Shown: piece after piece, positions 1 to 48,250 of the stretch
How positions within the stretch are numbered: position 1 is the first letter of the stretch
Layout of the letters: every line of letters begins with the position of its first letter
Assembly: GCA_022652655.1 (NCBI GenBank)
Contig: JALCRQ010000007.1
Span: 1-48,250, forward strand
Direction: 5' to 3'
DNA from: Oscillibacter sp.
GTDB taxonomy: Bacteria; Bacillota; Clostridia; Oscillospirales; Oscillospiraceae
Length of the DNA stretch: 48,250 nt
Position numbers and translations under genes: made by a program
The notes under the pieces: generated by a model
What the model was told of the DNA's origin: nothing
What the model saw: the letters and a program-made list of their open reading frames with translations, nothing else
Databases searched by the model: none

Positions 1-1331
1 AATTCCAGCTCGCCGGACTCGTCGCCGATCTCGTACATGGGGAAGTCCACGATCCAGCAGAAGGCGTACTGCTCCCGGTCCATATGGCCGGGGACGGCGG
101 CGCCCAGGGTCTTGACCAGCGCGCCGGCCACCTTCTGCGCCAGTTCCTTTTTGCCGGCGGAGAGAGCCACGAAGTCGCCGGGCTTCAGGCCCAGGGCGGA
201 GACGACGGCCTCTTTGCAGGGGGAGACGAACTTGGCAATGCCGCCTACGAGCTCCCCGGACTCATCCAGGCGGAACCAGTAGGGCTTGCCGCCGGAGACG
301 ACCTCCGCGTCCGCCAGGGTCTTGTCGATGAATTTGCGGGTTTCCTTGAAGTCGCGCACCACCACGGCCTTGACCGTGTTTCCGGCAAAGGGCTCAAAGC
401 CGCAGTCCGCCAGAAGCGCCGTGGCATCCTGCACCCGCAGGTCGATGCGCAGATCCGGCTTGTCGGAGCCGAAGGTCTCCATCGCCTCGGTGTAGGGGAT
501 TCTCAGGAAGGGGGCGGAGCTGGCCCGGCTGTACGTGCCGTATTGGGCAAAGATGGGGGGCAGCACGTCCTCCAGTACGGCGAACACATCCTCCTGGGAG
601 GCGAAGGCCATCTCCATATCCAGCTGATAAAACTCGCCGGGAGAGCGGTCTGCCCGGGCGTCCTCGTCCCGGAAGCAGGGGGCGATCTGGAAATACCGGT
701 CGAAGCCGGAGGTCATCAGCAGCTGCTTGAACTGCTGGGGAGCCTGGGGCAGGGCGTAAAATTTGCCGGGGTGGTTCCGGGCGGGCACCAGATAGTCCCG
801 GGCGCCCTCCGGGGAGGAGGCAGTGAGGATGGGGGTGGTGATCTCCAGAAAGCCGTGGTCGGTCATGGCCTTGCGGATGGCGGCCACCACCTGGCAGCGG
901 AGAATGATATTCTGCTTCACCGCCGGATTGCGCAGATCCAGATAGCGGTACTTGAGGCGGGCGGACTCGTCGGCCTCCCGGCTGCGGTTGATCTGGAAGG
1001 GCAGCTCGGTGTGCAGGCACCGGCCCAGCACCTCGATCTTCTCCGGCACCACCTCCACGTCGCCGGTGGGGAGCTTTGGGTTTTTGCTGGCCCGTTCCCG
1101 GACGACGCCGGCGACGGAGACAGTGGATTCCTTGTTGATGGCCTTGAGGGCGCTGAGCGTCTCCTCATGTTCCGCCACCACCTGAGTGGTGCCGTAAAAA
1201 TCGCGGATGACGGCGAAGGCCAGGCCGTGGCCGACCTCCCGGACGTTTTCCAGCCAGCCGACAATGGTGACGCGCTTGCCCGCGTCGCCGATGCGCAGCT
1301 CGCCGCAGGTGTGAGTTCTGGACTGCATCAT
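1..1331 (-). CDS. aspS: Aspartyl-tRNA synthetase, C-terminus cut by window edge
   Basis: Class II synthetase that charges tRNA-Asp in the cytoplasm. About 443 residues of a protein usually near 590 are present. The N-terminal OB-fold anticodon-binding region starts with MMQSRTHTCGELR and continues through VGWLENVREVG. Class II motif 2 reads FRDEDARADRSPGEFYQLDM, and the insertion domain typical of bacterial AspRS follows. Motif 3 and the C-terminal end lie beyond position 1. The start is the first ATG of an ATG-ATG pair behind AAAGGGAAA; the second ATG at 1328 is equally possible. It is the last visible gene of a same-strand series hisS - SLH - SLH - aspS. hisS-aspS adjacency is common in Firmicutes, so aspS is probably served by the T-box in front of hisS. 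Identity is secure; operon membership is inference. Confidence 0.96.
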   Translation of the reverse strand, partial: MMQSRTHTCGELRIGDAGKRVTIVGWLENVREVGHGLAFAVIRDFYGTTQVVAEHEETLSALKAINKESTVSVAGVVRERASKNPKLPTGDVEVVPEKIEVLGRCLHTELPFQINRSREADESARLKYRYLDLRNPAVKQNIILRCQVVAAIRKAMTDHGFLEITTPILTASSPEGARDYLVPARNHPGKFYALPQAPQQFKQLLMTSGFDRYFQIAPCFRDEDARADRSPGEFYQLDMEMAFASQEDVFAVLEDVLPPIFAQYGTYSRASSAPFLRIPYTEAMETFGSDKPDLRIDLRVQDATALLADCGFEPFAGNTVKAVVVRDFKETRKFIDKTLADAEVVSGGKPYWFRLDESGELVGGIAKFVSPCKEAVVSALGLKPGDFVALSAGKKELAQKVAGALVKTLGAAVPGHMDREQYAFCWIVDFPMYEIGDESGELE

Positions 1332-1431
1332 ATGATTTCCCTTTCTTTCCTCTGTAATTTGTGTGTTAAACGGATTCTTCGCCGCCGGGCGCCGCGGCTT
1401 GTGCCGGAAAGGCCAGGGGCGGGATTCTCTT

Positions 1432-3186
1432 TTATTGAAGTGCGGAGAGACTGCCGGAGAGCTGCTCCAGCTTCGCGGCCGCGGCCGCCACGTCAAAGTG
1501 CTTGGCGCCGGGCGCCGCGGCGATAGTCTCCGCCCAGACGGCCAGCTGCGCTTCCGCGGCCTGAGCGCCCAGCGTGGTTATGACGTCCTGGTCGCCGGAG
1601 GGGTCGTCCCGGAGGAATACGCAGCACAGGCCGGTATTTTCATCCAGGGCGGGCTGGTCCAGAACCGGGCTGAGCTCCCCCACCCGCAGACCCTTCAAAA
1701 CGGCCCGGTCGGCGGCGGACAACTCGTCCGTGCTGATCAGGTCAGAGGTGTCGCTGGAGGAATCGCCGTATTTCCAGCAGAGGTAGCTGAAGTAGTCCGG
1801 ATCGGAGAGGTGCTCCGCGGCGGACTGCCGGGCGGTCTGGGCCAGGGCTTTCGCCTGGGCCTCCGTGCGCTCAAAGCAGGCATCCTCCTCCGAGGCGGAG
1901 AGGTCGTAGCCCACGCCGAGGCACCGGCCGTAGAAATAGCCGGCCTCATCCAGTATCCCGGCCATGTCCCCGGCGGCGGGGGCGTATTTGAGGGCCATGT
2001 TGGCGCTCAGCGCCTGGGCCTGAAGCGCCGCGGCGATGAGATTGTCGGAAAAGCCGAAATATGCGGGGCGGCGCTCACTGATTTCCAGGGCCGCCTCCGC
2101 CGTCTGCTGGGCGGTGAGCGGATAGTCCGCGGCGTGATTAAAGAGCACGGCGGTGCGCCGGAGGTCCGTCAGGACGGACTGTTCCGCCTTCTGGGCGGGG
2201 GTGAGCCCGGCCTTGTCCGGCGTATTCCAGCTGACGGTGCTCTCGGCGTCGGCGTCCACGCCGTGGACCTTTTGGAGGTAGTCGGCAAAGGAGGAGTAGG
2301 CGCTGGAATCCTCCAGGGCCCAGTACGCCTCATAGTAGTCCTGGTATTTTTCATAAATGGCGAAGGAACGCTCCAGCTCCGCGGTGATAATCTGCCCCAT
2401 GAGCGCGGCGGCATACATCTCCGCGGTGACGGAAAATCCGTCGATGGTCATCACAAGGTCGCCGTTGTTCAGCCCCAGCAGCTCTTTTGCGTAGGAGAGG
2501 GTTTTGGGGGTGAATTTTACCCGCTGGCTGGGATCGGCCAGCCGGGCCAGCATGGCCGCGGCCTGACCCCGGGTGAGATCGTCGGAGCCGCGGAAGGTGC
2601 CGTATGCGTCGGAGCCGGTGAGGATTCCGGCGTTGTAAAACGCCAGAACGCCGTCATCCGCGCTGTCGGGCAGCACGGTGATCTGATTGACGGCGGGCAG
2701 CGTGACCTTGGCGCATTGCAGTACGCAGGAGAGAATGAACACAAAATCCGCCCGCTCGCAGGCGGAGTCGGCCAGCTCCGTCAGATACCCGCCGCCCAGG
2801 AAGGGGGGATACTCCGTGATGCCGGCCTTTGAAAACGCGGAGAGGAGGCTCTGCCCGGAGGGGGCATACCACGCTTCCCCGGAGGCGGGCTGGGCGAGAA
2901 TGCCTCCGGTGAGGAAACTCAAAAGCCGGGCGGAGATCACAGTGATCTGGGCGTAGGTCAGGGCGGCGGAGGGGTCAAATTTCCCAGCGGATTTGCCGTC
3001 CAGCAGGGCCGCCTCATAGCAGGTCTGCACGTAGCTGTCGCACCAGGTGCCCGCGGTGTCAGCAAAGGGCGCGGAATACGCGCGCTTCTGGGGGAGCAGG
3101 GAATTTTTCCCCAGGGCATAGGCGGGGACGGAGCCCAGCAGCAGGGCAAGCGCCAGGAAAAGGGCGGCGAAACGGGCTTTTTTCAT
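1432..3186 (-). CDS. Secreted SLH-domain protein with foldase-like C-terminal half
   Basis: 584-residue exported protein. Residues 1-25 (MKKARFAALFLALALLLGSV) form a signal peptide ending PAYA. Two S-layer-homology-like segments follow: one near residues 40-95 (FADTAGTWCDSYVQTCYEAA) and one near 185-235 (FYNAGILTGSDAYGTF, then RGQAAAMLARLADP). The C-terminal 350 residues contain LVMTIDGFSVTAEMYAAAL and, near residue 515, LRVGELSPVLDQP. These recall the N-terminal and parvulin parts of SurA/PrsA foldases, but a full rotamase domain is not obvious by eye. SLH domains normally anchor proteins to secondary wall polymers, so a cell-surface location is inferred. It is a paralogue of the next gene upstream (3269-4630): both carry RGQAAAMLARL-DP-QR. 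The ATG at 3186 has AGGAG seven bases upstream. Specific function unknown. Confidence 0.85.
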   Translation of the reverse strand: MKKARFAALFLALALLLGSVPAYALGKNSLLPQKRAYSAPFADTAGTWCDSYVQTCYEAALLDGKSAGKFDPSAALTYAQITVISARLLSFLTGGILAQPASGEAWYAPSGQSLLSAFSKAGITEYPPFLGGGYLTELADSACERADFVFILSCVLQCAKVTLPAVNQITVLPDSADDGVLAFYNAGILTGSDAYGTFRGSDDLTRGQAAAMLARLADPSQRVKFTPKTLSYAKELLGLNNGDLVMTIDGFSVTAEMYAAALMGQIITAELERSFAIYEKYQDYYEAYWALEDSSAYSSFADYLQKVHGVDADAESTVSWNTPDKAGLTPAQKAEQSVLTDLRRTAVLFNHAADYPLTAQQTAEAALEISERRPAYFGFSDNLIAAALQAQALSANMALKYAPAAGDMAGILDEAGYFYGRCLGVGYDLSASEEDACFERTEAQAKALAQTARQSAAEHLSDPDYFSYLCWKYGDSSSDTSDLISTDELSAADRAVLKGLRVGELSPVLDQPALDENTGLCCVFLRDDPSGDQDVITTLGAQAAEAQLAVWAETIAAAPGAKHFDVAAAAAKLEQLSGSLSALQ

Positions 3187-3268
3187 CAAAACACTCCTTT
3201 TCGGTGTTCTCTCTTTCCAAAAGCAGACAAACAGCAGGGGATAGACGGCAATCGGAAAACGGCGCGGC

Positions 3269-4630
3269 TCATGCGCTTATCGTCCAGCCGCACAGCCTGG
3301 GGCGGGAGAGAATCTCCTGATGGGCGTAGGGGGAGGCCGCAATGCGGGCGGCCGCGGCGGCCCAGTCCATTCCGCTGAGAGCCGGGGCGGCGGTCCAGGA
3401 AACGGACTGCGCCGGATCGTTCAGATCGTCCAGAAAATGGGCCTCCCCGCCGCCGTCAATCTGGAAAAGAGGGCTTTGGGTGGCGCCGTAGGTTTTTTCA
3501 TAGTAGTCATAGGCGGCGTTTACGGCGGCGGTCTGTTCCAGCTCATAGAGCCAGCTCTGCTGGCTGAGCCCGCCGCAGCCGGCCTTTTCGGCCGCCTCTT
3601 TTTCAAGGGCGGCCGTCTCCTCCGGGGAGGGGGCGTAGCCGTGCTTCACGCCCAGCCGGGCGGCGCAGGACTCCCGCGCCAGGAAGGCCAGGGCGTTTTC
3701 GGCGGATTCCGGCAGCGCCTCCGCCAGGGGGGTGAAGCTGCCGTCCTCCCGCAGCAGAATGGCGCTGGTAAAGCGGACGGCAAAGGCGTAGCAGAACTGC
3801 TCCGCCGTTACCGGCACGCCGTCTGCAAAGGCCACAGCCGTCTCCGGCGCCAGCCCCAGCACGTCCCGGCACAGGTCGAAGGGCTTGAGCGTAAACGTCA
3901 GCCGCTGGGCCGGGTCAATGAGCCGGGCCAGCATGGCCGCGGCCTGGCCCCGGGTGACGGCCCGGTCATCCAGGGTCCCCCAGGCGTCCACACCCTGCAA
4001 AATTCCGGCGTTGTAGAAGCCCAGGACGGCGGCATAGCAGTCTTTTTTGGGCGTCAGCCCGTCCAGCTGTCCGGTGATGCTGCCGGGGGCGGCGTCGGGG
4101 ATGCAGGTGACGGCGTTCCGCGCCGGCAAAGTGAGGCCCGCCTGATCCAGAACGGCGGAGAGCAGCTCCGCAAAGCCGCTCCGGGAGCCGCTGGTGTCAG
4201 GCCGGACAGCCTGGGTCATGGCCTGCCAGTCGGAAAAGCCCAGCACCGGGGCCAGATATTGGTAATAGCCCTGATACCACGGCGCGTCGTCATAGACCAG
4301 GGGAATCATCCCGTCGCCGCCGGCGAGGAGGTTCGAAAGCCGGGAGGCTGCCGCTGTGAGCTGGGCGTTGGTCAGCGTTCCGCCGGGGCGGAAGCTGCCG
4401 TCGGGATAACCCTCCAGCAGGCCGGCTTCGCAGGCCGTGGCCACCGCCGCGGCAAAGGGGTGGTTTGCCGGCACGTCGGAAAAGGCCGGGGCGCCCTTTT
4501 TGCGGGGTACCAGCCAGGTCTCCCCGCCTGCGTCGGCGCGGTGGGTTCCGGCCTCCGCCGCCAAGGCGGGGACGGAGCACAGCACCATTGCCAGGGCCAT
4601 AACCAGCGCCAGAAACCGGATTTTCCCCAC
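3269..4630 (-). CDS. Secreted SLH-domain protein, paralogue of the 1432-3186 gene
   Basis: 453-residue exported protein. The signal peptide is MGKIRFLALVMALAMVLCSV followed by PALAAEA. SLH segment 1, around residues 45-95, is a good match (FSDVPANHPFAAAVATACEA, then GLLEGYPDGSFRPGGTLTNA). A second SLH-like segment near residues 205-250 includes FYNAGILQGVDAWG and RGQAAAMLARLIDP. The remainder is helical and has a SurA-N-like patch (AVAFADGVPVTAEQFCYAF) resembling its neighbour. The GTG at 4630 is preferred because AGGAG lies eight bases upstream; the GTG at 4639 directly abuts that site. It begins 54 bp after the hisS stop with no hairpin between, so cotranscription with hisS is plausible. 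A surface location follows from SLH and the signal peptide; its partner or substrate is unknown. Confidence 0.85.
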   Translation of the reverse strand: MGKIRFLALVMALAMVLCSVPALAAEAGTHRADAGGETWLVPRKKGAPAFSDVPANHPFAAAVATACEAGLLEGYPDGSFRPGGTLTNAQLTAAASRLSNLLAGGDGMIPLVYDDAPWYQGYYQYLAPVLGFSDWQAMTQAVRPDTSGSRSGFAELLSAVLDQAGLTLPARNAVTCIPDAAPGSITGQLDGLTPKKDCYAAVLGFYNAGILQGVDAWGTLDDRAVTRGQAAAMLARLIDPAQRLTFTLKPFDLCRDVLGLAPETAVAFADGVPVTAEQFCYAFAVRFTSAILLREDGSFTPLAEALPESAENALAFLARESCAARLGVKHGYAPSPEETAALEKEAAEKAGCGGLSQQSWLYELEQTAAVNAAYDYYEKTYGATQSPLFQIDGGGEAHFLDDLNDPAQSVSWTAAPALSGMDWAAAAARIAASPYAHQEILSRPRLCGWTISA

Positions 4631-4683
4631 AAGCTTCACTCCTAAAAGTATTTTTTATATTAAAATTACAAACAGGAATCAAA

Positions 4684-6039
4684 TCAGCCCAAAATCACGC
4701 TGCCCCGCTCCCGCTCCGCAAGGCCGGCCTTGATGCGGTAGATGGTGGCGGCGGCGTCCAGCTTGGTCTGCTCGCCGGTGGCCATGTCCTTACAGGCCAC
4801 CACGCCGCCGGCCAGCTCGTCCTCGCCCAGGAAGATCACATAGGGGATTTTCAGCTTGTCGGCATAGGCCATTTTGGCCTTGAATTTCTTCTCCTCACAG
4901 TGGAGCTGGGTGCGGATGCCGTTCTCCCGAAGCGTCGTCGCCAGGGCGATGGCGGGGGAGAGATCCTCCGTCATGGGGAGGATCAGCACGTCGGCGGGAG
5001 CGGTGGGCAGCTCCGGATTCAGCATACCCTGCTCATTGAGGACGTAGAAAAGCCGGGTGAGGCCGATGGAAATGCCTGCGCCGGGGAGCTTGCGGTCGGT
5101 GTAGTATTCCGCCAGATTGTCGTAGCGGCCGCCGGAGCAGACGGAGCCGATCTCCGGGTGATCCAGCAGGGTGGTTTCGTAGACCGTGCCGGTATAGTAG
5201 TCCAGTCCCCGGGCGATGGTGAGATCCACGGCGAAATTCTCCGCCGGGACGCCGAAAGCGGAGAGGTACCGCACCACAGTTCCCAGCTCCAGGAGGCCCT
5301 GGTCAAACACGTCGTTCCGGCCCCGGTAGCCCTCCAGCGCGGAGAGCACCGTCTCGGGCGTGCCGGAGGTGGAGATAAAGCGCAGAATCTCCTCCGCCTG
5401 TGCCCGGGCCACGGCGAAGTCGTCCGTCAGGATTTCCCGCACCTTTTCCGTACCCACCTTGTCCAGCTTGTCCACGGTGCGCATAATATCCCCGGATTTT
5501 TCCGTCAGTCCCAGCAGGGCGTAAAAGCCGGTGAGAATTTTGCGGTTGTTCACCCGGATCTGGAAGCGCCGGAGGCCCAGAGAGCGGAAGGTCGTATAGA
5601 TGATGGCGGGAATTTCCGCCTCGTTGACAATGGAGAGGCTGCCGTCGCCGATGATGTCGATGTCGGCTTGATAGAACTCCCGGAAGCGGCCCCGCTGGGC
5701 CCGTTCGCCCCGGTAGACCTTGCCGATCTGATAGCGGCGGAAGGGGAAGGCCAGGTCGCCGGCGTGGAGCGCCACGTATTTGGCCAGCGGCACCGTCAGG
5801 TCAAAGCGCAGGGAGAGGTCGGCGTCTCCCTTGGTGAAGCGGTAAATCTGCTTTTCCGTCTCGCCGCCGCCCTTGGCCAGCAGGACCTCCGACGCTTCGA
5901 TAAGGGGGGTGTCCAGGGGGGTAAACCCATAGAGGGAGTAGGTTTTGCGCAGAATCTCCATCATGCGCTCCATCTGCTGCTGCGGCGCCGGCAGCAGCTC
6001 CATGAAGCCGGAGAGGGTTCTGGGAGTGAGTTTGGACAT
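4684..6039 (-). CDS. hisS: Histidyl-tRNA synthetase
   Basis: 451-residue class II synthetase charging tRNA-His. Visible signatures are motif 2 with YRGERAQRGRFREFYQADID, the histidine-specific segment ARGLDYYTGTVYE, SGGRYDNLAEYY, and the C-terminal anticodon-binding domain (ADVLILPMTED onward). The ATG at 6039 begins MSKLTPRTLSGFMELLP and has AAAGGAG nine bases upstream. The reading frame stays open upstream, but that extension is part of the leader RNA. A T-box leader with its own promoter precedes it, so expression should rise when an uncharged cognate tRNA accumulates. The leader's specifier aligns as GAC (Asp) rather than a His codon; see the T-box entry. Two SLH genes and aspS follow on the same strand. 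Confidence 0.97.
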   Translation of the reverse strand: MSKLTPRTLSGFMELLPAPQQQMERMMEILRKTYSLYGFTPLDTPLIEASEVLLAKGGGETEKQIYRFTKGDADLSLRFDLTVPLAKYVALHAGDLAFPFRRYQIGKVYRGERAQRGRFREFYQADIDIIGDGSLSIVNEAEIPAIIYTTFRSLGLRRFQIRVNNRKILTGFYALLGLTEKSGDIMRTVDKLDKVGTEKVREILTDDFAVARAQAEEILRFISTSGTPETVLSALEGYRGRNDVFDQGLLELGTVVRYLSAFGVPAENFAVDLTIARGLDYYTGTVYETTLLDHPEIGSVCSGGRYDNLAEYYTDRKLPGAGISIGLTRLFYVLNEQGMLNPELPTAPADVLILPMTEDLSPAIALATTLRENGIRTQLHCEEKKFKAKMAYADKLKIPYVIFLGEDELAGGVVACKDMATGEQTKLDAAATIYRIKAGLAERERGSVILG

Positions 6040-6096
6040 GGCGATTGCTCCTTTAATGAAGTTGATGGGCCGCCGAGGGGACGGCGGGAAATCGAT

Positions 6097-6135
6097 AAAA
6101 AAAGGCTCTCGTCCCAAGGCTGTTGGGACGAGAGC
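6097..6135 (-). terminator. T-box-controlled intrinsic terminator of hisS
   Basis: A perfect 12-bp stem (6105-6116 with 6124-6135) has a 7-base loop and is followed on the minus strand by a run of seven T. It lies directly after the T-box sequence, where the terminator/antiterminator switch belongs. Confidence 0.93.
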
Positions 6136-6343
6136 GAACATTCCGCTTCGTGGTACCACCCAAGTTCAGCGCGCAGTTCGTCCGCGCGCCCTCGTCGGCT
6201 CCGTTTGATCCGGGAAGCCAGCCGGGGACGTCTCCGTCCCTGCTCCGGATTCGTCTGATCCCATTCCTCGCCGCGGGGCGCTTTCAGCCGGGACGCCCGT
6301 CTCTGTGCGGGGGTGTAGGGGACTCTGAATCCCTCGTTGCAGT
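6097..6343 (-). promoter_or_regulatory. T-box leader of hisS; specifier aligns as GAC (Asp)
   Basis: The transcribed strand carries the T-box sequence GGGTGGTACCACG (6149-6161), directly followed by an intrinsic terminator (6097-6135). Stem I closes with GGATT (6328-6332) pairing AATCC (6247-6251). The triplet one base before the 3' arm is GAC (6253-6255). The same spacing in the ileS T-box of this window (triplet, one base, closing helix) puts AUC in the specifier position, as expected for Ile, which supports GAC here. Both loops also share a GAGU segment on the 5' side. No CAC or CAU sits at that position. The element is secure; the specifier assignment is a manual alignment. Confidence 0.9.
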
Positions 6344-6349
6344 ATTTAA

Positions 6350-6378
6350 ATTATATGCCGGAAACACGGAAAAGTCAA
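6350..6378 (-). promoter_or_regulatory. Promoter of the hisS T-box unit
   Basis: The minus strand has TTGACT (6373-6378), a 17-base spacer, then TATAAT (6350-6355). This is a near-consensus vegetative promoter, and it puts the transcription start at the beginning of T-box Stem I. Confidence 0.85.
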
Positions 6379-6430
6379 TACGCCCGGCCGTCCGGGAGAG
6401 CCTCCGGGACGCGGCGGCTCCTTCGGGTTT

Positions 6431-6844
6431 TCAGGCCAGGGGCTTGGTGTGGGGGTTGACGATGAGCCGCCAGTCCAGATCGCCCCGGGCCAGGCCCAGA
6501 ATCAGCATCTCCGCCGTGGCGATGTTGCTGGCAAAGGGGATATTGTTCTGGTCGCACAGGGTGGAAATGTAGGTGACGTCCTGGGCCATATGCTCGTCGG
6601 TGGGATCGACGAAGAACAAAACCAGGTCAAATTCATTGTAGGCGATCCGGGCGCCGATCTGCTGACTGCCGCCGTGGGCGTAGGAGAGGAAGCAGTGGAT
6701 GTTCAGGCCGGAGGCCTCCGTCACCGCGTGGCCGGTGGTGTTGGGGGCGTAAAGATCGTGGTGGGACAGGATTCCCGCGTAGGCGGTACAGAACTGGGTC
6801 AGAAGATCCCGCTTGTTGTCGTGGGCCATCAGGGCAATATTCAT
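6431..6844 (-). CDS. mgsA: Methylglyoxal synthase
   Basis: 137-residue cytoplasmic enzyme that converts dihydroxyacetone phosphate to methylglyoxal and phosphate, a bypass that relieves phosphosugar overload. The start MNIALMAHDNKRDLL, the phosphate-binding stretch HGGSQQIGARIA, LVLFFVDPTDEHMAQDV with the active-site Asp and His, and the C-terminal NIATAEMLI are all family hallmarks, and the length is typical. AAAGGAG lies 11 bases before the ATG. It begins 18 bp after the MinD-like gene on the same strand, suggesting the series mscL - rsmG - minD-like - mgsA is one transcript. Nothing in it suggests allosteric or other unusual features. Confidence 0.96.
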   Translation of the reverse strand: MNIALMAHDNKRDLLTQFCTAYAGILSHHDLYAPNTTGHAVTEASGLNIHCFLSYAHGGSQQIGARIAYNEFDLVLFFVDPTDEHMAQDVTYISTLCDQNNIPFASNIATAEMLILGLARGDLDWRLIVNPHTKPLA

Positions 6845-6862
6845 GGAAGTAAAGTCTCCTTT

Positions 6863-7618
6863 CTATCTGATGCGGAGCAGAGGGATTCTCTGCCCGCGGA
6901 TGCGACGGGAAATATTCCGGTAGGCGGACGCCGCCGGGCCGGAGCTGCAGAGCAGCAGCGGAACGCCGCGGCTCAGGGACAGGGGGAGCTGCTGATCCTC
7001 CGGCACCACGCCCAGCAGGGGGAGCCCCGCGGTGTCGATGGCGTCGTCGATGGTGGCGTGCATCCGGCGCAGAAGCCGGGCGTTGATCCGGGTGACCACC
7101 AGGTGCAGGGAGCCTCCGGAAAAGCTGCGAAGCTCCATTACCGTGTGCTGGGCGTCCCGGAGGGAGGGCGCCTCCGCCGTGGAGATCACCACGCAGCGGT
7201 CAGCGGAGCTCACCGTCAGGGCAAAGCCGGAGCCCAGGCCCGCCGGCGCGTCCAGCAGGCAGTAGTCGAACTGCCGGCGCACCTCCGCCAGAAGGGAGGC
7301 CATTTCCCCGGGCGTCACCGGTTTTCCCCGGATTCCCGCGGGAGCCGTCAGCAGAAAGAGGTTGGGGATCTGCGGGTGCTCCGCCGCCGCGTCGGCCAGG
7401 GTGCAGCGGCCCTGGGCCACGTCGGAAAAATCCATCAGCGCCCGGTCGGAAAGGCCCAGCGCCAGATCCAGATTCCGCAGCCCCGTGTCGCAGTCCACAC
7501 AGAGCGTGCGCAGCCCCGACATGGCCAGCGCGGCGCCTACTCCGGCGGTGAATGAGGTTTTTCCCGTCCCGCCCTTGCCGGACACGATGGCGATACATTG
7601 TCCGTGCAGGCCGTTCAA
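6863..7618 (-). CDS. MinD/ParA-family ATPase (MinD-like)
   Basis: 251-residue deviant Walker A ATPase (SGKGGTGKTSFTAGVGAAL). The switch region is CVDCDTGLRNLDLALGL and the Walker B equivalent is YCLLDAPAG. The sequence RNLDLALGL is characteristic of MinD. The C-terminus (AYRNISRRIRGQRIPLLRIR) is basic and amphipathic, like a MinD membrane-targeting helix. The TTG start at 7618 (LNGLHGQCIAIVSGKGG) is chosen because GGGAGG lies nine bases upstream; a longer frame would overlap rsmG. No minC or minE is adjacent, so whether it places the division septum or another polar complex cannot be decided. Start 7618 is inference; the family is secure. Confidence 0.88.
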   Translation of the reverse strand: MNGLHGQCIAIVSGKGGTGKTSFTAGVGAALAMSGLRTLCVDCDTGLRNLDLALGLSDRALMDFSDVAQGRCTLADAAAEHPQIPNLFLLTAPAGIRGKPVTPGEMASLLAEVRRQFDYCLLDAPAGLGSGFALTVSSADRCVVISTAEAPSLRDAQHTVMELRSFSGGSLHLVVTRINARLLRRMHATIDDAIDTAGLPLLGVVPEDQQLPLSLSRGVPLLLCSSGPAASAYRNISRRIRGQRIPLLRIR

Positions 7619-7640
7619 GGCGCAGCACCTCCCTTTCCCC

Positions 7641-8336
7641 TTACAGCGGGGCTTTTTTGATTTTGGCAAAGGCCCGGGGGTATTTGACCGGCGTGGGCCG
7701 CACCTTTTTCAGCGTAATGAGCCGGTGGGTCACCTCCGTGCCGGGGATGGCGTAGTCCCGCACGTCGGACACCTCCGCCCCCAGCAGCTCCACGGCGTGC
7801 CGGGCGGAGCGCAGCTCCTCGTCGGACTCCACGGATTTCATGGCCAGAAACGCTCCGCCCACCCGCACCAGCGGCAGGGACAGCTCACACAGCACCGGCA
7901 GGGCGGCCACCGCCCGGGAGACGGCCAGATCAAAGCGCTCCCGGTGTCCGGCGGCAAACTCCTCCGCCCGGGCGTGGACGCAGTCCACATCCGAAAGCTC
8001 CAGCGCCGCGCAGACCTCCTGTAAAAACGATACCCGTTTGCCCAGCGCGTCCAGCAGCGTCAGGTGTACAGAGGGCTCCAGGATCCGCAGGGGAAGGCCC
8101 GGAAATCCGGCCCCCGTGCCCACGTCCACCACGGATTTGCCCAGAAAATCCTCCAGGGTCAAGAGGGCGGCGCTGTCCAGAAAATGGAGGGCGGCCACAT
8201 CCGCCGGATCGGTAATGGCGGTGAGGTTCATCACCTTGTTTTTTTCCAGCAGCAGCGCGCCGTACCGCGCCAGGGGGCCGGCGCCGCCGTCGGAAAGGCC
8301 CAGGGCCCGCAGCCCCCGGGCAAGCAGTTCTTCCAT
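7641..8336 (-). CDS. rsmG: 16S rRNA (guanine-527-N7)-methyltransferase
   Basis: 231 residues. SAM-dependent methyltransferase acting on G527 of 16S rRNA in the small-subunit decoding region. The SAM-binding loop is VVDVGTGAGFPGLPLRI, preceded by the family segment VMNLTAITDPADVAALHFLD; RFDLAVSRAVAALP is also typical. Its ATG lies 3 bp after the mscL stop and it is followed by the MinD-like gene 22 bp on. rsmG is classically next to noc/soj/spo0J near the origin in Firmicutes; here soj is about 4 kb away. Loss of this gene is known in other bacteria to give low-level streptomycin resistance. Confidence 0.96.
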   Translation of the reverse strand: MEELLARGLRALGLSDGGAGPLARYGALLLEKNKVMNLTAITDPADVAALHFLDSAALLTLEDFLGKSVVDVGTGAGFPGLPLRILEPSVHLTLLDALGKRVSFLQEVCAALELSDVDCVHARAEEFAAGHRERFDLAVSRAVAALPVLCELSLPLVRVGGAFLAMKSVESDEELRSARHAVELLGAEVSDVRDYAIPGTEVTHRLITLKKVRPTPVKYPRAFAKIKKAPL

Positions 8337-8338
8337 CT

Positions 8339-8737
8339 TCAGCTCCGCCGTTCCTTCAAAAGATCCCGGATCTCCGTGAGCAGGACCTCCTCCTTGGAGG
8401 GGGCCGGCGGCGCGGGAGGCGCCGCGTCCTTTTTCGCGTGGAACCGGTTGATGGCCTTTACCATACAGAATACCACCAGTGCCATAATCAAAAAGTTCAA
8501 AACGGCCTGAATGAAATTTCCGTATGTAATCACCGCGCCGCCCGCCGTCAGGGACAGCTTGGAAAAGCTCTCCGCCTGCACAAAAATTCCCACGATGGGC
8601 ATAATGATGTCCGCCGTCAGGGAGTCGGCGATGGCCTTGAACGCGCCGCCGACAATGACGCCGACAGCCATGTCCATCACATTGCCCCGGGCGATAAACT
8701 TCTTAAATTCAGCAAAAAAGCCGGTTTCTTTTGCCAT
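8339..8737 (-). CDS. mscL: Large-conductance mechanosensitive channel
   Basis: 132-residue inner-membrane channel opening under membrane tension to release solutes on osmotic downshock. The N-terminus [20 protein letters not shown] and the first transmembrane helix [16 protein letters not shown] are signature sequences. The second helix is [19 protein letters not shown]. The charged C-terminal tail includes a proline/alanine linker ([11 protein letters not shown]). The ATG at 8737 has GGAGG eight bases upstream; an in-frame TTG at 8752 overlaps that site and is rejected. A TATAAT (8766-8771) upstream could be its -10, but no clear -35 was found. It is the first gene of the mscL - rsmG - minD-like - mgsA series. 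Confidence 0.96.
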
Positions 8738-8804
8738 ATGCGATTCCTCCAAGTATAAAACAAGTATTATAATCCAAAAAGTATTTGGTTTTTCGGAGCG
8801 GCAG

Positions 8805-9045
8805 TCACTGTTCCGCCTGCAGTCGGCAGTAATTTCCGTCGTTCAGAGAGACGATGGCGGTGCCGTTCAAAAGCCCCGTCTTATAGCAGAGCTTTACCGC
8901 CCCGGCGCACCACAGCGTGTCCGGCACATCGGAGATCCCGGGTAATCCCGGACGCGGCTGACCGCCGTATCCGCTGCGGCACAAGGGATTGAGAGAAAAA
9001 ACAGCAATGGAGCCGATAAAAGCGCCGCAAAAAGACTTTCCTCAT
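8805..9045 (-). pseudogene. Frameshifted remnant of a secreted SLH protein
   Basis: The 412-bp gap between mscL and serS holds coding-like sequence in three successive frames. A start (ATG at 9045, MRKVFL, with GGGGGTG upstream) runs into another frame encoding a signal-peptide-like AALLSAPLLFFLSIPCAAA, then DTAVSRVRDY. A second shift near 8940 leads into an SLH-like segment, ISDVPDTLWCAGAVKLCYKT then GLLNGTAIVS, ending in TGA at 8805-8807. The SLH match (DV...W...AV..C...GLLNGT) is good; the pieces joined would make about 80 residues. Two frameshifts indicate a decayed fragment related to the SLH genes at 1432-4630, though sequencing error cannot be excluded. Confidence 0.55.
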
Positions 9046-9086
9046 ACCGCACCCCCTTCACGGGCTCCAGACGGGCCCAATATTTG

Positions 9087-9109
9087 GAAAATCCCGCAAA
9101 TTTCGGGAT
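9087..9109 (-). terminator. Likely terminator downstream of serS
   Basis: ATCCCG (9091-9096) pairs with CGGGAT (9104-9109) around a 7-base loop, followed on the minus strand by TTTT. It lies about 40 bp after the serS stop. The stem is short, so confidence is moderate. Confidence 0.55.
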
Positions 9110-9149
9110 GCGGCCTCGGTTTGCCGAAACCTGCCGAACCGAAGCTGAT

Positions 9150-10457
9150 TTACTTTTTATACGGTGTCAGCACGGATTTTCCACCCATATAGGGGCGGAG
9201 CACCTCGGGCACCAGGACGGTGCCGTCCGCCTGAAGGTTGTTCTCCAGGAAGGCGATCAGCATCCGGGGCGGCGCCACGCAGGTGTTGTTCAGGGTGTGG
9301 CACAGCTGCATTTTGCCGTTTTCATCCCGGTAGCGGATTTTCAGGCGCCGGGCCTGGGCGTCGCCCAGGTTGGAGCAGGAGCAGACCTCGAAGTATTTCT
9401 TCTGCCGGGGGCTCCAGGCCTCGATGTCGCAGGATTTGCACTTGAGGTCGGCCAGATCGCCGGAGCAGCACTCCAGCTGCCGCACGGGAATGTCCATGCT
9501 GCGGAACAGCTCCACGGAGTAGCGCCAGAGCTTTTCGTACCAGTCCCGGGATTCCTCGGGCCGGCAGACCACGATCATCTCCTGCTTTTCAAACTGGTGA
9601 ATACGGTAGACGCCCCGCTCCTCAATGCCGTGGGAGCCCTTTTCCTTGCGGAAGCAGGGGGAGTAGGAGGTGAGGGTCAGGGGCAGCTCTCCCGCGGGCA
9701 CCACCTGGTCAATGAACCGGCCGATCATGGAATGCTCCGACGTACCGATCAGATAGAGATCCTCGCCTTCGATTTTGTACATCATGGCGTCCATGTCCGT
9801 CTGGGACATGACGCCCTCCACCACGTTGCCGTGGATCATAAAGGGCGGAATACAGTAGGTGAAGCCCTTGTCGATCATAAAGTCCCGGCCGTAGGCCAGC
9901 ACCGCTTCGTGGAGCCGGGCAATGTCGCCCAGCAGGTAGTAAAAGCCGCTGCCGGCCACCCGCCCGGCGGCGTCCATGTCGATGCCCCGGAAGGACTCCA
10001 TGATCTCCGTGTGATAGGGAATCTCAAAATCCGGAACCCGGGGTTCCCCGAAGCGCTGCACCTCCACATTGTGGGTGTCGTCGGGGCCGATGGGGACGGA
10101 GGGGTCGATAATCTGGGGAATAAGCAGCATGCGCGAATGGAGTTCCCCGTCCAGCTCCGTCTCCTTCCTCTCCAGCTCGCTGAGCCGGGCGGCGTTGGCC
10201 GTCACCCGGGCCTTGGCCTCGTCAGCCTCCGCCTGCTTGGAGGGATCCTTCTTGGCCTGTCCCATCAGCATGCCCACCTGCTTGGAGAGGCTGTTCCGGG
10301 CGGAGCGAAGCTGATCCGCCTCCGCAATGGCGGCGCGGCGCTGCTCGTCCAGAGCCAGTACCTCGTCTACCAGGGGCAGCTTGGCGTCCTGAAACTTTTT
10401 CTTGATATTTTCCCGGACGGCGTCGGGATTTTCCCGGATAAATTTCATGTCCAGCAT
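9150..10457 (-). CDS. serS: Seryl-tRNA synthetase
   Basis: 435-residue class II synthetase charging tRNA-Ser (and tRNA-Sec where present). An N-terminal antiparallel coiled-coil arm (about residues 30-110, EALDEQRRAAIAEADQLRSA onward) contacts the tRNA long variable arm. Motif 2 is CFRKEKGSHGIEERGVYRIH followed by QFEKQEM, and the C-terminal NNTCVAPPRMLIAFLEN is typical of motif 3. The start MLDMKFIRENPDAVRENI is the family N-terminus; ATG 10457 has GAGGTG six bases upstream, and an in-frame GTG at 10466 overlaps that site. No T-box was seen upstream; the gap instead holds a parS-like site (10497-10512). Confidence 0.97.
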   Translation of the reverse strand: MLDMKFIRENPDAVRENIKKKFQDAKLPLVDEVLALDEQRRAAIAEADQLRSARNSLSKQVGMLMGQAKKDPSKQAEADEAKARVTANAARLSELERKETELDGELHSRMLLIPQIIDPSVPIGPDDTHNVEVQRFGEPRVPDFEIPYHTEIMESFRGIDMDAAGRVAGSGFYYLLGDIARLHEAVLAYGRDFMIDKGFTYCIPPFMIHGNVVEGVMSQTDMDAMMYKIEGEDLYLIGTSEHSMIGRFIDQVVPAGELPLTLTSYSPCFRKEKGSHGIEERGVYRIHQFEKQEMIVVCRPEESRDWYEKLWRYSVELFRSMDIPVRQLECCSGDLADLKCKSCDIEAWSPRQKKYFEVCSCSNLGDAQARRLKIRYRDENGKMQLCHTLNNTCVAPPRMLIAFLENNLQADGTVLVPEVLRPYMGGKSVLTPYKK

Positions 10458-10496
10458 GGTTTTCACCTCAAATGAATAGTATGGGAGATTTCGGAA

Positions 10497-10512
10497 TGTT
10501 TCATGTGAAACA
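10497..10512. other. parS-like site, one mismatch
   Basis: TGTTTCATGTGAAACA differs from the Firmicutes parS consensus TGTTTCACGTGAAACA at one central base. It sits between serS and the coiled-coil gene that follows parB, about 510 bp downstream of the parB coding end. The central change could weaken Spo0J binding, so this may be a low-affinity or degenerating site. Confidence 0.65.
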
Positions 10513-10520
10513 ATCCAAAA

Positions 10521-11048
10521 TTATTTGCTCTCAACCGCCTGGCGCAGCTGCAGATACCGCTGGGCGGGGGACGTGACGCCGCTGTCCGTCTCGGCGGGGA
10601 GCAGCTTGTCCAGACCGGCACCCTCCATGGAGGCAATGGTGGCCTTGCAGCCGCTGTAATCCGCGGTGGCGTACTGCTGTATCAGCGTGTACAGGGCTTC
10701 CAGCGCGTCGGCCCGGCCGGCGGCGGAGTCCGCGGAGGAGGTGGTGTCGGTGAGCTCCTTCTGGAGCTTTTCGTTTTCGGCTTGCAGCGCGTCCAGCTGC
10801 TCCTGGAGCTTCATATTCTTATCCTGGGCCGCCTGTACCTCCTGCAGAGCGGAGACGGAGTGCTGCAGCTTGCCGATCTCCTTGGTGTTGCTGCGCTGGT
10901 GCATGGCAAAGGAGAAAGCAATGAGAATAAAGGCCACCAGAAAGAGGATGATGATATAGACCACCACCGGCTTTTTTCCGCCGGCGGAATCCTGGGGCCC
11001 TCCGGAGGGGGTCTCCTCCGGCTCATTGCTGCGTTTTACCAGTTTCAA
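10521..11048 (-). CDS. Single-pass membrane coiled-coil protein of the par operon
   Basis: 175 residues, family not recognised. It has a polar, Gly/Pro-rich N-terminus (about 25 residues) and one transmembrane helix near residues 27-48 (VVVYIIILFLVAFILIAFSF). A long predicted coiled coil follows at about 55-105 (VQAAQDKNMKLQEQLDAL, QAENEKLQKELTD), then a globular C-terminal region (YTLIQQYATADYSGCKATIA). The TTG start at 11048 has AAAGGAA eight bases upstream and lies inside the end of parB (26-bp overlap), implying translational coupling. By topology the C-terminal coiled coil would be outside the membrane. In Clostridia this position after spo0J is often held by a different small membrane protein (DUF4446), whose motifs I do not see here. 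Function unknown. Confidence 0.8.
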   Translation of the reverse strand: MKLVKRSNEPEETPSGGPQDSAGGKKPVVVYIIILFLVAFILIAFSFAMHQRSNTKEIGKLQHSVSALQEVQAAQDKNMKLQEQLDALQAENEKLQKELTDTTSSADSAAGRADALEALYTLIQQYATADYSGCKATIASMEGAGLDKLLPAETDSGVTSPAQRYLQLRQAVESK

Positions 11049-11973
11049 TGGAATCGTTCCTTTCAGACGGGCTTAAGCTGCCCGATGATGATTGATGACT
11101 GCCCGGGAGCCTGCTTACCCGCAGAAGCGCCAGCGCGTCCAGAAGATCGTTGAGATCCTCCGTCCCGTAGTATTCCAGTTCAATTTTTCCCTTGCGCCTG
11201 CCGGAGACGATTTTCACGCCCCGGCCCAGACGGGAGGCCAGCTGCCGCTGGGCATCGGCGGCGTAGTCCACGCCGCCGGGCTCCTTTTTCGGAGCTTTTT
11301 TGGCGGCGGTCAGCCGCTTCACCAGCGCTTCGGTCTGACGCACGGACAGCCCGCCCGCTAAAACGGATTTGGCGGCGCTCTCCTGCAGGGCGGGGGAGAG
11401 GGGCAGCAGCGCCCGGGCGTGGCCGGCGGAGAGGCTTCCGCTCTCTACCGCCTCCCGAAGCGCGGGGGTCAGCGTCAGCAGCCGCAGGGCGTTGGCCACG
11501 GCGCTGCGGGACTTGCCCACCCGCCGGGCCGCCTCCTCCTGGGTCATGTGATAGGTGGTGATCAGCGTCTGATAGCCGCCGGCTTCCTCCATAGGATTGA
11601 GGTCCTCCCGCTGGAGGTTTTCAATCATGGCCAGCTCTGCGGCTCTGCGGTCGTCGGCCTCCGTGACAATTACCGGCACCTCGCCCAGACCCGCCAGGCG
11701 GGCCGCCCGCCAGCGGCGCTCCCCGGCGATGATCTGGTAATAGCCGGACTGGAGCTTGCGCACGGTGAGGGGCTGGAGGATGCCGTGCTCCCGAATGGAG
11801 TCAGCCAGCGCCTGCAGCGACTCGCCGTCAAACTGCTTGCGGGGCTGGGAGGAGCAGTTTTCAACCTGAGAAATGGGCACGGACAAAACGCCGGTGGACT
11901 CTGTTTTTAAAACGTCGTCGCCCAGCAGGGCACCCAGGCCCCGGCCCAGACCGGAGGGCTTTTTGGATGACAT
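11023..11973 (-). CDS. parB: Chromosome partitioning protein ParB/Spo0J
   Basis: 316-residue CTP-dependent DNA clamp that loads at parS and spreads to organise the origin region. The N-terminal tail SSKKPSGLGRGLGALLGDD carries the LGRGL motif that engages ParA. The CTP-binding ParB/Srx region contains SQPRKQFD, GILQPLTV, AGERRWRAARLAG and ENLQREDLNPMEEA. The helix-turn-helix is TQEEAARRVGKSRSAVANAL. The C-terminal dimerisation part includes KIELEYYGTEDLNDLLDAL. The ATG at 11973 has AAAGGAG nine bases upstream and lies 26 bp after the parA stop. Two parS-like sequences flank the operon. A second ParB-family protein, noc-like, is at 27265-28068. Confidence 0.95.
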   Translation of the reverse strand: MSSKKPSGLGRGLGALLGDDVLKTESTGVLSVPISQVENCSSQPRKQFDGESLQALADSIREHGILQPLTVRKLQSGYYQIIAGERRWRAARLAGLGEVPVIVTEADDRRAAELAMIENLQREDLNPMEEAGGYQTLITTYHMTQEEAARRVGKSRSAVANALRLLTLTPALREAVESGSLSAGHARALLPLSPALQESAAKSVLAGGLSVRQTEALVKRLTAAKKAPKKEPGGVDYAADAQRQLASRLGRGVKIVSGRRKGKIELEYYGTEDLNDLLDALALLRVSRLPGSHQSSSGSLSPSERNDSIETGKTQQ

Positions 11974-11999
11974 GGCAGAGATCTCCTTTCCGGAATCCG

Positions 12000-12755
12000 T
12001 CAACTGTTTTTCCTGAGAAACTCCCGGGCCAGCGCGCCATAGGCCTCGGCGCCCCGGGAGGTACGGTCGTATGTAAAAATTGGTTTGCCGTGGCTGGGCG
12101 CTTCACTGAGGCGCACATTCCGGGGAATGACCGTGGCGTAGACCTTGCCGGGGAAGTAGTGCTTGACCTCCTCGGCCACCTGGAGCGCCAGATTCGTCCG
12201 CCCGTCGAACATGGTCAGCAGCACGCCCTCCAGCTCCAGAGCGGGATTGAGGGAGCGGCGGACGATCCGCACGGTGTTCATAAGGTCGCTGAGCCCCTCC
12301 AGCGCGTAATACTCCCCCTGCACCGGCACCAGAATGGAATCCGCCGCGCACAGGGCGTTGAGGGTCAAAAGCTCCAGGGAGGGGGGGCAGTCGATGAAAA
12401 TAAAATCGTACTCCGGAGACAGCTGATCCAGGGCGCCCTTCAGGAGAAACTCCCGGTGCTCCATGCCGATCAGCTCGATTCCCGCGCCGGCCAGAGCCTT
12501 GTTGGAGGGGAGCACATCGCCGAATTTCGTCTGTACCACGGCGTTTTTCGCGGCGGTTTCTCCGATGAGCACGTCGTAGACGCCCAGGGAGACGGATTTG
12601 TCCACGCCCATGCCGGAGGTGGAGTTTGCCTGAGGGTCGAAATCACAGAGGAGGACGCGCTTTCCCAGCTCCCGCAGCGCCGCCGTCAGGCTGACGCAGG
12701 TCGTGGTCTTGCCGACGCCGCCCTTTTGATTGACAATCGCAACGATTTTTGCCAA
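12000..12755 (-). CDS. parA: Chromosome partitioning ATPase ParA/Soj
   Basis: 251-residue ATPase that binds nucleoid DNA as an ATP dimer and drives origin segregation with ParB. The deviant Walker A is NQKGGVGKTTTCVSLTAAL, the switch is CDFDPQANSTSGMG, and Walker B is YDFIFIDCPPSLELLTLNAL. The C-terminal RNVRLSEAPSHGKPI is highly characteristic of Soj. The start is taken as TTG 12755 (LAKIVAIVNQKGG) because Soj proteins normally begin M-A-K-I; its ribosome-binding site is weak (GCGGGTG), and the open frame upstream lacks conservation. It is followed closely by parB. The perfect parS at 12959-12974 lies about 200 bp upstream. Confidence 0.95.
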   Translation of the reverse strand: MAKIVAIVNQKGGVGKTTTCVSLTAALRELGKRVLLCDFDPQANSTSGMGVDKSVSLGVYDVLIGETAAKNAVVQTKFGDVLPSNKALAGAGIELIGMEHREFLLKGALDQLSPEYDFIFIDCPPSLELLTLNALCAADSILVPVQGEYYALEGLSDLMNTVRIVRRSLNPALELEGVLLTMFDGRTNLALQVAEEVKHYFPGKVYATVIPRNVRLSEAPSHGKPIFTYDRTSRGAEAYGALAREFLRKNS

Positions 12756-12945
12756 ACCGGCACCCGCTTTCTGAGTTTTCCGCCCCGGCGCAGGGGTTCC
12801 CGGGCCGCGGCCGCCCGGGACGGGCAAAAGCCGCCGCCGGAGCGGGGTCTGATAGTACAAAAATCATTATAACAACACGGCCCCGGACATGCAAGGAAAA
12901 ACCGCAAAAAAGGCGGACAGGCGGCAAAGCAGCGCCCAATCCGCG

Positions 12946-12981
12946 AAAAAACGGGGGATGTTTCACGTGAAACATCCCCCG
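12946..12981 (-). terminator. Intrinsic terminator of the GH13 gene, formed by parS
   Basis: A 30-bp perfect palindrome (12952-12981) with five G/C pairs at each flank can fold as a hairpin of about 13 bp around a 4-base loop. On the minus strand it is immediately followed by six T (12946-12951). It starts 5 bp after the stop codon of the GH13 gene. The centre of the stem is the parS site. Confidence 0.8.
12959..12974. other. parS centromere site, perfect consensus
   Basis: TGTTTCACGTGAAACA is an exact match to the B. subtilis-type parS consensus bound by Spo0J. It lies 204 bp upstream of the parA start, in the gap between parA and the GH13 gene, and is the core of a longer perfect palindrome. 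A perfect parS next to parAB places the window near the replication origin (inference). Confidence 0.93.
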
Positions 12982-12986
12982 AAGGG

Positions 12987-14861
12987 TCATTCGGACAGGA
13001 GAAATCCGGTTCTGGGCGGCAGCGTCAGCGCCAAAATCCCGTTTTCCGGGGCAAACGCTTCGCCGGAGAGCAGCTCCCGGGCGGAGGCGCCCGCCCAGGG
13101 AAGCTCCAGGGAGAGGGGGGCGTCCCCGGCATTGAGTGCCGCGGCGGTGCGCTCAGCGCCCTCCTCCCGGAGAAAGGCCAGACCCGGGCCGGCGGCGTAC
13201 AGCCAGCGCAGGGAGCCCCGCTGCAGGGAGGGACGGGTGTTCCGCAGCCGTGCCAGCAGCCGAAACCGCTCCCGGAGGAGGGAATCCTCCCGGCCCCAGG
13301 GGTATGTCCCCCGGTTGAGGGGGTCCTCAAAGCCCTGCATCCCGGCCTCGTCGCCGTAGAGCACGGTGGGGGAGCCGGGGAAGGCAAAGAGCAGAACGGC
13401 CCCCGCCGCCAGCAGCTGTCGGCCCCGGGTCAGCTCCGGCGCGTCCAGCCGGTACGCGGCCCGGCCGGCCCGGTCGTCGGGAACCGCCCGGGCGCCCAGC
13501 ACGGTGAGAATCCGCGGCGTGTCGTGGGTGCCCAAAAAATTCATGGCGGAGAAGAACGCGGAGCGGGGATAATGCTCCCGCAGCGTCTCCATGGCCTCGC
13601 AGAAAGCGGCGGCGTCGCCGCCCCGGAGATAGGCGATGGCCGCCGTGCGGAAGGGATAGTTCATCAGCCCGTGAACCTCCCGGCCCAGCAGGTATTTCCG
13701 CCGGAGGGTGTAGGCGATTTTGGTGGTTCCGTCCTCCCAGACTTCTCCCATCAGCAGGGAACCGGGTTTCGTCTCGTCCATGGCCCGGCGGATCCCGGCA
13801 ATAAAATTGTCGGGCAGCTCATCGGCCACGTCCAGCCGCCAGCCGTCCGCCCCCGCCCGAAGCCAGCGGCGCACCACGGAGTTTTCATCGCCGAAGATAA
13901 AGGCGCGGTAGTTCTCATTCCCCTCGTCCACCGCGGGCAGCGTGTCGATGCCCCACCAGCAGTCGTAGCGGTCGGGCCAGTGGGAAAAACGGTACCAGGG
14001 ATAAAAGCGGCTCTCCCGGCTCTGGGCCGCGCCCGGCTCCGGGAAACGGCCCCGGGCGTTAAAATACACGCTGTCTGAGCCGGTGTGGTTGAAAACGCCG
14101 TCCAGCATCACGCGCATGTTCCGGCGGTGGGCCTCGCTGCACAGGGCCCGGAAATCCGCCTCGCTGCCCAGCATGGGGTCGATTCGGAGGTAGTCAGCGG
14201 TGTTGTAGCGGTGATTGGAGACGGAGAGAAAAATGGGATTGAGATACAGGGTGGTGACGCCCAGGGCCCGGAGCTCGTCCAGCTTGGACGCAATTCCGGC
14301 CAGGGAGCCGCCGAAAAAGTCCCGGCAGCGAAAGGTCCCGTCCGGGTCGGGCTGCCAGTCCGGCTCCTCGTCCCAGCGGTCATGGACCCGGCGGCTGCCC
14401 GGCATCCCGGCGGGATCCGGCACCGCCAGACGGCAGAAGCGGTCGGGAAAAATCTGATAGGTCATCCCGGCGCCAAACCAGCCGGGCGTCTTTTCCGCGG
14501 AATCGTAAACGGTTAACTGCCAATCCTCCTCCGAGCCGCCGCTGCGGTAGCCGGAGCGGTCCAGGGTGCAGCCGGAGCCGTCGTCCCGGCTCAGCCGGAA
14601 GGAATACCAGCACAGCTCCGGCGTCTGGGGAGCGGAAAAGGACACGGCGAAGCACGTCCGGTCGCCCTCGGGCCCCCGGCAGGTCAGCGCCAGCTCCCGG
14701 CTGACGCCGGAGAACTCCATCCGGAGCGCCAGGGTGCAGCCGGTAAAGCCTTCGGAGGTCAGGGGCCGCACCCGCAGAAGAACGGCGCCGCCGCAGGGGA
14801 CGGCGCCGTAGGGGGTTTTGCAGTATTCGCAGCGGGAATCAAAGACAAACGGTTCACTCAT
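12987..14861 (-). CDS. GH13 alpha-glucan hydrolase (neopullulanase/cyclomaltodextrinase type)
   Basis: 624 residues, no signal peptide, so probably cytoplasmic. An N-terminal beta-domain of about 130 residues (CBM34-like) precedes a GH13 TIM barrel. Conserved regions are YQIFPDRFC, VMLDGVFNHTG, GWRLDVADEL (nucleophile Asp about 344), LMGEVWEDG (acid/base Glu about 373) and FLGTHDTPRI (Asp about 447); PTVLYGDEAGMQGF and a C-terminal beta-domain follow. The N-terminal domain and the HNHRYNTADYL-type barrel entry point to enzymes acting on maltooligosaccharides, cyclodextrins or pullulan. The ATG at 14861 (MSEPFVFDSRCEYC) has AAGGAA six bases upstream. It sits between parAB and the mre cluster with no other carbohydrate genes nearby. 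Substrate is inference. Confidence 0.9.
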   Translation of the reverse strand: MSEPFVFDSRCEYCKTPYGAVPCGGAVLLRVRPLTSEGFTGCTLALRMEFSGVSRELALTCRGPEGDRTCFAVSFSAPQTPELCWYSFRLSRDDGSGCTLDRSGYRSGGSEEDWQLTVYDSAEKTPGWFGAGMTYQIFPDRFCRLAVPDPAGMPGSRRVHDRWDEEPDWQPDPDGTFRCRDFFGGSLAGIASKLDELRALGVTTLYLNPIFLSVSNHRYNTADYLRIDPMLGSEADFRALCSEAHRRNMRVMLDGVFNHTGSDSVYFNARGRFPEPGAAQSRESRFYPWYRFSHWPDRYDCWWGIDTLPAVDEGNENYRAFIFGDENSVVRRWLRAGADGWRLDVADELPDNFIAGIRRAMDETKPGSLLMGEVWEDGTTKIAYTLRRKYLLGREVHGLMNYPFRTAAIAYLRGGDAAAFCEAMETLREHYPRSAFFSAMNFLGTHDTPRILTVLGARAVPDDRAGRAAYRLDAPELTRGRQLLAAGAVLLFAFPGSPTVLYGDEAGMQGFEDPLNRGTYPWGREDSLLRERFRLLARLRNTRPSLQRGSLRWLYAAGPGLAFLREEGAERTAAALNAGDAPLSLELPWAGASARELLSGEAFAPENGILALTLPPRTGFLLSE

Positions 14862-14935
14862 GGACAATTCCTTCCCCAAAGCGTGAAAGACGCGCCGCCG
14901 GACGGGTTCCGGCGGATTCAAAAAGGAGCGTCTCC

Positions 14936-17017
14936 TTATTGCAGCAGCTGATTTTCGCCGGTGATCACGGCGGTGCCCACCTGATCGGCGGTAAAATAGG
15001 CGTTGAGAATGTCCACGGCGGTGGAGGCCAGAGACGCTCCGGTTCCGCCCTTTTCGATGGCGATGGCCAGGGCGATCTGGGGGTCGTCGTAGGGGGCGAA
15101 GCAGACAAACACGCCGTTGTTGACCTTCTGGCTGGAGACCTGGGCGGTGCCGGTTTTGGCGCCGGCCTCCACCACGCAGGAGCGGAAGTAGGAGGTAAGG
15201 GCGCCGGTGGTGGTCAGGTTGTGCATGCCCTGCTTCACCGCGCTGAGCGTGGATTCCTTGATGTTCAGATTGTTGCTGGGCTTGGGGGACTCGGCGTACA
15301 CCACCTGGGTGTTGTCGGCGTTTTTGACGGTTTTCAGCAGATGGGCGTCGTAATGCTTGCCGCCGGACACCAGCGTGGCGATGTAGTTGGCCAGCTGGAG
15401 GGGGGTGGCGGTGTAGCTGGCCTGGCCGAAGGCGGCCCAGGGAGCCAGATCCTGCCCGGCATCCTGCGTCGCCAGCGTGCCGGCGCGGTCGCCGATCTCA
15501 ATGCCGGTGTGCTTGCCCAGACCAAAGGCGGCGGCATACTCGTTGAGCTTGTCGAGGCCCAGGCGGTAGCCCACCTCGCCGAAGAAATAGTTGCAGGAGT
15601 TGGTGATGGCCTGTGTGACGTTGAGAGAGCCGTGGCCGGAGTGATTCCAGCAGTAGAAGCCCCACCGCTGGCCGTCTTTTTTGCTGGTGGGATAAACCCA
15701 GTAGCCGGTGTCCCGGATGGTGGTGGAGGTGGAGATGACGCCCTCCTCCAGTCCCGCCACGGCAGTGCAGGGCTTAAAGGTGGAGCCGGGGGCGTAGGTG
15801 CCCTGGGTGGCGCGGTTGAGGAAGGGCTTGGCGGGGTCGGTGCTGAGCGCCGCGTAGTTGGACTTGTACAGCGCGGGGTCGTAGGTGGGGTAGGAGGCCA
15901 GGGACAGAATATCCCCGGTGCCCACCTGAATGACGGCCGCGCCGGCGCCCCGGATAATGCCGTCCTTGGCGGTCATGCGGGAGACGGTGGCGCCCAGGGC
16001 GTCCTCCACCGCCTTTTGCAGGCGGAGATCAATGGTGATCGCCACCGTGTCGCCGGGCTTGGGCTCCACGGAATAGAGCTCGCTGGTGACCTTGCCCTCT
16101 GCGTTGGTGGAGACCACGCGTTTGCCGTCGGTGCCCCGGAGATACTCCTCAAAGGCCTTCTCCACGCCGGTTTTGCCCACCAGCTCATTGAGAGAGTAGC
16201 CTTTTTTCCGGTACTCGTCGGCCTCCACCTCAAAGATGTTGCCCACGGTGCCCAGGATGTGGGCCGCGCAGGAGGTGTTGTACTCCCGGGCGGAGGAGGA
16301 CGTCACCTTGACTCCCTGGTACCGCCCGTCGTTGACCAGGGAGATGAGGGAGGAGCTCACGTCCTCCACAATGACGTAGGGGGTGGTGTTGATCAGCTCC
16401 CGCACGCTGAGCTCATAGAGGATGCCCAGCACCGCCCGGGCGTCCGCGTCCGGCCAGTCGGCGGGGATGGAAAATTCTTTGCGCATATCGGCCATCAAAA
16501 CGTCCGCCGTCAGTCCGGCGGCGATGAGAGTGGATTCATCCACGTCCCGGTAGGAGGCGTCCGCGGCCACCAGCTTCATCCGCTTTTGGAGAAAGGTGAC
16601 GAAGCGGCGCTTCTGCGTGGTGGAGGTCTGATCGTAGGTATAGCTCCACGGGGCGGCGGAGCCCACCGGCAGATTGTCCTGCCAGGGGAGATTCTGCTGG
16701 CGGCAGAGGCGGATAATCCGCGCGATTGCCTCGTTTTCGTCGTCCTCCTTGCCCAGGAGACTGGGATCGAAGGTCAGATTGTAGGTCTGCCGGTTGGAGA
16801 CCAGCACGGTGCCGCTGCGGTCCGTGATGACGCCCCGGGAGGCCTCCACCGTCTGCTGGGTGGTAATCGTCCGGACGGACTGCTCTAGGTACTCCTTGCC
16901 GTGGACGACCTGGGTGTTGTAGAGCAGCCCCGTATAGCAGAGCAGGACGGCCAGCAGAAAGCCGCCCAGCAGGCGGAGCCGTCTGCGGCTGATGCGTTTG
17001 GGTTCACGTTCGTCCAT
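14936..17017 (-). CDS. mrdA: Penicillin-binding protein 2 (elongasome transpeptidase)
   Basis: 693-residue class B PBP that crosslinks peptidoglycan during sidewall elongation. A short cytoplasmic N-terminus (MDEREPKRISRRRLRLL) is followed by one transmembrane helix (GGFLLAVLLCYTGLLY) and the PBP dimerisation domain, including SRGVITDRSGTVLVSNR. The transpeptidase domain has SxxK at STFK (Ser about 412, Lys about 415), SxN at NSCNYFF, and KTG at AKTGTAQ (Lys about 621). The ATG at 17017 has GGAGG eight bases upstream. It is the last gene of maf - mreC - mreD - mrdA and begins 26 bp after mreD. The partner SEDS protein RodA is not in the window. Confidence 0.96.
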   Translation of the reverse strand: MDEREPKRISRRRLRLLGGFLLAVLLCYTGLLYNTQVVHGKEYLEQSVRTITTQQTVEASRGVITDRSGTVLVSNRQTYNLTFDPSLLGKEDDENEAIARIIRLCRQQNLPWQDNLPVGSAAPWSYTYDQTSTTQKRRFVTFLQKRMKLVAADASYRDVDESTLIAAGLTADVLMADMRKEFSIPADWPDADARAVLGILYELSVRELINTTPYVIVEDVSSSLISLVNDGRYQGVKVTSSSAREYNTSCAAHILGTVGNIFEVEADEYRKKGYSLNELVGKTGVEKAFEEYLRGTDGKRVVSTNAEGKVTSELYSVEPKPGDTVAITIDLRLQKAVEDALGATVSRMTAKDGIIRGAGAAVIQVGTGDILSLASYPTYDPALYKSNYAALSTDPAKPFLNRATQGTYAPGSTFKPCTAVAGLEEGVISTSTTIRDTGYWVYPTSKKDGQRWGFYCWNHSGHGSLNVTQAITNSCNYFFGEVGYRLGLDKLNEYAAAFGLGKHTGIEIGDRAGTLATQDAGQDLAPWAAFGQASYTATPLQLANYIATLVSGGKHYDAHLLKTVKNADNTQVVYAESPKPSNNLNIKESTLSAVKQGMHNLTTTGALTSYFRSCVVEAGAKTGTAQVSSQKVNNGVFVCFAPYDDPQIALAIAIEKGGTGASLASTAVDILNAYFTADQVGTAVITGENQLLQ

Positions 17018-17043
17018 AAAAAATTCCTCCTTGGCAGCGGCGC

Positions 17044-17556
17044 TCAGTCGTAGAAATGGCACTTGCGGCTGACCGCCCGGAACAGCAAAAAGACGGGAAG
17101 GACAAAGGGAAGGGTCACGCCGGTCTCCTTCAGGGCCACCAGGGCGGCCGTCCCGAAGGCGCGCTGTCCGGTGAGCGCCAGAATCAGCAGGTGAAAGGCG
17201 TCCGTCAGCACGAAGGCGGCGGCGGAGGCGGCCAGGGCGCAGAGGACGCCGGCGGGAAGCCAGCTCTCCGCCATCAGTCCGGCGCACAGTCCCGCCGCGG
17301 GAAAAATCAGCGTGTAGAAGCAGGGAATGGGGCCGCCCAGGGCCAGATCGCAGGCCACGCCCAGCACCAGCGCGTACGCGGAGCCCGCCACGGGCCCCTC
17401 GTACATCCCCACCAGCGCCGTCAGCGCCGGATAGAGAAACGGCATGACGCCCCACAGCAGCAGAAATTGCAGCACAAAGCCCTGGAACAGCAGGGCCGCC
17501 AGCGTGGCGGCTCCGTACAGGGCCCATTTAATCATGGTTTCAGATCGTCCGATCAA
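17044..17556 (-). CDS. mreD: Rod shape-determining membrane protein MreD
   Basis: 170-residue multi-pass membrane protein of the elongasome, linking MreC to the wall synthases. It has about five hydrophobic helices (ALYGAATLAALLFQGFVLQF, PVAGSAYALVLGVACDLAL, PAAGLCAGLMAESW and two more). Sequence conservation in this family is poor, so the call rests on topology, size and position between mreC and mrdA. A TTG start at 17556 is preferred: GGGAGG is nine bases upstream of it, whereas the first ATG (17535) has no site at the right distance. Function follows from the cluster. Confidence 0.88.
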   Translation of the reverse strand: MIGRSETMIKWALYGAATLAALLFQGFVLQFLLLWGVMPFLYPALTALVGMYEGPVAGSAYALVLGVACDLALGGPIPCFYTLIFPAAGLCAGLMAESWLPAGVLCALAASAAAFVLTDAFHLLILALTGQRAFGTAALVALKETGVTLPFVLPVFLLFRAVSRKCHFYD

Positions 17557-17600
17557 GAGAAGCAGCCTCCCTTTTGACGCCCAAAGCGGCCGGGCGGAGT

Positions 17601-18440
17601 TTATCCGGCGGCCGTGAAGGATTTGATGATAAAGACCTCGCTGAGATTGGCCAGATCGGCCTCCGGCGTCAGCGTGGCGTACTCCGTGGCGCCGGCGTCG
17701 TCCAGCTGCACGGCATCCACCGAGCCGATGACCAGGCCCGAGGGATAGTAGCCGCCCAGGCCGGAGGTAACCACCAGGTCGCCGTTGAGCAGGCTGCTCT
17801 TGGCGGGCAGATAGCTGAGCTTCAGCTTGCCCTGGGGCATGAGGTTGAAATCCCCCTGGGCCACGCCGATGTCGCTGGTGCGGAACACCTGGGCGCCCAG
17901 GGAGGCGTCGGTGTCCAGCACCGTCAGAACGGTGCACCAGTTAAGCCCCACCCGGGTCACAATGCCCACCAGGTAGCCCTCCTCGGTGATGACGCAGTCG
18001 TTGACCTTCACGTCCTGGGAGGTGCCCTTGTTCAGCGTCAGGGAGGAGGTCCAGTTGGAGCTGGAGCGCTCCGTCACCGCGGCGGTTTCGTACCGGAACT
18101 CCGGCCGCTTTTCCTGCAGGTTCAGCAGCTTGTGCAGCCGGTCGTTCTCATCGCTGGCGGTCTGCCCCTGCCGGACCTGAGACTCCATTTCGGCGATCTT
18201 CTTTTTCAGCGCCTTGTTTTCCTTTTTCAGCTCCTGATAGTCCTGATAGTAGGCCCATTTGTCGCCGATCCAGTCCGAAACGGCGGTATAGGCCGTCCGG
18301 AAGGGGGAGGCCACCACGCCGGTGAGATTGGCCAGCGGGGAGGAGGTATTGCTGAAATAGGACAGTACGGCCATGGCCACCGCGATGACCGCGGCGGCAA
18401 AAAGGACCCACAGTCCGTGCCGTTTCAGAAAATTTTTCAA
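17601..18440 (-). CDS. mreC: Rod shape-determining protein MreC
   Basis: 279-residue bitopic membrane protein that scaffolds the elongation machinery and activates PBP2. The short cytoplasmic N-terminus KNFLKRHG is followed by one transmembrane helix (LWVLFAAAVIAVAMAVLSYF). A coiled coil spans about residues 65-110 (YQELKKENKALKKKIAEMES). The extracellular beta-barrel pair holds LNKGTSQDVKVNDCVITEEG, YLVGIVTRVG, LVVTSGLGGYYPSGLVIG. The TTG at 18440 is chosen because it gives the family start K-N-F-L-K and has GAGGGG six bases upstream; TTG 18458 is an alternative. It follows maf by 10 bp. mreB is not in the window. Confidence 0.94.
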   Translation of the reverse strand: MKNFLKRHGLWVLFAAAVIAVAMAVLSYFSNTSSPLANLTGVVASPFRTAYTAVSDWIGDKWAYYQDYQELKKENKALKKKIAEMESQVRQGQTASDENDRLHKLLNLQEKRPEFRYETAAVTERSSSNWTSSLTLNKGTSQDVKVNDCVITEEGYLVGIVTRVGLNWCTVLTVLDTDASLGAQVFRTSDIGVAQGDFNLMPQGKLKLSYLPAKSSLLNGDLVVTSGLGGYYPSGLVIGSVDAVQLDDAGATEYATLTPEADLANLSEVFIIKSFTAAG

Positions 18441-18450
18441 AGCGAACCCC

Positions 18451-19029
18451 TCAATCAAAAAACGTGACGCCGAACTCCGCCAGCATCCGGGAAAGACGGA
18501 GCACCGGCAGGCCCATGACGTTGTAAAAATCCCCCCGGATTCCCTCCACCAGAAGGGAGCCCAGGCCCTGAACGCCGTAGGCCCCGGCCTTGTCCATGGG
18601 CTCGCCCGTCCGGATGTAGCCCCGCAGCTCCCGCTCCGACGCGGGACGGAAGCGCACCTCGGTGGACTCGCTCTGGGTCAGCGCCCGGTCGCCCTGGCGG
18701 ACAGTGACGCCGGTGCAGACGGTGTGGCAGCGGCCCTGGAGGGCCGTCAGCATCCGCAGCGCGTCCGCCTGGTCCCGGGGCTTGCCCAGCCGGGCGCCGT
18801 CCAGAAAGACCATGGTGTCCGCGGTGATGAGAATCTCCTCCGCCGAGCAGAGGGCGCGGCCGGCGTCGGCCTTCTCCCGGGAGATGTGCTCCACCGCCTG
18901 CCGGGGCGTCAGTCCCGGAGGACAGGTCTCCTCCGTCTGCGGCACCCGGATCTCAAAGTCCTCCAGCCCCATCCGGCGGAGCAGCTCCCGCCGCCGGGGC
19001 GAGCCGGAGCACAGTACGAGCTTTGCCAT
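18451..19029 (-). CDS. maf: Maf-family nucleotide pyrophosphatase
   Basis: 192 residues. Maf proteins hydrolyse dTTP, UTP or modified nucleoside triphosphates to monophosphates and have been linked to septum control. The N-terminal LVLCSGSPRRRELLRRMGL is the family signature. Further motifs are SREKADAG, ITADTMVFLDG with the metal-binding Asp, LGKPRDQADALRML, and DKAGAYGVQGLGSLLVEGI. GAGAGG lies eight bases before the ATG at 19029. It heads the maf - mreC - mreD - mrdA series, a common arrangement in Firmicutes. Substrate subtype is not decidable by eye. Confidence 0.95.
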   Translation of the reverse strand: MAKLVLCSGSPRRRELLRRMGLEDFEIRVPQTEETCPPGLTPRQAVEHISREKADAGRALCSAEEILITADTMVFLDGARLGKPRDQADALRMLTALQGRCHTVCTGVTVRQGDRALTQSESTEVRFRPASERELRGYIRTGEPMDKAGAYGVQGLGSLLVEGIRGDFYNVMGLPVLRLSRMLAEFGVTFFD

Positions 19030-19128
19030 TTTTTCAACCTCTCAAACACATCGCGGCAGATACGGACGCAAGTAAAATACCTTTACAACAGATGCCGTCA
19101 GAGCCGCGGCGGAAATTTCCCTGTTTCG

Positions 19129-19560
19129 TCACCGGCCGGTGGAGCCGAAGCCGCCCCGGTCGGGGCTGTCCAGATGCTCCACCCGGCGGAAGGTCAGGCG
19201 GGGCTGGTTTTGCATAATACGGAACTGGCAGATCCGGGCGCCCTTCTCAATCACCGCGTCCCGGGTGGCGTAGGCTGGGAAAAACCACTGATCTCCGTCG
19301 CCCCGGTAGGTGCAGTCCACCACCCCCATGGAGTTGGTCTGCAGCAGCCCGTAATTTTTAAAGGTGGAGCTGCGGGGCACCAGATGGGCCTCCCAGCCCT
19401 CGGGCAGGGCAATGGCCACACCCAGCGGAATCAGCCGAAACTCTCCGGCCTTCAGAACTGCCGTCTCCGCGGCATAGAGATCAATCCAGTCCGACTTGCC
19501 TTCCACATACTGAAGCTCCGGCAGGTCGGGGGAAAAATATTTTACTTCTAGGGTTTCCAT
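19129..19560 (-). CDS. dut: dUTP diphosphatase
   Basis: 143-residue trimeric dUTPase converting dUTP to dUMP and pyrophosphate, keeping uracil out of DNA and feeding dTMP synthesis. Visible motifs are DLYAAETAVLKAGEFRLIP (motif 1), VPRSSTFKNYGLLQTN (motif 2), GVVDCTYRGDGDQW (motif 3) and the C-terminal RGGFGSTGR arm (motif 5) that closes over the active site. Motif 2 has PRSS in place of the more usual GRSG. The ATG at 19560 has AGGAG five bases upstream. The 95 bp before it are unusually AT-rich and contain a TATAAT, but no -35 at proper spacing was found. Confidence 0.96.
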   Translation of the reverse strand: METLEVKYFSPDLPELQYVEGKSDWIDLYAAETAVLKAGEFRLIPLGVAIALPEGWEAHLVPRSSTFKNYGLLQTNSMGVVDCTYRGDGDQWFFPAYATRDAVIEKGARICQFRIMQNQPRLTFRRVEHLDSPDRGGFGSTGR

Positions 19561-19655
19561 ACGCACTCCTGTGATTATTATTTGTATTATATATTGTAAA
19601 TATTACTATTAGGAATCAAAATTCAGACCCCGGACTGGGAAATCCGGCAGCGAGG

Positions 19656-21761
19656 TCACTCCACGCCCCGCTGGTAAAGCCCCCGGGTAAAGGGGCCCCG
19701 GGGAGCGGTTTCGTCCCGGTACGCCCGGAAAACCCGGACGCACTCCTCCGGGGATTCGGAGGTAAACCGAAGCCGGGCAAAGGCCAGGCCCAGGGAGCTC
19801 CAGCTCCGGCGCCGGTCGCCCAGATAGAGGGGCAGGCTGTTCTCAATCTCCGTGCGGTGGCCGTAGGCCGGCAGCAGGGGAAAGCGGGCCCCGGTGCGGT
19901 CGCAGAGATAATGGCTCCCGGCGCAGCGTCCGGCGGCGGGAATCTCGGGGCCTCCGGCGCCGCAGGCGCAGCCCAGGGCGTTTTGGATGAGGCAGTTCTC
20001 CGTGATCATCAGCGGCAGGCGGCCGTAGACGATGGCCTCGGCGGGGAGGAGCTTTGCAAGATCCCGGATCTGGGCAAAGCGCAGCTCGAAGGAGACGCAG
20101 GCGGAGGAGAGCCCCGCCTCCGCCAGAAATTCCAGGGAGCGGGAGTTAAAGACGTTGAGTCCGAAATCCCCGTACAGGGCCAGGCCGGTGCCCCGGACCA
20201 GGGGCAGGTGACCCAGATTACCCACCGCGGCGGCGCGGACGCCCAGCGTCTGCGCCCGTTCCAGCGCTCGGCGCAGGGCCGGCTCGTCGCCGTCCCGCCA
20301 GACCCGGGGGAGAACGGCGCACCATGTCCCGCCGAATTGCGGCAGGGCCGGCACAGACGCCAGAGCGGAAAGCGGCAGAAAAACCCGAGCGGGGCCCAGG
20401 GCCAGCAGCTCCGGCGTGATCTGAAAGAAAGAGGCGGCGGAAACGGTCCACTCCGGCGCGGCGGCGGAGCAGTCCGCCTCCGGCAGGGGAGGGACGGGGT
20501 TTTCCCGGCGGGGCGGCACGGCGCAGCGGGCGTCGCTCAGGGCGCTGAGCGCTTCCCGGCGCAGGGCGTTCACCGCGGCGGCGGAGAGGGAGAGCCCCTC
20601 CTCCGCCGTCACCTCCGGGTGGGGGCAGAAATAGGGGGTGCCCCCGGTTTTGGAGAGCCGGGCGGCCAGCTCCTCCCCGGTGACGGCCCGGGTGCGGGCA
20701 GGTTCGGGTGCGGGGCCGGATACCGTGACGGAGCGGCCGCAGCCGTCGTCGGCGGTGAGCTCCGCCGGGCGGCCCTGCCGGACAGAGAGGGAGAGGCGCA
20801 CAGGCACGGTGGGAGGGCAGTCGGTTTCATAGGCGGCCCGGGCGGCGGCGAAAAGTGCCTTGGGCTCCGGCGCGTCCTCCGGCCGGGAGCCGAACATGCC
20901 CGGTCCCTTTTTGCCCCGCCAGTACCAGTCGGTAAAGCCCTGCCGGGAAAAGGCCTGTTCCAGCGCGGCGGTTTCCTCCCCGGTGGGGAGGCGGCGCTCC
21001 CGCAGGAGGCGGGCATAGATGCTCGTCACCACCGCCACATATTCCGGGCGCTTCATCCGGCCCTCCAGCTTGAGACAGGCGGCGCCCGTCTCCTCCATCT
21101 GGCGGAGGGAACAGGCCAGGCAGGCGTCCTTCAGGGACAGGGGATGGCCGCCTTTGGCGGGGCCGTCGATCCCGTAGGGCAGACGGCAGGGCTGGGCGCA
21201 TTTGCCCCGGTTGCCGGAGCGTCCGCCGATCAGCGCGCTCATGGCGCACTGGCCGGAGTAGCACATGCACAGGGCGCCGTGGCCGAACAGCTCGATCTCC
21301 GCGCCGCAGTCCCGGGCGGCGGCCGCGTCCTCCCGGGAGCACTCCCGGGCCAGCACAATCCGCCGGCAGCCCATGGCCGCAGCCTCCCGGGCGCCGCCGG
21401 AGGTAAAGATGCTCATCTGGGTGCTGGCGTGAAGCGGCAGGTCGGGCAGCGTCCGGCGCAGCAGGGTAAAAAGGCCCCAGTCCTGCACCAGAACCGCGTC
21501 CGCGCCCAAGTCGGACGCCCGCCGCGCCGTCTCCAGCGCCGTGGGCAGCTCCCGGTCGGAGAGCAGCGTGTTCAGCGTCAGATAGACCCGGACGCCCCGC
21601 TCCCGGCAAAAGCGCAGAGCCTGCGCAAATTCCTCATCCGTAAAATTTTTGGCGTTTCGCCGGGCATTGAACTCCCCCCAGCCCAGATAGACCGCGTCTG
21701 CGCCGCAGGTCACGGCGGCGCGGAGCGATTCGGGGGAACCGGCGGGAGAGAGAAGCTCCAT
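19656..21761 (-). CDS. Peptidase U32 family protein (RlhA/YhbU-like)
   Basis: 701-residue cytoplasmic protein. The N-terminal U32 domain begins MELLSPAGSPESLRAAVTCG and includes GADAVYLGWGEFNARRNAKN, ADAVLVQDWG and LHASTQMSIFTSGG. The cysteine cluster runs CMCYSGQCAMS through GNRGKCAQPCR, with further Cys downstream (KDACLACSLRQM). This arrangement is that of the large U32 proteins, whose E. coli member RlhA hydroxylates 23S rRNA; true protease activity is doubtful. The C-terminal 300 residues include a second barrel-like segment (YGRLPLMITENCLIQ). Its ATG overlaps the zapA stop by one base (TGATG), so the two are translationally coupled. Substrate unknown. Confidence 0.9.
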   Translation of the reverse strand: MELLSPAGSPESLRAAVTCGADAVYLGWGEFNARRNAKNFTDEEFAQALRFCRERGVRVYLTLNTLLSDRELPTALETARRASDLGADAVLVQDWGLFTLLRRTLPDLPLHASTQMSIFTSGGAREAAAMGCRRIVLARECSREDAAAARDCGAEIELFGHGALCMCYSGQCAMSALIGGRSGNRGKCAQPCRLPYGIDGPAKGGHPLSLKDACLACSLRQMEETGAACLKLEGRMKRPEYVAVVTSIYARLLRERRLPTGEETAALEQAFSRQGFTDWYWRGKKGPGMFGSRPEDAPEPKALFAAARAAYETDCPPTVPVRLSLSVRQGRPAELTADDGCGRSVTVSGPAPEPARTRAVTGEELAARLSKTGGTPYFCPHPEVTAEEGLSLSAAAVNALRREALSALSDARCAVPPRRENPVPPLPEADCSAAAPEWTVSAASFFQITPELLALGPARVFLPLSALASVPALPQFGGTWCAVLPRVWRDGDEPALRRALERAQTLGVRAAAVGNLGHLPLVRGTGLALYGDFGLNVFNSRSLEFLAEAGLSSACVSFELRFAQIRDLAKLLPAEAIVYGRLPLMITENCLIQNALGCACGAGGPEIPAAGRCAGSHYLCDRTGARFPLLPAYGHRTEIENSLPLYLGDRRRSWSSLGLAFARLRFTSESPEECVRVFRAYRDETAPRGPFTRGLYQRGVE

Positions 21762-22114
21762 CAATGATTGCTGCCCCCGCGGTTTCCGCCGTGGCCGGCG
21801 TCCAGCTTCTGCTGGAGGCGGAACACCTCGCGCTTCAGCTCGCTGACCTCGTTCTGGGCCTTCCCGGCCTCGTCCAGATACTGCTTGATCTGGCCCCGCA
21901 GCTGCTCGGACGACGATTGCTCCTTAAAGAGATCGTCGGCGATGTTGGCGGCGGTGAGCACCGCGGCGTCGCTGCGCCCCACGTGGGAGCCGCTGAGAAT
22001 TTCCTGCATTTTCTGATCCACATAGGAGCCGATTTTCTGCATATAGGCGGCATTTTCGTCCGTGACGAAGGTGTAGTCCTCTCCGCAGATATTGACGATC
22101 ACGCGATTTTCCAT
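21761..22114 (-). CDS. zapA: Cell division protein ZapA
   Basis: 117-residue protein that crosslinks FtsZ filaments at the division ring. The N-terminal domain has VIVNICGEDYTFVTDENAAY and IGSYVDQKMQEI. ADDLFKEQSSSEQLRGQIKQ leads into a C-terminal coiled coil (NEVSELKREVFRLQQKLDAG). The C-terminus is Gly/Asn-rich. The ATG at 22114 has GGAGGG seven bases upstream; the frame stays open further up without conservation. zapA followed by a U32 gene is a common Firmicutes pair. It lies divergent to the DnaD-like gene across a repeat-containing gap. Confidence 0.93.
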   Translation of the reverse strand: MENRVIVNICGEDYTFVTDENAAYMQKIGSYVDQKMQEILSGSHVGRSDAAVLTAANIADDLFKEQSSSEQLRGQIKQYLDEAGKAQNEVSELKREVFRLQQKLDAGHGGNRGGSNH

Positions 22115-22244
22115 AGTCTGGCCCTCCTTTTTATCTTTCCCGCCCGGCGGCCGGGCAAATCCGATTCTCTTTTTGATCCGGCGGAGGCCCGCCGGGGTGA
22201 AGGCTGCGGCACAGTCTGCCGAAAGGGAGTTTCCTCTTTTCGGC

Positions 22245-22414
22245 CGCACCGCGCTTTGCGGCTATTGTACCATAAATTGCCCGCAATTTATGGTACTCCG
22301 GTATCCACGCAAGCTGCCCCTGAAAGAGGCGGGGCGGCGGACGATTGCAATGCGCCAAAGCGCACCGCGCTTTGCTGCGCAGGCACAACAGCCGCTTTGC
22401 GGCTATTGTACCAC
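22245..22414. repeat. Intergenic palindromic repeat element, copy 1 (composite)
   Basis: In the 455-bp divergent gap, the 14-mer GCACCGCGCTTTGC occurs at 22246 and 22362 (period 116), and CTTTGCGGCTATTGTACCA occurs at 22254 and 22395. Between them is a perfect hairpin, TACCATAAATTG (22268-22279) with its complement (22284-22295). The sequence GCGGCTATTGTACCACAG is close to GCGGCTATTATAGCACAG at 30987 and to the complement of the start of the 48133-48250 repeat. The rest of this gap holds only the promoter at 22509-22537. Confidence 0.8.
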
Positions 22415-22508
22415 AGATTCCCACCCTTCGCTACCGGAAAGCGCAACTTTTCTTACGCCTTTGGGCGGCTTTTTTCCGGCAGTTTTTCGCCCCGGAGAGA
22501 AGTTTGGG

Positions 22509-22537
22509 TTGTTCTCCCGGGGAAATTCGTGTAGAAT
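22509..22537 (+). promoter_or_regulatory. Promoter of the DnaD/DnaI-like operon
   Basis: TTGTTC (22509-22514), a 17-base spacer, then TAGAAT (22532-22537), 32 bp before the ATG at 22570. The spacing is ideal and the hexamers are moderate. Confidence 0.65.
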
Positions 22538-22569
22538 AGGCGTGATAAAACGGGAAGGGGGGCGAGAGC

Positions 22570-23502
22570 ATGGCGGACTGTCTGATCCGCACCGGCGATG
22601 AGAGCGTGACCATCCCCGGCTCCGTGGCGGCGCAGCTGCTGCGGCGGGGCGACGGAGACGCGGCGCTGCTTTACCTGGCGCTGCTGCGTCATCACGGCAC
22701 GGTGCAGCCCCGCTCTCTGGCCGGTGAGCTGCGCTGGGACCGGGAGCGGATTGAGCGGGCGGAGACGGTTTTGCGGGAACTGCGGCTCATTGCCCCCCAG
22801 GAGGAGGCGCCGCCGCTTCCGCCGGAGGAGCGGCCGGGCTACGGCCCGGACGAGGTGGCGGAAAAGCTGGAGGGCAGCGGGGAGTTTCGGGCGCTGACCG
22901 GCCAGGTGGAGCGGCGCCTGGGCCGTCGGCTTACCACCCCGGACGTCAGCACGCTGCTGGGCCTCTATGATTTTCTGGGGCTGCCGGCGGACGTCATCTA
23001 CCTTCTGGTCTGCCACTGCGCGGAGCGGACGGAGCGCCGGCTGGGGCCGGGCCGCCGGCCGGGCATGCGGCAGATCGAAAAAGAGGGCTACGCCTGGGCC
23101 CGGATGGGCATCGACACCCAGGCCGAGGCCGCCGCGTATCTCAAAAAATGGGCGGAGCGCCAGGGTGCGCTGCCGCAGTACATGCACGCACTGCAGCTGG
23201 GGGATCGGGCGCCGTCGGCGTCGGAGGAGAAGTACCTTCTGTCCTGGGCGGAGATGGGCTTTCCGCCGGAGAGCGCGGCGCTGGCCTATGACCGAACCGT
23301 CCTGCGCTGCCATGAGCTGAAATGGCCGTATCTCAACGGGATCCTGAAAAAGTGGCACGAGGCGGGACTGCACACGCCGGAACAGATCGCCGCCGGGGAT
23401 CGCCCGGCGTCCCGGGAGCCGGCCCGGCAGGAGCCCCGGCCTGATGCCGGCCGCTGGATGGAGCGGTATACCCGGAATCTGCGTAAGGAGAGGGAGGAGT
23501 AA
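22570..23502 (+). CDS. DnaD-domain replication initiation protein
   Basis: 310 residues. The N-terminal winged-helix-like part (residues about 20-75, ALLYLALLRHHGTVQPRSLA) is followed by two DnaB_2/DnaD-type modules. The first, about 105-195, has LGRRLTTPDVSTLLGLYDFL, LPADVIYLLVCHCAE and GYAWARMGIDTQAEAAAYL. The second, about 215-280, has LLSWAEMGFPPESAALAYDR and LKWPYLNGILKKWHEAGLHT. DnaD proteins remodel DNA and help load the replicative helicase at origins in Firmicutes. The ATG at 22570 follows GGAAGGGGGGCGAGAGC. The DnaI-like gene begins 2 bp after its stop, so the two form a helicase-loading pair. Confidence 0.9.
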   Translation: MADCLIRTGDESVTIPGSVAAQLLRRGDGDAALLYLALLRHHGTVQPRSLAGELRWDRERIERAETVLRELRLIAPQEEAPPLPPEERPGYGPDEVAEKLEGSGEFRALTGQVERRLGRRLTTPDVSTLLGLYDFLGLPADVIYLLVCHCAERTERRLGPGRRPGMRQIEKEGYAWARMGIDTQAEAAAYLKKWAERQGALPQYMHALQLGDRAPSASEEKYLLSWAEMGFPPESAALAYDRTVLRCHELKWPYLNGILKKWHEAGLHTPEQIAAGDRPASREPARQEPRPDAGRWMERYTRNLRKEREE

Positions 23503-23504
23503 GG

Positions 23505-24494
23505 ATGGCCTGCGACGGAAAACTCCTGCGCCGCGCGCTGGATCGGTACGAGGAGGACAAAAAGCTCCGGGAGGAGCGGTTTGCCCAGCGGCGGGAGACG
23601 ATCTTTATAAAAGAGCCCCGGCTGCGGGAGATCGACGGGGAGCTGCGCGCCACCATGAGCGGAATCATCGCCTCGGCTCTGCGCCGGGGCACGGACCCCC
23701 GGCCTCCGCTGGAGGCGCTGCGCGGCCGGAATCTTTCCCTTCAGAGGGAGAGGGCCGAAATCCTCTCCCGGCTCCGCCTGCCGCCGGACTGCCTGGAGGA
23801 GAAGCCCAACTGCCCCTTGTGCGGGGATACCGGCTATCGCGACGGCCGGATCTGCCGCTGCCTGCGGGAATACTACGCCCGGGAGCAGAAAAAGGAGCTG
23901 TCCCAGATGCTGGATCTGGGCAGCCAGAGCTTCGACACCTTTTCTCTGGACTGGTATTCGGAGACGCCTCTGCCGGGGGATGAATTTTCTCCCCGGGAGA
24001 ACATGGCCTGGGTGGAAAAGACCTGCCGGCGCTACGCGGAGAACTTCGGCCCGGGCAGCGGGAGCCTGCTGCTCACCGGCGCGCCGGGCCTGGGCAAGAC
24101 ATTTCTCTCCGCCTGCATCGCCCGGGAGGTCAGCGAGGGCGGCTTTTCCGTGGTTTACGACACCGCCGCCCATATTTTCGACCGCTTTGAAGCCAGAAAA
24201 TTCGGCCGGGGCGACGGCGCGGAGGGCGATGTCGCCCGGGTGCTCCGCTGCGACCTGCTGATTCTGGACGACCTGGGGACGGAGATGACCACGGCGCTGG
24301 TGGTCAGCGCCCTCTACGAGATCATCAACTCCCGGCTGATGGCCCGGCGGGCCACCATTCTCAACACAAACCTTCCGCCGGAGGAGCTGTCCCGGCGGTA
24401 TTCCCCGCAGATCGCCTCCCGGGTGGAGGGCGAGTTTGAGATTCTGCTGTTTCGGGGCCGGGATATTCGGGCGCTGAAACGGGAGCGGCAATAA
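23505..24494 (+). CDS. DnaI/DnaC-like helicase-loader ATPase
   Basis: 329-residue AAA+ ATPase of the DnaC/DnaI/IstB group. The N-terminal half is charged and helical. A zinc-binding segment, CPLCGDTGYRDGRICRCL (about residues 103-120), matches the Cys cluster of DnaI-type loaders. The ATPase domain has Walker A TGAPGLGKTFLSA, Walker B LLILDDLG and a sensor-like ILNTNLPPEEL, ending in an arginine-rich tail. The ATG follows AGGAGTAAGG. It sits directly behind the DnaD-like gene with no transposase nearby, favouring a helicase loader over an IstB transposition helper. Confidence 0.9.
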   Translation: MACDGKLLRRALDRYEEDKKLREERFAQRRETIFIKEPRLREIDGELRATMSGIIASALRRGTDPRPPLEALRGRNLSLQRERAEILSRLRLPPDCLEEKPNCPLCGDTGYRDGRICRCLREYYAREQKKELSQMLDLGSQSFDTFSLDWYSETPLPGDEFSPRENMAWVEKTCRRYAENFGPGSGSLLLTGAPGLGKTFLSACIAREVSEGGFSVVYDTAAHIFDRFEARKFGRGDGAEGDVARVLRCDLLILDDLGTEMTTALVVSALYEIINSRLMARRATILNTNLPPEELSRRYSPQIASRVEGEFEILLFRGRDIRALKRERQ

Positions 24495-24495
24495 A

Positions 24496-24539
24496 AAAAG
24501 AGCGAAACCGCCTTTGAAGAAGGCCGGTTTCGCTCTTTT
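24496..24539. terminator. Bidirectional terminator between convergent genes
   Basis: A 15-bp stem (24496-24510 with 24525-24539) has A-rich and T-rich flanks, so it can terminate both the DnaI-like gene (plus) and the TVP38-like gene (minus). The stop codon of the minus gene (24539-24541) touches the hairpin arm. Confidence 0.92.
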
Positions 24540-25210
24540 CAGTCCGGGGGACGGCGACCGGCGGCCCGGCGCAGGCTCCGCACCCGCCAGACGGCCAGCG
24601 CCGCCACGGAGATGGCGGCATTGACCGCCAGTGAGATGAAAAACGCCTGACTGCCCGGGTCGCACAGGGCGGCGCCCAGCACGGTGGCGGCGATCATGTG
24701 GGGCGTCATGCCCAAAAGCCCGCCCAGAAGGTAGCGGCGGAAATCCAGTCCCGCCGCGCCCAGGGTGAGACTCACCGCGTCGCAGGGGAGCCCTCCGGCC
24801 AGCCGCACCAGCAGCACGCACAGGAAATCCCCGCTCTGGGCCCGCAGCTCCCGCACCCGGCGGAGCTTGGGAAAGCGCCGGAGCAGGGCGTCCGCCCTGC
24901 TCCGGCCCCGCCGGCCCAGGAAAAAGGGCAGGGAGGTGGCGCAGGCGATGCCCAGCGTGTTCAGCGCCAGGGCCCAGGGCATGGGAAAGAGCAGTCCGGA
25001 CGCCGCCTCCAGCACCGCCAGAGGCAGAAAAAAGGACAGCCCCTTTCCGGCGTAGAGCGCCAGAAGAAACACCGCCGCGCCCAGCGGATGGGCCGGAGCC
25101 CGGCACAAAATATCCGCCGCCCGGACATTTTGCAGGCGCGGAGCCAGGAAAAGCGCCGCCGGAAGCAGAATCAGCACCGGCCAAATCCATCTCCAAAAAT
25201 TTCTCCGCAC
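24539..25210 (-). CDS. TVP38/TMEM64 (DedA-like) family membrane protein
   Basis: 223-residue polytopic membrane protein with a VTT/SNARE-associated-type domain. Helices include RWIWPVLILLPAALFLA, LGAAVFLLALYAGKGLSFFL and a C-terminal SLAVNAAISVAALAVWRV. The conserved core contains GLLFPMPWALALNTLGIACA, LPFFLGR and RLAGGLPCDAVSLTLGAAGL, as in the TVP38/YdjX-YdjZ group. Members have been linked to phospholipid handling. The GTG at 25210 has GAGG seven bases upstream; the open frame continues upstream without hydrophobic or conserved features. Convergent with the DnaI-like gene. Substrate not inferable. Confidence 0.83.
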   Translation of the reverse strand: MRRNFWRWIWPVLILLPAALFLAPRLQNVRAADILCRAPAHPLGAAVFLLALYAGKGLSFFLPLAVLEAASGLLFPMPWALALNTLGIACATSLPFFLGRRGRSRADALLRRFPKLRRVRELRAQSGDFLCVLLVRLAGGLPCDAVSLTLGAAGLDFRRYLLGGLLGMTPHMIAATVLGAALCDPGSQAFFISLAVNAAISVAALAVWRVRSLRRAAGRRPPD

Positions 25211-25330
25211 TTCACCGCCTCGCTTTCCCCCGGGTATTGTATGCGGAAAAGGGCGGATTCTTGCGCGGGGGAGCAAAGACCGGGGCGCCCGGAGGAAAAA
25301 CCCGCCGCGGAGAATACCGGCGGGCAAATC

Positions 25331-25368
25331 AAAAAAACCGGAGGACGGCCTTCAGGGGCCATCCTCCG
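25331..25368 (-). terminator. Terminator downstream of vanW
   Basis: A 12-bp stem with one mismatch (25339-25350 with 25357-25368) is followed on the minus strand by seven T (25331-25337). It lies about 45 bp after the vanW stop. A T-run on the plus side (25374-25382) could also make it bidirectional, though no plus-strand gene reads into it. Confidence 0.88.
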
Positions 25369-25414
25369 ATTTCACTTTTTTTTAAGCGGGCGCGCCGCCG
25401 GGGCGGTTCCTTTT

Positions 25415-27151
25415 TCAGGCGGCCGTCTCCGGCGTTGTATCGGGAACGGGCACGGGTTCCGGCTCCGGCGTGGGTTCCACGGGTTCCGGTTCTGCCGGCG
25501 CGGGCTCCACAGGCACGGGCTCCGTAATCTCTCCCGAGCTGCTGCCGGAGGCGGGAACGGACACTTTCTTGGTACCCACCAGCACCACCTTGTCTCGAAC
25601 CTTGTAGTTGCTGACTGCCTCCAGCTTGCTGGACAGCAGCGAGCCGTCGCCGTCGTAGAGATTCCGGTAGGATTCCACCTTGTAGCCGGTGTAGGGCGTC
25701 ACCTTCACCTTCTGCGTTCCGGAGGGCAGCGTGGGGTCGTCCTTGGTGACGGTTTTCCAGTTGGTGGTGGAGAGGACCTTCTTGGTCATTTTCACCCGGG
25801 TGGCGTCCGTCTTGGTGCCCAGAAGGCGCATGGTCAGATAGCCGCCGGAGTAGGTGGCCACGATTTTTATAGGATAGTCGGTGTCATTTTTGAACTGGTA
25901 GTCCGGGCCGCCCCAGGAGACGGTGGCGTCCATTCCCCATTCGATGTAACTGGGCGCGTAGCGGTGAGCCGAGCGCTGCACGATGGCCAGGTTGGCGTTC
26001 AGTGTGGCCAGATACAGCGTGGAGGAGGGCTGGCACACGCCGCCGCCCACCTCGTCCACCGTTTCACCCTGGACGTAGGCGGGAGCCTCGCTGTAGCCCT
26101 TGGCTTTGGTGCGCTTGCCCACGGTGCTGTTGTAGGAGAATATGTCGCCGGAGTTCAGCACCGTTCCGTTGACGGCCCGGGAGGCCAGTTTGACGTTGTT
26201 GATGCGGGCGGAGGTGCCGCCTACGTGGGTTCTGGCGGTGCCCAGCACATCCCGAAAGAGGACGCCCTTCAGCTTTTCCGCCGTGACCCGGGGATATTCC
26301 AGCTTGGCCGGGATTTCGATCTCCTGACCGTCCTGAGCGTCATCCAGGGCCTTGCGCGCCGCGTCGGCGTCGAACTCGGCGCCCACCTGCTCCGGAATGA
26401 TGGTTCCGGAGGCGGCGTCGTAGCCGGCGTTTTTCATCTCGGCGGCCACCGCCTTGTGGATTTCCGCCACGGTCATGGTTTTGGCCGGAGCCGGGGTGAG
26501 CTTTACATCCGCCTCATATCCTGCCGCGGGGTCGGTGACGGCGGTTTCCAGCGCCTGCTGAACCGCGGATGCCTCCGCGCTGACGCCGTTTTTGGACTTG
26601 GTGATGACGATGGTGTCGTCCTTCAGTGCAAAAGCGGAGTCCACCGGTTTCCGGGAGAGTTTTTCCGACAGCGCCGATACGGCGGCGGAAAACGTCTCCT
26701 CACTCCGGGACAGCCGATCCTCCCAGCCGCCGCCGGCGGAGCCGGTGAGGGCCTTGACGAACCGGAATCCGCCGCTTAAAAAGCCGGCGCTGCGCTGGGC
26801 TGTGAGAAACCGCTGCGCCGTGCCGTCCCAACCCTGGCCGGTGTAACCCAGCTCCCGGAGGGTGATCGAGGCGGCGGGCTGCTTGGCGTCGGTGTCGTCG
26901 GTGACAAGCTCCACGGTTTTTTTGGGGAGCTCCCGCTCCAGCTGCTTCTGGGCCTGGGCGGCGGTGAGGCCGCCGATTTCTATGCCGTTAAGCTCGTAGC
27001 CGGGATAAAAGGTCTTGCGGCTGGCGGCGACGCCGCAGAGAATCAGGTAAGCGGCCAGCAGCGCACCCAGCACGATGCAAACGACGGCGACGGATCGGTG
27101 GGAGGGCAGCGCCCGCTTCCCGCCGGTCTGATCCGTCTGCAGATTTTCCAT
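25415..27151 (-). CDS. VanW-family cell-envelope protein with PG-binding and G5 domains
   Basis: 578 residues. A cytoplasmic N-terminus of about 20 residues precedes one transmembrane helix (SVAVVCIVLGALLAAYLILC), so it is anchored with the bulk outside. Two putative peptidoglycan-binding (PG_binding_4-type) segments cover about residues 50-300 (YPGYELNGIEIGGLTAAQAQ; AEIHKAVAAEMKNAGYDA). The VanW domain covers about 310-440 (INNVKLASRAVNGTVLNSGD, EVGGGVCQPSSTLYLATLNA). A G5-like domain (YNLYDGDGSLL...VRDKVVLVG region) follows, then a Pro/Glu-rich tail from about residue 540. VanW homologues occur in some vancomycin-resistance clusters, but no van ligase or regulator is here, so resistance is not implied. 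ATG 27151 has GGAGG nine bases upstream. Confidence 0.92.
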   Translation of the reverse strand: MENLQTDQTGGKRALPSHRSVAVVCIVLGALLAAYLILCGVAASRKTFYPGYELNGIEIGGLTAAQAQKQLERELPKKTVELVTDDTDAKQPAASITLRELGYTGQGWDGTAQRFLTAQRSAGFLSGGFRFVKALTGSAGGGWEDRLSRSEETFSAAVSALSEKLSRKPVDSAFALKDDTIVITKSKNGVSAEASAVQQALETAVTDPAAGYEADVKLTPAPAKTMTVAEIHKAVAAEMKNAGYDAASGTIIPEQVGAEFDADAARKALDDAQDGQEIEIPAKLEYPRVTAEKLKGVLFRDVLGTARTHVGGTSARINNVKLASRAVNGTVLNSGDIFSYNSTVGKRTKAKGYSEAPAYVQGETVDEVGGGVCQPSSTLYLATLNANLAIVQRSAHRYAPSYIEWGMDATVSWGGPDYQFKNDTDYPIKIVATYSGGYLTMRLLGTKTDATRVKMTKKVLSTTNWKTVTKDDPTLPSGTQKVKVTPYTGYKVESYRNLYDGDGSLLSSKLEAVSNYKVRDKVVLVGTKKVSVPASGSSSGEITEPVPVEPAPAEPEPVEPTPEPEPVPVPDTTPETAA

Positions 27152-27212
27152 GAGACTTTTCCTCCAAAATTTGAACTTCCGCCGTATGAGGCGGATAAAA
27201 TACACAGTCTGC

Positions 27213-27241
27213 ATTATAGCACGATTTTTGAAGGAAAAGCA
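27213..27241 (-). promoter_or_regulatory. Promoter of the vanW gene
   Basis: An extended -10, TGCTATAAT (hexamer 27213-27218), lies 17 bases from TGCTTT (27236-27241). It sits just after the noc stop, so vanW has its own promoter. Confidence 0.7.
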
Positions 27242-27264
27242 TTACAATCCCGTTACAGATGGCC

Positions 27265-28068
27265 CTATGTACGGTTCTGCTTGGGAATCCGGATGGTCAG
27301 CAGGATGGCGTCGTCCGTCTCCTCCCGGCCGCTCTCCGCCGCCACTCCCGCATCGCGGATCAGCCGCAGCCCCCGGTCCACGCTGTTGAGAAACAGGCGC
27401 ACGTCCTTGATGACGTAGGTTCGGCGCATCCGGGCCCGGGTCTGCTGGATCGTCCGCAGCCGCTGGTCGATGTAGGCCTCCGTCTGGGCCACGTTGAGAC
27501 CGGCGGCCACCACATGGCGCAGCACCGCCCGGCGCTCGTCCTCGCTCTCCAGACGGAGCAGGGCCCGGGCGTGGCGCTCGGAGAGGCGGTTGTTCAGCAG
27601 AACGGAGGCACACTCCGGCGAGAGCCGCAGCAGCCGCAGCTTGTTGGCCACCGCCGAGGGCGACCGGCCCAGCTTGGCGGCCAGCGCCTCCTGACTGATG
27701 CCGGTTTTGCGCACGAAGGCGGCCAGCGCCTCCGCCTCCTCCAAATAGTGCAGATCCTGGCGCTGCAGATTTTCCAGCAGCGCCAGCAGGGCGGAGTCGC
27801 TGTCGCTGACCTCCGCCGCAAGACAGGGAACCGTGGAGAGACCGGCCATCTTGGCCGCCCGCAGACGCCGTTCCCCGGCCACCAGCTCCCAGCCCAGCTC
27901 CGATCTGCGCACCGTCAGCGGCTGCAGAATCCCGTGCTGGCGGATGGAATCCGCCAGGCTTCGGAGCGCGTCGGCGTCAAACACACGCCGGGGCTGCATG
28001 GGATTGGGGACCAGCTCTTCCACCGGGAGCTGGAGCACTTCCCGCCGACTGGGCGGCTGTTTCTCCAT
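27265..28068 (-). CDS. noc: Nucleoid occlusion-type ParB-family protein
   Basis: 267-residue ParB-family CTP-binding DNA protein. It has VPNPMQPRRVFD, GILQPLTVRR, AGERRLRAAKMAG and ENLQRQDLHYLEEAEAL. The helix-turn-helix is ISQEALAAKLGRSPSAVANK. The C-terminal part (IKDVRLFLNSVDRGLRLIRD and LLTIRIPK) is the Noc-type C-terminus rather than that of Spo0J. It lacks the LGRGL ParA-interaction motif. The N-terminus also lacks the Phe-rich amphipathic membrane-binding leader seen in B. subtilis Noc, starting directly with MEKQPPSRREVLQLPVEEL. A GGGGGTGAT site precedes ATG 28068. The Noc assignment over a second ParB is likely but not certain. No Noc-binding-site consensus was spotted nearby. Confidence 0.85.
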   Translation of the reverse strand: MEKQPPSRREVLQLPVEELVPNPMQPRRVFDADALRSLADSIRQHGILQPLTVRRSELGWELVAGERRLRAAKMAGLSTVPCLAAEVSDSDSALLALLENLQRQDLHYLEEAEALAAFVRKTGISQEALAAKLGRSPSAVANKLRLLRLSPECASVLLNNRLSERHARALLRLESEDERRAVLRHVVAAGLNVAQTEAYIDQRLRTIQQTRARMRRTYVIKDVRLFLNSVDRGLRLIRDAGVAAESGREETDDAILLTIRIPKQNRT

Positions 28069-28156
28069 GGGATCACCCCCTTGACCGTTATCTTACAGCC
28101 TGTACCCGCAAAAAGAAGGGGAAATCCGTCGAGGCGGCGTCAGAAAGGGCAGGGAG

Positions 28157-28191
28157 AAAAAAGTCCGGCGCGGGGCCAGACACCCCGCGCC
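28157..28191 (-). terminator. Terminator downstream of prmA
   Basis: A 9-bp GC-only stem (28167-28175 with 28183-28191) is followed on the minus strand by GGACTTTTTT. It lies 38 bp after the prmA stop and separates prmA from noc. Confidence 0.88.
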
Positions 28192-28228
28192 GCAGAAAGA
28201 AGTCGGTTTTCGAAAGAGGCAGCGCCGC

Positions 28229-29182
28229 TCAGCGGCACAAAAAGCACAGCCAGCCGTCGGATTCCCGGGCGTCCGCAATCTCCAGACCCGCGGCGCACAG
28301 GGCCTCCCGCACCTCCGCCTCCCGCTGGGAAATGATGCCGGAGGTGATAAACACGCCGCCGGCGCGCAGCAGGGACCGCACCGCCGGGGCAAGGCCGATG
28401 ATCACGTCGGAGACGATGTTGGCCAGCACGACGTCGTAATCGCCGCCGATCTCAAGGCGCAGGGACGCGTCGTGCAGGATGTCGCCGCAGCGGACGGTGT
28501 ACCGTCCCGCGTCCACATCGTTGAGCGCGGCGTTTTCCGCCGCCGCGTCTGCGCACTTCTCGTCGATGTCGCAGGCAAAGGCGTGCTCCGCCCCCAGCTT
28601 CAGGGCGGCCACGGACAGAATCCCGCTGCCGCAGCCCAGATCCAAAACCCGCTCGCCGCCGCGAATCCGCTCCTCCAGCGCCTCCAGACACAGCCGCGTG
28701 GTGGCGTGGGAGCCGGTGCCGAAGGTGAGGCCGGGATCCAGAATCAGGGGGACGCGTCCGCCGGGATCGGCGTGCTCCCAGCTGGGAATCACCAGCAGGC
28801 GGCGGCCGATCTCCATGGGATGGTAGTATTTTTTCTAGGCATTTTCCCAGTCCTGGTCCTGCCGGGTGTCCAGCGTCATCAGCAGCGTGCCGCAGTCCGG
28901 GTTTTCCCGCCTGAAGCCGGACAGGGCCAGCCGGACGGCGGCCAGAGAGGCAAAGCCGTCCTCGTCCGCCGGGAGGTAAAAGGTGACCCGGGATTTTCCC
29001 CGCTCCCGTTCCCGGAGCGCGTCGTCCGCGTCGCCCCACTGGGCGCGGTTTTCCGCCTCGAAGGCGCGGAATTCCTCCTCGTCGTCGATGACGATGCCGT
29101 CAATGCCCCGGACGGAGAGAAACGTCTCCAGCCGCTCCAGTCCGGTGTGATTGGTGTCAATGTGAATTTCCAGCCAGTTCAT
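28229..29182 (-). pseudogene. prmA: Ribosomal protein L11 methyltransferase, interrupted by in-frame TAG
   Basis: Read through, this is a 317-codon PrmA, the SAM-dependent trimethylase of ribosomal protein L11. The N-terminal 115 residues (MNWLEIHIDTNHTGLERLE ... TRQDQDWENA) end at TAG (28835-28837). The same frame then continues KKYYHPMEIGRRLLVIPSWE, DPGLTFGTGSHATTRLCLEA, the SAM motif VLDLGCGSGILSVAALKLG and DVVLANIVSDVI. The family motif is DW..xWK.Y..P, so the stop replaces a conserved Trp: TGG became TAG by one base. No frameshift is involved and both halves look intact. An internal ATG at 28816 with poor upstream context could restart the catalytic domain. Recent loss, assembly error or suppression are the options; L11 methylation is dispensable in several bacteria. 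Confidence 0.9.
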
Positions 29183-29247
29183 GATATGCCCATTCCTTCC
29201 CGCCGGTCTCCGAACTCCGGGCCGTCCCGGAAACGTCTCCGCCGACT

Positions 29248-30120
29248 TCAGCGCTTGGTGCCGATGAAGAACAGGGAGATGACGCCGCAGCCGGTGTGGT
29301 TGCCGATGACGGGGCCCACGTAGTTGATGTAAATCTGCTCGGTGCCGAAGCGGCGGCGCACCTCGTCCGCCACGAACAGGGCGTCGTTTTCACAGTCGCC
29401 GTGGCAGATAAAGACGGTCTGCTTCTGCGGCTCCACGCTGAGCTCCTCCATCCGGTCCACCAGGGCCAGGAGGGAGGATTTGCGGCCCCGGGCCTTGCTC
29501 ACCGGCACCAGATGGCCGCTGGGGTCCATGTGCATCACGGGCTTGATGGACAGCATGGTGCCGAAAAGAGCGGTGGCGGCGCCGATGCGCCCGCCGCGTT
29601 TGAGATGAATGAGATCGTCCACGGTAAACCAGTGGCAGATGTGGCCCTTGGTGACCTCGGCGAAGGTGTGCACCTCGTCGATGGAGCGGCCCAGCTTTTT
29701 CTCCTGGGCGCAGAGATACAGCAAAAGCCCCTGCCCCAGAGAGGCGCACAGGGAGTCCACCACGCAGAGCTTCGCCTCGGGAAATTCCGGGCGCAGATCG
29801 TCCGCCGCAATGCAGGCGGACTGGTAGGTGGTGGAAAGGCCGGATGAAAAGCAGATGCACAGAATATCCTCATCCCGCTCCAGATGCTCCCGCATGCGGG
29901 ACTGGAATTCCCCCACGCTGACGGCGGCGGTGGTGGCCGTAGCCCCCCGGCGGATCCGGTCGTAAAAATCCTTGAAGCCGATCTCCCGGCCGTCCAGATA
30001 GTTTTTATAGTCCGCGCCCTCCATGTGAAGGCTCAGCGGAACCACGTCCAACTCCAGATCCTCCGCCATCCGGGCGGTCAGATCGCAGCAGCTGTCTGTC
30101 ATAATCACATACTCGCGCAT
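29248..30120 (-). CDS. DegV family (fatty-acid-binding) protein
   Basis: 290 residues. DegV proteins bind a fatty acid between two domains; FakB members present it to the kinase FakA. The N-terminal YVIMTDSCCDLTARMAEDL, GATATTAAVSVGEFQSRM and ICFSSGLSTTYQSACIAADD are family motifs, with the Ser/Thr residues that hold the carboxylate. LKRGGRIGAATALFG and KPVMHMDPSGHLVPV follow, and the C-terminus GPVIGNHTGCGVISLFFIG is typical. The ATG at 30120 has GGAGG seven bases upstream and shares one base with the stop of the DUF1836 gene (TAATG), so the two are coupled. No fakA gene is visible, so a FakB role is only possible. Confidence 0.93.
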   Translation of the reverse strand: MREYVIMTDSCCDLTARMAEDLELDVVPLSLHMEGADYKNYLDGREIGFKDFYDRIRRGATATTAAVSVGEFQSRMREHLERDEDILCICFSSGLSTTYQSACIAADDLRPEFPEAKLCVVDSLCASLGQGLLLYLCAQEKKLGRSIDEVHTFAEVTKGHICHWFTVDDLIHLKRGGRIGAATALFGTMLSIKPVMHMDPSGHLVPVSKARGRKSSLLALVDRMEELSVEPQKQTVFICHGDCENDALFVADEVRRRFGTEQIYINYVGPVIGNHTGCGVISLFFIGTKR

Positions 30121-30704
30121 TACTTTTCCTCCTTTGCCGATTTCGTGCGGGAAGCCCGCGCTTTTTTGGGGGATTTCTCAGTTTCTTCCCGGCTGTCTGC
30201 GTCCTCCCGGCGCAGCAGCTCCACATACCGGCTGCTGGCCAGGCCCGCGGCGTAGCTCAAAAGGGCAAAATGGACGGCCGCGTCCGCCGCCTCCTCCGGG
30301 GAGGCGTAGGCCTCCATAATGTCGGAGACCAGATTCAGCGCCTTGTCCAGGCTCTCGCAGAACACCTCGTAGCCCTCGCTTACCGACTCCCGCTGACGCA
30401 GCTGGGCGGAAAAGAGCAGCTCCATGTCCCGGGTGGACATGACCCGCTTGAGAATACAGATGGCGGTCAGATAGGCCAGATGCTCCCGGGTGTATTTTTT
30501 GCCGTCGGCCCGGGGCAGAAGACCGCTTTTTGTGTAGTTGTTCACCATGGCGGAGGTCAGTCCGTCGTTGTCCTCAAACCGGAGAACCTGGCGGTCCATA
30601 TAGGAGAGGACCTGATCCATATAGAGGGAAAAATCCGGCAGCTGATCCCATGCCACCGGGCGCTGTGTGCGGATCCGTTCGCACAGTTCGGAGAGTTCAT
30701 CCAT
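30120..30704 (-). CDS. DUF1836 domain protein
   Basis: 194 residues. The segment DGLTSAMVNNYTKSGLLPRA followed by DGKKYTREHLAYLTAICILK resembles a MerR-like winged-helix and is the DUF1836 core, so DNA binding is plausible but unproven. An internal region (ESLDKALNLVSDIMEAYASP) is helical. The C-terminal 25 residues are Lys/Arg-rich (EKSPKKARASRTKSAKEEK) and probably disordered. AGGAGG lies eight bases before the ATG at 30704. It overlaps degV by one base. DUF1836 beside DegV is frequent in Clostridia to my knowledge. Target unknown. Confidence 0.88.
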   Translation of the reverse strand: MDELSELCERIRTQRPVAWDQLPDFSLYMDQVLSYMDRQVLRFEDNDGLTSAMVNNYTKSGLLPRADGKKYTREHLAYLTAICILKRVMSTRDMELLFSAQLRQRESVSEGYEVFCESLDKALNLVSDIMEAYASPEEAADAAVHFALLSYAAGLASSRYVELLRREDADSREETEKSPKKARASRTKSAKEEK

Positions 30705-30777
30705 GGGGCAGGCCTCCTGTAGTAAGAAATCTTCCGGAGCGGTGATGCCGGAACGGCAGCATCAACCGTTCACCGCG

Positions 30778-30995
30778 CTGGAATATGCCATCGGCGCGTC
30801 CCGCGCCGCGGCTGAAATCGCAGCGCCTGCGCACGGAGGCGCAGATGCGCATATAATAGCCGCTTATGCGGCTATTCCAGCATCATTCCATGATACTGGA
30901 ATATGCCATCGGCGCGTCCCGCGCCGCGGCTGAAATCGCAGCGCCTGCGCACGGAGTGCGCAGATGCGCATATAATAGCCGCTTATGCGGCTATT
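30778..30995. repeat. Intergenic palindromic repeat element, copy 2 (tandem duplication)
   Basis: Two nearly identical 99-100 bp units lie at 30778-30876 and 30896-30995 (period 118), differing by one inserted T. Each starts CTGGAATATGCCATCGGCGC and ends with the hairpin AATAGCCGC-TTAT-GCGGCTATT. The 19-bp spacer is flanked by TATTCCAG and CTGGAATA, so the junction can also fold. The sequence continues ATAGCACAG after copy 2. The whole gap 30705-31063 holds no gene that I can support. Confidence 0.92.
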
Positions 30996-31063
30996 ATAGC
31001 ACAGCGATGTGATTTTGTAAACCACGTTTTGGAAGGAGAGGAACCAGATATGACGCATTTCGC

Positions 31064-32440
31064 CTACTTTCCGACGCAGAACCGGCAAAAAATCCGCTCC
31101 ACCAGATCCTGGCGGACGGTGCGGCCGGTGAGCTCGCCCAGGGCGGCTAGGGCTTCCTCCGCGTCGGTGAGGACGGCGTCGGGGGTGAAGCCGGCAGCCA
31201 GGGCGTCCTTTGCCCGGCGGACGGCCTCCGTGGCCCGGCGGGCGGCGTCCTCCTGCCGGGCGTCGGTGAGGAGACTGCCGGCGTCACCCGGATCCCCGGC
31301 GGGAAAGCACTTCGCGGCGGCGGATTCCAGCTCGTCCAGCCCCTCGCCGGTGACGCAGGAGACGCTGACCCGGGCGTCGGGGGGACGGCAAAGAGTTCCC
31401 GGCAGCTGCAAACCCTCCGGAGCGCCAGGGCGCAGATCCCGCCGGGTCAGCACCAGAATCCAGCGGGGGCAGCGGCTGGCCAGCTCCAGAATCTCCGGCG
31501 CGCCGGCGGAGTCCGTTCCGTCCACCACGGCCAGAGCCAGATCCGCGTGCTCCAGGGCGGCTTTTGCCCGCTCCACCCCCAGTTTTTCCACGGCGTCCCG
31601 CGCCTCCCGGATGCCGGCAGTGTCGATGAGCCGCAGGAGGACGCCGCCGCAGAGGACGGATTCCTCCACCGTATCCCGGGTGGTGCCGGGGACGTCGGTG
31701 ACGATGGCCCGGTCAAACCCGGCCAGCGCGTTGAGCAGGGAGCTTTTTCCCGCATTGGGCCGGCCGGCCAGCGCGGTGCGGACGCCCGATTTCAGCACCC
31801 GGCCCCGGGCACAGGTGGCCAGCAGGGCGCCCAGGCCCCGCTCCGCCTCCTCCAGCGCCTGGGCGATCTCCCCGGGGCGGACGTCGGCGATCTCCTCGTC
31901 GGGATAGTCCACCACGGCGTAAAACCGGGCGGTCACGTCCAGCAGGGCGTCCTGAATGGGGAGAAGGCGGCGGCGGAGCGCGCCGTCCAGCTGGGCGGCG
32001 GCGTTGCGGACGGCGGCGGGGCTCTCGGCCCCGATGAGGTCGGCCACCGCCTCCGCCTCCGTGAGATCCATCCGGCCGTTTAAAAAGGCGCGCTTCGTGA
32101 ACTCGCCGGCGGCCGCCTGCCTGGCGCCGGCGGCGAACAGGGCGCTCAGCAGCTCCCGCAGCACCATGGGGGAGCCGTGGCAGTGAAATTCGGCGGAGTC
32201 CTCGCCGGTATAGCTGCGGGGGCCGGGGAAAAAGACGGCCAGACCCCGGTCGATCACCGCGCCGTCGGCGCCCAGGAGGTCGCCGTAAACCAGCCGGCGG
32301 GGAGGCCGGGCGGTCAGCGCGGCGCCGCCGACGGGGCGGAACACCCGGCCGCAGGCCTCCCCGCAGCCGTCGCCGGAGAGCCGCACGATGCCGATGGCGG
32401 AGGCGGCGGAGCCGGTGGCGATGGCGGCAATGAGTTCCAT
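31064..32440 (-). CDS. mnmE: tRNA uridine-5-carboxymethylaminomethyl modification GTPase
   Basis: 458-residue GTPase that, with MnmG, modifies the wobble uridine (U34) of several tRNAs. The N-terminal tetrahydrofolate-binding domain begins MELIAAIATGSAASAIGIVR and includes YTGEDSAEFHCHGSPMVL. The G domain, about residues 220-375, has GRPNAGKSSLLNAL, the K-loop region DVPGTTRDTVEES, DTAGIRE, and LTRRD in the NKxD position. The C-terminus IFCRFCVGK carries the family CxGK motif. In NKxD the Asn is replaced (TRRD), which is worth noting but may be tolerated. It follows pnp about 100 bp downstream, after the pnp terminator. mnmG is not in the window. Confidence 0.96.
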   Translation of the reverse strand: MELIAAIATGSAASAIGIVRLSGDGCGEACGRVFRPVGGAALTARPPRRLVYGDLLGADGAVIDRGLAVFFPGPRSYTGEDSAEFHCHGSPMVLRELLSALFAAGARQAAAGEFTKRAFLNGRMDLTEAEAVADLIGAESPAAVRNAAAQLDGALRRRLLPIQDALLDVTARFYAVVDYPDEEIADVRPGEIAQALEEAERGLGALLATCARGRVLKSGVRTALAGRPNAGKSSLLNALAGFDRAIVTDVPGTTRDTVEESVLCGGVLLRLIDTAGIREARDAVEKLGVERAKAALEHADLALAVVDGTDSAGAPEILELASRCPRWILVLTRRDLRPGAPEGLQLPGTLCRPPDARVSVSCVTGEGLDELESAAAKCFPAGDPGDAGSLLTDARQEDAARRATEAVRRAKDALAAGFTPDAVLTDAEEALAALGELTGRTVRQDLVERIFCRFCVGK

Positions 32441-32499
32441 GGATACGCTCCTTTCTCAGCGCGCGGGCCGGGGACGCGGAGGCTCCGGCCCGCAGATAC

Positions 32500-32529
32500 A
32501 AAAAACGGGGCGGGCTGATGCCCGCCCCG
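32500..32529 (-). terminator. Terminator downstream of pnp
   Basis: A perfect 10-bp GC stem (32506-32515 with 32520-32529) has a 4-base loop and is followed on the minus strand by TTTTTTG. It lies 15 bp after the pnp stop codon. Confidence 0.95.
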
Positions 32530-32543
32530 CATGGGTTCAAAGC

Positions 32544-34694
32544 TTATTTTACCAGTTCGCCCTTGGCCTTTTTGGCCTCGATCTCCCGGACGGCGTCCTT
32601 GTGGGAGAGGTTTACGCGGCCCTTTTCGTCGATCTCGGTGACCTTGACCCACATCATATCGCCGATCTTGCAGGCGTCCTCCACCTTCTCGATCCGGTGA
32701 TCGGCCAGCTTGGAGATGTGCACCAGGCCGTCCTTGCCGGGAGCCAGCTCCACGAAGGCGCCGAAGGTCATCAGCCGCACCACGCGGCCGTAGTACAGCG
32801 CGCCCACCTCGGGCTCGAAGACGATGTCGTCGATGCACTTTTTGGCGGCGTCGCAGCTGGCGGGGTTGGGGGCGGAGATAAAGATGGAGCCGTCGTCGTT
32901 GATGTCGATCTTGGCGCCGGTGTCGGCCACAATCTTCTGGATGACCTTTCCGCCGGAGCCGATGACTTCCCGGATGCGGTCGGGGTTGATGTGCATGGTC
33001 AGCATCTTGGGCGCGTACTGGCTGACCTCCTTGCGGGGCTCTGCGATGGCGGGCAGCATGACCTGATCCAGAATCTCGCACCGGGCGTCGTAGGTGATGT
33101 CCAGCGCGTTTTTGATGATTTCCATGGTCAGGCCGTCGTTCTTGAGGTCCATCTGGATGGCGGTGATGCCCTTCTTGGTGCCGGCCACCTTGAAATCCAT
33201 TTCGCCGTGGAAGTCCTCCACGCCCTGAATGTCGATAAAGGTCTGGAAGGAGCCGTCGTCATCCTGAATGAGGCCGCAGGAGATGCCGGCCACGGGGGCC
33301 TTGATGGGCACGCCCGCGTCCATCAGCGCCAGCGTGCTGCCGCAGATGGAGCCCTGAGAGGTGGAGCCGTTGGAGGAGACGACCTCGCTCACCACGCGGA
33401 TGGCGTAGGGGAAGTCCTCCACAGGGGGAAGAACAGGCAGCAGGGCGCGCTCCGCCAGAGCGCCGTGGCCGATTTCGCGGCGGCCGGGGCTGCGGGCGGG
33501 CTTGGCCTCGCCGGTGGAGTAGCCGGGGAAGTTGTAGTGGTGCATGTAGCGCTTCTCCGTCTCCTCCCAGATGGTGTCCAGCTTCTGGGCGGCGGAGAGG
33601 GTGTCCAGGGTGCACACGGAGAGAACCTGCGTCTGGCCGCGGGTAAAGAGGCCGGAGCCGTGAACCCGGGGCAGAACGCCCACCTCGGCGCTGAGAGGAC
33701 GGATCTCGTTGGGCTTGCGTCCGTCCACCCGGTGTCCCTCCAGAAGCCAGGCCTTGACGATCTTCTTCTGGAATTTGTAGGTAATCTCCTCCAGGTACTG
33801 GTCCATGTCGGGATAATCGGCCAGGAACAGCTGATGCCATTTCTCAATGAGCTGGTTCCAGCGGGACTCCCGGATGTTTTTGTCGTCGGTGTCCATGGCG
33901 GCCTTGGCCTCGTCCGTCGTGGCGGCCACGATCTTGTCGAACAGCTCCTGATTGAAGTCGGCGTGGGGATACTCGAACTTGTCCTTGCCGATTTCGGCCA
34001 CCATCCGGCCGATGAGGGCGATCTGCTTCTGGTTTTCCTCGTGGGCCGCCTTGATGGCATCGTACATGACGTCGTTGGAGACCTCGTTGGCCCCCGCCTC
34101 AATCATAACCACCTTTTTGCCGGTGGAGACCACGGTGACGTCCAGATCGGAGACCTTGCGCTGCTCAGAGGTGGGGTTAAAGACGGGCTTTCCATCCACC
34201 AGGCCCACCTTGACGGCGGCCACAGGGCCGTTCCAGGGAATGTCGGAGATGGCCAGGGCGGCGGAGGTGCCGATGAGGGCCGCGATCTCGGGAGAGCAGT
34301 CGTGATCCACGCTCATGACGGTGCACATGATGGACACGTCGTTGCGGAAATCATACGGGAACAGGGGACGGATGGGCCGGTCGATGAGGCGGGAGCACAG
34401 GATGCCCTTTTCGCCCGGGCGGCCCTCCCGGCGGTTGAAGGAGCCGGGAATACGGCCCACGGAGTAGAGCTTTTCCTCAAAATCCACGCTCAGGGGGAAG
34501 AAATCAACGCCGTCCCGGGGACGGGGGGATGCGGTGGCGCAGACCAGAACCCGGGTGTCGCCGTAGCCCACCATGATGGAGGCGTTGGCCAGCTCTGCCA
34601 GCTTGCCCACCTCCAGCGTCAGGGGGCGGCCCGCCAGGTCCATCTCATACTTTTTGTAGTTCGGGAACTGCCGGTGGGTAATGATTGTTGACAT
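32544..34694 (-). CDS. pnp: Polyribonucleotide nucleotidyltransferase (PNPase)
   Basis: 716-residue phosphorolytic 3'-5' exoribonuclease, trimeric, central to mRNA decay. Two RNase PH domains are visible (VCATASPRPRDGVDFFPLSV and LIDRPIRPLFP in the first; RPLSAEVGVLPRVHGSGLFT and VVSSNGSTSQGSICGSTLAL in the second) with a helical linker. A KH domain near 555-615 contains IREVIGSGGKVIQKI, and a C-terminal S1 domain near 620-690 contains YYGRVVRLMTFGAFVELAPG and LVHISKL. The ATG at 34694 has AAAGGAG nine bases upstream. It is downstream of rpsO on the same strand, the classical rpsO-pnp order, with a large hairpin between them. Confidence 0.98.
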   Translation of the reverse strand: MSTIITHRQFPNYKKYEMDLAGRPLTLEVGKLAELANASIMVGYGDTRVLVCATASPRPRDGVDFFPLSVDFEEKLYSVGRIPGSFNRREGRPGEKGILCSRLIDRPIRPLFPYDFRNDVSIMCTVMSVDHDCSPEIAALIGTSAALAISDIPWNGPVAAVKVGLVDGKPVFNPTSEQRKVSDLDVTVVSTGKKVVMIEAGANEVSNDVMYDAIKAAHEENQKQIALIGRMVAEIGKDKFEYPHADFNQELFDKIVAATTDEAKAAMDTDDKNIRESRWNQLIEKWHQLFLADYPDMDQYLEEITYKFQKKIVKAWLLEGHRVDGRKPNEIRPLSAEVGVLPRVHGSGLFTRGQTQVLSVCTLDTLSAAQKLDTIWEETEKRYMHHYNFPGYSTGEAKPARSPGRREIGHGALAERALLPVLPPVEDFPYAIRVVSEVVSSNGSTSQGSICGSTLALMDAGVPIKAPVAGISCGLIQDDDGSFQTFIDIQGVEDFHGEMDFKVAGTKKGITAIQMDLKNDGLTMEIIKNALDITYDARCEILDQVMLPAIAEPRKEVSQYAPKMLTMHINPDRIREVIGSGGKVIQKIVADTGAKIDINDDGSIFISAPNPASCDAAKKCIDDIVFEPEVGALYYGRVVRLMTFGAFVELAPGKDGLVHISKLADHRIEKVEDACKIGDMMWVKVTEIDEKGRVNLSHKDAVREIEAKKAKGELVK

Positions 34695-34738
34695 AATATT
34701 ATTCTCCTTTGCACAGATGTGCGCGGGAGCCGCAACCA

Positions 34739-34816
34739 TTTAGCACTTGAAAAAAGATTCGGCCTGCCTGCGCCGGGGAAAAAGCCCGGAATCCGACCCC
34801 TTTTTCAACTGCTAAA
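34739..34816. repeat. Long imperfect hairpin between rpsO and pnp
   Basis: TTTAGCACTTGAAAAA (34739-34754) and TTTTTCAACTGCTAAA (34801-34816) are complementary at 15 of 16 positions. The interior pairs further (GATTC 34756-34760 with GAATC near 34789, and CGG with CCG). In the minus-strand rpsO-pnp transcript this forms a roughly 78-nt hairpin ending 44 nt before the pnp start codon. Confidence 0.85.
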
Positions 34817-34860
34817 GGCTGATGAGCGGCTCCTTTGCCTCGTTTTTATTATGAAAGGAA

Positions 34861-34886
34861 GGGCGGTGCAGAAGTCTACACCGCCC
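34861..34886 (-). terminator. Possible attenuating hairpin after rpsO
   Basis: GGGCGGTG (34861-34868) pairs with CACCGCCC (34879-34886) just after the rpsO stop. On the minus strand it is followed by TTCCTTTC, a poor T-tract, so it may be a partial terminator or a 3'-end stabilising hairpin. Confidence 0.5.
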
Positions 34887-34895
34887 TTCTTTCAC

Positions 34896-35162
34896 TTACT
34901 TGCGGATGTTCAGCTTGGAGATCAGGGCGCGATAGCGCTCGATGTCCTTCTTCTGGAGATAGTCCAGAAGACGGCGGCGCTGTCCGACCATCTTGAAAAG
35001 GCCGCGGCGGGAGTGGTTGTCCATGGGGTTCTTCTGCAGATGGGCGGTCAGATTGGTGATCCGCTCGGTGAGAATGGCCACCTGGACCTCCGGCGAGCCG
35101 GTGTCGTTTTCGTGGGTGCGGTTGGCGTTGATGATCTCGGATTTTTGTTCTTTGCGCAGCAT
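34896..35162 (-). CDS. rpsO: 30S ribosomal protein S15
   Basis: 88-residue primary binding protein of the 16S rRNA central domain, contributing to an intersubunit bridge. The N-terminus [20 protein letters not shown], then [40 protein letters not shown] and [14 protein letters not shown] match S15 throughout, and the length is exact for the family. ATG 35162 has AAAGGTGG nine bases upstream. A much longer frame is open upstream but has no S15-like sequence and overlaps the divergent GntR gene. A strong promoter lies at 35273-35301, and the roughly 100-nt leader could carry S15 autoregulation, for which I see no decisive structure. Confidence 0.98.
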
Positions 35163-35272
35163 AGTGTTTTTCCACCTTTCCTGTCGAAACCCGCGAGACT
35201 GCGTTTCGGGCCGGTGAAAAGTCCGCGGAACGAAGCATCGGGGCGACGTATTGCACGATTGCGTGCTCTGTA

Positions 35273-35301
35273 AGAGTACCACAATGCCCGGAAAATGTAA
35301 A
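35273..35301 (-). promoter_or_regulatory. Promoter of rpsO(-pnp)
   Basis: On the minus strand TTTACA (35296-35301), a 17-base spacer, then TACTCT (35273-35278). It is divergent from the GntR promoter; together they account for the 321-bp gap 35163-35483. Confidence 0.75.
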
Positions 35302-35376
35302 GAATTTTTTGCGGTTTTTCCAAAGATTCGGGTAAATATCAGATAAAAAATGCGCCGCGGGGCTAAAAAATATCCC

Positions 35377-35431
35377 TTGACAGGACTGCCGGGGCATGCT
35401 ATCCTAACTGTACTAATACGGTTAATACGGT
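35377..35431 (+). promoter_or_regulatory. Promoter and tandem operator of the GntR-ABC operon
   Basis: Consensus TTGACA (35377-35382), 17-base spacer, TATCCT (35400-35405). Directly after the -10 are two abutting copies of TAATACGGT (35414-35422 and 35423-35431), spanning the expected start point. This position and repetition fit an operator for the YtrA-like repressor encoded immediately downstream. The operator role is inference. Confidence 0.8.
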
Positions 35432-35483
35432 CAGACGCGGACAACGAACCAAGGCCGCGAAGACCGGAAAAGGAGGCGGGGAC

Positions 35484-35849
35484 GTGATCAGTCTCAATTA
35501 CCGGGATGCCCGGCCGATCTATGAACAGATCCGGGATGAGCTGCGGAAGCTGATCGTCACCGGCGCGCTGAGTTCGGAGGAGAAGCTGCCGTCTGTGCGG
35601 TCGCTGGCCGCGGAGCTGGCCATCAATCCCAATACGATTCAGCGGGCTTACAACGAGCTGGAGCAGGAGGGCTACATCTGCTCCGTCCCCGGGAAGGGCA
35701 GCTTTGCCAGCGCCGACGCCATGGCGGGCGCCGCCCGGAAGAAAGAGCTGCTGGAAAAACTGCGGGAACTGATGCGGGAGCTGCGCTGGCTGGGGGTCAC
35801 CCGGGAGGAGCTGCTTTCGCTTGTTGAGGAGGGAGAGCCCAGTGATTGA
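35484..35849 (+). CDS. GntR-family (YtrA-type) transcriptional regulator
   Basis: 121 residues, the short YtrA subgroup with a winged helix and a small C-terminal dimerisation tail rather than a ligand domain. The DNA-binding part is [40 protein letters not shown] and [20 protein letters not shown]. The C-terminal helix is [20 protein letters not shown]. The GTG start at 35484 has GGAGG seven bases upstream. Its last codons overlap the ABC ATPase start by 8 bp. YtrA-type repressors usually control the ABC transporter in their own operon and respond to cell-envelope stress; the inducer here is unknown. Confidence 0.94.
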
Positions 35850-36738
35850 AGTAAAGAATGTCGTCAAACGGTTTGACGGCTTTGCCGCGCTGGACGGCGC
35901 CACGCTGACGGTGCCCAAAGGCGGCGTGTACGGGCTGGTAGGCCCCAACGGCGCGGGAAAAACCACTCTGCTGCGCCACCTGACGGGGATTTTCCGTCAG
36001 GATGCGGGAGAGATCCTCATCGGCGGGGAGCCGGTGTGGGAGAATCCGGCGCTGAAGGCGCGCATGGCGGTCATTCCGGACGACTGGTATTATTTCCTGC
36101 AGGCCACCACGGCGGATATGATGCGCTTTTACCGGGGATTTTATCCCCAGTTTTCCATGGAACGCTACAACCGGCTGCGGGAGGCCTTCGCCATCGACGA
36201 AAAAAAGACCATCCGGCGGCTGAGCAAGGGAATGCAGAAGCAGGCCGCCTTCTGGCTGACGCTCAGCTGCATGCCGGACTATCTCATTCTCGACGAGCCC
36301 GTGGACGGCCTGGATCCGGTGATGCGCCGGCAGGTGTGGTCCCTGGTGATGGGCGATGTGGCCGAGCGGGGCACCACGGTGCTGGTTTCGTCCCACAACC
36401 TGCGGGAGTTGGAGGACGTGTGCGACCACGTGGGCATTATGGACCGGGGCAAGGTGCTGCTGGAGCGCAGCCTGGCCCAGCTGCAGGACAATATGGTAAA
36501 GCTCCAGGTGGTATTCCCGGACGGCGTCACGGAGGTGCCGCCGGAGCTGCCGGTGCTCCACGCGTCCCGGATCGGACGGATCCATACGCTGATTATGCGC
36601 ATGGGCGCCCGGGAGGCCGAGCGTCTGGTGGCGCAGTACAGCCCCCTGCTGGTGGACGCCGTGCCTCTGACGCTGGAGGAGATCTTCATTTATGAACTGG
36701 GAGGTGCCGACTATGCGGTCAAAGACATCGTCCTTTAA
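35842..36738 (+). CDS. ABC transporter ATP-binding protein
   Basis: 298-residue nucleotide-binding subunit. The start [20 protein letters not shown] is taken at GTG 35842, which has GGAGGGAG upstream. Walker A is [14 protein letters not shown], the signature is [13 protein letters not shown] (a variant of LSGGQ), Walker B is [13 protein letters not shown], and the switch His lies in [13 protein letters not shown]. The 70-residue C-terminal extension ([20 protein letters not shown]) is like that of YtrB/BcrA-type exporters. It is coupled by overlap to the GntR gene before and the permease after (26 bp). The exported substrate is not inferable. Confidence 0.94.
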
Positions 36739-38698
36739 GGGCGGGGGCTTCAGCCGGACGCTGCTGGGGAAGAACCTGACCCGCTTCTGGCCGCTGTGGG
36801 CGGTCTATACCGCGGCGTGGCTCATTATGGGGCCGCTGATGCAGCTGATGCTGCTCTCCGGCGCCTCGGCCCAGGGCAGGACACAGCAGCGGCTGGCGGC
36901 GGATGCCGCCGGACAGCTTCTGAACGTGGGCACAAAGGGCGGCCTCTGGATGGGCGTTATCTTCGGCTGCCTCTTTGCCATGGCCCTGTTCTCCTATCTC
37001 TGTTCCCCCCGGGCCACCGGCCTGATGCACGCGTTTCCCATCCGGCGGGAGGGACTGTTCGTCACAAACTATCTCTCCGGCGTCGCTGCCTTTCTGGGCG
37101 CGGACGTCCTGACCCTCGCGCTGACGGCGGCGGTACAGGGCGCGGCGGGAGTGCTGGTGTGGAAGAACCTGCTGATCTGGTTTGCCTGCGCGGCGGGCAT
37201 GATGCTCTTTTTCTACTCCTTCGCGGTTTTCTGCGCCATGTTCACGGGACAGCTGCTGGCGATTCCGGCCTTTTATGTGGCGCTCAACGGCCTGGCGGCC
37301 GGCGTGAACACGCTGGTGCAGTCCTTTGCCTCCGCCTTTCTGTACGGCTACACGGGCGGCGGGACCCCCGCCTGGGTGCGGTGGCTGACGCCGGCCTGGA
37401 AGCTCGGCCGGGACGTAAACACCAACAGCACCTGGAGCAGCCGGCTGGACACCAATATCAATTACCGGGTGGAGGGCCTTGAAAGCGTGGCCGTCTATGC
37501 GGCGGCGGGCCTCGCATTTGCCGCGCTGGCCCTGCTGGTCTGCCGCGTCCGCCGCAGCGAAACCGCCGGGGACACCGTCACCGTGGGCTGGGCCGGAAAG
37601 CTGTTCCGCGTCGGCGTCAGCGTCTGCTGCGCGCTGAGCCTGGGGCAGGGCCTCTACTATCTGATCTGGAACCAGCTGAGCCGGGGCGGGAACTCCCTGA
37701 CCGGGATACTGGCCTGCATGGTTTTTCTGGGCCTGGTGGGCTATTTCGCGGCGGAGATGCTGCTGCGCAAGTCCTTCCGGGTGTTCCGCAGCAGCTGGAA
37801 GGGCGCGGCGGCCGTAACGGCGGCGCTGCTGATCTTCGGCGCGTGCGTGCGGGCCGATGTCACCGGCGTGGTGGCCAGAGTGCCCGCCGCGTCGGACATC
37901 CGGACGCTGATCGTGTCCGTGGGCGGACAGAATTACTGCTCCGCCGGGATCCGGGATCCGGAGCTCATCGAAAAATTCCGGGAGGTCCACCGGGCCGTCA
38001 TCGGCGAGAGGGAGACCATGCAGCAGCGGGAGAAGCGCTCCTACGCGGCCGACGCCGACCAGCAGAACAGCTGGATCACACTGGAGTATCAGCTTAAAAA
38101 CGGCTCCTCCGTCCGGCGGAATTATGAGATTTACTATACCCCGGACGAGGTGAAGGACGCCGGCACCGCGATTTCCAAGCTTGCGGAGCTGGTGACGGAG
38201 CCGGCGTTCCAGCGGGCCAACCTGCTGGGCACCTTCCTGGAGCAGCAGGGCCGGATCACCGGCGGCGAGATGAGCTTCACCGCCTACCGTCCCTCGGGCA
38301 GCGGCGCATACGGCGACTATGCGGCGTTTGACGCGGCGGCCGCCCAGCAGCTCTATGACGCGCTGTGTGCCGACATCGACCAGGGGCACTTCGGCGTCAA
38401 TCAGTTCGACCAAGACAGATGGGATCAGGAGACATACAGCAATAACCTGACACTCTATTACAGCATTCCGGGCCGGGAGGCGGACGGCGGCGGCAAGGAG
38501 ATGGACAGCATCAACGTGGAATTTTCCGTGCGCTGCACCAATCTGCGCGCCGCACTGGAAAAAACCGGCGCGCTGAACGGCGCCGTACTGGAGACGTACG
38601 CGCAGAGGGACGCCTGGAACGGCAAGGCGCCCGCCGAAGCCGAGACTCACGCCGTCATCGGCGGAGCCGACGGGCCCACGGAGATTCTGGTGGACTGA
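36713..38698 (+). CDS. ABC transporter permease with large extracytoplasmic domain
   Basis: 661-residue membrane subunit paired with the preceding ATPase. About eight transmembrane helices lie in residues 20-380 (FWPLWAVYTAAWLIMGPLMQ, LWMGVIFGCLFAMALFSYLC, AGMMLFFYSFAVFCAMFTGQ and others); RATGLMHAFPIRREGLFVTN is the typical cytoplasmic loop of these exporters. The C-terminal 280 residues are soluble, rich in Tyr/Gln/Asp, and probably extracellular. The last 16 residues, HAVIGGADGPTEILVD, carry a GGADGPT motif found in decarboxylase beta subunits and in unrelated gut Firmicutes proteins. The ATG at 36713 has GGGAGG eight bases upstream and overlaps the ATPase end. Confidence 0.87.
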   Translation: MRSKTSSFKGGGFSRTLLGKNLTRFWPLWAVYTAAWLIMGPLMQLMLLSGASAQGRTQQRLAADAAGQLLNVGTKGGLWMGVIFGCLFAMALFSYLCSPRATGLMHAFPIRREGLFVTNYLSGVAAFLGADVLTLALTAAVQGAAGVLVWKNLLIWFACAAGMMLFFYSFAVFCAMFTGQLLAIPAFYVALNGLAAGVNTLVQSFASAFLYGYTGGGTPAWVRWLTPAWKLGRDVNTNSTWSSRLDTNINYRVEGLESVAVYAAAGLAFAALALLVCRVRRSETAGDTVTVGWAGKLFRVGVSVCCALSLGQGLYYLIWNQLSRGGNSLTGILACMVFLGLVGYFAAEMLLRKSFRVFRSSWKGAAAVTAALLIFGACVRADVTGVVARVPAASDIRTLIVSVGGQNYCSAGIRDPELIEKFREVHRAVIGERETMQQREKRSYAADADQQNSWITLEYQLKNGSSVRRNYEIYYTPDEVKDAGTAISKLAELVTEPAFQRANLLGTFLEQQGRITGGEMSFTAYRPSGSGAYGDYAAFDAAAAQQLYDALCADIDQGHFGVNQFDQDRWDQETYSNNLTLYYSIPGREADGGGKEMDSINVEFSVRCTNLRAALEKTGALNGAVLETYAQRDAWNGKAPAEAETHAVIGGADGPTEILVD

Positions 38699-38717
38699 AA
38701 AAGAGCGAAAAACGGAA

Positions 38718-39380
38718 ATGAAGGCGAATGCGCAAATGACTCCCCACAGAAGAAAAAGAAGGACACGGGGACGAGGCCTGAAGGCGGTGTGCCTGCTGGC
38801 GGTTTTGACCCTGGCGGCAGGCGGCGGCTGGTATCTCCATACCCACCGGGCGCCCCCTGGCGCCGGGGTGGAGCTGCCGGACTATGTGGAGCAGGATCTT
38901 CTTACCGTTAACCCGTGGTCCCGGCCGGGGACGGAGCTTCAGAAGATCCGCGGGATCGTGATCCACTATGTGGGCAATCCCGGCACCACGGCCCGGGCCA
39001 ACCGCAATTATTTCGAGAGTCTGAAGGACGGGAAGGATCAGGTCTACGCCAGCGCCCACTTTATTGTGGGACTGGAGGGCGAGGTGATCCAGTGCATTCC
39101 GCTGAGCGAGGAGGCTTACGCCTCCAACAGCCGCAACGGCGACACCATAGCCGTGGAGGTGTGCCATCCGGACGAGTCGGGCCGGTTTTCCGACGTGACC
39201 TACCGCCGGACGGTGGAGCTGACGGCCGATCTGTGCCGGGAGTTCCGGCTGGACCCGGAGACGGATGTGATCCGCCACTACGACGTCACAGGAAAGAACT
39301 GCCCCAAGTACTACGTGGAGAATCCCGAGGAGTGGGCGCAGTTCCGCCGGGATGTGGCTGCGGAGACGGAGAAAAAATGA
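38718..39380 (+). CDS. N-acetylmuramoyl-L-alanine amidase, membrane-anchored
   Basis: 220 residues. The basic N-terminus (PHRRKRRTRGRG) and one hydrophobic helix (LKAVCLLAVLTLAAGGGWYL) act as signal or anchor. The remainder is an Amidase_2/PGRP-like domain that cleaves the MurNAc-L-Ala bond. Zinc-ligand positions are His in RGIVIHYVGNPGT, His in VIRHYDVTGKNCP, and the Cys of the same segment; SAHFIVGLEGEVIQCIPLSE is the typical core strand. The ATG at 38718 has only a weak site (GAAAAACGGAA); the in-frame ATG at 38736 is an alternative. It follows the permease by 19 bp and may be cotranscribed with the GntR-ABC operon. Role in wall turnover or spore cortex is undecided. Confidence 0.88.
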   Translation: MKANAQMTPHRRKRRTRGRGLKAVCLLAVLTLAAGGGWYLHTHRAPPGAGVELPDYVEQDLLTVNPWSRPGTELQKIRGIVIHYVGNPGTTARANRNYFESLKDGKDQVYASAHFIVGLEGEVIQCIPLSEEAYASNSRNGDTIAVEVCHPDESGRFSDVTYRRTVELTADLCREFRLDPETDVIRHYDVTGKNCPKYYVENPEEWAQFRRDVAAETEKK

Positions 39381-39496
39381 GCTTCCGTCCCACTAAAAAA
39401 AGAAAAAAACAGAAACCTTTTTTACGACAGACTCGTCTTTATAATCAGAAAACAAGCGGGAGCGCTGTTTTGATTTTTGAAAGGGAGAGATGCGAC

Positions 39497-39661
39497 ATGG
39501 AGAAAACGGCGAACAGGATGTGGCGGATCTGGGTGGATACCCAAAACCGGATCGTCTCCTTTCACGAGGCGGAGGGCTGCCAGATGATGGAGTTTCGCAG
39601 CCACGATCTGTTTCTCAATTATATAGACGGATTTACCGGCCGGCAGTACCGCTACCAGTAA
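39497..39661 (+). CDS. Small conserved-looking protein, 54 residues
   Basis: The sequence begins MEKTANRMWRIWVDTQNRIV and continues SFHEAEGCQMMEFRSHDLFL, ending NYIDGFTGRQYRYQ. It is soluble, aromatic-rich and well structured in appearance. AGGGAG lies nine bases upstream of ATG 39497. Codon use is like its neighbours. I recognise a similar pattern (RIWVD...R.VSFHE..G...MEF.S...F) from small Clostridia proteins of unknown function, from memory rather than a search. It sits between the amidase and a small membrane protein. Confidence 0.72.
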   Translation: MEKTANRMWRIWVDTQNRIVSFHEAEGCQMMEFRSHDLFLNYIDGFTGRQYRYQ

Positions 39662-39740
39662 GGCTGGAGCGGAGAAAAGGCCCGCCCGGCCCGCGGCCGG
39701 AGAAGCGCGGGGATTATCAGGATCAGTAAAGGAGAAAATG

Positions 39741-39980
39741 ATGAAAAAAGCAAAGGCAGCAGCGGAAATCGCGTTTTTGATCGTCGGTACGCTGACGGTT
39801 CTGGAGTTCGTTTTTGTCCGGGGCATGTTTACCTGGGCCATCGCCGCGGCGGCAGTGTGCGTGACGGGGCTTTTAAATATCGTGCTGTCCGCGGCGTCAC
39901 GGAACTGGCGCGAAGCGCTTTTATATTTGCTGTGTTCCGCGGCGCTGTGCATGGGCTATCTGACCATAGCGGGCGTTTGA
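39741..39980 (+). CDS. Small membrane protein, 79 residues
   Basis: Two or three hydrophobic helices: EIAFLIVGTLTVLEFVFVRG, FTWAIAAAAVCVTGLLNIVL and EALLYLLCSAALCMGYLTIA. GGAG lies six bases before ATG 39741; the ATG at 39738 is too close to it. No family recognised. It ends 21 bp before the ileS promoter, so it belongs to the preceding set of small genes. Confidence 0.68.
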   Translation: MKKAKAAAEIAFLIVGTLTVLEFVFVRGMFTWAIAAAAVCVTGLLNIVLSAASRNWREALLYLLCSAALCMGYLTIAGV

Positions 39981-40001
39981 GCGAAAATTGTTTCTTTCGC
40001 C

Positions 40002-40030
40002 TTGACAAACCGGGAATACCTGCGTAAAAT
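40002..40030 (+). promoter_or_regulatory. Promoter of the ileS T-box unit
   Basis: TTGACA (40002-40007), a 17-base spacer, then TAAAAT (40025-40030); start point expected near 40037. A strong vegetative promoter directly in front of the T-box. Confidence 0.88.
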
Positions 40031-40036
40031 AGGCGT

Positions 40037-40323
40037 GAATTGAACATTTGGCGAGGAAAAGGACGAGTAACCCTTGGGGCACCGCAAAGAGAGCCGCTAT
40101 CTGGTGCGAGGCGGCCGGCAGCGCAGGGCGAACATCCCCTTGGAGCCTCCGGCTGAAAGACGACGCGAGTAAGCTTTGGACGTGTGACGGACGTTATCCC
40201 GTCGGCCTGCCGCCGCAGGCGCGAGCGGCCGTGCCGGGAGACCGGACGGCAAGGAAGAGTGGTACCGCAGAGTGTTTGCATGACGCTTTGTCTCTTGAAT
40301 TTCAAGGGACAAAGCGTCTTTTT
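40037..40323 (+). promoter_or_regulatory. T-box leader of ileS, specifier AUC (Ile)
   Basis: The T-box sequence AGTGGTACCGCAG (40258-40270) precedes an intrinsic terminator (40282-40323). Stem I closes with AAGG (40059-40062) pairing CCTT, and the loop has ACGAGTAA on its 5' side and AUC (40134-40136) one base before the 3' arm. AUC is an Ile codon, matching the downstream ileS. Uncharged tRNA-Ile should favour the antiterminator and allow ileS transcription. Confidence 0.95.
40282..40323 (+). terminator. T-box-controlled terminator of ileS
   Basis: GACGCTTTGTC (40282-40292) pairs with GACAAAGCGTC (40308-40318), with an inner CTTGAA/TTCAAG helix, followed by TTTTT (40319-40323). Confidence 0.95.
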
Positions 40324-40404
40324 ATCGCCTCAGACCATATGCCGGAGGGGCTTTGCCGGATTTCGGCCCGGCGCCCTTTTCAACAAGAACGAAGGAGAAA
40401 AGCC

Positions 40405-43218
40405 ATGGATTACAACAAGACCATCAATCTGCCCCAGACCGACTTTCCCATGCGGGCGGGCCTGCCCAAGCGGGAACCGGAGATCCAGGCGCGCTGGGAC
40501 AAAGAGGACGTCTACGGGGAACTGCTGAAAAAGAACGAGGGAAAGCCGCTTTTCGCCCTGCACGACGGCCCTCCGTTTTCCAACGGCGGACTGCACATGG
40601 GCCACGCCCTCAACAAGTCCCTGAAGGATTTCATCACCCGCTTTTTCGCCATGAACGGCCGCTATACGCCCTATATCCCGGGCTGGGACAACCACGGCAT
40701 GCCCATCGAATCCGCCATCATCAAGCAGAACAAGCTCAACCGGAAGGCCATGAGTATTCCGGATTTCCGCTCCGCCTGCCATGAATTTGCGGATCACTAT
40801 ATCGGCGTGCAGCGGGACGGCTTCAAGCGCATGGGCGTTCTGGGCGACTGGGACCACCCCTACAAGACCATGGACCCCGGCTTTGAGGGCCAGGAGGTCC
40901 GGGTCTTCGGCGAGATGTATAAAAAAGGATATATTTACAAGGGCCTCAAGCCCGTGTACTGGTGCCCCCGGGACGAGACAGCCCTGGCCGAGGCGGAAAT
41001 TGAGTATCAGGACGATCCCTGCACCACTGTGTACGTGAAATTCCCCCTGCGCGACGATCTGGGCAAGCTGCCCGATGTGGACCACAGCAAGCTCTATTTC
41101 GTGATCTGGACCACCACCATCTGGACGCTGCCCGGCAACCTGGCCATCGCCCTGCATCCCGACGAGTCCTACGCCATCGTCAAGGCGCCCAACGGCGAGA
41201 GCTATATCATGGCGGAGGCCCTCACCGAAAAGGTGATGCACATCGGCGGGTTTGACAGCTATGAGATCCTTGAGACGCACCCCGGCAGGTTCTTCGAGAA
41301 CATGCTGGCGGATCACCCCTTCCTGCCCAAGACCTCCCGGCTGCTGCTGGCGGACTATGTCACCATGGACTCGGGCACCGGCTGCGTCCATACGGCGCCC
41401 GGCTTCGGCGCCGACGACTATCAGACCTGCCGCCGCTACGGCATGGAGATGGTGGTGCCCGTGGACGACCGGGGCCGCCACACCGATTACGCCGGCAAGT
41501 ACGCCGGCATGAAGACCGAGGAGTCCAACCCCGTCATCCTGCAGGATATGAAGGACTCCGGCGCGCTTTTCGCCAGTGAGAAAATCGTCCACAGCTATCC
41601 CCACTGCTGGCGGTGCAAGGGCCCCATCATCTTCCGGGCCACGCCCCAGTGGTTCTGCTCCGTGGACGCCTTCAAAGAGGAGGCCGTCCGGGCCTGCGAC
41701 GACGTGCGCTGGGTGCCGGAGTGGGGCAAGGACCGCATGATCTCCATGATCCGGGAGCGCTCCGACTGGTGCATCTCCCGCCAGCGCCGGTGGGGCCTGC
41801 CCATCCCCGTGTTTTACTGTAAGGACTGCGGCAAGCCCGTCGTCACCGACGAGACCATCGACGCCGTCTCCGCCCTCTTTGCCGCGGAGGGCTCCAACGC
41901 CTGGTTCGCCAAGGACGCGGAGGAGATTCTGCCTGCCGACTTTACCTGCCCCCACTGCGGAAAATCCGCAGGCTTTACCAAGGAGGAGGACACGCTGGAC
42001 GGCTGGTTCGACTCCGGCTCCACGCATTTTGCCGCCATGAAGCGGGACCAGGGCTTCTGGCCCGCCACCATGTATCTGGAGGGCCTGGATCAGTACCGCG
42101 GCTGGTTCCAGAGCTCCCTGCTCACCGCCGTAGGCGCGCTGGGCCAGGGCGCCCCCTTCCGGGAGTGCGTCACCCACGGCTGGACGGTGGACGGCGAGGG
42201 CAAGGCCATGCACAAGTCCCTGGGCAACGGCATGGATCCGGCGGAGATTTTTGCCAAATACGGCGCCGATCTGCTGCGTCTCTGGGCGGCCAGCGCCGAT
42301 TACCACGCCGACGTGCGCTGCTCGGACGAGATTTTCAAGCAGCTGTCCCAGAACTACCTTAAATTCCGCAACACCGCCCGGTATTGCCTTGGCAACCTGA
42401 ACGGCTTCAACGCCGACGATCTGGAGGAGCCGGGGCAGATGGAGGAGCTGGACCGCTGGGCGGTGACCAGACTCAATGACCTCATCGTAAAGTGCGATCA
42501 GGCGTACCGGAACTATGAATTTCTGGCGGTCACCCACGCGGTCAACGATTTCTGTGTGGTGGACATGTCCAACTTCTACCTGGATATTATCAAGGACCGG
42601 CTCTACTGCGAGGAGAAGGACGGGGCCAAGCGCCGCAGCGCCCAGACCGCCCTGTTCCTGATTCTGGACACGCTGACCAAGCTGATGGCGCCCATTCTGG
42701 CCTTTACCGCCGACGAACTCTGGCAGGCCATGCCCCACCGGGAGGGCGACGATCCCCGCAATGTGGTGTTCAACGATATGAACAAACCCTTCGCGGACTG
42801 TGCCCTGAGCGAAAAGGACATGGACAAGTGGAGCACCGTCATCGCCCTGCGCAGCGACGTCAACGCCGTGCTGGAGACGGCCCGTGCCGAGAAGAAGATC
42901 GGCAAGGCGCTGGAGGCCCATGTCTCCCTCCACGCGGACGATGACGACGCGGCCCGTGCCCTGATGGGCACCTTCGGTGTGAGTCTCAGCGAGGTGTTCA
43001 TCGTCTCCGACTGCAACATCACCAACACCGAGCCCGCGGCGGACTCCGTGGTGGGCCGGGGCGTCAATTTCCCCGGGCTGACCGTGGAGGTGTCCGAGGC
43101 CCAGGGCGGCAAGTGCGAGCGCTGCTGGATGCACTCCCCCCGGGTGGGCGACAACCCCAACTATCCCACGCTGTGCCCCCGCTGTGCGGACGTGGTGTCC
43201 AGGCTGCCCCAGTTCTGA
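40405..43218 (+). CDS. ileS: Isoleucyl-tRNA synthetase
   Basis: 937-residue class I synthetase charging tRNA-Ile, with an editing domain that removes mischarged Val. The HIGH motif appears as GLHMGHAL (His about 64). The CP1 editing domain includes WTTTIWTLPGNLAIALHPDE and SGTGCVHTAPGFGADD. The KMSKS position reads GKAMHKSLGNG near residue 600, a departure from KMSKS in the first residues that should be compared with relatives. LDGWFDSGSTHFAAM precedes it. The C-terminal zinc finger is CERCW...LCPRC. The ATG at 40405 (MDYNKTINLPQTDFPMR) has AAGGAG seven bases upstream. It is controlled by its own T-box and ends in a strong terminator. Confidence 0.98.
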   Translation: MDYNKTINLPQTDFPMRAGLPKREPEIQARWDKEDVYGELLKKNEGKPLFALHDGPPFSNGGLHMGHALNKSLKDFITRFFAMNGRYTPYIPGWDNHGMPIESAIIKQNKLNRKAMSIPDFRSACHEFADHYIGVQRDGFKRMGVLGDWDHPYKTMDPGFEGQEVRVFGEMYKKGYIYKGLKPVYWCPRDETALAEAEIEYQDDPCTTVYVKFPLRDDLGKLPDVDHSKLYFVIWTTTIWTLPGNLAIALHPDESYAIVKAPNGESYIMAEALTEKVMHIGGFDSYEILETHPGRFFENMLADHPFLPKTSRLLLADYVTMDSGTGCVHTAPGFGADDYQTCRRYGMEMVVPVDDRGRHTDYAGKYAGMKTEESNPVILQDMKDSGALFASEKIVHSYPHCWRCKGPIIFRATPQWFCSVDAFKEEAVRACDDVRWVPEWGKDRMISMIRERSDWCISRQRRWGLPIPVFYCKDCGKPVVTDETIDAVSALFAAEGSNAWFAKDAEEILPADFTCPHCGKSAGFTKEEDTLDGWFDSGSTHFAAMKRDQGFWPATMYLEGLDQYRGWFQSSLLTAVGALGQGAPFRECVTHGWTVDGEGKAMHKSLGNGMDPAEIFAKYGADLLRLWAASADYHADVRCSDEIFKQLSQNYLKFRNTARYCLGNLNGFNADDLEEPGQMEELDRWAVTRLNDLIVKCDQAYRNYEFLAVTHAVNDFCVVDMSNFYLDIIKDRLYCEEKDGAKRRSAQTALFLILDTLTKLMAPILAFTADELWQAMPHREGDDPRNVVFNDMNKPFADCALSEKDMDKWSTVIALRSDVNAVLETARAEKKIGKALEAHVSLHADDDDAARALMGTFGVSLSEVFIVSDCNITNTEPAADSVVGRGVNFPGLTVEVSEAQGGKCERCWMHSPRVGDNPNYPTLCPRCADVVSRLPQF

Positions 43219-43248
43219 TGCTTCCGTCCGCCGGAGCGGCGGCGAAAA

Positions 43249-43294
43249 GGACGCGCCCTCCCCAATTTCGGGGGAGAGCGCGTCCCGCGTTTTT
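43249..43294 (+). terminator. Terminator downstream of ileS
   Basis: A long GC stem of about 15 bp (43249-43263 with 43270-43284, one bulge or mismatch) and a loop around AATTT, followed after CGCG by TTTTT. It begins 31 bp after the ileS stop. Confidence 0.88.
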
Positions 43295-43323
43295 CGTCCC
43301 GCCCCGCCGGGAAAGGCTGCGGG

Positions 43324-43352
43324 TTGCTTTTCCGGCTCCGGCGATGTAAAAT
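43324..43352 (+). promoter_or_regulatory. Candidate promoter of the acyltransferase gene
   Basis: TTGCTT (43324-43329), a 17-base spacer, TAAAAT (43347-43352), 37 bp before the start codon. Confidence 0.6.
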
Positions 43353-43388
43353 CAGGCTATCCTGATATAAAAGCGGGGCGCGACGAGC

Positions 43389-44465
43389 ATGATGGAGACA
43401 ATACCCGGATCCGCCGCCGGGACGCGGAACGTACCGGTGGACGCAGCCAAAACGTTTGCTATCGCGGGGGTGCTGCTGATCCATGCCTCCGCCGTGGGCG
43501 GCTTTTCCGCTCCGGTGGGCAGCGGCTCCTGGTGCGCGGCCCTTTTCTGGGGCAGCGTGCTGCGGTGCGCGGTGCCGGTCTTTTTCCTGTGCTCCGGGGC
43601 GCTGCTGCTGAATCCGGAGAAGGACGTGTCCCCCCGGCGGGTGTGGACGCACTATATCCCCCATATCCTGGCGGCCCTCTTTTTCTGGGCGGCGGCATAC
43701 GGCGGGTGGGCGCTGCTGCTGGGCTGGCACCGCACCGGCGTGCTGGAGGCCGCGGCCATCCGGCGCACGCTGCTGGATCTGGTGCTGTTTCACCACAAGT
43801 CCCATCTCTACTACCTGCATATCGTCCTGCTGGTCTACGCCCTGCTGCCGGTGACGCGGGCTTTCACGGCCCGGGCCACCCGGGCGCAGCTGCGCTACTT
43901 CCTGCTGGCCTGGCTGGCGCTGGGCGTGGCGCTGCCTACGCTCCGGGCTTTCCCGCCCTTTTCGCAGATGACCGGGATTCCCGCCCAGTGGCCCATGAAC
44001 ATGACCTATGCCTCCGTGGGCTATACCGCGGCGGGCTGGGCCGTCCGGAAATACGGCGCGCACCGCCGTCCCCGGGAGTATGCGCTTTTGTATCTCGTGG
44101 GATTTGTATTCACGTATTCGGGTACGCTGTGGATGTCCGCCCGGCAGGGGGAGCTGTACGGCGGCTTTCTCTCCGGGATGGCGCCTGGAATCTGCGCCGA
44201 GGCGGTGGGCCTCTACGGCTGGTGCACGGCGTATTTCCGGGACGCGCCCGAAAAGCGGGGGCTTGCGGCGGTCTCCCGGGCGTCGTTCTGCATCTACCTC
44301 ACGCATCTGTTCTTCCTGGATTTTCTGGCGGGACGGGGGCTGACGGCCGCCGCCTTCGCTCCGGCCGTCTCCGTGCCCCTCATCGCGGCGGCGCTGTTCG
44401 CCTGCGGGTTTGCCGTATGGCTGGCGGCCCGGCGGATTCCCTGGGTGAACCGCTGGCTCATTTAA
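43389..44465 (+). CDS. Acyltransferase 3 family membrane protein
   Basis: 358 residues with about ten transmembrane helices. The N-terminal VPVDAAKTFAIAGVLLIHAS has the Asp and His typical of acyltransferase 3 (OafA/WecH) proteins, and VPVFFLCSGALLLNPEKD is the next signature. HHKSHLYYLHIVLLVYALLP and ASFCIYLTHLFFLDFLAG match the WecH-like subgroup. Such proteins O-acetylate surface glycans, peptidoglycan or lipid-linked sugars. The ribosome-binding site is weak (GACGAGC before ATG 43389; ATG 43392 is an alternative). lspA follows 66 bp downstream on the same strand. The acceptor molecule is unknown. Confidence 0.88.
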   Translation: MMETIPGSAAGTRNVPVDAAKTFAIAGVLLIHASAVGGFSAPVGSGSWCAALFWGSVLRCAVPVFFLCSGALLLNPEKDVSPRRVWTHYIPHILAALFFWAAAYGGWALLLGWHRTGVLEAAAIRRTLLDLVLFHHKSHLYYLHIVLLVYALLPVTRAFTARATRAQLRYFLLAWLALGVALPTLRAFPPFSQMTGIPAQWPMNMTYASVGYTAAGWAVRKYGAHRRPREYALLYLVGFVFTYSGTLWMSARQGELYGGFLSGMAPGICAEAVGLYGWCTAYFRDAPEKRGLAAVSRASFCIYLTHLFFLDFLAGRGLTAAAFAPAVSVPLIAAALFACGFAVWLAARRIPWVNRWLI

Positions 44466-44531
44466 ACCGCCCCGCCCCTTTTCCCCGGCTCCGGGACGGA
44501 GGATATTCCGATTTTTAAAGGAGAAACCGCT

Positions 44532-44996
44532 ATGTGGTATGCCGCTTTGGCCGCCGTGCTGGTGGCCGCGGATCAATGGAGCAAATATTGGACGGTGTCC
44601 CATCTGGCCCTGGAGGAGTCGGCGCCGCTGCTGCCCGGCTTTATGGAGCTGCTGCGGATTCACAATTACGGGGCGGCCTGGTCCAGCTTTGCCGGCATGC
44701 GCTGGCTGCTGGTGGGCGTCACCGCCGTGATTATCGCGCTGGTGGCGCTGCTGCCGCTGACGGGGCGCGTCCGCCATCCCCTGGGGCGGCTGGCCTGCAC
44801 CCTCATCGCCGCCGGCGGTGCGGGGAACATCATCGACCGGCTGCGTCTGGGCTATGTGGTGGATATGCTCCACTTTACCTTCTGGCCCAGCTATCCCGTT
44901 TTCAACGCCGCGGACATCTGCGTGGTCACCGGCGCGGTGCTGGGTGTGATCTACTATGTGTGGATCTACGAAAAATACGACCGGGTGAAAAAGTGA
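44532..44996 (+). CDS. lspA: Lipoprotein signal peptidase (signal peptidase II)
   Basis: 154-residue aspartyl protease in the membrane that removes signal peptides from diacylglyceryl-modified prolipoproteins. Four transmembrane helices are visible. ALAAVLVAADQWSKYWTVSH is the N-terminal signature, GAAWSSFAG the conserved loop, GNIIDRLRLGYVVDML carries the first catalytic Asp region, and VFNAADICVVTGAVLGV the second. AAGGAG precedes ATG 44532 by nine bases. A RluA-family gene starts one base after the stop, the usual lspA-rluD pair. The lipoprotein gene at 45972 could supply a substrate. Confidence 0.96.
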   Translation: MWYAALAAVLVAADQWSKYWTVSHLALEESAPLLPGFMELLRIHNYGAAWSSFAGMRWLLVGVTAVIIALVALLPLTGRVRHPLGRLACTLIAAGGAGNIIDRLRLGYVVDMLHFTFWPSYPVFNAADICVVTGAVLGVIYYVWIYEKYDRVKK

Positions 44997-44997
44997 G

Positions 44998-45915
44998 ATG
45001 GAAAAGCTGACGCTTCAGGTGCCCGCCTCCGCCGCCGGAACCCGGGCGGACGTCTTTCTGGCCTCCGCGGCGGAGGGGCTGACTCGGAACGCGGCCCAGC
45101 GCCTGCTGCTGGGCGGCCATGTCACCGCCGGCGGCGCGCCGGTGGAAAAGAGCCTGCGGCTGGAGGGCGGCGAGGTTCTGGAGGTGGAGATTCCCGATCC
45201 GGAGCCGGTGGACGTCCGGCCCCAGGACATTCCCCTGGATGTGGTCTATGAGGACAGCGACGTCATTGTGGTCAACAAGCCCAAGGGGATGGTGGTGCAT
45301 CCCGCGCCGGGCCATCCGTACGGGACGCTGGTCAACGCCCTGCTCAGCCGCTGCGGGGACTCCCTCTCCGGCGTGGGCGGAGAGCTGCGGCCGGGCATTG
45401 TCCACCGCATCGACAAGGACACCTCCGGCCTGATTATCGCGGCGAAAAACGACTTCGCCCACCGGGCGCTGACGGCCCAGCTGGCCGATCACTCCCTGGC
45501 CCGGACGTATGAGTGCGTGGTGACGGGGAACCTCCGGGAGGATTCCGGCACCGTGGACGCGCCCGTCGGACGGTGCCCCGCGGATCGGAAGAAGATGGCC
45601 GTCGTCCCGGAGGGCCGCCGGGCCGTGACCCACTGGGAGGTCATCGCCCGCTATCCCGGGTTCACCCACGTCCGCTGCCGGCTGGAGACGGGGCGCACCC
45701 ATCAGATCCGGGTCCATATGGCCCACATCGGGCATCCCATTCTGGGGGATACGGTGTACGGGGCGAAAAAGCCGGTGCCGGGCCTCCGGGGACAGTGCCT
45801 CCACGCTGTGGGACTGCGGTTTGTCCATCCCCGGACGGGGGAGACGGTGGAGCTTTCCTGCCCGCTGCCCCGGGAGTTTCAGGAGGTTTTGCGGAAGCTG
45901 GCGGCCCGGGCGTAA
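44998..45915 (+). CDS. RluA-family 23S rRNA pseudouridine synthase (RluD-like)
   Basis: 305 residues. An N-terminal S4 RNA-binding domain (about residues 14-65, GTRADVFLASAAEGLTRNAA) precedes the synthase domain. The catalytic motif is GIVHRIDKDTSGLIIAAKND with Asp about 139. YEDSDVIVVNKPKGMVVHPA, RTYECVVTG, LETGRTHQIRVHMAHIGHPI and GDTVYGAKK are family motifs. Proteins of this group isomerise uridines in 23S rRNA helix 69 or tRNA; exact positions cannot be read from sequence. It starts one base after lspA with only AAGTGAG upstream, suggesting translational coupling. Confidence 0.95.
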   Translation: MEKLTLQVPASAAGTRADVFLASAAEGLTRNAAQRLLLGGHVTAGGAPVEKSLRLEGGEVLEVEIPDPEPVDVRPQDIPLDVVYEDSDVIVVNKPKGMVVHPAPGHPYGTLVNALLSRCGDSLSGVGGELRPGIVHRIDKDTSGLIIAAKNDFAHRALTAQLADHSLARTYECVVTGNLREDSGTVDAPVGRCPADRKKMAVVPEGRRAVTHWEVIARYPGFTHVRCRLETGRTHQIRVHMAHIGHPILGDTVYGAKKPVPGLRGQCLHAVGLRFVHPRTGETVELSCPLPREFQEVLRKLAARA

Positions 45916-45971
45916 AATGCCTGCGGCGGCCTGCGGCGGCCCGTCCCCGGGACGGGAGAGAGGAGACGCGT

Positions 45972-46610
45972 ATGAAACGGGTCATGGCCCTGCTTTTGAC
46001 GCTGGCGCTGGCACTGGGCGCGTGCGCCTGCGGCGGGCCCGGAGGCGGACAGAGCTCCGCCGGGGAGGCGGCCTCCGGCTCCGAAGCGTCCCCGGCGGTT
46101 TCCTCCGGAGCATCCTCGGGGGCATCCTCCGGGCCGGAGGCGCAGACGGAGGAGCCGGACGCGGAGGACGGAAATCCCATCGACGCGCTCTACGAGCCCT
46201 ACTGGCAGGCCGCCCAGAGCACCCTGGCCAGGAATACCGTGTCCGCCGCGTGGCGCGACGCGTGGCGGGCGGAGCTCACCGCTTTTGTCCGGGATATGGA
46301 GAGCGAGAGTGCCGACCGGCAGGATCTGGCCGACCTGGAGGGCTATCTCAAAAACGCCGACGGCCAGGCTGAGGCCCTGCGGCAGATGACGGACCGGGTG
46401 GGCGCCGGGGCGGACGTGCCCCGGGAGGAGCGCTCCGATCTCGCGGGCACCGCCGCGCCGGCCTCCGCCGCGATTTCCGCCAAGGAGACGTACCGCTCCG
46501 CGTTTTACCGGATGTATGCCGTCCGCTATCCCGGGGAGGCGGACTGGAAGTGGACCTTTGCCTCCGACGCCGAAAAGGGCATTTTGGAGGCCGCCCTGTA
46601 CGGCGGGTGA
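45972..46610 (+). CDS. Predicted lipoprotein, unknown function
   Basis: 212 residues. The N-terminus MKRVMALLLTLALALGAC is a lipoprotein signal with the lipobox LGAC, so Cys18 should be lipidated and the protein tethered to the outer face of the membrane. A low-complexity Ser/Ala/Gly/Glu linker spans about residues 20-65. The folded part is mainly helical (PYWQAAQSTLARNTVSAAWR; DRQDLADLEGYLKNADGQAE) and ends WKWTFASDAEKGILEAALYG. AGGAG is six bases before ATG 45972. It follows the RluA-family gene by 56 bp. No family recognised. Confidence 0.87.
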   Translation: MKRVMALLLTLALALGACACGGPGGGQSSAGEAASGSEASPAVSSGASSGASSGPEAQTEEPDAEDGNPIDALYEPYWQAAQSTLARNTVSAAWRDAWRAELTAFVRDMESESADRQDLADLEGYLKNADGQAEALRQMTDRVGAGADVPREERSDLAGTAAPASAAISAKETYRSAFYRMYAVRYPGEADWKWTFASDAEKGILEAALYGG

Positions 46611-46690
46611 GGGTTTGAAAGCGGCTGCGGGTCGCAGCCATGAAAAAAACTCCGGACGGAAGCTTCCGCCCGGACCGACAGGAGAAAACG

Positions 46691-47371
46691 ATGTTTCAGG
46701 GTTTTACCGACAGCACGGTGGATTTCATGTGGGGAATCCGCTTCAATAACCGGCGGGACTGGTTTCAGGCCCACCGTCAGGAGTATCTGGACAGCTTCTA
46801 TGCGCCTATGCGGGAGCTGGCGGACGAGCTTTACGGGCAGCTTTCCGACGCTCTGCCGGGGTATGCGCTGAACTGCAAGGTCTCCCGGATTTACCGGGAC
46901 GCCCGCCGCCTCCACGGGGGAGGGCCGTACCGGGATCACCTGTGGCTGAGCGTGCAGCAGCCGTCGGAGGACTACTCCGGCACGCCCTGCTTCTGGTTTG
47001 AGCTGGGGCCGGAGGTCTGGTCCGCGGGGCTGGGATATTACTGCGCCAAGCCGCTGACCATGGCCAAGCTCCGGGCCCGGATGGACGCGGACGCCGCGCC
47101 CATGGAAAAGCTGACCCGGAAGCTGAACCGGCAGAGCGAGTTCACACTGGAGGGGGAGACGTACCGCCGCCCCAGGGGCACGGCGCCGTCGCCGCTGCTG
47201 GAGCCCTGGTACGGGCTTAAAAACTTCTCCCTGACCCACGAGGAAAAGCTGACGGAGGAGCTGTTCAGCCGGGCCATCGCGGAGCGGCTGCGGCGGGACT
47301 GCCTGTTCCTGCTGCCGTTCTACCGGTATTTTGCCGCGCTGGACGGCGATCCCGATCCCCGGGAGAGCTGA
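46691..47371 (+). CDS. DUF2461 family protein
   Basis: 226 residues. The N-terminal FQGFTDSTVDFMWGIRFNNR, RDWFQAHRQEYLDSFYAPMR and the later SRIYRDARRLHGGGPYRDHL are the DUF2461 pattern (family proteins share NN...WF......Y and R.....R.....PY). WFELGPEVWSAGLGYYCAKP follows. Function of the family is unknown; it is cytoplasmic by appearance. ATG 46691 has AGGAG six bases upstream; an in-frame ATG at 46640 has no site. It is convergent with ppa. Confidence 0.9.
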   Translation: MFQGFTDSTVDFMWGIRFNNRRDWFQAHRQEYLDSFYAPMRELADELYGQLSDALPGYALNCKVSRIYRDARRLHGGGPYRDHLWLSVQQPSEDYSGTPCFWFELGPEVWSAGLGYYCAKPLTMAKLRARMDADAAPMEKLTRKLNRQSEFTLEGETYRRPRGTAPSPLLEPWYGLKNFSLTHEEKLTEELFSRAIAERLRRDCLFLLPFYRYFAALDGDPDPRES

Positions 47372-47404
47372 AGCCTCTCCTGCGGCGTCTTTCCGACAAG
47401 CTGA

Positions 47405-47438
47405 GAGCCCCGGACTGCCCTCTGGCAGTCCGGGGCTC
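47405..47438. terminator. Hairpin terminator between DUF2461 gene and ppa
   Basis: A perfect 15-bp stem (47405-47419 with 47424-47438) and 4-base loop between convergent genes. T-tracts are short (CGTTTG on the plus side), so it may work as a strong hairpin with weak U-run. Confidence 0.75.
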
Positions 47439-47483
47439 CGTTTGCGCAGAAGCGGCGTATCCGCGGAAAATCCGCGGCGGCGC

Positions 47484-48014
47484 TCAGCGGCAGAATTTTT
47501 CCACGTAGTCGTTCAGGGAGTGCTGGATGATGGCCTCCGCGTCCGCCCGGCCGTGGATGTTGCCGGCGTCGGTGTTTTTGCCCTCCAGACTTTTGTAGAC
47601 CGTGAAGAAATGGCGCATTTCCTCGGAGATATGGGCGGGGAGCTGGGAGACGTCGCTGTATTCCCGATAGGCCGGATCGCCGAAGGGAATGGCGATGATT
47701 TTCTCGTCCCGCTCGCCGGCGTCCGTCATGGTGATGACGCCGATGGGGAAGCAGCGCACAATGCTCATGGGCAGAATGGCCTCGCTGCACAGTACCAGCA
47801 CATCCAGCGGGTCGCCGTCTTCGGCCAGCGTGCGGGGAAGCAGCCCATAGTTAGCGGGATAGTGGGTGGAGGTGTAGAGGATCCGGTCCAGGCGCAGCAT
47901 CCCCGTCTCCTTGTCCAGCTCGTATTTGTTTTTGGAGCCCTTGGAGATCTCGATCACCGCCCAGAAATCCCCCGGACGCATATGTTCCGGCGTCACGTCG
48001 TGCCACAGGTGCAT
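47484..48014 (-). CDS. ppa: Inorganic pyrophosphatase, family I
   Basis: 176-residue cytoplasmic enzyme hydrolysing pyrophosphate to phosphate, pulling biosynthetic reactions such as tRNA charging. The substrate and metal site is visible: VIEISKGSKNKYELDKETG, LYTSTHYPANYGLLPRTLAE and the DGDPLDVLVL Asp triad, followed by IGVITMTDAGERDEKIIAIP. The C-terminal helix is SLNDYVEKFCR. The ATG at 48014 (MHLWHDVTPE) has AAGGGGGC nine bases upstream; the open frame upstream includes the promoter and is not coding. Single-gene unit. Confidence 0.96.
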   Translation of the reverse strand: MHLWHDVTPEHMRPGDFWAVIEISKGSKNKYELDKETGMLRLDRILYTSTHYPANYGLLPRTLAEDGDPLDVLVLCSEAILPMSIVRCFPIGVITMTDAGERDEKIIAIPFGDPAYREYSDVSQLPAHISEEMRHFFTVYKSLEGKNTDAGNIHGRADAEAIIQHSLNDYVEKFCR

Positions 48015-48046
48015 AGAAAAAAGCCCCCTTTGTCGGTAATAGGAGT

Positions 48047-48074
48047 AGGATACCACGTTTTTTCGATTTTACAA
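48047..48074 (-). promoter_or_regulatory. Promoter of ppa
   Basis: On the minus strand TTGTAA (48069-48074), 16-base spacer, TATCCT (48047-48052), about 33 bp before the start codon. Confidence 0.65.
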
Positions 48075-48132
48075 GTGCGCAGGACGCTTTTCCATCCATC
48101 TTTCCGGCTTGTGCTCCGTCGGTTTTTGTGCT

Positions 48133-48250
48133 ATATTAGCCGCGTAGCGGCTAATATTTGCGCATGCCGCCGCTTTGCGCGGCGGCGCGCTGGAATAAAA
48201 CTTTACGGCGCAGGCGCACGGCGCCGTAAAAGCCGCGTAGCGGCTAATAT
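48133..48250. repeat. Intergenic palindromic repeat element, copy 3, runs off the window
   Basis: A perfect hairpin ATATTAGCCGC-GTA-GCGGCTAATAT (48133-48157) is repeated as GCCGCGTAGCGGCTAATAT at 48232-48250 (offset 93). Between them are a CCGCCGC/GCGGCGG hairpin and a TTTACGGCGC...GCGCCGTAAA inverted repeat, plus CGCGCTGGAATA, which is also at the start of the 30778 repeat. The complement of the left flank (GCGGCTAATATAGCACA) matches the flank of copy 2. Confidence 0.88.

Follow-up and report, generated by a model that had tools for sequence, protein, structure and literature searches.

The palindrome that precedes parAB in this Oscillibacter contig is very probably a bifunctional element, acting in double-stranded DNA as a parS site of the chromosomal ParABS system and, once transcribed, as the intrinsic terminator of the codirectional genes upstream. 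Comparison of sequences among relatives gives good support to selection at the RNA level for a terminator built on parS, and we infer that polymerase would stop at the element and that ParB would bind it. The benefit would be that, by reuse of an obligatory inverted repeat, transcripts from upstream end short of the parAB promoter, and also short of a second parS in loci that have one. Throughout, the window is the whole stretch of DNA that was analysed, 48,250 nucleotides long.

Results

A parS site inside a predicted terminator hairpin

Read directly from the window, the minus strand runs CGGGGGA-TGTTTCACGTGAAACA-TCCCCCG-TTTTTT-CGCG (Table 1). The parS core at 12959-12974 shows no mismatch to TGTTTCACGTGAAACA and conforms to the consensus TGTTNCACGTGAAACA, as given in a review (PMC7022226); together with its arms it forms a perfect palindrome of 30 bp (12952-12981). 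The T6 tract adjoins the stem without a gap and lies in the transcribed sense (from 12951 to 12946, minus strand), and the GH13 stop codon (12987-12989) is separated from the palindrome by 5 bp, a position in which a terminator of this codirectional gene would be expected. In all of this our reading agrees with the preliminary description: a perfect parS within a 30-bp palindrome, followed by exactly six T on the minus strand and lying 5 bp past the GH13 stop.

Table 1. Features of the parAB region and their positions in the window
Feature	Position	Strand	Basis and remarks
parS core, perfect 16-bp palindrome TGTTTCACGTGAAACA	12959-12974		Sequence and motif scan
5' arm of terminator stem, CGGGGGA	12975-12981	-	Sequence, terminator scan, RNA fold
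3' arm of terminator stem, TCCCCCG	12952-12958	-	Sequence, fold, compensated changes in relatives
T6 tract after stem	12946-12951	-	Sequence and terminator scan
Perfect extended -10 element TGTTATAAT, probable parAB promoter	12866-12874	-	8/8 match; downstream of the parS-terminator
parA, probable TTG start at 12755	12000-12755	-	ORF; Pfam AAA_31
parB, ParB_N and HTH_ParB	11023-12003	-	Pfam; NCBIfam parB_part above cut-off
Second parS, one central mismatch	10497-10512		Between small ORF (10521-11048) and serS
GH13, alpha-amylase family	12987-14921	-	ORF; Pfam PF00128
Penicillin-binding protein, transpeptidase and PBP dimerisation domain	14936-17527	-	Pfam; upstream of GH13
mreC	17601-18458	-	Pfam; upstream of penicillin-binding protein

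At a tolerance of ≤3 mismatches the window holds two parS sites, against 0.02 expected from dinucleotide shuffles. These are also the only two at ≤2 mismatches in the 1.8-Mb assembly, and 12959-12974 is the sole perfect one, although further sites could be absent from this count because the assembly is 94% complete. A scan for terminator-like structures between 9000 and 18000 returned 17 candidates (8.2 in shuffles), with the parS palindrome as first entry. The RNA of the element is predicted to fold at -23.5 kcal/mol (z -6.2), its 13-bp stem closing a loop of 4 nt, while the 16-nt RNA of the parS core by itself is predicted to reach -3.9 kcal/mol; the arms would therefore be what makes a terminator stem of an otherwise weak palindrome. 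No T-run is present on the plus-strand side, and so the terminator would work in one direction. The possibility that the element belongs to a described Rfam RNA family was rejected, as no family matched at gathering score between 9000 and 18000.

The gene order on the minus strand is mreC, penicillin-binding protein, GH13, palindrome, T6, -10 element, parA, parB, small ORF, second parS and serS, and the first three genes would form one transcript. In a broader view, division and wall genes (zapA, U32 peptidase, maf, mreC and the penicillin-binding protein) lie codirectionally at 14936-22249 on the minus strand, directly before parAB. The site adjoins a parAB pair whose ParB carries the ParB HTH domain recognised by Pfam. 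No NCBIfam model scored above its cut-off for ParA; for the parB product the top-scoring NCBIfam model was nucleoid_noc, with 240.9 bits, below its cut-off of 315. The window contains no Noc-type site with fewer than 3 mismatches. The second parS (10497-10512) has 5-bp arms, with one unpaired base per side before the core, folds at -12.1 kcal/mol and is not followed by a T-tract. Two further ParB-family proteins are encoded in the genome, one, perhaps Noc-like, with ParB_N and HTH_ParB at 27265-28068 (minus strand), whose scanned neighbours were VanW-type, PrmA and DegV but not ParA, and one on another contig (C45, 9329-9862; L219).

The element recurs upstream of parA in relatives

We compared 81 loci: the window and 80 named relatives, the best 80 of at least 488 confirmed by ParB search, with record titles giving Oscillospiraceae, its genera, Ruminococcaceae, or just Clostridia or Clostridiales. 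All counts in this section refer to this best-80 set with the window. The 81 loci hold 197 parS sites at ≤1 mismatch, 121 of them upstream of parA (in 75 loci), 59 downstream of parB and 17 elsewhere. In the upstream slot, 40 of the 121 sites are codirectional terminators with arms and T-tract (arm ≥4, ≥3 GC, T ≥5 of 8), and they are found in 38 of the 75 loci, a proportion that is not a family-wide rate because the loci are the best 80 of at least 488. Cultured carriers of the element include Oscillibacter valericigenes An860 (L047) and Oscillibacter sp. MSJ-31 (L108). When the right flanks were permuted, the mean was 1.0 terminator sites, with a maximum of 6 in 1000 trials; the stricter T ≥6 leaves 34 sites in 33 loci. 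Codirectional terminators are formed by none of the 59 downstream sites and by 3 of the 17 sites elsewhere. A terminator as a general property of parS was rejected on the 0/59 downstream count.

The distribution of arm lengths in the upstream slot is two-humped, with 66 of 121 sites having 0-1 pair and 33 having 7-11, the split to be expected if a stem is required. When each locus is represented by its first upstream site, picked by position alone, arms ≥7 are present in 34 of 75, compared to 0.6 in the null. A scan blind to parS (stem ≥6, ≥4 GC, T ≥6 of 8) points the same way: it found a terminator in 41 of the 75 upstream regions, 35 of which enclose a whole parS (34 regions with parS-enclosing terminators only, 1 with both kinds, 6 with separate ones only and 34 with none), and in 0.8% of shuffled regions. 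An upstream frame was called for 39 sites, and at 25 of them no more than 20 nt separate its stop codon from the start of the stem. Upstream genes of relatives were named by eye from the frame ends: many end like the GH13 of the window, and those of L086, L088, L092 and L095 end like its penicillin-binding protein instead.

Thinning by ParB identity leaves the element in 31 of 59 loci at <90%, 17 of 33 at <80% and 5 of 13 at <70%. On a ParB tree covering 78 of the 81 rows (L060, L075 and L109 were left out, their ParB reading being too short), its presence needs at least 15 state changes, gains and losses not being told apart; the tree is of a 'quick' type and carries two long-branch warnings.

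Many loci hold several sites in the upstream slot. Among the 25 terminator loci with ≥2 upstream-slot parS, the terminator is on the GH13-side site alone in 18, on the far site alone in 5 and on both in 2. Of those 18, 17 have two sites and one has three, and a further parS lies beyond the terminator in all of them. The window and 12 other terminator loci have a single upstream-slot parS. A perfect extended -10 element is found in 41 of the 75 upstream-slot loci, as opposed to 0 of 75 after one mononucleotide shuffle per locus.

Some other regularities of these sites were apparent. Paired upstream-slot sites are common (L032, L033, L037 and L047 are examples), with a distance of 33-59 bp between neighbours in 36 of 46 pairs. 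Often, 50-120 bp separate the last upstream-slot parS from the -10 element that follows, a spacing that would suit autoregulation. The variant CGTTTCACGTGAAACA accounts for 13 of 59 downstream-slot sites vs 1 of 121 upstream, and the 28 variants upstream mostly differ at the last base (12) or at the two central letters (12).

Arm pairing is retained as arm letters change

We examined covariation in a sample chosen by position only, with one site per locus (75 sites, 73 distinct, from the window and the best 80 of at least 488 relatives). The share of paired arm cells is 68.8% in this sample; it drops to 43.3% in shuffles and to 34-45% if partners are displaced by 1-3 columns. The covariation score is 0.597 vs 0.212 (sd 0.020) in shuffles. 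Beyond the first pair the arm letters vary among relatives, yet pairing is retained. An alignment of 40 hairpin sites shows changes on both sides of all seven arm pairs, although these sites (one from each of 38 terminator loci, plus L066 and L092) were picked as hairpins and thus lean towards pairing. Compensation can also be seen at short distances: L033 and L037, with 97% ParB identity, differ by one compensated pair of six positions, and L049 and L054, with 90%, have compensated arms at six of seven. Three of the four closest ParB pairs in the best-80 set have identical arms. Tolerance of G-U vs A-C in the arms was 5 vs 3, from few cases. A conserved arm sequence serving as a longer ParB motif was rejected, the letters not being conserved beyond the first pair.

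The T-tract favours one strand in wider genome samples

For a test on strand, we compared T-runs 4-12 nt beyond parS with mirror-image A-runs. Among 200 genomes of the family, 27 had the T-run and 7 the A-run. Among unique sites, 18 of the 26 with a T-run have arms ≥5, and none of the 7 with an A-run. The sample includes the window and overlaps with the first locus set by 3 T sites and 1 A site; of the 23 T sites absent from that set, 17 have arms ≥5. In the genus sample the counts were 8 T vs 2 A of 63 unique perfect parS from the loci fetched. A terminator supplies a reason for this bias and a DNA-binding dyad does not.

The signal weakens with distance. At the level of the phylum, 24 T-runs vs 12 A-runs were seen in 299 genomes, and among unique sites of the fetched loci arms ≥5 occurred in 8 of 25 T vs 3 of 15 A sites, and arms with ≥2 GC pairs in 6 of 25 vs 1 of 15 (the 25 T sites include the window, and one listed T site, G358:C66, was left out as it had no locus). 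The single GC-paired A site, L210, lies by eye within an apparent parB frame. In the order sample, where the T-run only was scored, it was present in 9 of 147 genomes; 135 of the genomes lie outside the family, and these account for 6 of the 9. One of the six newly read sites has arms ≥5, AT-rich, and the earlier-read L136 has 10. The parS-terminator signal is hence weak outside the family, and the weaker contrast in the phylum and the fewer arms indicate that the fusion is chiefly a family feature, with scattered cases elsewhere (L136, L148 and L150).

Sites that do not fit and other explanations

In the best-80 set with the window, 37 of the 75 upstream-slot loci have no parS-terminator. Together with the 34 of 75 regions in which the stricter scan found no terminator at all, this suggests that termination at this place either is missing from some loci or sometimes takes a non-intrinsic route. 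Other sites have arms and no T-tract. Upstream parS with arms ≥5 and no forward T-tract are found in L080 (13 bp), L083 (9), L100 (9), L086 (6) and L108 (5), and L080 and L100 qualify as terminators on the reverse strand. The perfect arms of 9-13 bp (L080 at 3985, L083 at 2301, L100 at 69) fall in one four-row ParB subclade. Downstream of parB, 4 of 59 parS have 5-bp arms and no T-tract, vs 0.2 in the null. These sites suggest that some arm formation may have another cause.

In one alternative the arms would lengthen the dyad recognised by ParB, the hairpin being a by-product. Upstream and downstream alike, the pair most frequently found next to the core in the best-80 set is A/T (57/121 and 21/59), and the four armed downstream sites fit this idea as well. 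We nonetheless consider it very unlikely, since arm letters are unconserved past that first pair, arms are ≤3 bp in 55 of the 59 downstream-slot sites, and a dyad explains neither a T-tract on one strand nor the excess of T over A. Still less probable, and to our mind highly improbable, is that the long palindrome matters as extruded DNA, a hairpin or cruciform with a role in segregation or replication: the 9-13 bp arms without forward T-tract in L080, L083 and L100 would be accommodated, but the T-tract, the strand bias, the proximity to stop codons (25/39 at ≤20 nt) and the scarcity of downstream arms would be left unexplained. As for chance pairing of GC-rich flanks, a lone 7-bp match could arise among many sites, but with 40 sites observed against 1.0 under flank permutation, on which chance was rejected, and with covariation also contradicting it, we give this explanation practically no credence.

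A different sort of alternative keeps the terminator and makes it depend on ParB: bound to parS, the protein would act as a roadblock or pause, ending transcription together with the hairpin, and termination would vary with ParB occupancy. The ParB site does coincide with the stem that polymerase must cross, and according to passages of PMC7053999 the spread of ParB can be halted or attenuated by proteins bound to the DNA and by polymerases, so that the two machines do meet. Nothing in the sequence demands ParB, however, the hairpin being strong alone (-23.5 kcal/mol), and 6 of 75 regions in the best-80 set carry just a separate terminator without parS, which leads us to regard ParB-assisted termination as unlikely. 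The bifunctional element, with parS and an intrinsic terminator in one palindrome, remains our preferred reading.

Discussion

In the mechanism that we propose, parS in double-stranded DNA would be where ParB, whose gene follows a short way downstream, nucleates. In RNA, parS would give the upper stem and loop of the hairpin and the lineage-specific GC arms its lower stem, with the T-tract next. Transcription of the upstream genes would cross parS, polymerase would halt once the stem and U-tract emerge, and transcription of parAB would begin at its own promoter just beyond. The preliminary description had suggested that the terminator could insulate parS, and this idea we abandon: polymerase transcribes all of this parS before the hairpin can form and is by then already past it, and therefore only downstream elements can be shielded. 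One candidate is the parAB promoter; another is the further parS that lies beyond the GH13-side terminator in 18 of the 25 multi-parS terminator loci of the best-80 set. We favour a combination of economy, in which a palindrome that is kept in any case is reused as a stem, and insulation of parAB and further parS.

The interpretation put forward in the preliminary description is partly supported overall, and its dual use strongly so by comparison: the recurrent arms and T-tract, the compensated changes, the codirectional upstream slot and the bias of T over A all argue for it. An alignment of relatives, which it had proposed, bears out conservation as far as arm pairing goes, this being retained with parS, but not for the arm letters, which are conserved just at the first pair. 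It had also held that parS conserved in relatives without arms would count against dual use, and such sites do exist, at roughly every second locus as well as downstream of parB. What they indicate is that the terminator function is layered on parS in one slot and is not a property of parS itself.

Each half of the element has well-known counterparts. It shares with chromosomal parS and ParABS (Soj/Spo0J) the 16-bp consensus, the adjoining parAB, and the N-terminal and HTH domains of ParB, and with intrinsic (Rho-independent) terminators the GC-rich stem, the short loop, the T-tract and the proximity to a stop codon. It differs from the latter in that a DNA site bound by a protein dictates the upper stem and loop, leaving only the lower stem to vary among relatives, and from the former in that parS sits inside a terminator, whereas chromosomal parS is not described as part of one in the literature examined. 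No word starting with 'terminat' occurs in the main-text portion of the review on parS (PMC7022226), and a parS-terminator is likewise absent from passages of PMC10516426, PMC5815017, PMC10954446, PMC12779278, PMC4949633, PMC7053999, PMC7414963, PMC5521831, PMC2397512 and PMC2346475. By title and abstract opening, none of the matches listed in our literature search, which lay mostly outside subscription journals, concerned a parS inside an intrinsic terminator.

The nearest conceptual parallel that we found is in Neisseria, where, according to passages of PMC2397512, DNA uptake sequences serve as the inverted repeats of terminators. In that system two copies pair to give the stem, at places throughout the genome; in ours one centromere site, palindromic in itself, is extended by variable arms, chiefly at one locus. 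ParB sites within transcription signals are also on record in excerpts from other work: in M. bovis BCG the -10 of a gidB promoter falls partly within a putative parS (PMC2346475), and in P. aeruginosa ParB represses promoters beside parS3 and parS4 (PMC5521831). Those cases concern initiation, and ours an RNA stop signal. Plasmid RA3 has a terminator as well as parS behind its partition genes, the passages of PMC7414963 not stating that the two coincide. The parS site and the intrinsic terminator are thus each known and their recurrent fusion appears new, within the limits of a literature whose scope does not prove novelty.

A search for parS only, or for terminators only, catches half of such an element. 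Its many lineage-specific arm sequences are natural replicates, and they make two questions testable: what follows when polymerase has to cross a ParB loading site whenever the upstream genes are expressed, and whether transcription shapes the position of parS. A bolder reading, which we hold to be unlikely, sees the element as a junction at which ParB loading and polymerase compete, so that ParB occupancy tunes termination of mreC, penicillin-binding protein and GH13 transcription, and transcription in turn clears or reloads ParB; if true, wall growth would be coupled to chromosome segregation. As far as sequences can tell, a bacterial centromere site appears to be under two simultaneous selections at roughly every second locus sampled from this gut family, one as DNA for ParB and one as RNA for termination.
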